Source of the DNA: Burkholderiales bacterium
Lineage (GTDB): Bacteria; Pseudomonadota; Gammaproteobacteria; Burkholderiales; SG8-39
Assembly: GCA_025458245.1 (NCBI GenBank)
Contig: JALOSW010000035.1
Span: 1-32,158, forward strand
Reading direction: 5' to 3'
Length of the DNA: 32,158 nt
In this document: positions 1 to 32,158 of the stretch, one piece after another
How the letters are laid out: every line of letters starts with the position of its first letter
Position numbering within the stretch: the stretch's first letter is position 1
Made by a program: the position numbers and the translations under genes
The notes under the pieces: model-generated
Database searches by the model: none
What the model was told of the DNA's origin: nothing
What the model saw: only the letters and a program-made list of their open reading frames with translations

Positions 1-1
1 G

Positions 2-442
2 ATGAGAGAGCAGCGTGGGTTCACCTTGATCGAGCTGATGATCGTAGTGGTCGTGATCGGCGTTCTCGCCACGGTCGCGTACCCGAGCTACATGGACTAC
101 ACGCAGCGCGCCCGTCTCGCCGAGGCCCGCTCGCAGCTGATGGACGCGCGCGCCAAGCTCGAGCAGTACTACCAGGACAACCGCACCTACACCGGCGCCG
201 ACGGCGCGGGCTTCCCCTGCAACGCGACGGTGATCAATCAGAACATGAAGTACTTCGCCTACGCCTGCGCGCTGGCCGCGAACACCTTCACCATCACCGC
301 CACCGGTCAGGCGGGCCAGGGGATGGGCGGCTTCGTCTACACCATCAACGAGGCCAACGTACGCGCGACCACGGGCGTCTACAGCGGATGGTCCGGCGCG
401 GGCAGTACGTGCTGGGTCATCAAGAAGGACGGGTCATGCTGA
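2..442 (+). CDS. pilE: Type IV pilin, PilE-like minor/major pilin
   Basis: Class III prepilin processed by PilD at the inner membrane and assembled into type IV pili. The short charged leader MREQRG is followed by [20 protein letters not shown], with cleavage expected after Gly6, Phe at mature position 1 and Glu at position 5, then the usual hydrophobic helix. The alpha1 extension contains [14 protein letters not shown], a typical PilE segment. Two cysteines near the C-terminus ([10 protein letters not shown]) could form the D-region disulfide loop. At 146 aa the length is normal. The start is the second base of the window, so its ribosome site is not visible and a slightly longer leader is possible. 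It overlaps the next gene by 7 nt, so it is the first visible gene of the minor-pilin operon. Whether it is the major pilin or a PilE-type minor pilin cannot be decided here. Confidence 0.9.
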
Positions 443-1047
443 CCCTGCGTCCCCCGATGCGGGGCTTCACGCTGATCGAGCTGATGGTCGGGCTCGCGCT
501 ACTCGCATTCGTGCTGATGCTGGGCGTGCCCTCATTCGGCAGCTTCCTGCAGAACCAGAAGCTGCGCGATGCCGGAACCACGACGCTCGCCGCGATCCAG
601 TTCGCGCGCGCCGAGGCGATCCGCCTGAATTCGAACGTCGAATTCCTGATGACCACGACCGAGCCCGACCTCGGCAATTTCGCCGGCCTCGCGGAGAGCA
701 CGACCGGTCGCAACTTCCTCGTGCGCGGCAACGTTTACAACCCGGGCACCGGGACCATGGACATCACCATGCTCGAGGCGAAGGCCGAGCAAGAGGGTTC
801 GGGAACGAACGCGGGCACCGCGACGGGCATCGAGCTCGCCGCGACGACGGGCCGCGTCGTGTTCACGCCCCTCGGCGGCACGACGCTCGCAGCCGACGAG
901 GTCATTCAGATCTCCAACCCCGCCGGGGGTACGTGCAAGGCCTCGGGCGGCACGATGCGCTGCCTGAACGTCGTCGTGACCCGCGGCGGCCAGGTTCGGC
1001 TGTGCGACCCGTCGGTGACGACGGCCGGCGACACGCGGCGATGCTAG
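436..1047 (+). CDS. fimT: Minor pilin / pseudopilin FimT-GspH family
   Basis: A 203-aa GspH/FimT-type minor pilin that helps prime pilus assembly. The leader [10 protein letters not shown] precedes [20 protein letters not shown], with Glu at mature position 5. The helix continues into [20 protein letters not shown] and [13 protein letters not shown], which is the signature region of the GspH family. The C-terminal half is Gly/Thr-rich beta structure with a [13 protein letters not shown] cysteine pair and a terminal Cys. ATG 436 gives a normal 10-residue leader; the in-frame ATG at 457 would leave only MRG. The ATG lies inside the end of pilE, suggesting translational coupling. FimU is an equally good name, because family assignment within FimT/FimU/GspH cannot be settled by eye. 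Confidence 0.88.
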
Positions 1048-1067
1048 GAAAGACGGAGAGAACCGCC

Positions 1068-1547
1068 ATGACGAGCCTTCGCCACGATCAGCAGGGCGTC
1101 ACGCTGATCGAGTCGCTGATCGCCATCCTGATCTTCTCGATGGGCATCCTCGCGCTAGTCGGGATGTACTCCAGCGCCGTCTCGCGCACGACGGACTCGC
1201 AATACCGGATCGAGGCGGCGAACCATGCCAACCGCATCGTGGGTCAGATCTGGGCGAACGTCGATCGTTCGACCGCGGCGAGCCTCACCGCGTCGCTCAA
1301 CGCCTTCCAGCACAACCCGGGCGGAGCCAACTGCGCCTACAACGGTGCTGCGTCGGCGGTACCCGAAGTCACGGCCTGGTCGAACGCGATAACGGCCGCA
1401 GGAACCGGGCTCCCGGGCGCAAGCGCCGCGACGAACCAGATCATCGTCGACACCGCGAACTTCAACCGCGTGACGGTCACGATCTGCTGGCGCGCGCCGG
1501 GCGACACCTACGCGCACCGCCATGTCGTGGTCGCGAACATCAACTGA
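1068..1547 (+). CDS. pilV: Type IV pilus minor pilin PilV
   Basis: A 159-aa minor pilin of the PilV/GspI type. The leader MTSLRHDQQG is followed by VTLIESLIAILIFSMGILAL, so cleavage would leave Val rather than Phe at mature position 1, with Glu at position 5 retained. The phrase SMGILALVGMYSSAVSRTTDSQYRIEAANHANRI is characteristic of the family (hydrophobic helix, then a polar amphipathic helix). ATG 1068 follows a purine-rich GGAAAGACGGAGAG stretch. Longer upstream reading in this frame overlaps fimT and lacks a leader, so it was rejected. The gene sits 20 nt after fimT and 10 nt before pilW, as in the conserved fimU-pilV-pilW-pilX-pilY1 order. Confidence 0.88.
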   Translation: MTSLRHDQQGVTLIESLIAILIFSMGILALVGMYSSAVSRTTDSQYRIEAANHANRIVGQIWANVDRSTAASLTASLNAFQHNPGGANCAYNGAASAVPEVTAWSNAITAAGTGLPGASAATNQIIVDTANFNRVTVTICWRAPGDTYAHRHVVVANIN

Positions 1548-1557
1548 GCGAGCCGCC

Positions 1558-2733
1558 ATGCGCGCCTTCACGAATTTTCCGCGAGCCCTGGGCGCTGCGC
1601 GCGAGCGCGGTCTCAGCCTGGTCGAGATCCTCGTCGGCGTCCTCATCGCGATGATCGGCATCGTGGTCATCTTCTCGGTGCTCGCGGTCGCCGAGTCCCG
1701 GAAGCGCACGACCGCCGCAGGCAGCGACGCTCAGACCGCCGGGGCGATCGCCCTGTTCTCGATGGAGCGGGATCTCAAGCAGTCGGGCTACGGGTTCGGC
1801 ACCTTCGGGACGAAGAGCCCGATCAACTGCTTGGTCGATGCCTACGACGCCCAGCGCCCGACGCCGGACTTCGATTTCCCGCTCGCGCCAGTGATGATCA
1901 CGCAGGGCGCGGGCGGCGCGCCGGACACGCTGATCGCCTTCTACGGCAACAGCCCGTTGATCGTCGCGGGCAAGTCGTTCACGTTCTCGGGGGCGAACGC
2001 GAAGCAGACGTCGTCGTCCCTGGGCGGACGCACGGGTCTCATGAAGGGCGACGTCCTGCTGATCGCCGGGCAGGTCGGCGCCTCGCTGCAGTGCCAGCTC
2101 ATCGAGGTGACGGACAACACCAACGCCGACGCGGTCACGATCAACCATGCGACCGGCTCCTACACGCCGGAGGGGGCGGCGGCCAGCGTCAACGCCCGCT
2201 ACAACAAGGCGACCGGCCCGGCCTTCGTGAATGGGTTCATCTACGACCTCGGCAACGCGCCGACGCGCTCGGTCTGGTCGATCCAAGCCGCCAACGGCGT
2301 GCCGCGCCTCGTCGTGCAGAACGACCTGCGCTGGAGCGACGCGGATGCCGACGGCAATAACGACGTCCTCCAGGTGTTCGACGACGTGATCGACCTGCAG
2401 GCCGAGTACGGCGTTGCGGCCGACACGAACGGCGACGGCCAGCTCGACCGCATCGGCGCGTGGCAGACGGCGGCACCGGCCGACATGTCGACCGTGTACG
2501 CCGTGCGGTTCGCGATCCTCGCGCGGAGCAAGCAGGCGGAGAAGGAGAAGGTCACGAACGCCGCACCCCAGTGGGCCGCCGGCGCGTTCACGATGACGAA
2601 CGTCGACGGCGCGGCGGATTCAAACCCCGGCGACGCCGCGAAAGGCGAGCCGAACAATTGGCGCAACTACCGCTACCGCGTTTACGAAACGCTGGTGCCG
2701 CTGCGCAACCTCGTATGGGGGAACATCCCGTGA
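1558..2733 (+). CDS. pilW: Type IV pilus assembly minor pilin PilW
   Basis: A 391-aa PilW/GspJ-like minor pilin. The long leader MRAFTNFPRALGAARERG is followed by LSLVEILVGVLIAMIGIVVI; Glu is at mature position 5. The body begins AESRKRTTAAGSDAQTAGAIALFSMERDLKQSGYGFG, which is very typical of PilW. The C-terminal domain contains two acidic loops, DADADGNNDV and DTNGDGQLD, that resemble calcium-binding DxDxDG loops, and ends with YRYRVYETLVPLRNLVW, a recognisable PilW/GspJ terminus. ATG 1558 gives the shortest sensible leader. The stop overlaps a possible GTG start of pilX (GTGA). PilW, PilV, PilX and FimT are thought to form the tip complex that carries PilY1. Confidence 0.9.
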   Translation: MRAFTNFPRALGAARERGLSLVEILVGVLIAMIGIVVIFSVLAVAESRKRTTAAGSDAQTAGAIALFSMERDLKQSGYGFGTFGTKSPINCLVDAYDAQRPTPDFDFPLAPVMITQGAGGAPDTLIAFYGNSPLIVAGKSFTFSGANAKQTSSSLGGRTGLMKGDVLLIAGQVGASLQCQLIEVTDNTNADAVTINHATGSYTPEGAAASVNARYNKATGPAFVNGFIYDLGNAPTRSVWSIQAANGVPRLVVQNDLRWSDADADGNNDVLQVFDDVIDLQAEYGVAADTNGDGQLDRIGAWQTAAPADMSTVYAVRFAILARSKQAEKEKVTNAAPQWAAGAFTMTNVDGAADSNPGDAAKGEPNNWRNYRYRVYETLVPLRNLVWGNIP

Positions 2734-2765
2734 CGCGCGGCGCCGAGAAACCAACGAGGAGTCTC

Positions 2766-3371
2766 ATGCAAGTCCGTCACCGCGGCCCCCGGCATCCTGC
2801 GCGCGAGCGGGGCATGGTGCTGTTCATCTCGCTCGTCGTGCTGGTCGCCATGACGCTGGCGGGTCTGGCGCTGATGCGCTCGGTGACGAGCGGCGTGCTG
2901 GTCGCCGGAAACCTCGCTGCCAAGCAGTCGATCACGAGCGTGGCCGACTGGGGCGTCGAGGCGGGGCGCAACTGGGTCATGGCCCAGGCGCTGGGCGACC
3001 TCACGAATAACGGCGCCCTCGGCACCGGCTACTTCTCGAGCTGGGACCAGGCCTTCGACCCGGTCAACGCCCCTGCGAACTGGTGGAAGGACAACGGCGT
3101 CCAGGTGAACCTCGCCGGTTCTGCGATGAACGTCGCCGACATGGACGTGCGCTGGGTGGCACACCGGCTTTGCAAGATGGCAGGTCAGGACGTGAACGCC
3201 CCGACTCAGCAGTGCGTGACGCTGCAGAGCGCCGGCGCCGGATCGTCCAAAGGGGGCGGCGGATACGGATCGCTGCCGCTCACCAACACGCAGCAGCCGT
3301 ACTACCGGATCACCGTGCGCGTGGTGGATCCGCGCCGGACCGTGTCGTACATCCAGACGGTCATGTACTGA
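2766..3371 (+). CDS. pilX: Type IV pilus minor pilin PilX
   Basis: A 201-aa PilX/GspK-like protein. The N-terminus ends ERG and continues MVLFISLVVLVAMTLAGLAL. Position 5 after the putative cleavage is Ile instead of Glu, as in GspK/PilX tip pilins, which lack Glu5. The rest (GVLVAGNLAAKQSITSVADWGVEAGRNWV) fits the PilX N domain, and the end YYRITVRVVDPRRTVSYIQT is a common C-terminal motif of these proteins. ATG 2766 has a good GAGGAG site 5-6 nt upstream. GTG 2730 overlaps the pilW stop and is a weaker alternative. The gene lies 89 nt before pilY1. Confidence 0.87.
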   Translation: MQVRHRGPRHPARERGMVLFISLVVLVAMTLAGLALMRSVTSGVLVAGNLAAKQSITSVADWGVEAGRNWVMAQALGDLTNNGALGTGYFSSWDQAFDPVNAPANWWKDNGVQVNLAGSAMNVADMDVRWVAHRLCKMAGQDVNAPTQQCVTLQSAGAGSSKGGGGYGSLPLTNTQQPYYRITVRVVDPRRTVSYIQTVMY

Positions 3372-3460
3372 TGCACGCCGGAACCCGAACCACGAACGCG
3401 AACCGGGCACACGACGAACGCGGTCTGCGGTCGCAAGACCAGCGATCCAAGGAGCTGAAG

Positions 3461-6400
3461 ATGGCAAACCGGAAACCCACACGCAAAGCCCGCTCTCTGC
3501 GAGCGGCCATCGTCTACTCCACGCTGGCGACGATGATCGTCCCGCAGGGCGAAGCGCTCGCGCAGGTGACGGACATCGCGACCGCGCCGCTGGCGAGTTC
3601 TTCGACGGCCCTGGTAAAGCCGAACATCCTCTTCGTGCTCGACGACTCGGGATCGATGTCCTGGTCGCACATGCCCGACTCGATCTTCGACGACCCGGGG
3701 CAGGCCGTGAACTGGCAGGTGACCGCCGAAGGCGGGCTGGGATGGACCGGCCTGCTCGACAAGGTCGGCTATCGCAACCACCTCTGCAATACCATCTACT
3801 ACAACCCGAACATCAAGTACCTGCCGCCGCGGAAGGCGAACGGCGCCAGCCATCCGAACGCGCTGTTCACCGATGCCGAGGAGGATCCCTACACCCAGCC
3901 GGGCAGCAACAAGGTCGACCTCGGCTCGAAGTTCCGGGCCTTCACGGACAAGACGTGCTGGAACAGCGGCCAGAGCTGCTCGAACTACTACGACGAGAAG
4001 GAGCAGGCGGCGTACTACTACCGTTGGAAGGGCACGGGCTCGCCTGTCGACGCGAAGTTCACCAATCTCCGCACTGGCGAATGCGCCAAGAAGCTCTCGA
4101 GCATCGGCAGCAACTGGGAGAAAGTCACCGTAAGCGCATCGTCGGGGCCGGGCGGCACGGACGAGCGGACCAACTTCGCGAACTGGTATCAGTACTACCG
4201 CACGCGGATGTACACGATGAAAGCGGCGGCCACACGCGCCTTCATCCAGCTCGGCAGTCAGTATCGGGTGGGGATGATCACGATCAACCCGGGCAGCGAC
4301 GTCTCGAGCGACAAGTACCTGAAGATCGCCGATTTCGACACGACGCAGAAGGCCGCGTGGTGGGACACGCTGTTCAAGCAGGAAGCCAACGGCGGCACGC
4401 CGCTGCGCCAGGCCCTCGCGCGCGCCGGCCGCCATTTCGCCGGCTACCAGGACGGGATCAACAAGGGCATGGACGGCGATCCGGTCCAGTATTCCTGTCA
4501 GCAGAACTTCACCATCCTGACGACGGACGGCTACTGGAACGGGTCGGGCGGGGTGCAACTCAACGGCTCGACGTCGATCGGCAATCACGACAACACGCTG
4601 TCGGATCAGAACTCGCCGCGCCCGATCTGGGACGGCAGCACGACGAGCGCGTCGATCACCACGACGACCACGGTCACGTACTTCCAGAACAACAAGCGCT
4701 CGGACGGCGTCACGAACTGCAACGGCTCGCGCCGCAGCAACTGGAGGCAGACCAAGACCGACACCGTCACCACCAGCATGAGCGGCACGATCGCGCTCGG
4801 CTCGACCACCAGCACGAACACGACCAACGCGATCTACGACGAGTGCAAGAACCCTCCGGGCCCGAATCTCCCGAGCGGCGTCGCGCTCAACACGCCGGTG
4901 GTCACCACTGCGACGAGTTCGTCGGGGGGGACGGCCGCGAGCACGAACTCGCTGTCCGACGTGGCTCAGTACTACTACATCACCGATCTGCGCACGAGCT
5001 CCACGAAGCCGACGGGCGCGCTCGGTAAAGACGTGACGAGCAACAACGTTCCTTCTGGCGGCACCGGCGCCGAGGACGACAAGGCCGCGTGGCAGCACAT
5101 GACGACGTTCACCCTCGGGCTGGGCCTGACGGGGCAGCTGCTCTACCAGTCGGACTACATCAGCGCGACCACCGGCGACTTCTCGAGCATCCGCACCGGC
5201 GCCAAGAACTGGCCGGTTCCGGTGGCCGACAGCCCGACCGCGCTCGACGATCTGTGGCACACCGCAGTGAACGGCCGCGGTCAGTTCTTCAGCGCGTCGA
5301 ACCCCGACTCCGTCGTGGCGGGTCTCGTCGAAGCGCTCACCGGGATCAACGCGCGAGTGGCGTCGGCCTCTGCGGCGGCAACGTCGAACCTCGAGCCCGT
5401 CGCCGGCGACAACTTCGCGTACACGGCGAGCTATATGACCGCCGAGTGGACCGGCGAGCTGACGGCCAAGACGATCGACCTCACCACGGGCATCGTCAGC
5501 ACGACCCCGGTCTGGTCGGCGCAGACGAAGCTCGACAAGAAGGTCGGCAAGTTCTGCGACAACCGGACGGTCTATCTCTTCCGCGGCAGCGTGACCAACA
5601 AGCTCACCGACTTCAAGTGGAACACCCAGGCGTGCGACGGCGCGGGCGCTCCGACGGGCTCGTCGATCACGACTCTCGACTCGACGGAACAGGGGTACTT
5701 CGGGGACACCGTCGTGAAGCTCTTCAGCCACTACGGCTCGATGACCGATGGCACGAGCGGCACCGTCAACCAGCGCAGTGCGGCGGCAGGCGCGAACCTC
5801 GTGAACTTCCTGCGTGGCCAGTCCGGCAACGAAGGCTTCATCGCGAACGACCTGACCAAGCTCTATCGCAACCGGCCCCACGTGCTCGGCGATATCGTGA
5901 ACGCGCAGCCGGTCTTCGTGAAAGCCCCGTTTGCGCAATACAACGACGCGGGCTACGGCGCGTTCAAGTCGGCTCAGGCGAGCCGTACGCCGATGGTGTA
6001 CACGGCAGCGAACGACGGGCAGCTGCATGCGTTCTACGCCGGCACCTCGGTGACGGACACCCAGGGCGGCGAGGAAGCCTGGAGCTTCATCCCCACGATG
6101 GTGATCGACAAACTGTGGAAGCTCGCGGACAACAATTATGCAAACCTCCACGACTACTACACGGACGGCACGCCGAGCGTCGGTGACGTATACGACGCCG
6201 CGGCCGGCGCCTGGAAGACCATCCTCGTCGCCGGCCTGAACGGCGGTGGACGCGGCTACTACGCACTCGACATCACCAATCCGGCCTCGCCGAAAGGGCT
6301 GTGGGAGTTCAAGCAGGGCGCCTGTTACAACCCGGCTTCGTCGCTCCCCCAGTCCACCGACTGCAACCTCGGTTACTCGTTCGGCAACCCGATCATGAGC

Positions 6401-7387
6401 AAGATCGCGTGGAGCGGGTACAGCGAGGGGCGCTGGGTCGTGTTCGTGACCTCGGGGTACAACAACGTCAGCGGCGACGCGAACGACGGCAAGGGTTACC
6501 TGTATGCGCTCGACGCAGTCACCGGCGACATTCTCTTCAAGCTCGGCACTGGAGTCGGCACGGCAGCGAAGCCGAGCGGCCTCGGCAAGATCAACAACTG
6601 GGTGAACGACACGGTCACCAACAACTACACCGACCGCGTGTACGGCGTGGATCTGCTCGGGAACATCTGGCGCTTCGACGTCAACGACAGCTACGGCGCC
6701 GCGGGCCGCGAAGCCCAGCTGGTCGCGACGGTGAAGGACCCGAGCGGCAACACGCAGCCGCTCACGACCAAGCCGGAACTCGCCGAGGTCGGCAGCCCTC
6801 CCGGACCGTACATCTACGTCGCGACGGGCCGCTACCTGGGCGGCACCGACATCGGCAATTCGCAGAAGCAGACGATCTACGCGATCCGGGACGATCTCGG
6901 CTCGACCACGCTGTCCGACGTGCGCGGCACCCTGATCGGCCGGACGGTGTCGACCGCGACCACCAGCGGCGTCACTTACCGGACGGTCTCGTGCAGCTAT
7001 AACTGCACGGCGACCACGGACAAGGGATGGTTCGTGGATCTGCCGGACACGGGAGAGCGCGTGAACGTCGATCCGAAGCTGCAACTCGGAACGCTGATCG
7101 TCGCGAGCAACGTGCCGCAGAACACCGAGTGCGCGATCGGCGGCTACAGCTACCTCAACTTCCTCGACTACAAGACGGGTCTCGCGGTGTCCACGGCTGT
7201 CAACAAGAGCATCGGTTACAAGGTGGCCGACTCGCTCGCCGTCGGTCTCAACGTCGTGCGTCTGCCGGGCGGCAAGACGGTCGTGATCGTGACGACATCG
7301 GATTCGAAGCAGACAACGGGCGAGGCGCCGGTGGCGCCGCCCGGACCGGGAGGACGCCGAATCAGCTGGCGCGAACTGGTCCGCTAG
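3461..7387 (+). CDS. pilY1: Type IV pilus tip adhesin PilY1 (VWA + PilC beta-propeller)
   Basis: A 1308-aa secreted pilus-tip protein. ATG 3461 has an AAGGAG site 6 nt upstream. The basic N-terminus and hydrophobic stretch around residues 12-35 (cleavage near ALA-Q) look like a signal peptide. A von Willebrand A domain follows, with a complete MIDAS set: DDSGS at 61-65, GGTP with Thr313 and TDG with Asp356. The motif CNTIYYNP near residue 107 is classical for PilY1/PilC. The C-terminal half, from about residue 800, is the Neisseria PilC-type beta-propeller: RPHVLGDIVNAQPVFV, YTAANDGQLHAFYAGT and YGVDLLGNIWRFD. The propeller calcium loop is imperfect: it reads D1050, V1052, N1054, Y1056, D1058 where DxNxDxxxD is usual. 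PilY1 controls extension/retraction, adhesion and surface sensing in relatives. It is the last gene of the operon, followed by an intrinsic terminator. Confidence 0.93.
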   Translation: MANRKPTRKARSLRAAIVYSTLATMIVPQGEALAQVTDIATAPLASSSTALVKPNILFVLDDSGSMSWSHMPDSIFDDPGQAVNWQVTAEGGLGWTGLLDKVGYRNHLCNTIYYNPNIKYLPPRKANGASHPNALFTDAEEDPYTQPGSNKVDLGSKFRAFTDKTCWNSGQSCSNYYDEKEQAAYYYRWKGTGSPVDAKFTNLRTGECAKKLSSIGSNWEKVTVSASSGPGGTDERTNFANWYQYYRTRMYTMKAAATRAFIQLGSQYRVGMITINPGSDVSSDKYLKIADFDTTQKAAWWDTLFKQEANGGTPLRQALARAGRHFAGYQDGINKGMDGDPVQYSCQQNFTILTTDGYWNGSGGVQLNGSTSIGNHDNTLSDQNSPRPIWDGSTTSASITTTTTVTYFQNNKRSDGVTNCNGSRRSNWRQTKTDTVTTSMSGTIALGSTTSTNTTNAIYDECKNPPGPNLPSGVALNTPVVTTATSSSGGTAASTNSLSDVAQYYYITDLRTSSTKPTGALGKDVTSNNVPSGGTGAEDDKAAWQHMTTFTLGLGLTGQLLYQSDYISATTGDFSSIRTGAKNWPVPVADSPTALDDLWHTAVNGRGQFFSASNPDSVVAGLVEALTGINARVASASAAATSNLEPVAGDNFAYTASYMTAEWTGELTAKTIDLTTGIVSTTPVWSAQTKLDKKVGKFCDNRTVYLFRGSVTNKLTDFKWNTQACDGAGAPTGSSITTLDSTEQGYFGDTVVKLFSHYGSMTDGTSGTVNQRSAAAGANLVNFLRGQSGNEGFIANDLTKLYRNRPHVLGDIVNAQPVFVKAPFAQYNDAGYGAFKSAQASRTPMVYTAANDGQLHAFYAGTSVTDTQGGEEAWSFIPTMVIDKLWKLADNNYANLHDYYTDGTPSVGDVYDAAAGAWKTILVAGLNGGGRGYYALDITNPASPKGLWEFKQGACYNPASSLPQSTDCNLGYSFGNPIMSKIAWSGYSEGRWVVFVTSGYNNVSGDANDGKGYLYALDAVTGDILFKLGTGVGTAAKPSGLGKINNWVNDTVTNNYTDRVYGVDLLGNIWRFDVNDSYGAAGREAQLVATVKDPSGNTQPLTTKPELAEVGSPPGPYIYVATGRYLGGTDIGNSQKQTIYAIRDDLGSTTLSDVRGTLIGRTVSTATTSGVTYRTVSCSYNCTATTDKGWFVDLPDTGERVNVDPKLQLGTLIVASNVPQNTECAIGGYSYLNFLDYKTGLAVSTAVNKSIGYKVADSLAVGLNVVRLPGGKTVVIVTTSDSKQTTGEAPVAPPGPGGRRISWRELVR

Positions 7388-7405
7388 ACGGTCGACGGCG
7401 CGACG

Positions 7406-7440
7406 AGGGCGCGGTCCGCGAGGGCCGCGCCCTTTTCTTT
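7406..7440 (+). terminator. Intrinsic terminator of the pil operon
   Basis: GGGCGCGG at 7407-7414 pairs perfectly with CCGCGCCC at 7425-7432 around a 10-nt loop and is followed by TTTTCTTT. It starts 19 nt after the pilY1 stop and lies between convergent pilY1 and ispH. On the minus strand there is no U-tract, so it serves only pilY1. Confidence 0.85.
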
Positions 7441-7479
7441 CCGGGGTGCCTCGTGCGGGCCGGACGGCCCGGGGCGGGT

Positions 7480-8436
7480 TTACCGGTGCGCTGCCGGTTT
7501 CCGCACGCCGTTCTCGCGCCCGAGTCCTTTGGGCATCGGAAACACGACGTTCTCCTCGACGCCCGTCATGGGACGAACCGAAGTCGCGCCGAGCGCACGC
7601 AGCCGATCCACGACCGCATGCACCAGCACTTCGGGCGCGGACGCACCCGCGGTGACGCCGATCCTGGCCTTGCCGGCGACCCATTCGGGCCGCAGGTCGT
7701 TGGCGCTGTCCACCATGTACGCGGGAATTCCAGCATGCTCGGCCACCTCGCGCAGGCGGTTCGAGTTCGAGCTGTTGGGCGAGCCCACAACGATGACGAC
7801 GTCGGCCTGGCTGGCGAGCCCCTTCACTGCGTCCTGCCGGTTCTGGGTCGCGTAGCAGATGTCGTCCTTCTTCGGGCCGACGATCGCCGGAAATCGCGAC
7901 TTCAGCGCCGCGATGATCTGCGCCGCATCGTCGACGGACAACGTGGTTTGGGTCACGTAGGCGAGCCGCTGCGGATCGGGAACCTCGAGCGCCGCGACGT
8001 CCTCGAGGGTCTCGACGAGGTGCATGCCGGACTCGGACTGACCGAGCGTGCCCTCCGCTTCCGGATGGCCGCGGTGCCCGATCATGACGATGTCGCGCCC
8101 GTCGGCGCGCGTCTTCGACACTTCGACATGCACCTTCGTCACGAGCGGGCAGGTCGCGTCGAAGACCTTGAGTCCGCGCGCATCGGCGTCCGCGCGCACC
8201 GCCTTCGAGACGCCGTGCGCGGAGAAGATGACCGTCGCGCCCGCAGGCACGTCGTCGAGTTCGTCGACGAACACGGCCCCTTTGGCGCGCAGCGATTCGA
8301 CCACGAACCGGTTGTGCACGATCTCGTGCCTGACATAGATCGGGGCGCCAAAGAGCTCGAGCGCGCGCTCGACGATGGCAATCGCCCGTTCGACGCCGGC
8401 GCAAAAACCGCGAGGGTTGGCGAGAAGCACTTCCAT
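7480..8436 (-). CDS. ispH: 4-hydroxy-3-methylbut-2-enyl diphosphate reductase
   Basis: IspH (LytB), a [4Fe-4S] enzyme, makes IPP and DMAPP from HMBPP in the last step of the MEP isoprenoid pathway in the cytosol. The 318-aa protein has the three cluster cysteines at 12 ([12 protein letters not shown]), 96 ([10 protein letters not shown]) and 194 ([10 protein letters not shown]), plus the substrate-binding motifs [22 protein letters not shown] and [11 protein letters not shown]. The chosen start, minus-strand ATG at 8436, has an AGGAGAA site 6 nt upstream. The first 50 nt of the gene are repeated exactly at 8530-8579, where the copy also has an ATG and a Shine-Dalgarno sequence, but that copy is out of frame with ispH. 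The gene is the last of the ribF-ileS-lspA-fkpB-ispH operon. Confidence 0.95.
8387..8436 (-). repeat. 50-bp direct repeat, copy A (5' end of ispH)
   Basis: Identical over 50 bp to 8530-8579. This copy is the functional 5' end of ispH (start codon through codon 17). Confidence 0.95.
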
Positions 8437-8496
8437 AGACTTCTCCTGCCCTAACCGGCGCTCGGCGGACGCCGGCGAGCCGACTCGGGGGATATG

Positions 8497-8516
8497 CAAG
8501 GGGGCGTGCCCCCTTG
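8497..8516. other. Perfect 8-bp hairpin between the ispH repeats
   Basis: CAAGGGGG (8497-8504) pairs with CCCCCTTG (8509-8516) around a 4-nt loop. It sits in the 93-bp spacer between the two ispH 5' copies. No T-run follows on the minus strand, so it is not a standard terminator. It resembles the short G-run/C-run hairpins of REP/MITE-like elements. Confidence 0.7.
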
Positions 8517-8529
8517 CTCGGTTACCCAT

Positions 8530-8579
8530 CGTTCGACGCCGGCGCAAAAACCGCGAGGGTTGGCGAGAAGCACTTCCAT
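8530..8579 (-). repeat. 50-bp direct repeat, copy B upstream of ispH
   Basis: Exact duplicate of 8387-8436 at an offset of 143 bp, which is not a multiple of three. It includes an ATG with an upstream GGAG and starts the 42-codon frame described at 8451-8579. Confidence 0.95.
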
Positions 8580-8617
8580 GACCGTTCTCCGGAGTCAGGC
8601 GATTCTAACGCCGCGCG

Positions 8618-9052
8618 TCACAGGACCGCGATGACCTCGGCCTCGAAGACGAGGGCGCGCCCGGCGAGGGGATGGTTGAAATCCAGGGTGACGGACACAT
8701 CGTCGAAGGCGGCGACACGCGCCGAAAGCGGCTGTCCCTCGGGCCCGACGAGGTCGATGGCGCCACCGACGACGAGCGGCGTGCCGGCGGGCAGATCCGC
8801 ACGCCGGGCGCGTTGCACCAGTTCCGGCCGGTGCGCGCCGAGCGCGTCTGCGGGCAGATCGAAACGCTCGCGCTGCCCCGCTGACAGCCCGACGAGACGC
8901 TCCTCCAGCGGCGGTGCGAGCTGCCCGGCGCCGAGCTGAAACGTGGCCGGGTTGCCGCCGAAAGTGCTCACCACTTCCGTCCCGTCGGCGAGCGCGAGCC
9001 GGTACCGCAGGGTCACGAAGCTGTCCGGCGCGATGCGCGTCGCGTCGCTCAT
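8618..9052 (-). CDS. fkpB: FKBP-type peptidyl-prolyl cis-trans isomerase (SlpA/FkpB)
   Basis: A 144-aa SlpA-type FKBP isomerase/chaperone. Residues such as VTLRYRLALADGTEVVSTF, a truncated-FKBP N-terminus, GAGQLAPPLEERLVGLSAGQ and DFNHPLAGRALVFEAEVIAV match the SlpA family, including the inserted-in-flap arrangement in which DFNHPLAG returns to the FKBP fold. The start ATG overlaps the lspA stop (ATGA), so it is translationally coupled. It lies between lspA and ispH, as in E. coli and Pseudomonas. Cytoplasmic; no signal peptide. Confidence 0.9.
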   Translation of the reverse strand: MSDATRIAPDSFVTLRYRLALADGTEVVSTFGGNPATFQLGAGQLAPPLEERLVGLSAGQRERFDLPADALGAHRPELVQRARRADLPAGTPLVVGGAIDLVGPEGQPLSARVAAFDDVSVTLDFNHPLAGRALVFEAEVIAVL

Positions 9053-9579
9053 CGGGCGGCGCCTCCGGCGTCGGGACGGCCCCGCTCGGCGCGGCCGGAG
9101 CGAAGCGTATCGACGATCAGCAGGCCCGCGCCGACCGTGATCGCGGAGTCGGCGACGTTGAACGCCGGCCAGTGCCATCCGGAAGCATGAAAGTCGAGAA
9201 AGTCCACGACGTGTCCGAGCACCGCGCGGTCCCAAAGGTTCCCGAGCGCGCCGCCGAGGATCAGGGTAAGCCCAAGGCAGAAAAGCCGATCCCCGCCATG
9301 CCTGCGAAGGAGATAGACGATCAATACCACCGCCGCAAGCGTCACCGCGATGAAGAAGGCGCGCTGCCATCCGCCGGCGGTCGCGAGAAAGCTGAACGCC
9401 GCGCCCTTGTTGAACACGTGGACCAGATTGAAGAAGCCCGTCACCGGGAGGATCTCGCCCGGCTGGATCGTCCGCGCGAGCAGCCACTTGGTGAACTGGT
9501 CCGCAATCGCGATCGCGGCCGCGAGCGCGAGCCACGGCACGAGGGCGCCGGAGCGCATGGCGGCGGCCGGCGAGCTCAT
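9049..9579 (-). CDS. lspA: Lipoprotein signal peptidase (signal peptidase II)
   Basis: A 176-aa inner-membrane aspartyl protease that cleaves diacylglyceryl-modified prolipoproteins. Four hydrophobic segments are visible. The catalytic aspartates should be Asp126 in GHVVDFLDF and Asp144 in FNVADSAITVG; their 18-residue spacing equals that of the E. coli enzyme. Other family motifs are ADQFTKWLL, NLVHVFNKGAAFSFL and GGALGNLWDR. ATG 9579 has a strong GGAGGAG site 7 nt upstream, 18 nt after the ileS stop. The stop overlaps the fkpB start by 4 nt. Confidence 0.95.
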   Translation of the reverse strand: MSSPAAAMRSGALVPWLALAAAIAIADQFTKWLLARTIQPGEILPVTGFFNLVHVFNKGAAFSFLATAGGWQRAFFIAVTLAAVVLIVYLLRRHGGDRLFCLGLTLILGGALGNLWDRAVLGHVVDFLDFHASGWHWPAFNVADSAITVGAGLLIVDTLRSGRAERGRPDAGGAAR

Positions 9580-9597
9580 GCCGACGCTCCTCCGACA

Positions 9598-12378
9598 CTA
9601 GGCATGAGTCCGCGCCTCGCCCGCACCGAACAGGTTCGAGGTGCATCGGCCGCAGAGCGTCGGGTGCTCGGCGTCCTGCCCGACGTCGGCGCGGTAGTGC
9701 CAGCAGCGCTCGCACTTGGCGTGCGTGCTCGGGATCGCGATCACGGCCGCCGCTGACGGGTCGGAGACCTTGGTCGCTTTCGCGGCGGACGTGAGCAGCA
9801 CGAATCGCAGGTCGTCGCCCAGGCGCGCGAGCGCGTCGTAACGGTCGCCGGCGGCGCGGACCTCGACTTCCGCTTGCAGCGACGACCCGATCTTGCCCGC
9901 GGCGCGCAACGCCTCGAGCGCCTTCTGCACTTCGGCGCGCACCGTGCGCAACTCCCGCCATCGACCGAGCAGGGCTTCCGATTCCGGGACGTCCGGGAAC
10001 GTGTACCAGACGTGAAAGAAGACGCTGTCCTCGGGCCGGCCGGTGACGAGCTTCCAGGCCTCTTCGGTCGTGAACGAGAGGATCGGCGCCATCAGCCGCA
10101 GCAGGCTCTGCGTGATGTGGTAGAGCGCGTTCTGCGCGGAGCGGCGCGCTTTCGAGTCCGCGCCCGACGTGTAGAGGCGGTCCTTGAGCAGGTCGAGGTA
10201 GAACGCGCCGAGGTCTTCGGACGCGAACGACGTGAGCTTCTGCGCGATGACGTGGAACTCGTAGCGGTCGTAGAGCGCCACGATCTCGTCCTGGAGGCTT
10301 GCGGCCAGCGCGACGGCATAGCGGTCGAGCTCGATCCATTCCGAGACCGGCAGCGCGTGCTTCGCCGGGTCGTAGTCCGCGAGATTCGCGAGCAGGAAGC
10401 GCAGCGTGTTGCGGATGCGCCGGTAGCTCTCAACGACGCGCTTCAGGATCTCGTTCGAGATGGAAAGCTCACCCGAGTAGTCGGTCGCGGCGACCCACAG
10501 TCGCAGGATCTCCGCGCCGAGCGTGTCCGACACCTCCTGCGGCGCGATCGCGTTGCCGAGCGACTTCGACATCTTTCGGCCGTTGCCATCGACGGTGAAG
10601 CCGTGCGTAAGCAGGCCCTTGTAGGGCGCCCGCTCGTCGAGCGCGCACCCGGTCAGCAGCGACGAATGGAACCAGCCGCGATGCTGGTCGGAACCTTCGA
10701 GATACAGATCCGCCGGATACACGAGATCGGGATGCCCGCGCAGCACGGTGAAGTGCGTCGTGCCCGAGTCGAACCAGACATCGAGCGTGTCGGAAAGCTT
10801 CGCGTAACGCGCGCCGTCCACGCCGAAGTCGGCCGGGGTCATTGCGAACCACGCCTCGATGCCGCCCTTCTCCACCGCCCGCGCGGCCTGCTCGATCAGG
10901 GCCGGCGTCTCCGGATGAAGCTCGCCGGTTTCCTTGTCGACGAACAGCGTGATCGGCACGCCCCAGTTCCGCTGCCGCGACACGCACCAGTCGGGGCGGT
11001 TGGCGATCATGCCGTAGAGGCGCGCCTGTCCCCAGGCCGGGTAGAACTGCGTCGCGTTGACCGCGTCGAGGGCGATCTCGCGCAGGGTGCGGCCGTTCGC
11101 AACAGGCCGATCCATCCCGACGAACCACTGGGTCGTGGCGCGGAAAATGATCGGCGTCTTGTGTCGCCAGCAATGCGGATAGCTATGCGCGAGCTTCTCG
11201 CGCTTGAGCAGCCGCGCGCGCTTCTCCAGCTCGGCGATCACGACCGGGTTCGCTTCCCAGACGGTGAGGCCCCCGACGATCGGAGTCGTCTTGAAGAACC
11301 GGCCGTCGTCGCCGACCGGGTTATCGACCGGCAGGCGGTACTTCTGGCCGACCTCGTAGTCCTCGGCACCGTGCGCGGGCGCGGTATGCACGAGGCCGGT
11401 GCCCGCATCGAGCGTGACGTGATCGCCCAGGACGATCGGGACCGGGCGCTCGTAGAACGGATGCGCGAGCGTGATGCCTTCGAGCGACGCTCCGGTCGCC
11501 GTGCCGAGGACCCCTTCGGACGCGAGGCCGAAGCGCGCGAGCGATGCCTCCTCGAGGTCGGCGGCCAGCAGCAGGAGGCCCTTCGCGGTCTTGACGAGGC
11601 GATACTCGAACTCCGGTCGGGCGGCGACCGCCTGGTTCGCAGGCAGCGTCCAGGGCGTCGTCGTCCAGATCACCGCGAAGGCCGGCGCGCCCGGGAGCGA
11701 AGCGATCCCGAAGGACTTTGCGAGCGCCGCGCGATCCGTGATCTCGAACGCGACGTCGATGGCGTCCGACGTGCGGTCCTCGTAGTCGACTTCCGCTTCG
11801 GCGAGTGCCGAGCCGCAGTCGATGCACCAGTTGACCGGCTTCTGGCCGCGGAAGAGATAGCCCTTGTCGAGAAGCCTGCCGAGGGCACGGATCTCGTCCG
11901 CCTCGGTCGCGAAGTTCATCGTCTTGTAGGGCGCTTCCCAGTCGCCCAGCACGCCGAGGCGGATGAAGTCCTGCTTCTGGCGCTCGATCTGCTCGGCGGC
12001 GTAGGCGCGCGAGAGCTTGCGTACGTCGTTTCCCGGCAACTGCTTCCCGTGCTGCTTCTCGATCTGGTGCTCGATCGGCAGCCCGTGGCAATCCCAGCCG
12101 GGCACGTACGGGGCGTCGAAGCCGGCGAGCTGACGCGACTTCACGATCATGTCCTTCAGGATCTTGTTGACCGCGTGGCCGATGTGGATGTCGCCGTTTG
12201 CATAGGGCGGCCCGTCGTGCAGCACGAACTTCGGCCGCCCCCTCGAGACTTCGCGGATGCGCTGGTAGAGCCCTCGCTCCTGCCACTCGCGCACCCAATG
12301 CGGCTCGCGCCTGGCGAGATCGCCGCGCATCGGAAAAGGCGTGTCGGGGAGGTTCAGCGTTTTTCTGTAGTCAGCCAT
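9598..12378 (-). CDS. ileS: Isoleucyl-tRNA synthetase
   Basis: Class I aminoacyl-tRNA synthetase of 926 aa. It has the HIGH motif at 65-68 ([13 protein letters not shown]), KMSKS at 602-606 ([14 protein letters not shown]), the CP1 editing domain between them ([15 protein letters not shown]), and a C-terminal zinc-binding region with CERCWHYR and TLCGRC, the bacterial arrangement. The start [19 protein letters not shown] matches the E. coli IleS N-terminus. An upstream in-frame ATG at 12408 would add ten residues but lies inside ribF. It overlaps the ribF stop by 8 nt. Second gene of the operon. Confidence 0.97.
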
Positions 12379-13306
12379 GAGCGTGGGTTCCGAGGAAATC
12401 GCGCGCATCGTCGCAATCGCGCGCGATCTGCGCCTTCAGCGTGTCGAGATCCGGGTACTTCGCCTCGTCGCGAATCTTGTGCAGGAACTCGACACGGAGG
12501 TGGCGGCCGTAGAGGTCGCCCGAGAAATCGAATAAGTGCACCTCCAGCAGGGCACGGCCGGCGTCCTCCACCGTCGGGCGGAACCCGAGGCTCGCCACGC
12601 CGGGGAGCCCGCCTTCGACCGTGCCGTAGGCGCGCACCGCGAAAATGCCCGTGAGGGGCGGGCGGTTGTGTCGCAGTTGCACGTTCGCGGTCGCGTAGCC
12701 GAGCTGCCGGCCGAGCTTCGCGCCGTGGATCACCCGGCCGCTGATCGAGTAATGCCGTCCGAGCAGCGTCCGCGCCGCCGCGAGGTCCCCTTGCGCGAGT
12801 GCACCGCGCACTGCCGAGCTCGACACTCTCAGTCCGCCATCGACGACGGTGGGCATCGCGACGACGTCGAAACGATAGTGCGGCGCAGCCTCGACGAGGA
12901 GAGCGAAATCGCCGGTGCGCTTGGCGCCGAACCGGAAGTCGTCCCCGATCAGCAGCCAGCGCGTACGCAAGCCCTGCACCAGTACCCGCTCCATGAAGAG
13001 CTCGGCGGTCAAATGCGCGAAGCGCGCGTCGAAGCGCTGCACGTGCGCCTGGTCCACCCCGTAAGCGGCAAGCAGCTCCAGCTTCTCGCGCAGCGACGTG
13101 AGCCGCGTCGGCGCGGTCTCGGGCGAGAAGAACTCGCGCGGGTGAGGCTCGAAGGTGAGCACGGCGGCGGCCAGCCCGCGCGCGCGCGCCTCGCGGACGA
13201 GACGATCGAGGATCGCTTGGTGGCCGCGATGGACGCCGTCGAAGTTGCCGATCGTGAGGGCGACCGGCCGCGCCGACGAGGGGAGGAAACCGCGCGTGAC
13301 GAGCAT
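12371..13306 (-). CDS. ribF: Bifunctional riboflavin kinase / FAD synthetase
   Basis: A 311-aa two-domain enzyme converting riboflavin to FMN and FAD. The N-terminal adenylyltransferase has [13 protein letters not shown] at residues 18-30, a nucleotidyltransferase motif. The C-terminal flavokinase has [17 protein letters not shown], in which the usual PTAN is ATAN, followed by [11 protein letters not shown] and [18 protein letters not shown] 13306 gives the typical start just before the catalytic motif. The ATG at 13363 adds a basic tail with no family support. The ribosome site is weak and a -10-like TACAAT lies only 15 nt upstream, so the mRNA may be nearly leaderless. First gene of the ribF-ileS-lspA-fkpB-ispH operon. 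Confidence 0.94.
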
Positions 13307-13320
13307 GGGCAAAGCTTTGA

Positions 13321-13326
13321 ATTGTA
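13321..13326 (-). promoter_or_regulatory. Possible -10 box for the ribF operon
   Basis: On the minus strand the sequence reads TACAAT (5 of 6 to consensus). It would place transcription start only about 8 nt before the ribF ATG. No convincing -35 hexamer is seen. Confidence 0.35.
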
Positions 13327-13400
13327 GCGGCTTTCGCTCCCGCACGCGAATGCGCGCGGACACCCCGCACGATCGGCAGCCCGCGCGCCCGCGTCCGCCG

Positions 13401-13434
13401 CCGCCCGTTCGGGGCGCGAACGCCCCGCGGGCGG
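13401..13434 (-). other. Long GC hairpin directly after the PEBP gene
   Basis: On the minus strand CCGCCCG plus CGGGGCG pairs with CGCCCCG plus CGGGCGG around a TTCG tetraloop, with a 2-nt AA bulge. This makes about 14 bp of stem beginning 1 nt after the stop codon. No U-run follows, so it is better seen as a 3'-end stabilising or Rho-associated structure than a standard terminator. Confidence 0.55.
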
Positions 13435-13435
13435 A

Positions 13436-14065
13436 TCAGAGTCCGACCGCAGGGTTCAGGGTGTAGGTGCCGGTGATCTTCGCGCTCGCGAGAACGTGCC
13501 CTGCCATCGCTTTCAGGACCTCGGGACCGCCGAAGGATGCAGCGAGCGAGAGCTTCTCGACGTCGAGCGCGTAGACGGTGAAGACGTAGTGGTGGAGCCG
13601 CTCGTCGTTCCAGGGCGGGCACGGGCCGTCGTAGCCGTAGTAATCGCCGCCCATGTCGTTGTCCCCTGCGAACCAGTTCGTGTAGTGGTTGATGCCCTGG
13701 CGCGTGCCCCCCGGCCCCGCCGGCCCGGGTTTGCCACGTGGCGTCACGCCGCTCGCGAACGCGCCTTCTTCGATCGTGGTCGTCGCCGCGGGAACATCGA
13801 CCAGCACCCAATGGAAGAAATCGACGCGTGGCAGCGAAGCAGGGACCGTGCGTCCCTCCTTGTTCACGTCGTCGGCCTTGCTCGGCACGTCGGGATCGTG
13901 GCAGATGACGGCGAACGACCGGGTGCCGGCCGGCGCGCCCGTCCACGAGAGCTGGGGATTGAGGTTCTTCGAAAGCGTCGCATGCGTATTCGCATCCGGC
14001 GCGCAGAACGCGTATGCAGCAGGAATGCGCTGCATGTCCTTGAAGCTCGTGCTCGTCACTTGCAT
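13436..14065 (-). CDS. YbhB/YbcL (PEBP) family Raf kinase inhibitor-like protein
   Basis: A 209-aa phosphatidylethanolamine-binding-protein family member. Family features are LNPQLSWTGAPAGTRSFAV, the ligand-pocket CHDPDVPSK, FFHWVLVDVPA, and GGDYYGYDGPCPPWNDERLHHYVFTVYALD, the bacterial PEBP core. No signal peptide is evident, so it is probably cytoplasmic. The biochemical role of bacterial PEBP proteins is poorly defined. ATG 14065 has a GGAG site 6-7 nt upstream. The gene is flanked by murJ (177 nt upstream) and ribF (downstream), and interrupts the murJ-ribF adjacency found in Pseudomonas. Confidence 0.88.
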   Translation of the reverse strand: MQVTSTSFKDMQRIPAAYAFCAPDANTHATLSKNLNPQLSWTGAPAGTRSFAVICHDPDVPSKADDVNKEGRTVPASLPRVDFFHWVLVDVPAATTTIEEGAFASGVTPRGKPGPAGPGGTRQGINHYTNWFAGDNDMGGDYYGYDGPCPPWNDERLHHYVFTVYALDVEKLSLAASFGGPEVLKAMAGHVLASAKITGTYTLNPAVGL

Positions 14066-14242
14066 GTCAGGTCTCCATGCTGCGAGGGGACGGAGCGCGG
14101 CAGCCGCGTCCGCAAGGGCTGCACGATAGCATTGGCGCGCGGCCGCGACGAGTCTCGGCCCGCCGCGCCGAGGAGTGCAGCGCGGACGGGCCCCGGCGCC
14201 GGGCAGGTCGCACCGGCTCGCCGTCACGGCAACCGACGCAAC

Positions 14243-15778
14243 TCAGGCAGCGCGCCGATGAAAGTCGCGCGGACGGAAGCCGAGCAGCCACAGCGCCGCG
14301 AAGTATGCGGCGGCGCCCAGCAGGACCAGTCCGGTCAGGCGCAGGGCGCGTGCCTGCCACGACGCGGCAACCCACCAGGCATCGGGGCCGACGGTAAATG
14401 CGATCGCGGCCGTCATGAGCGCGATCGCCGCGCCCACTTTCAACGCGAACGCCATCCAGCCCGCCTGCGGGCGATAGATGTCCTGCTCGCGGAGCTTGCG
14501 ATACAGGAGCCCCGCATTGAGGCACGCGCCGAGGCCGATTGCGAGCGCGAGCCCGGCGTGCCGCAGCGGAAACACGAGCACCAGATTCATGAGCTGCGTC
14601 GCCACGAGCGTAACGATCGCGATCTTGACCGGCGTACGGATGTTCTGCCGTGCATAGAAACCCGGCGCGAGCACCTTGACGAGAATCAGCCCGAGCAGCC
14701 CAACCGAGTACGCGACCAGGGCTTTGCGCGTCTGGAAGAGATCGTTCGCGTCGAACGCCCCATGCATGAAAAGCGTCGCGATGAGCGGCACGGCCAGCAA
14801 GGCGAGCGCAACCGCGGCCGGAAGGGCGAGCATCAGGGTGAGGCGCAGGCCCCAGTCGAGCAGCGCCGAGTACTCGTCGCGGCTGTCGGTCGAGTAGTGC
14901 TTCGCGAGGCTCGGCAGGAGGATCGTGCCGAGCGCCACGCCGAGGAGCCCGGTCGGGAACTCCATCAGCCGGTCGGCGTAATAGAGCCAGGAGACGCTGC
15001 CCGTCTCGAGGAACGAAGCGAAGATGGTGTTGAGCAGCAGGCTCACCTGGCTCACCGAGACGCCGATGACCGCAGGCCCCATCAGCGTGAGGATGCGCCG
15101 CACCCCCGGGTCGCGCCAAGCGAGGCTCGGGCGCGGCAGCATGCCGATTCTCGCGAGCGCGGGCAGCTGCAGCGCGAGCTGCAGGATCCCGCCCGCGAAT
15201 ACCGCCCAGGCGAGCACCATCACGGGCGGGTGGAAATACGGTGCGAAGAAAAGCGCGCCCACGATGAACGCGACGTTGAGCAGCGTCGGGGTGAAGGCCG
15301 GGATCGCAAAGCGGCTCCAAGTGTTGAGCACGCCGCCCGCGAGCGAGACGAGGGAAATGAACAGGATGTACGGGAAGGTCACCCGCAACATCGCCACCGT
15401 CAGGTCGAACTTGCCGGGCTCGGACGCGAAGCCCGGCGCCGACACGTAGATGATGATCGGCGCGATCGCGATACCCATCGCGCTCACCGCGGCGAGCACG
15501 AGCGCGAGCGTCGTCGCGGTGCGGTCGACCAGGCGCTTCGTCTCGTCGTGGCCATTGCGGCTCTTGTATTCGGCCAGGATGGGCACGAACGCCTGCGAGA
15601 ACGCCCCCTCCGCGAACAGGCGGCGCAGCAGGTTCGGGATGCGGAACGCGACGAAAAACGCGTCGGTCGCAAGCCCGGCGCCGAACATGCGCGCGATGAT
15701 CGCGTCCCGGACGAAGCCGAGGATCCGGGACACGAGCGTCATTCCGGACACGGTCGCGAGGGCGCGAAGCAGGTTCAT
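14243..15778 (-). CDS. murJ: Lipid II flippase MurJ (MviN)
   Basis: A 511-aa MOP-superfamily integral membrane protein that flips lipid II for peptidoglycan synthesis. The start [20 protein letters not shown] and the following [40 protein letters not shown] and [13 protein letters not shown] are almost the E. coli sequence, including the conserved arginines that line the cavity. About fourteen hydrophobic segments are spread along the protein. Length is normal. ATG 15778 is chosen by homology; the ribosome site is weak. It is divergent from rpsT across a 286-nt spacer. Confidence 0.96.
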
Positions 15779-15970
15779 TGGCGCGGGCAGCAGCTGAAGA
15801 TGGGCCGCGCGAACGAGCTCCGCGGCCAAGCACCCGGCGTTGGGATTCGCCGGGGTTCGGCGACCGGCGGAGCGCAAGGCGCCGGGGGCAAAGCGTTTGC
15901 GGCCAGCACGTTAGGCGCGAATGCGCGATCCAGAGTCAGCATGCGTCCGGTGCCCTCACCATGGGCGCGA

Positions 15971-15976
15971 ATTATA
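15971..15976 (-). promoter_or_regulatory. Possible -10 box for murJ
   Basis: The minus strand reads a perfect TATAAT in the murJ-rpsT divergent spacer, about 190 nt upstream of the murJ ATG. No clear -35 is present. The rest of the 15779-15996 stretch shows no gene. Confidence 0.3.
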
Positions 15977-15996
15977 GTCCCCGGACACGGTCCGCC

Positions 15997-16025
15997 TTGC
16001 GCGGGCAGTGTTAAACCATTAGAAT
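15997..16025 (+). promoter_or_regulatory. Sigma70-like promoter of rpsT
   Basis: TTGCGC at 15997-16002, a 17-nt spacer, then TAGAAT at 16020-16025 (5 of 6 to the -10 consensus). The expected start is near 16032, giving a leader of about 30 nt before rpsT. Confidence 0.6.
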
Positions 16026-16064
16026 TTCGGGCTTTCCTCGCAACGGACCAACGGATTCCCACCC

Positions 16065-16328
16065 ATGGCCAACACAGCCCAGGCCCGCAAGCGCGCCCGC
16101 CAGTCGGAGAAGCAGCGCCAGCACAACACGGCGCTTCGCTCGGAGCTTCGCTCCGCCGTCAAGAAAGTGCGCAAGGCGATCGCCGCTGGCGACAAGAACG
16201 CCGCGCTCGCCACCTACCGGGAGTCGATCGGTATCGTCGACCGGATCGCCGACAAGAACATCATCCACAAGAACAAGGCGGCGCGTCACAAGAGCCGCCT
16301 CGCCGCGCAGATCAAGGCGCTCGCCTGA
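16065..16328 (+). CDS. rpsT: 30S ribosomal protein S20
   Basis: An 87-aa very basic primary 16S rRNA-binding protein. The N-terminus [20 protein letters not shown] and the end [20 protein letters not shown] are the S20 signatures. Length is exactly as expected. The ribosome site is weak, which is common for rpsT. Its position next to divergent murJ matches Pseudomonas and many betaproteobacteria. Confidence 0.97.
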
Positions 16329-16340
16329 GCGCAGTCCGCG

Positions 16341-16373
16341 AACCGCGCCCGCCGACGGTCGCCGCGCGCGGTT
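16341..16373 (+). terminator. Possible rpsT 3' hairpin
   Basis: AACCGCGC (16341-16348) can pair with GCGCGGTT (16366-16373) 12 nt after the rpsT stop. Only TT follows, so any termination would not be a standard U-tract type. Confidence 0.3.
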
Positions 16374-16465
16374 GAGGTCCGCAAGCACCCCGTAGTGGGG
16401 CAGATGGACTCCGCGCCTCGCTCACCCTGATCACCGCCGCTCCACGCCCGTCCGGGCTGGCGGCA

Positions 16466-16783
16466 TCACGCATCGTCCGACCCCGAGCCCTCGCTCGCGC
16501 CGCGGCGCAGCGGTCCGCGGCGGACCTCCAACTCGTTGTCGCGCGCGAAGCCGACCAGGAAATGGTAGGCCATCGGCTCCGCTTCCCGCAGCCGTCCGTC
16601 CACTGCGACGCACTTCACGCCGTCGAGATTCACGAGATGGACGTAGGGCGAGTACGCAACCCGGCCGTCCGCGCCGAACTGGGACATCACGCCGCACAGC
16701 CGCTCCGCCCAGTCGCTGGGGCGAAAGCGCCGCCCATCGAGGGTGACGCCGCGGATCAGGAACTCGTCGGTTTCGGCGGTCAT
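16466..16783 (-). CDS. DUF3579 family protein
   Basis: A 105-aa protein matching my memory of DUF3579, a small family nearly confined to betaproteobacteria: EFLIRGVTLDGRRFRPSDWA, AERLCGVMSQFGADGRVAYS, PYVHLVNLDGVKCVAVDGRL and AEPMAYHFLVGFARDNELEV. Function is unknown; no signal peptide or membrane segment is seen. ATG 16783 is chosen because homology starts just after it; no good ribosome site is visible. Upstream readthrough would overlap the decarboxylase. In Burkholderiales this gene commonly sits between rpsT and the arginine genes, so here the decarboxylase-ParA block separates it from argD. Confidence 0.85.
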   Translation of the reverse strand: MTAETDEFLIRGVTLDGRRFRPSDWAERLCGVMSQFGADGRVAYSPYVHLVNLDGVKCVAVDGRLREAEPMAYHFLVGFARDNELEVRRGPLRRGASEGSGSDDA

Positions 16784-16928
16784 GGAGAGGCGCCGGAAAC
16801 GTTCTTCGCCCCGACTCGCGTCGCGCACCGCCCCGGCATCGCGGGATTTTAGCGCACACCCCCCAAAGCACTCTTGTATCGGGGCGGAATTTGCCGGATA
16901 AAGCTCACTTTTTCCAGCCCCCGCCCGC

Positions 16929-18821
16929 ATGCGCAAACCCGTGAGCCGCGTGCTCGTCATCAACGACGAGCCGCTCGTCCTGAAGGAGTTTCTCCGCAGC
17001 CTCAATGCCGCGGCGCGCTCGCTCGACAACCCGCTCGGCATCGTGTTCGCAGGCGTGGCCACGGCGAAGGAAGCGCTCTCGGCGATCGAGGACGACGGCG
17101 ACCTGCAGGCCGTGGTGGTCGACGACAAGCTCTACACCATCAACGGCGGCAAGTCGAAGAAGCTGCAGATGTCGGCTCTCGAACTGGTGCAGCGCGTGAC
17201 GCGCATGCGCCCCGAGCTCGACATCTACATCCTGATCGCGCAGGAGCAGGAAGACGAAGTCGTCGACGCGCTGTTCGCCGAGGCCGTGGACGGCTACTTC
17301 TACCGCGAGGAGAAGGACTACCGCGGCATCTACCGCATCATCAACGCGCAGATCCAGGAGAAGGCGCGAACGCCCTTCTACGACCAGCTCAAGAACTACG
17401 TCTGGATGGCGAAGGATTCGTGGCACACGCCCGGGCACTCCTCGGGCGAGAGCCTGCGCAACGACCCCTGGGTGTCGGACTTCTACGAGTTCATGGGCGA
17501 GCACATCTTCGACGCCGACCTGTCGGTCTCGGTGCCGATGCTCGACTCGCTGATGGAGCCGCGCGGCGTGATCGCGGAGGCGCAGGCGATGGCGGCGAAG
17601 GCGTTCGGCGCGCGGCGCACGTTCTTCGCGACCAACGGCACGTCGACCGCGAACAAGGTGATCTTCCAGACGCTGCTCGCGCCGGGCGAGAAGCTTCTCC
17701 TCGACCGCAACTGCCACAAGTCGGTGCACCACGGCGTCGTGCTCTCCGGTGCGCACCCGATCTACCTCAACTCTTCGGTGAACCGGAAGTACGGCCTGTA
17801 CGGGCCGGTGCCCAAGCGAACGATCTTCGAGGCGATCGAGGCGCACCCCGACGCGCAGGCGCTCATTCTGACGTCGTGCACCTACGACGGGCTGCGATAC
17901 GACCTCGGCGCGATCGTCGAGGCGGCGCACGAGAAGGGCATCAAGGTGATCATCGACGAGGCGTGGTACGGCTTCGCGCGGTTCCATCCGGAGTTCCGCC
18001 CGACGGCGCTCGAGGCGGGCGCCGACTACGCCACGCAGTCGACGCACAAGGTGATGAGCGCCTTCTCGCAGGCGTCGATGATTCACGTGAACGACCCGAA
18101 GTTCAACGAGCACATCTTCCGCGAGAACTTCAACATGCACACGTCGACGTCGCCGCAGTACGCGATGATCGCGAGCCTCGACGTGGCGCGCAAGCAGATC
18201 GTGTTTCGCGTGCTCGAGCTCGACGAACTGCTGCCCGACGAGGTGCGGCACGACGGCATCCGCCTCGATCCGACGAAGGTCACGGTCGACATCTCGCGCA
18301 GCGGCTACACGGTCGAGGAACTGCAGCGCGAGCTCTTCGACCGCTACAACATTCAGGTCGAGAAATCCACGTTCAACACGCTCACGCTGCTCCTCACCAT
18401 CGGCACGACGCGCAGCAAGGTATCGCGTCTCTACGACGCGCTGATGCGCATCGCGCGCGAGGGGCGCGCCCCGCAGCGGCTCTACCAGTTTCCCGACATC
18501 CCGGAGTTCACGAAACTCCGCTTCCTGCCGCGCGACGCGTATTACGCGGGCGGCGAGAGCGTGCCGCTCCTCGACGAGAAGGACAACGTCAACCGGGCGC
18601 TCGTCGAGCGCATCTGCGCCGACCAGATCACGCCCTATCCGCCGGGCATTCCCGTGCTCGTGCCCGGACAGGTGATCACGCGCAACGTCATCGACTTCCT
18701 CGTCGGGCTGTTGCGCTCGCAGAAGCGCGTCGAGATGCACGGCATCGTGTACGACGGCTACCTTCCCTGCCTGCGAGTGCTGAAGCCGAGCGAAGAGCGC
18801 GCGATCAAGCGGATCGCCTAG
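16929..18821 (+). CDS. Orn/Lys/Arg decarboxylase with receiver-like N-terminus
   Basis: A 630-aa PLP fold-type I basic amino acid decarboxylase that should release CO2 from ornithine, lysine or arginine to give a polyamine or diamine. The first 120 residues (SRVLVINDEPLVLKEFLRSL, then AVVVDDKLY and TRMRPELDIYILIA) look like the wing/receiver-like domain of the family. The PLP domain carries WHTPGHSSGE, FFATNGTSTANK, IIDEAWYGFARFHP and the Schiff-base lysine in STHKVMSAFSQ (Lys374). The C-terminal domain includes ADQITPYPPGIPVLVPGQ. At 630 aa it is shorter than the 700-755 aa AdiA/CadA/SpeC enzymes. Substrate cannot be read from sequence. The ribosome site is weak; GTG 16941 is an alternative start. 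Nearby arginine genes suggest an arginine/polyamine link, but that is inference. Confidence 0.9.
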   Translation: MRKPVSRVLVINDEPLVLKEFLRSLNAAARSLDNPLGIVFAGVATAKEALSAIEDDGDLQAVVVDDKLYTINGGKSKKLQMSALELVQRVTRMRPELDIYILIAQEQEDEVVDALFAEAVDGYFYREEKDYRGIYRIINAQIQEKARTPFYDQLKNYVWMAKDSWHTPGHSSGESLRNDPWVSDFYEFMGEHIFDADLSVSVPMLDSLMEPRGVIAEAQAMAAKAFGARRTFFATNGTSTANKVIFQTLLAPGEKLLLDRNCHKSVHHGVVLSGAHPIYLNSSVNRKYGLYGPVPKRTIFEAIEAHPDAQALILTSCTYDGLRYDLGAIVEAAHEKGIKVIIDEAWYGFARFHPEFRPTALEAGADYATQSTHKVMSAFSQASMIHVNDPKFNEHIFRENFNMHTSTSPQYAMIASLDVARKQIVFRVLELDELLPDEVRHDGIRLDPTKVTVDISRSGYTVEELQRELFDRYNIQVEKSTFNTLTLLLTIGTTRSKVSRLYDALMRIAREGRAPQRLYQFPDIPEFTKLRFLPRDAYYAGGESVPLLDEKDNVNRALVERICADQITPYPPGIPVLVPGQVITRNVIDFLVGLLRSQKRVEMHGIVYDGYLPCLRVLKPSEERAIKRIA

Positions 18822-18925
18822 GGGCGCCCCGCCCGGCAGGCAGAATTCCTCGTCGGCGCAACGGCTTACGTTGCAAGGCGGGCGCCCGGCGCGCAACATC
18901 GGCGCCACGGAGACGGGAGATGCGA

Positions 18926-19144
18926 ATGCAGCCGGCCGGCACCCACAAGTACGGATTCCGAATCAAGACCCACAGCGGTCCGGTGGTCGAGCGTCTCCTC
19001 ATCCACGGGCGCGACGAAGCCGAGGCGACGCGCAAGCTCGAGCGCATGTATCCGAACTGCCGGGTCCTCGAATGCGTCCGGCCGGCCGCGGACGCCATGC
19101 CCGGCGACTCGTTTCAGAACGTGGTGGACCTGCTGACGCGGTAG
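18926..19144 (+). CDS. Small hypothetical protein
   Basis: A 72-aa protein beginning MQPAGTHKYGFRIKTHSGPV with ERLLIHGRDEAEATRKLERM, YPNCRVLEC and a C-terminal FQNVVDLLTR. The alternation of a beta-rich start and an EAxRKLxxMYPxCxVLEC helix looks like a compact alpha/beta domain. I recall similar short hypotheticals in betaproteobacteria but cannot name a family. ATG 18926 has GGGAG about 6 nt upstream; ATG 18920 would place that site too close. It is convergent with the parA-like gene, 18 nt apart. Confidence 0.65.
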   Translation: MQPAGTHKYGFRIKTHSGPVVERLLIHGRDEAEATRKLERMYPNCRVLECVRPAADAMPGDSFQNVVDLLTR

Positions 19145-19162
19145 GCCGGGCGGGCGGCCGGC

Positions 19163-19939
19163 TCACACCTCGAAGAAGCCGGTCGCCAGCAGTTCCTCCA
19201 GCAGCGCGTCGTAGTCCTGCGCGCCGCGACTGCCCGGCGCGTAGGCATGCACGTCCTTGCCGTGAAACGGGCTCTCAGCGAGCCCGACCGTCTCGGCGAT
19301 TCGCGTCCGCGCCAGCTCCTCCCCGAAGCGCTCGCGCAGTTGCGCCTCGATGCGATGCGCCATGCCCCGGCGCGAGTCGAAGCGCGTGAGCACGTAACGG
19401 CGTTCGACGCGCCGCTTCAGCACGTGCTCCAGCGCTTTCAGGGTGTTCTCCAGGGCGAGGGCGCCGCGCACCGCGAGAAAATCCGCGGAGATCGGCACGA
19501 GCACGCGGTCCGCTGCGAAGATGCCCGATAGCGAGAGCACGCCGAGCATCGGGCAGCAGTCGATGAACGCAGGGCGCGACGCATCGTCCTGTCCGGCGTC
19601 GAGCCCCTCCTTCAGCCGGTACAGGATCCGCGGCCCCTTCCCGAACAGCGAATCGACCTTCATGAGCTCGGCGTGGCCGGGAACCACCTCGCCCCGCCCG
19701 CCGCCCGCCAGCGCGACACGCCGGGAGAGCTCGCGGAGCGGCCGACCTTCGTTGTAGAACGCGAACAGACTGTCGGAAGCCGAGTCGATCGAGCCGCACA
19801 GGATCCCGGTGAGATGCGCCTGCGAGTCGAGGTCGACGAGCAACGGCGCAAGCCCGCGCGCGGCAAGCGCCGCGGCGAGATTGAGCGCGGTGGTGGTCTT
19901 CCCCACCCCGCCCTTCTGGTTGAACACCGCGAGCCGCAT
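19163..19939 (-). CDS. ParA/MinD-family ATPase
   Basis: A 258-aa ATPase with the deviant Walker A motif NQKGGVGKTTTALNLAAAL (Lys9 and Lys14) and the ParA switch VDLDSQAHLTGIL. Further family segments are FIDCCPMLGVLSLSGIFAAD and VLVPISADFLAVRGALALEN. Such ATPases position chromosomes, plasmids or protein machines on the nucleoid or membrane. No ParB, MinC/E or parS-like array is present in the window, so its cargo is unknown. ATG 19939 has GAGGGA about 3 nt upstream. It is divergent from argD across a 240-nt spacer that holds the argD leader. Confidence 0.88.
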   Translation of the reverse strand: MRLAVFNQKGGVGKTTTALNLAAALAARGLAPLLVDLDSQAHLTGILCGSIDSASDSLFAFYNEGRPLRELSRRVALAGGGRGEVVPGHAELMKVDSLFGKGPRILYRLKEGLDAGQDDASRPAFIDCCPMLGVLSLSGIFAADRVLVPISADFLAVRGALALENTLKALEHVLKRRVERRYVLTRFDSRRGMAHRIEAQLRERFGEELARTRIAETVGLAESPFHGKDVHAYAPGSRGAQDYDALLEELLATGFFEV

Positions 19940-20060
19940 CGTCCCTCGTGCGCATTCGGCCGTCTGGCGGGGTCCGCGCCAGCACGATCGTCGTCTCGGG
20001 CAACGAGCCCGGTGCGGCAACCCCGGATTCGCCCCGCAAGCGAGTCGGCCGCCGACGGCT

Positions 20061-20071
20061 TATGTTATGAT
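20061..20071 (+). promoter_or_regulatory. Possible -10 region of argD
   Basis: Two overlapping -10-like hexamers, TATGTT (20061-20066) and TATGAT (20066-20071). No -35 with proper spacing is visible. A start near 20078 would put the following hairpin about 22 nt into the transcript. Confidence 0.3.
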
Positions 20072-20183
20072 CTTTCGACGTTTTCCCATAGGCGCGGCGA
20101 CGGCGGCTTCGAGCCGCCGTTTGGTTTTTTCGGCCCCCCCGGCGCCGCCACCGGGCGCCGCTTTCGGACTGCGAGGGCCATGA
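20067..20183 (+). CDS. Putative 38-aa argD leader peptide
   Basis: An ATG at 20067 opens MIFRRFPIGAATAASSRRLV and ends in a TGA that overlaps the argD ATG (ATGA). Arg pairs occur at positions 4-5 and 17-18, the second pair inside the terminator stem. There is no ribosome site, and the ATG overlaps the -10-like sequence, so translation is doubtful unless transcription starts further upstream. Confidence 0.25.
   Translation: MIFRRFPIGAATAASSRRLVFSAPPAPPPGAAFGLRGP
20100..20130 (+). terminator. Intrinsic terminator in the argD leader (candidate attenuator)
   Basis: ACGGCGGCT (20100-20108) pairs perfectly with AGCCGCCGT (20112-20120) around TCG and is followed by TTGGTTTTTT. It lies 50 nt upstream of argD. 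The neighbouring upstream gene (parA-like) is divergent, so no plus-strand gene exists for this terminator to end. A second hairpin, CGGCGCC (20140-20146) with GGCGCCG (20154-20160), sits just before the argD ribosome site. The GCCGCC at 20144-20149 could also pair with the 5' arm GGCGGC, giving a possible alternative fold. Confidence 0.6.
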
Positions 20184-21364
20184 GCTCGCATCTCATGAAC
20201 ACCTACAACCGGCTCCCCGTCGCATTCGACCGTGGCGAGGGCGTCTGGCTCTGGGACACCGCCGGCAAGAAGTATCTCGACGCGCTCGCCGGCATCGCGG
20301 TTTCCGGCCTCGGCCACGCGCACCCGAAGCTCGTGCGCGCGATCGCAGACCAGGCCGCGAAAGTCATCCACACCTCGAACATCTACGAGGTGCCCAATCA
20401 GTCCGCGCTCGCCGACCGTCTCGCGGCGCTCTCCGGCATGGACGAGTCGTTCTTTTGCAGCTCCGGCGCCGAGGCGAACGAGGCGGCGATCAAGCTCGCG
20501 CGGCTCTACGGCCACCACAACGGCATCCAGAGCGCGAGCATCGTCGTCATGGAGCATGCGTGGCACGGACGCACGCTCGCGACGCTCTCGGCCACCGGCA
20601 ACCGCAAGGCGCAGGCCGGCTTCGAGCCGCTGGTGCCCGGCTTCGTGCGTGTGCCGTACAACGACGCCGCAGCGGTCAGGCAGGCGGGCGACGTGAACCG
20701 GAACATCGTCGCCGTCCTCGTCGAGGTCCTGCAGGGCGAAGGCGGCATTCACGTGGCAGACCCGGACTACGTGCGCTTCCTGCGGCGCCTCTGCGACGAG
20801 AAGGGCTGGCTGCTGATGATCGACGAAGTCCAGTCGGGCATCGGCCGGACCGGTAAGTGGTTCGCGTTCCAGCACGCCGGGATTCTCCCGGACGTCATCA
20901 CTCTCGCGAAGGGACTCGGCTCGGGCGTGCCGGTGGGCGCCTGCGTCGCGGCGGGCCGCGCGAAGGGCGTCTTCAAGCCCGGCAACCATGGATCGACGTT
21001 CGGCGGCGGTCCGCTCGCTTGCGCCGCGGGCCTCGCGACGCTCGCGGCCATGGAGAGCGAGGGACTCCTCGACAACGCCGAACGCATGGGCGAGCTGATC
21101 CGCAGCGGATTCCGCGAGGCGCTCGCCGGCGTGGGCGGTGTCGTCGAAGTGCGCGGGATGGGTCTCATGATCGGCATCGAGCTCGATCGCCCGTGCGGCG
21201 ACCTCGTAAGGCAGGCGCTCGACGCGGGACTGCTCATCAACGTCACCGCCGAGCGCGTCATCCGGCTGCTCCCGCCGCTCGTGATTCGCGAGAGCGAGGC
21301 GCGCGAGCTGGTCGCGCGGCTCGCCCCGCTCGTGCGCGCCTTCCTCGCCAAGCCCGCGGCCTGA
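20180..21364 (+). CDS. argD: Acetylornithine aminotransferase
   Basis: A 394-aa class III PLP aminotransferase of arginine biosynthesis (N-acetylglutamate semialdehyde to N-acetylornithine). Motifs are YLDALAGIAVSGLGHAHPK, FFCSSGAEANEAAIKLAR, HAWHGRTLATLSATGN, MIDEVQSGIGRTGK, and the PLP lysine Lys244 in TLAKGLGSGVPVGA. Length is normal. ATG 20180 follows GCGAGGGCC; an internal ATG at 20195 is possible. It leads the operon argD-argF-tctC-argG and has an attenuator-like leader. A broader aminotransferase (for example succinyldiaminopimelate) activity is known in the family and cannot be excluded. Confidence 0.93.
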   Translation: MSSHLMNTYNRLPVAFDRGEGVWLWDTAGKKYLDALAGIAVSGLGHAHPKLVRAIADQAAKVIHTSNIYEVPNQSALADRLAALSGMDESFFCSSGAEANEAAIKLARLYGHHNGIQSASIVVMEHAWHGRTLATLSATGNRKAQAGFEPLVPGFVRVPYNDAAAVRQAGDVNRNIVAVLVEVLQGEGGIHVADPDYVRFLRRLCDEKGWLLMIDEVQSGIGRTGKWFAFQHAGILPDVITLAKGLGSGVPVGACVAAGRAKGVFKPGNHGSTFGGGPLACAAGLATLAAMESEGLLDNAERMGELIRSGFREALAGVGGVVEVRGMGLMIGIELDRPCGDLVRQALDAGLLINVTAERVIRLLPPLVIRESEARELVARLAPLVRAFLAKPAA

Positions 21365-21380
21365 CGGCCGCAAGCGCGTC

Positions 21381-22307
21381 ATGACCGCACCGCGGCATTT
21401 CCTGCAGCTTTCCGACTTCTCGCGCGACGAGCTGGAGCACCTTTTCGCGCGCACGCGCTGGATCAAGAGCGAGTTCAAGAGCTATCGTCGCTACTGGCCG
21501 CTCGTCGATCGCACGCTCGCGATGATTTTCGAGAAGCAGTCGACGCGCACGCGCCTTTCGTTCGAGGCCGGCATGCACCAGCTCGGCGGCGCGGCGATCT
21601 ACCTCAACACCAAGGACACGCAGCTCGGTCGCGGCGAGCCGGTCGAAGACGCCGCGCAGGTGATCTCGCGCATGGTCGACATCGTGATGATCCGCACCTA
21701 CGAGCAGTCGATCGTGGAGCGTTTCGCCGCGCATTCGCGCGTGCCGGTGATCAACGGGCTCACCAACGAATACCATCCCTGCCAGATCCTCGCCGACATC
21801 TTCACGTTCGCCGAGCAGCGCGGCTCGCTCCGCGGCAAGACGGTGGCGTGGATCGGCGACGCGAACAACGTGTTCAACACCTGGCTGCAGGCGGCGCCGC
21901 TCTTCGACTTCAAGCTGAACGTCTCCTCGCCCGACGGCTACGCGGTCGATGCGGCGCGCATCGCGGCGGTCGGCCGAAACCACGTCGAGACGTTCGCCGA
22001 CCCGATGGACGCGGCACGCGGCGCGGCTCTCGTGACCACCGACGTCTGGACCAGCATGGGGTTCGAGTCCGAAGGCGACGCGCGCAAGCGGGCGTTCGAG
22101 GATTGGCAGGTCGACGGCGAAATGATGCGCGCGGCGAGCGCCGATGCACTCTTCATGCACTGCCTGCCCGCGCACCGCGGCGAAGAGGTCACTGCCGAGG
22201 TGATCGACGGCCCGCAGAGCGTCGTCTGGGACGAGGCCGAGAACCGGCTTCACACCCAGAAAGCGCTGATGGAGTTCCTCGTTCTCGGCCGCATCGAGAC
22301 GCAGTGA
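21381..22307 (+). CDS. argF: Ornithine carbamoyltransferase
   Basis: A 308-aa transcarbamylase making citrulline from ornithine and carbamoyl phosphate in the cytosol. The carbamoyl-phosphate loop STRTR is at 54-58, HPCQILAD follows in the middle, and HCLPAHRGEE begins at His260, with the ornithine-binding Cys261. Length fits OTC. It starts 16 nt after argD, so the two are co-transcribed. Confidence 0.96.
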   Translation: MTAPRHFLQLSDFSRDELEHLFARTRWIKSEFKSYRRYWPLVDRTLAMIFEKQSTRTRLSFEAGMHQLGGAAIYLNTKDTQLGRGEPVEDAAQVISRMVDIVMIRTYEQSIVERFAAHSRVPVINGLTNEYHPCQILADIFTFAEQRGSLRGKTVAWIGDANNVFNTWLQAAPLFDFKLNVSSPDGYAVDAARIAAVGRNHVETFADPMDAARGAALVTTDVWTSMGFESEGDARKRAFEDWQVDGEMMRAASADALFMHCLPAHRGEEVTAEVIDGPQSVVWDEAENRLHTQKALMEFLVLGRIETQ

Positions 22308-22321
22308 CCGGCGGGAAATCG

Positions 22322-23326
22322 ATGAAGCGGCTCTCGCGGTTCGGGCGGCGATGCACGCTCTTGGCGATCGCGATGGTTTCTCTCGCTGCCGCGCTCGCGA
22401 GCCCGGACGCATCCCACGCGCAGACGAACTGGCCGCAGCGCCCGATCCGGTTCGTGATGACCGCGCCGCCAGGGAGCTCGATCGACGTGCTCGGGCGGAC
22501 CGTCGCGGACAAGCTCAAGGATCGCCTCGGCCAGCCGATCGTGGTCGAGAACCTTCCCGCGGCCGGCGGAACCGCCGGCACCGCCGCCGTCGCGAAAGCG
22601 GCACCGGACGGCTACACGATGGCGCTCGCGTTCAACGGGCCGCTCGCATTCGCCCCGTACCTCTACGACCGCCTGCCCTACGACCCACAGCGCGACCTCG
22701 CACCCGTGATCCTCGCGTCGAGCCAGCCGAACGTGCTCGCCGTCAGCGCCGACTTCCCGGCCCGGAACGTGGCGGAGTTCATCGAGGTCGTGCGCCGCAG
22801 CCCGGGGAAGTACAACTACGCCTCGGTCGGCAACGGCAGTTCGTCGCACCTCGCCATGGAGTTGCTCAAGTCGATGGGCGGCCTCTACATCGTCCACGTC
22901 CCGTTCAACGGTGCGCCGCCGGCAGCCGCCTCGGTCGCCGCCGGCGACACGCAGATGCTGTTCGCCGTGCCCACTGCGATCAATCCCCACATCCGGTCGG
23001 GCAAGGTGCGCGCCCTTGCGGTCACGAGCGCCACGCGCTTTGCGCTCGCGCCGGAGCTGCCGACGCTCGCGGAGTCCGGGCTCGCGGGCTTCGAGGCCTC
23101 GGCGTGGAACGGCATCGTCGTGCCGGTCGGCACGCCGCGCGAGATCGTCGAACGGCTTAACCGCGAAGTGAACGAGATCCTGCGCGACCCGGAGGTGAAG
23201 GCGCGGCTCAATGCGGCGGGACTCGAGCCCGCAGGCGGAACGCCGGAAGACTTCGGGCGGCTCGTGCGGCTCGAGGGGCAACGCTGGGCCCCGGTGATCG
23301 GGCGCACCGGCGCGAAGATCGATTGA
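22322..23326 (+). CDS. TctC-family periplasmic substrate-binding protein (Bug)
   Basis: A 334-aa extracytoplasmic binding protein of the Bug/TctC family, hugely expanded in Burkholderiales. The signal peptide is about 33 residues with a probable cleavage at SHA-Q. The mature start NWPQRPIRFVMTAPPGSSID and then VVENLPAAGGTAGTAAVAKA, PDGYTMALAF and YDPQRDLAPV are the family pattern. GVP/GSGK-type ligand loops are replaced here by VGNGSSSHLAMELL. The ligand is unknown (typically a carboxylate). Membrane components TctA/TctB are absent from the window, so it is an orphan. It lies 14 nt after argF and 82 nt before argG, an odd place for it. Confidence 0.9.
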   Translation: MKRLSRFGRRCTLLAIAMVSLAAALASPDASHAQTNWPQRPIRFVMTAPPGSSIDVLGRTVADKLKDRLGQPIVVENLPAAGGTAGTAAVAKAAPDGYTMALAFNGPLAFAPYLYDRLPYDPQRDLAPVILASSQPNVLAVSADFPARNVAEFIEVVRRSPGKYNYASVGNGSSSHLAMELLKSMGGLYIVHVPFNGAPPAAASVAAGDTQMLFAVPTAINPHIRSGKVRALAVTSATRFALAPELPTLAESGLAGFEASAWNGIVVPVGTPREIVERLNREVNEILRDPEVKARLNAAGLEPAGGTPEDFGRLVRLEGQRWAPVIGRTGAKID

Positions 23327-23333
23327 CACGCGC

Positions 23334-23362
23334 GGCTTCGAGGCACACTGCGCCTCGAAGCC
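23334..23362 (+). other. Perfect 11-bp hairpin between tctC and argG
   Basis: GGCTTCGAGGC (23334-23344) pairs with GCCTCGAAGCC (23352-23362) around a 7-nt loop, 7 nt after the tctC stop and 46 nt before argG. No T-run follows. It may protect the 3' end of upstream mRNA or regulate argG. Confidence 0.6.
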
Positions 23363-23408
23363 TCGTGGAACTCTTGGCAAACGTGGCAACTGACAGCGAG
23401 CGAGCGAC

Positions 23409-24659
<1,251 letters not shown>

Positions 24660-24686
24660 CAGGCTCGGCCTCTCCCGGGCGAGAGC

Positions 24687-25421
24687 GTGCGCATCCGCGT
24701 CCTGTCGGATCTGCATCTGGAGGACTCCCCCTGGGAGGCGCCCGCCGCCGAGGCCGACGTCGTCGTCCTGGCGGGCGACATCGCCAACGGTGCGGCGGGC
24801 GTCGAGTGGGCAAAGCGCTCCTTCGACGTGCCGGTTCTGTTCGTGGCCGGCAACCACGAGCCTTTCGATTCCGCGTTCCACGAAACTGCGGCGGCGATAC
24901 GCGAGGCGGCGGCAGGATCGAACGTCACGGTTCTGGACCGCGACGAACGGGTGATCGCCGGCGTGCGCTTCCTCGGCGCGACGCTCTGGAGCGATTTCGA
25001 GCTGGACGGCCCCGCGGCGCGCGAACGCGCGCTCGCCGAGCTGCCGCGCATCGCGCCCGACTTCCGCGTAGTGCGCTTCGGCGACGGGCTCTTCACGGCC
25101 CAGGACTGGATCGCGCTTCACCGCGCCGATCGCGCGTGGCTCGAGGCGCGGCTTGCGGCGCCGTTCGCCGGGCCGACGGTGGTCGTCACCCATTTCCTGC
25201 CGCACCCGCAGAGCATCGCGCCCCGATTCGCGGGACACCCGTTCAACCCCGGATTCGCGACCGATCTCTCGCACCTGATGGGGCGCGCCGCCCTCTGGAT
25301 GCACGGGCACACCCACACGGCACTCGACTACGTCGTCGGCGGCACGCGGATCGTGTGCAACCCGCGCGGCTACCCGCACGAGCGCACCGGTTTCCGCCCC
25401 GACCTCGTGGTCGAAGTTTGA
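24687..25421 (+). CDS. Calcineurin-like metallophosphoesterase
   Basis: A 244-aa cytosolic metallophosphoesterase with the full two-metal set: LSDLHLE (Asp8, His10), AGDIANG (Asp31), GNHEPF (Asn56, His57), VTHFLPHP and HGHTHTALDY. The likely start is GTG 24687, where MRIRVLSDLHLE begins directly; no earlier ATG fits. It lies 27 nt after argG, so it may be read through. Substrate is unknown; the family covers nucleases, cNMP phosphodiesterases and sugar phosphatases. Confidence 0.9.
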   Translation: MRIRVLSDLHLEDSPWEAPAAEADVVVLAGDIANGAAGVEWAKRSFDVPVLFVAGNHEPFDSAFHETAAAIREAAAGSNVTVLDRDERVIAGVRFLGATLWSDFELDGPAARERALAELPRIAPDFRVVRFGDGLFTAQDWIALHRADRAWLEARLAAPFAGPTVVVTHFLPHPQSIAPRFAGHPFNPGFATDLSHLMGRAALWMHGHTHTALDYVVGGTRIVCNPRGYPHERTGFRPDLVVEV

Positions 25422-25486
25422 CCCGCGTCGCACATCGTGCGGCGTGCGTCCGATAGGCTGCCGCCGTTCCCTAGAAGGAGTCCGCA

Positions 25487-27112
25487 ATGAACCTCGCCCA
25501 GTCTTTGCTCGCCGCGCTGCGCGATCACGGTGCGCGCGAGATTTTCGGCATCCCGGGCGACTTCGCGCTGCCGTTCTTCCGCGAGATCGAGACCTCCGGG
25601 ATCCTGCCGCTCTACACGCTGTCGCACGAGCCGGGCGTCGGATTCGCCGCCGACGCAGCCGCGCGCATCCATTCCGCGCTCGGCGTCGCCGCAGTCACCT
25701 ATGGGGCGGGTGCGCTGAACATGGTGAACCCGGTCGCGGCCGCGTATGCGGAGAAGTCGCCGGTGGTGGTGATCTCGGGGGCACCGGGAAAGGGCGAGAT
25801 CTCCTCCGGGCTCCTCCTCCACCATCAGGCGAAGACGATCGACTCGCAGTTCGAGATCTTCAAACAGATCACCTGCGACCAGGCGCGGCTTGACGACGTC
25901 GCGGTTGCGCCCGCGGCGATCGCCCGCGTGCTCGCGAGCTGCAAACGGCATTCGCGGCCGGTCTACATCGAGGTTCCGCGCGACATGGTCGGCGTGCCGG
26001 CGGAGCCGGTCGTGCCGCAGCGCGAGGCGCCCGTGGACGCCGAGCAGATCGACGCCGCGGTCGCGGAGATCCTCGGCCGGCTCGCCCGGGCACGAGCACC
26101 GGTGATGATGGTGGGCGTCGAGGTGCGCCGCTTCGGCCTCGAGGACAAGGTGGCCGCACTCGCGCATCGACTGGGGTTGCCGGTGGTCACGAGCATGCTC
26201 GGGCGGGGGTTGCTCGCGCACGCCGACGCGCCGCTGCTCGGCACGTATCTCGGCGTCGCGGGCACGCCCGAGGTCACCGACCTGGTGGAGAACTCCGATG
26301 CGCTCCTGCTGCTCGGCGTGATCGTCTCCGACACGAACTTCGGCGTGTCGTCGCGCCGCATCGACCTGCGCACGACTATCCAGGCCCTCGACGGCCGGGT
26401 CGCGCTCGGCTATCACGTTTATCCGGACGTGCCGCTCGGCGCGCTCGTTGACCGCCTGCTCGCGGCCGCTCCGAAGCGCGCCGCGCCCTCTTCCGCCGGA
26501 GCTGCGTCCTATCCGCGCGGCCTGGTCGCCGACGATGCGCCCATCGCGCCGACCGACATCGCGGCGGGGATCAACGACCTCATGGCGAGGCACGGGCGCA
26601 TGCCCATCGCAGCGGACGTGGGCGATTGCCTGTTCACCGCGATGGACATCGAGCACACCGAGCTCACTGCGCCCGGCTACTACGCAACCATGGGCTACGG
26701 CGTCCCCGCAGGGCTCGCGCTGCAGGCGGCGACCGGCAAGCGCTCGCTCATCCTGGTCGGCGACGGCGCCTTCCAGATGACCGGGCTGGAACTCGGCAAT
26801 GCCCGGCGCTACGGGTGGGATCCGCTCGTCGTCGTGTTCAACAATGCGAGCTGGGAGATGCTGCGGACGTTCCAGCCCGAAAGCGCGTTCAACGATCTCG
26901 GCGAGTGGCAGTTCGCGGACATCGCCCGCGCGCTGGGCGGCGACGGCGAGCGCGTGCGGACCCGTCGCGAGCTGGCGCAGGCTCTGGAGCGCGCCATCGG
27001 CCGCCGGGGCCGGTTTCAGCTCATCGAGGCGATGATTCCGCGCGGGTCGTTGTCGAAGACACTGGAGCGCTTCGTGGCGGGGGTGAAGCGGCTGTCGGCG
27101 AAGCCGGGCTGA
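25487..27112 (+). CDS. ipdC: Phenylpyruvate/indolepyruvate decarboxylase (IpdC/PPDC type)
   Basis: A 541-aa thiamine-diphosphate decarboxylase. The catalytic Glu is at 48 (LSHEPGVGFAADAAARIH), and the TPP motif GDG (425-427) is followed 24 residues later by NN (452-453), with FNNASWEMLRTFQPESAFND beyond. From memory, the run GIPGDFALPF, VTYGAGALNMVN, EVRRFGLEDKVAALA and MIPRGSLSKTLERFV is very close to Azospirillum brasilense PPDC/IpdC, an enzyme that decarboxylates phenylpyruvate and indole-3-pyruvate, the latter towards auxin. Substrate preference here is inference. ATG 25487 has a good AAGGAG site 7 nt upstream. Confidence 0.88.
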   Translation: MNLAQSLLAALRDHGAREIFGIPGDFALPFFREIETSGILPLYTLSHEPGVGFAADAAARIHSALGVAAVTYGAGALNMVNPVAAAYAEKSPVVVISGAPGKGEISSGLLLHHQAKTIDSQFEIFKQITCDQARLDDVAVAPAAIARVLASCKRHSRPVYIEVPRDMVGVPAEPVVPQREAPVDAEQIDAAVAEILGRLARARAPVMMVGVEVRRFGLEDKVAALAHRLGLPVVTSMLGRGLLAHADAPLLGTYLGVAGTPEVTDLVENSDALLLLGVIVSDTNFGVSSRRIDLRTTIQALDGRVALGYHVYPDVPLGALVDRLLAAAPKRAAPSSAGAASYPRGLVADDAPIAPTDIAAGINDLMARHGRMPIAADVGDCLFTAMDIEHTELTAPGYYATMGYGVPAGLALQAATGKRSLILVGDGAFQMTGLELGNARRYGWDPLVVVFNNASWEMLRTFQPESAFNDLGEWQFADIARALGGDGERVRTRRELAQALERAIGRRGRFQLIEAMIPRGSLSKTLERFVAGVKRLSAKPG

Positions 27113-27122
27113 AACCGGAACC

Positions 27123-27408
27123 GCAAAAGCGCAAAGGGCGCAAAGGGACGAGAAATGTCCCGAGTGTGCCTCCCGTCGCGTGCGTTAGAAGCCTGTTGAA
27201 AATCGGCTTCCCGCCGCGTGGGTCGGTCCCCTCACCAGCGTGCCCCAGAGGGAGGCCGAGTTTCAGCAGGCCCTGGAGTAGGGGGTCGGGGGGATGTATC
27301 CCCCGTTTTCAACACCCTGTTAGCGCTCGTTGCCGGCGCAGGTCGCCACGCTCAAAGCCGGCCGCAGCACCGATTTTGCGTCACTTTGCGTCCTTCGCGC
27401 CTTCGCGG
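27123..27408. repeat. Outer inverted repeat of GCAAAG-rich arms
   Basis: Left arm GCAAAAGCGCAAAGGGCGCA to 27150 (GCAAAG repeated about three times); right arm at 27373-27408 is its imperfect inverse (ATTTTGCGTCACTTTGCGTC then CTTCGCGCCTTCGCGG). The arms flank the MITE-like core in the gap between convergent ipdC and the FAH gene. The pattern resembles the GCAAAG-type intergenic repeats known from many proteobacteria. Confidence 0.55.
27184..27323. mobile_element. MITE-like core element
   Basis: Flanked by GTTAG at 27184-27188 and 27319-27323, possibly a 5-bp target duplication. Inside, GCCTGTTGAAAATCGGCTTC (27191 on) has an imperfect inverse GGGAGGCCGAGTTTCAGCAG (27250 on), 19 of 22 positions matching. 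A third CGTTTTCAACACC copy lies at the right end, and a GGGGG...CCCCC hairpin precedes it. No transposase is encoded. Function beyond a repeat is unknown. Confidence 0.45.
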
Positions 27409-27416
27409 CTCCCGCC

Positions 27417-28184
27417 CTACTCGTATCGGTTCGTCAGCGTCCCGATGCCGTCGATGGTCACGCTCACCGTCGATCCGGGTTTCATCGTGCCGACGCCGAC
27501 CGAGGTCCCGCACGCGATCACGTCTCCGGGGAAGAGCGTCATGTCGTGCGAGATGCGCGACACGAGCTGCGCTGGCGTGAAGACGAGATCGCCGAGCGGG
27601 TAGTTCTGCCGCTCCTGGTCGTTCAGCACCACTTTGACGCTCGCCGCGAGCGGATCGACACCCGTCGCGATCACGGGACCGAATGGCCCGAACGTGTCGA
27701 AGCTCTTCGCGCGTGTCCACTGATCGAAGGTCGGATCCTTCTTGAGGATGTCGACGGCCGTGACGTCGTTGATGATCGTGTAGCCGAAGATGCACCCCGG
27801 TGCGTCGGCCTCGGACACCGCGGCCGCACGCCGCCCGATGACCACGCCGAGCTCGCCCTCGAAGATCACTTTGCCGTCGTAGGCGGCGGGCTTGCGGATC
27901 GTCTCGTTCGCGGCGGCGAACGAGTTGTTGCCCTTGAGGAAGTAAAGGGGCTCGGGCGGAACCGGGTTCCCGAGCTTCGCCGCGAGCGCATGAAAGTTGT
28001 TCCAGAGTGCGACCATCTTCGTCGGCACGGTCGGCGCGAGCACCTTCACGTCGCCGAGCTTCACGGTCTCGCCCGTGGGCTTCGCGTCGGCGAACATGTC
28101 GCCCGAGTGAACGGCAATCACTTCACCCTCGCCGAGCACGCCGAAGCCCGCAACGCCGCTCCGGTCGAATCGAATCCACTTCAT
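27417..28184 (-). CDS. Fumarylacetoacetate hydrolase family protein
   Basis: A 255-aa FAH-fold enzyme. Typical features are PPEPLYFLKGNNSFA, FEGELGVVIGRRA (acidic metal ligands), GYTIINDVTAVDIL, KSFDTFGPFGPVI and PGDVIACGTSVGVG. Such proteins hydrolyse or decarboxylate beta-diketo or 2-oxo acids, for example in aromatic degradation. The exact reaction cannot be chosen from sequence. ATG 28184 has a GGGAG site 6 nt upstream. It is convergent with ipdC across the repeats. Confidence 0.88.
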   Translation of the reverse strand: MKWIRFDRSGVAGFGVLGEGEVIAVHSGDMFADAKPTGETVKLGDVKVLAPTVPTKMVALWNNFHALAAKLGNPVPPEPLYFLKGNNSFAAANETIRKPAAYDGKVIFEGELGVVIGRRAAAVSEADAPGCIFGYTIINDVTAVDILKKDPTFDQWTRAKSFDTFGPFGPVIATGVDPLAASVKVVLNDQERQNYPLGDLVFTPAQLVSRISHDMTLFPGDVIACGTSVGVGTMKPGSTVSVTIDGIGTLTNRYE

Positions 28185-28615
28185 CTGCTGCTCCCTCGTG
28201 ATCGGAAAACGGTGGCCACCCGAGGCTCGCGTCCAGCGAGTCGGCGAACTGATCCTCTCGCTCTTCGTCCCGCGACGCCGCTCCGCGGCGCAACCCGCAC
28301 GCGGGTTCGACAAGGTGGGGTCGTGCGACGCTGCCAGCGCCCGCGCGCAGGGCGGCCGAGCAGTGGCGAAGCGACTCGCCGGCCTGTGCTGCCGCTGCCG
28401 CAAGCCGAGCGGAGCGCGCGGTGCCGACGCGCCTCGATCGCGCCCGCCGCGACGGTCTGGGCGAACACGTCGAGGTTCTCGCTCGACGCGCGAATTATAA
28501 CCGCCGCGCCACGTCGATCCGCGCCGGTTTTACTTGCGTGCCTCGCGCCGGTACACTCGCCCGCGAGCGGAAGAGCACGGCCGTCTCGCTCGCTCGCGTT
28601 CACGCGGAATTCGCC
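28185..28615. other. 431-nt gap, no confident gene
   Basis: Nothing in either strand reaches gene quality. Minus-strand bases 28494-28440 read [20 protein letters not shown], which looks coding-like and then dissolves into Arg-rich sequence; it may be a remnant of a lost gene. A perfect palindrome AACCCGC-AC-GCGGGTT lies at 28292-28307. An AT-rich AATTATAA at 28493-28500 offers -10-like boxes on both strands without -35 partners. Confidence 0.4.
28529..28557 (+). promoter_or_regulatory. Possible uraH promoter
   Basis: TTTACT (28529-28534), 17-nt spacer, TACACT (28552-28557); each 4 of 6 to sigma70 consensus with ideal spacing. It would give a leader of about 50 nt. Confidence 0.4.
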
Positions 28616-28969
28616 ATGGGCAAGCTCAGCACGCACGTCCTCGACACCGTCAGCGGGCGTCCCGCGGCCGGGATGCGCATCGATTTCGCGGTTCTCGAGA
28701 ACGGCACCTGGCGCGCGCTGAGATCGGTTGCGACCAACGCGGACGGCCGGACCGACGAGCCGCTGATGACGGGCGACGCGATGCGCACCGGCGAGTACAA
28801 ACTCGTGTTCCACGTCGCCGCTTACTTCCGCGCTCAGGGCGCGGCGCTCCCTGAGCCGCCGTTCCTCGATCGCGTGCCGTTGCGCTTCGGCATCGCAAGC
28901 GTAGCGGAGAACTATCACGTGCCCCTGCTCTGCTCGCCGTGGAGCTACTCGACCTACCGCGGGAGCTGA
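28616..28969 (+). CDS. uraH: 5-hydroxyisourate hydrolase (transthyretin-like)
   Basis: A 117-aa HIU hydrolase of uric acid degradation, converting 5-hydroxyisourate to OHCU. Family hallmarks are [16 protein letters not shown] with His7, the arginine-bearing middle, [18 protein letters not shown] and the terminal YRGS tetrad at 114-117. No signal peptide. ATG 28616 fits exactly; ribosome site is only GGAA. No urate oxidase or OHCU decarboxylase is in the window. The neighbouring BMP lipoprotein may import purines, but that is inference. Confidence 0.94.
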
Positions 28970-29068
28970 GGTGAGGCGGATGCCGCAGGCATCGCTTTCC
29001 CGGACCTCGGGGAGCACCCGGGGGCATCGCACCGCGACGGCGCCCCTCTCGCGGCACGGAGAGCCGAA

Positions 29069-30070
29069 GTGAAGCGCCGGTCCTTCGTCGCCGCGGCCGC
29101 CGGGTCGCTCGCGCTCGCCGGGTGCGGACGTCTGCAGGGCTTCTTCGAGGTCCCGCCCGAGCGGCGGCCGATCGCGGCGCTGTTCCCGGGACCGGTCGAC
29201 AGCGGCGGCTTTCTCGAATCGGCCTTTCGCGGACTGCTGCGCGTGCGCGACGAAATCAAGGTCCCGGTGCGCCACCTCGAAGGCGTGCCGCTCGAGCGCG
29301 AGGCGCTGCTGGCAGCGCTGCGCGAACTCGGCAAGTCCGACGCAGCACTCGTGATCGCGGTCGGGGCCGAGACGAGCGAAGCGACCCAGCGCGCGGCGTG
29401 GGAGATGCCGGCACAGCGCTTCGCGGTGATTCAGGGCACGCTGCTTCGCCCCAACCTCGCTGCTTACGTCGTGGAGCAGCAGCAGTCCGCCTGGCTCGCC
29501 GGGGCCGCCGCCGCGCTCCTCTCGAAGTCGGGCGTCGTCGGCCACGTCGCCGTGGCGCGCGACGCCTACGCGCTCTCCGCGCGCGCCGCCTTCGCGGCAG
29601 GGGTGCGCGCCGCGGATGCGAAGGTCCGCCTGCTCACGAGCTTCCCGGCCGCGGCCGACGCCGTGCCGCGCACCGTGACTGCGCAGGCGGCGCAGGGTGC
29701 GGACATCGTCTTCGCGATGCCGGACGCCGTGCGTGCCGGCGCAATCGAGGCGGCGCGGGCCCGCGGCGTTTGGTTGATCGGCGCCGTCGGCGATTGGGTC
29801 GCGACGCAGCCCGACGCCTTCGTCGCTTCGGCCGTCGCGGACGGCGGCCACGCGGTCGTCGCCGCAGTGCGCGACCTTCACGACAACGTCTTCGTCGGCG
29901 ACCTCGTTCGCCGCTTCGGACTGCGCGTCCCGTCGGCCGTGCGCCTCGCGCTGGCGGCGGCAACGCCCGAGGCGGTGCGTCTGCGGATCGACGACTACCG
30001 TGCCCAGGTCGCGGCCGGCCGGATCGTCGTCCCGAACACCTACTCCGGGCCCGAGTTCGTCCCGGCCTGA
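29069..30070 (+). CDS. BMP family (PnrA-like) lipoprotein
   Basis: A 333-aa substrate-binding lipoprotein. Signal sequence [20 protein letters not shown] has a lipobox LAGC with lipidated Cys19. The mature part shows the Bmp/PnrA pattern: [40 protein letters not shown] and [20 protein letters not shown]. It also has [19 protein letters not shown] and [20 protein letters not shown], then [11 protein letters not shown] near the end. PnrA-type relatives bind purine nucleosides. GTG 29069 has GGAGAG 6 nt upstream. No ABC ATPase or permease follows. A small GATGCC-GCA-GGCATC hairpin (28979-28993) lies just upstream. Confidence 0.87.
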
Positions 30071-30119
30071 CGGGCGCGCCCGCGCCCGGGGCCGCCGAAG
30101 GCGCGCGGGGTGCGTTCGA

Positions 30120-30125
30120 TATAAT
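30120..30125 (+). promoter_or_regulatory. -10 box of the yajQ gene
   Basis: Perfect TATAAT, 28 nt before the ATG; the transcript would start near 30132 with a leader of about 22 nt. No -35 was recognised. Confidence 0.4.
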
Positions 30126-30153
30126 CGCCGCCTCGCTCTCTCCGGCGGCGCCC

Positions 30154-30639
30154 ATGCCTTCCTTCGACATCACCTCCGAAGTCAACAAGGTCGAACTGCG
30201 CAATGCGGTGGACCAGGCGAACAAGGAGATCTCGACGCGCTTCGACTTCAAGGGCTCGGACGCCCGCATCGAGCTCACCGAGCTCACGCTGACGCTCTAT
30301 GCCGACGACGACTTCAAGCTGAAGCAGGTAACGGACGTCTTCACCGGGAAGCTCGCCAAGCGCGGCGTCGACGTTCGCTCGCTCGCGCCGAAGGACACCG
30401 AGAAGGTGTCCGGCAACAAGGTGAAACAGACGATCGCCGTGCGAAACGGCATCGAGCAGGAAACCGCGAAAAAAATCGTCAAGGCCCTGAAAGAGTCGAA
30501 GCTCAAAGTGCAGGCATCGATCCAGGGCGACGCGGTGCGCGTGAGCGGTGCGAAGAAGGACGAGCTGCAATCCGCGATCGAGCTCGTGCGCAGGTCGGTG
30601 ACCGACATCCCGCTCCAGTTCGGCAACTTCCGCGACTGA
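30154..30639 (+). CDS. yajQ: YajQ family nucleotide-binding protein
   Basis: A 161-aa YajQ (UPF0234) protein. The start [20 protein letters not shown], then [57 protein letters not shown] and the end [14 protein letters not shown] are the family sequence. Known members bind nucleotides or RNA, and a Xanthomonas member binds cyclic-di-GMP. Cytosolic. A -10 box lies just upstream, so it has its own promoter. The rhomboid gene starts 30 nt after it. Confidence 0.95.
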
Positions 30640-30669
30640 GCTCGGGCCGCCGCCGCGGATCGAGCGCCC

Positions 30670-32158
30670 ATGACGTCCGCGCCCGACGTCGCGCCATCGC
30701 CGGTCGAGTTTCGGACCGATCCGTTCCTTCCCGGCGCGAAGCTCGCACTGCGCGGCGCGGGCACGCTCGCCGTTGCGCCGGGGGCGCTGCTTCTCGACGG
30801 GCTCAGCGGCACCTTCGGCAGCGCCCAGCGGGTCGCGGTGAACGTTCCGTTCGAGTCGATTCTGGGCGCGCACCGCGACGACATGACCGTGCGCATGGTG
30901 TTGCGCGGCGGGCGTACGCCGTTCGGGCGCCGCGTCGTCGCGGCACGTTTCGCGACCCTGCGCGACGCCGAGCGGATCGCGGACACGCTGGAGGCCGCGG
31001 GGGTCCCGAGCGAGCGCGGCCGCGTGCCGGTCGCCGACGTCGACGTGCGCGCCCTCCTCGTGCACCCCCGCGCGCCCGTTACGCCGCTGCTCCTGCTCGC
31101 GAACATCGTCGTGTTCGTGGCGATGGCCTTCGCAGGCGCGGGCGTGCTCGCGCCGCAAGGCGCCGTGCCCATCCGCATGGGTTCGAACTTCGGTCCGCTC
31201 ACCACCGGGGGCGAATGGTGGCGTCTCGCGAGCTCGATGTTCATCCACTTTGGCGTCGTCCATCTCGGAGTCAACCTGTTGGCGCTCGCGGACGCGGGCC
31301 GGCTGGTCGAACGGCTCTACGGCAGCGCGCACTTCCTGATGCTCTACGTCGCGAGCGGCATCGCCGGCGCGCTGGCGAGCATCGCTTGGAATCCATGGGT
31401 GAATAGCGCGGGGGCCTCGGGCGCCATCTTCGGCGTGTTCGGGGCGCTGCTCGCCTACACCCTCGACGGCCGGAACCGGGTGCCGCCGGCGGCCATGCGG
31501 TCGCACGCGATCGTGACCGTCCTTTTCCTCGGCTACTCACTCGCATACGGGTTCGCCGGTACGAACATCGATAACGCGGCGCACCTCGGCGGCCTGGCCG
31601 CGGGGTTCGGACTCGGGTTCATGCTTGCCCTGCCACTGACCGCAGGCCGACCGGCGTGGCGCCCGGCCAGCGTGGGCGCGGCGGTGATCGCCTGCGCCGC
31701 CGCGGCAGCCGTCGCGCTGCAGTTCGTGCGTGACACGGGCCCTGCGTACCGGGCCGAGATCGAGTTCAGGGCCGCGCTCGATCGCGCGATCGCAGAGGGC
31801 AAGCGCATGGACGCCGCCGGCGAGACGTCGAAGGGCGCGTTTCAGCGCTTCCGCCGAGGCGAGATCTCGCGCGCGGAGCTTGCCCGCGCCGTGGACGAAG
31901 ACGCGGAGTTCCACGCGCGCGAAATCGCCCTCTTTCGCTCGCTGCCGCTCGACCCCGGTTCACCGTCGGGCTGGCCCGCCGCCCGCGACACGCTCGTCGC
32001 GTCGCTCGAGCTGCGGCGCGACGCGCTCCACCTCGCGGCGAAGTCGATCCGCGACGGCGATCCCGATGTCATGAAGCTCGCCGACGAGAAGATGGCCGAA
32101 GCGAACGCCCTGGTGCAGAAGGCGCGCGCGGCGCAGGAAGCGCGAAAGGGTTCGGCCA
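30670..32158 (+). CDS. Rhomboid family intramembrane serine protease (3' end cut off)
   Basis: An open frame of at least 496 codons that runs out of the window without a stop. The catalytic Ser250 is in NSAGASGAIFG (GxSG) and the His305 in NIDNAAHLGGLAAGF; EWWRLASSMFIHFGVVHLGVN is the standard rhomboid loop. About six to seven hydrophobic segments run from roughly residue 145 to 370. The N-terminal 140 residues form a soluble beta-rich domain (GTLAVAPGALLLDGLSGTFG), possibly PH-like. The C-terminal stretch from about 370 is charged and helical, with coiled-coil character. ATG 30670 is the only sensible start. Such proteases cleave membrane proteins within the bilayer; the target here is unknown. 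Confidence 0.9.
   Translation, partial: MTSAPDVAPSPVEFRTDPFLPGAKLALRGAGTLAVAPGALLLDGLSGTFGSAQRVAVNVPFESILGAHRDDMTVRMVLRGGRTPFGRRVVAARFATLRDAERIADTLEAAGVPSERGRVPVADVDVRALLVHPRAPVTPLLLLANIVVFVAMAFAGAGVLAPQGAVPIRMGSNFGPLTTGGEWWRLASSMFIHFGVVHLGVNLLALADAGRLVERLYGSAHFLMLYVASGIAGALASIAWNPWVNSAGASGAIFGVFGALLAYTLDGRNRVPPAAMRSHAIVTVLFLGYSLAYGFAGTNIDNAAHLGGLAAGFGLGFMLALPLTAGRPAWRPASVGAAVIACAAAAAVALQFVRDTGPAYRAEIEFRAALDRAIAEGKRMDAAGETSKGAFQRFRRGEISRAELARAVDEDAEFHAREIALFRSLPLDPGSPSGWPAARDTLVASLELRRDALHLAAKSIRDGDPDVMKLADEKMAEANALVQKARAAQEARKGSA

Follow-up and report, generated by a model that had tools for sequence, protein, structure and literature searches.

A hairpin with the make-up of an intrinsic terminator was found in the 5' leader of argD, the acetylornithine transaminase gene, in many betaproteobacterial genomes. 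We consider it reasonably probable that this element is a promoter-proximal terminator or attenuator which is conserved over much of the order (Betaproteobacteria) and which works without a recognisable sensor. An apparent stop signal between the promoter and argD in so many betaproteobacteria implies that part of argD transcription probably ends early. The window, i.e. the whole stretch of DNA analysed, comprised 32,158 nucleotides from a Burkholderiales bacterium (GCA_025458245.1, contig JALOSW010000035.1).

In the window, a gap of 16 bases separated argD from argF, and the two genes are probably co-transcribed (Table 1). A gene encoding a TctC-type solute receptor (PF03401, 22322-23326, plus strand) split the arg cluster between argF and argG, and a gene for an Orn/Lys/Arg decarboxylase-type protein (PF01276, 16929-18821, plus strand) was located close to the arginine genes. 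The left neighbour of the spacer upstream of argD was indeed transcribed away from it, as a preliminary description of this DNA had stated, and the stem with T-rich tail placed there by the same description was present as GACGGCGGCT-TCG-AGCCGCCGTT, with nine Watson-Crick pairs plus one G-U pair and the tail TGGTTTTTTC directly after it. This is what the sequence criteria of an intrinsic terminator describe, a G+C-rich hairpin with a T-rich tract following at once. A scan of positions 19500 to 20800 returned three terminator-like sites, compared to 0.5 +/- 0.6 in shuffled sequences, and the hairpin before argD had the longest stem among them. Folding of the whole argD leader in the window barely surpassed that of shuffled sequences (z = -1.3; 20 of 200 shuffles were equally good). 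An Rfam search of the window gave no match at gathering score; under relaxed settings there were two matches in the window stretch and four in eight loci (three miRNA families, one sRNA), all below gathering score and judged to be due to chance.

Table 1. Genes and sequence elements around the argD leader in the window.
Feature	Position	Strand	Basis or remark
ParA-type ATPase gene, divergent from argD	19163..19939	-	PF13614
Extended -10 element TGTTATGAT	20063..20071	+	candidate, by-eye sequence reading
Terminator hairpin	20099..20121	+	core CGGCGG (20101-20106) pairs with CCGCCG (20114-20119)
T-rich tail TTTGGTTTTTTC	20120..20131	+	sequence reading and scan
Second hairpin near ribosome site	20140..20160	+	folds; sequence not conserved
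argD, acetylornithine transaminase	20180..21364	+	TIGR00707 above cut-off
argF, ornithine carbamoyltransferase	21381..22307	+	TIGR00658 above cut-off
argG	23409-24659		downstream of argF

For a discovery set we collected 133 argD upstream regions, 30 and 23 of them from genomes of relatives and 80 from further records whose titles name mostly Betaproteobacteria or MAGs of these (genera among these records were Rhodocyclus, Thauera, Azonexus, Dechloromonas, Gallionella, Methylotenera and Ferrovum). Removal of duplicates (L031, L032, L033, L110), of loci without upstream DNA (L017, L107) and of one with identical upstream DNA (L024) left 126 loci, and four distant matches of about 40% identity (L149-L152) were kept outside all counts. 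Two of the records, MAGs titled Klebsiella pneumoniae and Lysobacter (L033, L096), encoded ArgD close to the betaproteobacterial query, and their titles are probably wrong. A terminator-like hairpin lay at most 300 nt upstream of the argD start codon in 112 of the 126 loci. Homologous leaders lacking the stem and T-run, which the preliminary description had named as a finding that would refute its reading, were the minority. The sequence CGGCGG was part of the stem in 98 of the 112 hairpins, and some families retained the hairpin with a different stem sequence. Our scan found no hairpin in 14 loci; these included five parA-divergent relatives from the window's own family, one of which (L013, scored as hairpin-less) gave a covariance-model match about 270 nt upstream.

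A set of 102 leaders was compared base by base; it consisted of 106 hairpins minus four without a regular core (L005, L034, L089, L092), with one hairpin placed by hand (L147). The arms CGGCGG and CCGCCG were found in 99 of these leaders, and the remaining three carried compensated pairs. T occupied positions +8 and +9 behind the core stem in all 102. The rule by which hairpins were accepted required four or more T among nine consecutive bases near the stem and thereby did not fix the T positions; a control for tail positions, built on 22 rows of 3' ends from small loci, was of too low quality to be used. The T tract was interrupted in many leaders. Bases before the stem were poorly conserved apart from an A at -1 in 68 leaders, and neither the loop nor the 5' segment of the leader was conserved among relatives. 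Upstream of argD in two loci (L043, L051) a GCCGCCGTT-like 3' arm with T-rich sequence recurred after the terminator stem, giving each 5' arm more than one possible partner.

The same search was applied to held-out genomes. Among 160 genomes drawn from the order, 106 had a closely matching ArgD (E up to 1e-140), 84 of which were new, and upstream DNA was obtained for 80 (G073, G084, G127 and G165 were left out). Hairpin and tail were present in 63 of these 80 loci, and after removal of the overlap with the discovery set (two identical and three similar loci) in 58 of 75 within 300 nt upstream of argD, compared to a mean of 1.9 and a maximum of 5 in shuffled controls. Seventeen of the 75 showed no hairpin by our scan. 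The 58 hairpins spanned 27 of 32 families, and 51 of them ended no more than 63 nt from the start codon; those located farther away may belong to other units. CGGCGG formed part of 38 stems, while 20 stems had other sequences, and the occurrence of other stems in the same position before argD suggests that the terminator, rather than its sequence, is under selection.

Pairing within the stem was assessed in an alignment of 66 of 78 less redundant leaders, 12 being excluded mostly for long loops or close similarity to others. Five of the nine pairs changed on both sides, and 92.4% of the pairing cells were paired compared to 88.7 +/- 0.7 in shuffled alignments, a value reached by none of 500 shuffles. 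Covariation in the core was thin, with four of the nine pairs invariant, a number of pair types that was matched by 44 of 500 shuffles, and a small covariation term of -0.12 kcal/mol. Because related sequences can surpass such shuffles, we take these pairing statistics as support and not as proof. The preliminary description had suggested a test for covariation in both of its hairpins; the terminator stem showed it thinly, in the three compensated leaders and five of nine pairs, and the sequence of the second hairpin was not conserved in near relatives.

A covariance model built from the argD leaders was run over 61 genomes. We inspected 51 matches outside argD, picked from the upper part of the matches listed, and 45 of these followed a co-directional gene at a distance of no more than 200 nt; four others were inside a gene call and two elsewhere, and none was found 5' of a divergently flanked gene. 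One of the 45 (L227) was the argD leader of genome G015 at a contig end, which gives 44 of 50 as the stricter figure. That leader sequence was present on two contigs of the genome near their ends (L015, L227), probably a single place split by the assembly. As the model matched mostly ordinary gene-end terminators, the argD hairpin looks like a true intrinsic terminator that was kept in a leader. A stem of special sequence, suggested by the identical arms in nearly all leaders, was rejected because similar stems occurred at gene ends and argD itself was also preceded by different ones. The control DNA, 400 kb taken from 20 relatives, had terminator-like hairpins in one of 62 divergent 5' regions and two of 62 convergent ends, compared to 104 of the 126 argD loci under the same, stricter stem and tail criteria; the low figure for convergent ends means that the criteria are strict or that such terminators are rare there. 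Gene calls behind the counts for neighbours, control DNA and model matches were made by our own crude ORF heuristics.

The extended -10 element in the window places a putative transcription start near position 20078, and near relatives carried the same sort of element. No sigma-70 promoter with both -35 and -10 hexamers was found in the scanned region of the window, and as no TA occurs between the hairpin and argD there is no -10-like hexamer downstream of the stem. Of the 102 leaders, 20 had an extended -10 element in the 62 nt preceding the stem (mean of shuffled sequences 5.5, maximum 12). The element is thus enriched before the stem, yet by this rule it is absent from most leaders. Any -10 candidate upstream of the stem was found, by a rule of our own, in only 47 of 102 leaders, with a median of 13 nt from the predicted start to the stem, and 19 of 102 had a -10-like hexamer downstream of the stem and ahead of the start codon. 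The core stem ended at most 45 nt from the start codon in 78 of 102 leaders, which leaves scant room for a later promoter. Given the putative promoter in the window, the position of the hairpin and the divergent neighbour would fit the layout of an attenuator.

We consider termination within the argD leader likely. Polymerases starting at the putative argD promoter would reach the terminator within about 30-60 nt, where a fraction would be released with a short RNA and the rest would continue into argD and probably argF. Selection might keep the read-through fraction, either as a fixed throttle or for the action of a trans-acting or general factor. The C-terminal domain of ArgR was detected in none of the 61 genomes of relatives, while the same search was positive in 8 of 14 controls including E. 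coli. According to Leyn et al. (2016, PMC5343134), ArgR shows high conservation across many gammaproteobacterial groups and is absent from the other classes covered by their study. A trans-acting termination or antitermination factor that senses arginine or general amino-acid supply might, in a class that lacks ArgR, control the arginine pathway at this minimal terminator, an idea that we regard as speculative and on the unlikely side. If true, such a factor at the argD terminator would be a hitherto undescribed means of arginine control.

Among the alternatives, the hairpin could be the terminator of the upstream gene, originally rpsT, which was retained as an insulator against read-through. 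The neighbour upstream of argD was a co-directional rpsT in 29 of the 126 loci, a divergent parA in 26, another gene in 70 and a contig end in one, and several of the rpsT loci had a single hairpin between rpsT and argD, as this explanation would predict. The hairpin was, however, retained whether the neighbour was parA, rpsT or another gene, including 21 of the 26 parA-divergent loci, and some rpsT-argD loci had a separate rpsT terminator in addition to the argD hairpin (e.g. L047, L078, L098, L138). Likeness among loci was also lost in the bases before the stem and retained in the stem itself, and we consider an origin as upstream terminator unlikely.

The hairpin might also act as a non-terminating stabiliser of the 5' end of the mRNA or as an aid to translation. 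Such a role would agree with the tail commonly running on into a G-rich stretch, and with a stem that began at the predicted start or no more than 6 nt away from it in 14 of the 47 leaders with a -10 candidate; where the stem starts at this point, early termination is less certain. Against it, the T at +8 and +9 was constant regardless of the distance to the start codon (26 leaders far, 76 near), and stem and tail resembled the terminators behind genes, so that we judge this role to be quite improbable. The putative promoter and the terminator, about 50 nt apart, would further form a complete small transcription unit, from which a short free sRNA acting elsewhere might be released while argD is expressed by read-through. 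With loop and 5' segment lacking conservation and no Rfam family at gathering score, we hold this to be very unlikely.

A terminator kept in the leader remains our preferred reading, and it retains one part of the attenuator or riboregulator layout proposed in the preliminary description, as a conserved leader terminator was found also beside divergent genes; the antiterminator part was not supported. The proposed pairing of GCCGCC (20144-20149) with the 5' arm of the terminator, when forced, lay about 4 kcal/mol above the best fold in energy, and since this partner lies downstream of the T tract the pairing would form too late. We rejected this antiterminator for its downstream position, weaker pairing and lack of conservation, with relatives not clearly above chance: competing partners for the 5' arm were found in 22 of 47 leaders (shuffled mean 17.9, range 10-26). 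The second hairpin does fold as described, but its sequence was not common to six other leaders that were folded, two leaders (L002, L007) formed other hairpins in this region, and it is probably incidental. No conserved sensor or alternative pairing of the riboswitch or antiterminator type was found, with competitors near chance and the segment before the stem unconserved. A DNA operator was set aside as well, because the six-base arms were spaced 5 to 15 nt apart across leaders, a spread more in keeping with an RNA element than with the binding site of a dimer. Classical arginine attenuation by a leader peptide or antiterminator is hardly credible: an open frame (MIFRRF...) runs from 20067 across the argD start, and ATG or GTG lay between predicted start and stem end in 27 of 47 leaders, but the ATG at 20067 falls within the -10 element, an ATG before the stem was lacking in 39 of 47 leaders although ribosome-mediated attenuation would need a translated leader peptide with codons for the end product, the distance from start to stem is short, none of the 47 leaders had an upstream competitor for the 3' arm (shuffled mean 1.0), and this frame, not general among leaders, was rejected as a leader peptide.

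The intrinsic (Rho-independent) terminators that these genomes have at their gene ends are similar in stem composition, spacing and T-rich tail; they end genes, whereas the argD hairpin precedes its gene and lies inside the leader. In leader-peptide attenuators of the trp type a terminator is located ahead of a biosynthetic operon. A terminator-like hairpin likewise precedes argD, but unlike in these attenuators neither a conserved leader peptide nor an alternative fold was found in the argD leaders. Among the open-access literature searched we found no earlier report of an argD leader terminator. A related description is the catalogue of premature 5' terminators by Naville and Gautheret (2010, PMC2965389), the main text of which does not mention argD or arginine. 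The carA motif of betaproteobacteria, described mostly from Polynucleobacter (PMC8632094), resembles the argD leader in being an RNA structure ahead of an arginine/pyrimidine gene and in occurring in the same class; it belongs to a gene other than argD and is described as an extended imperfect hairpin. A terminator in the argD leader across most of the families examined offers a concrete and cheap starting point for work on the control of arginine synthesis in betaproteobacteria. Next to these systems, argD would exemplify a leader terminator that was retained without a recognisable sensor.
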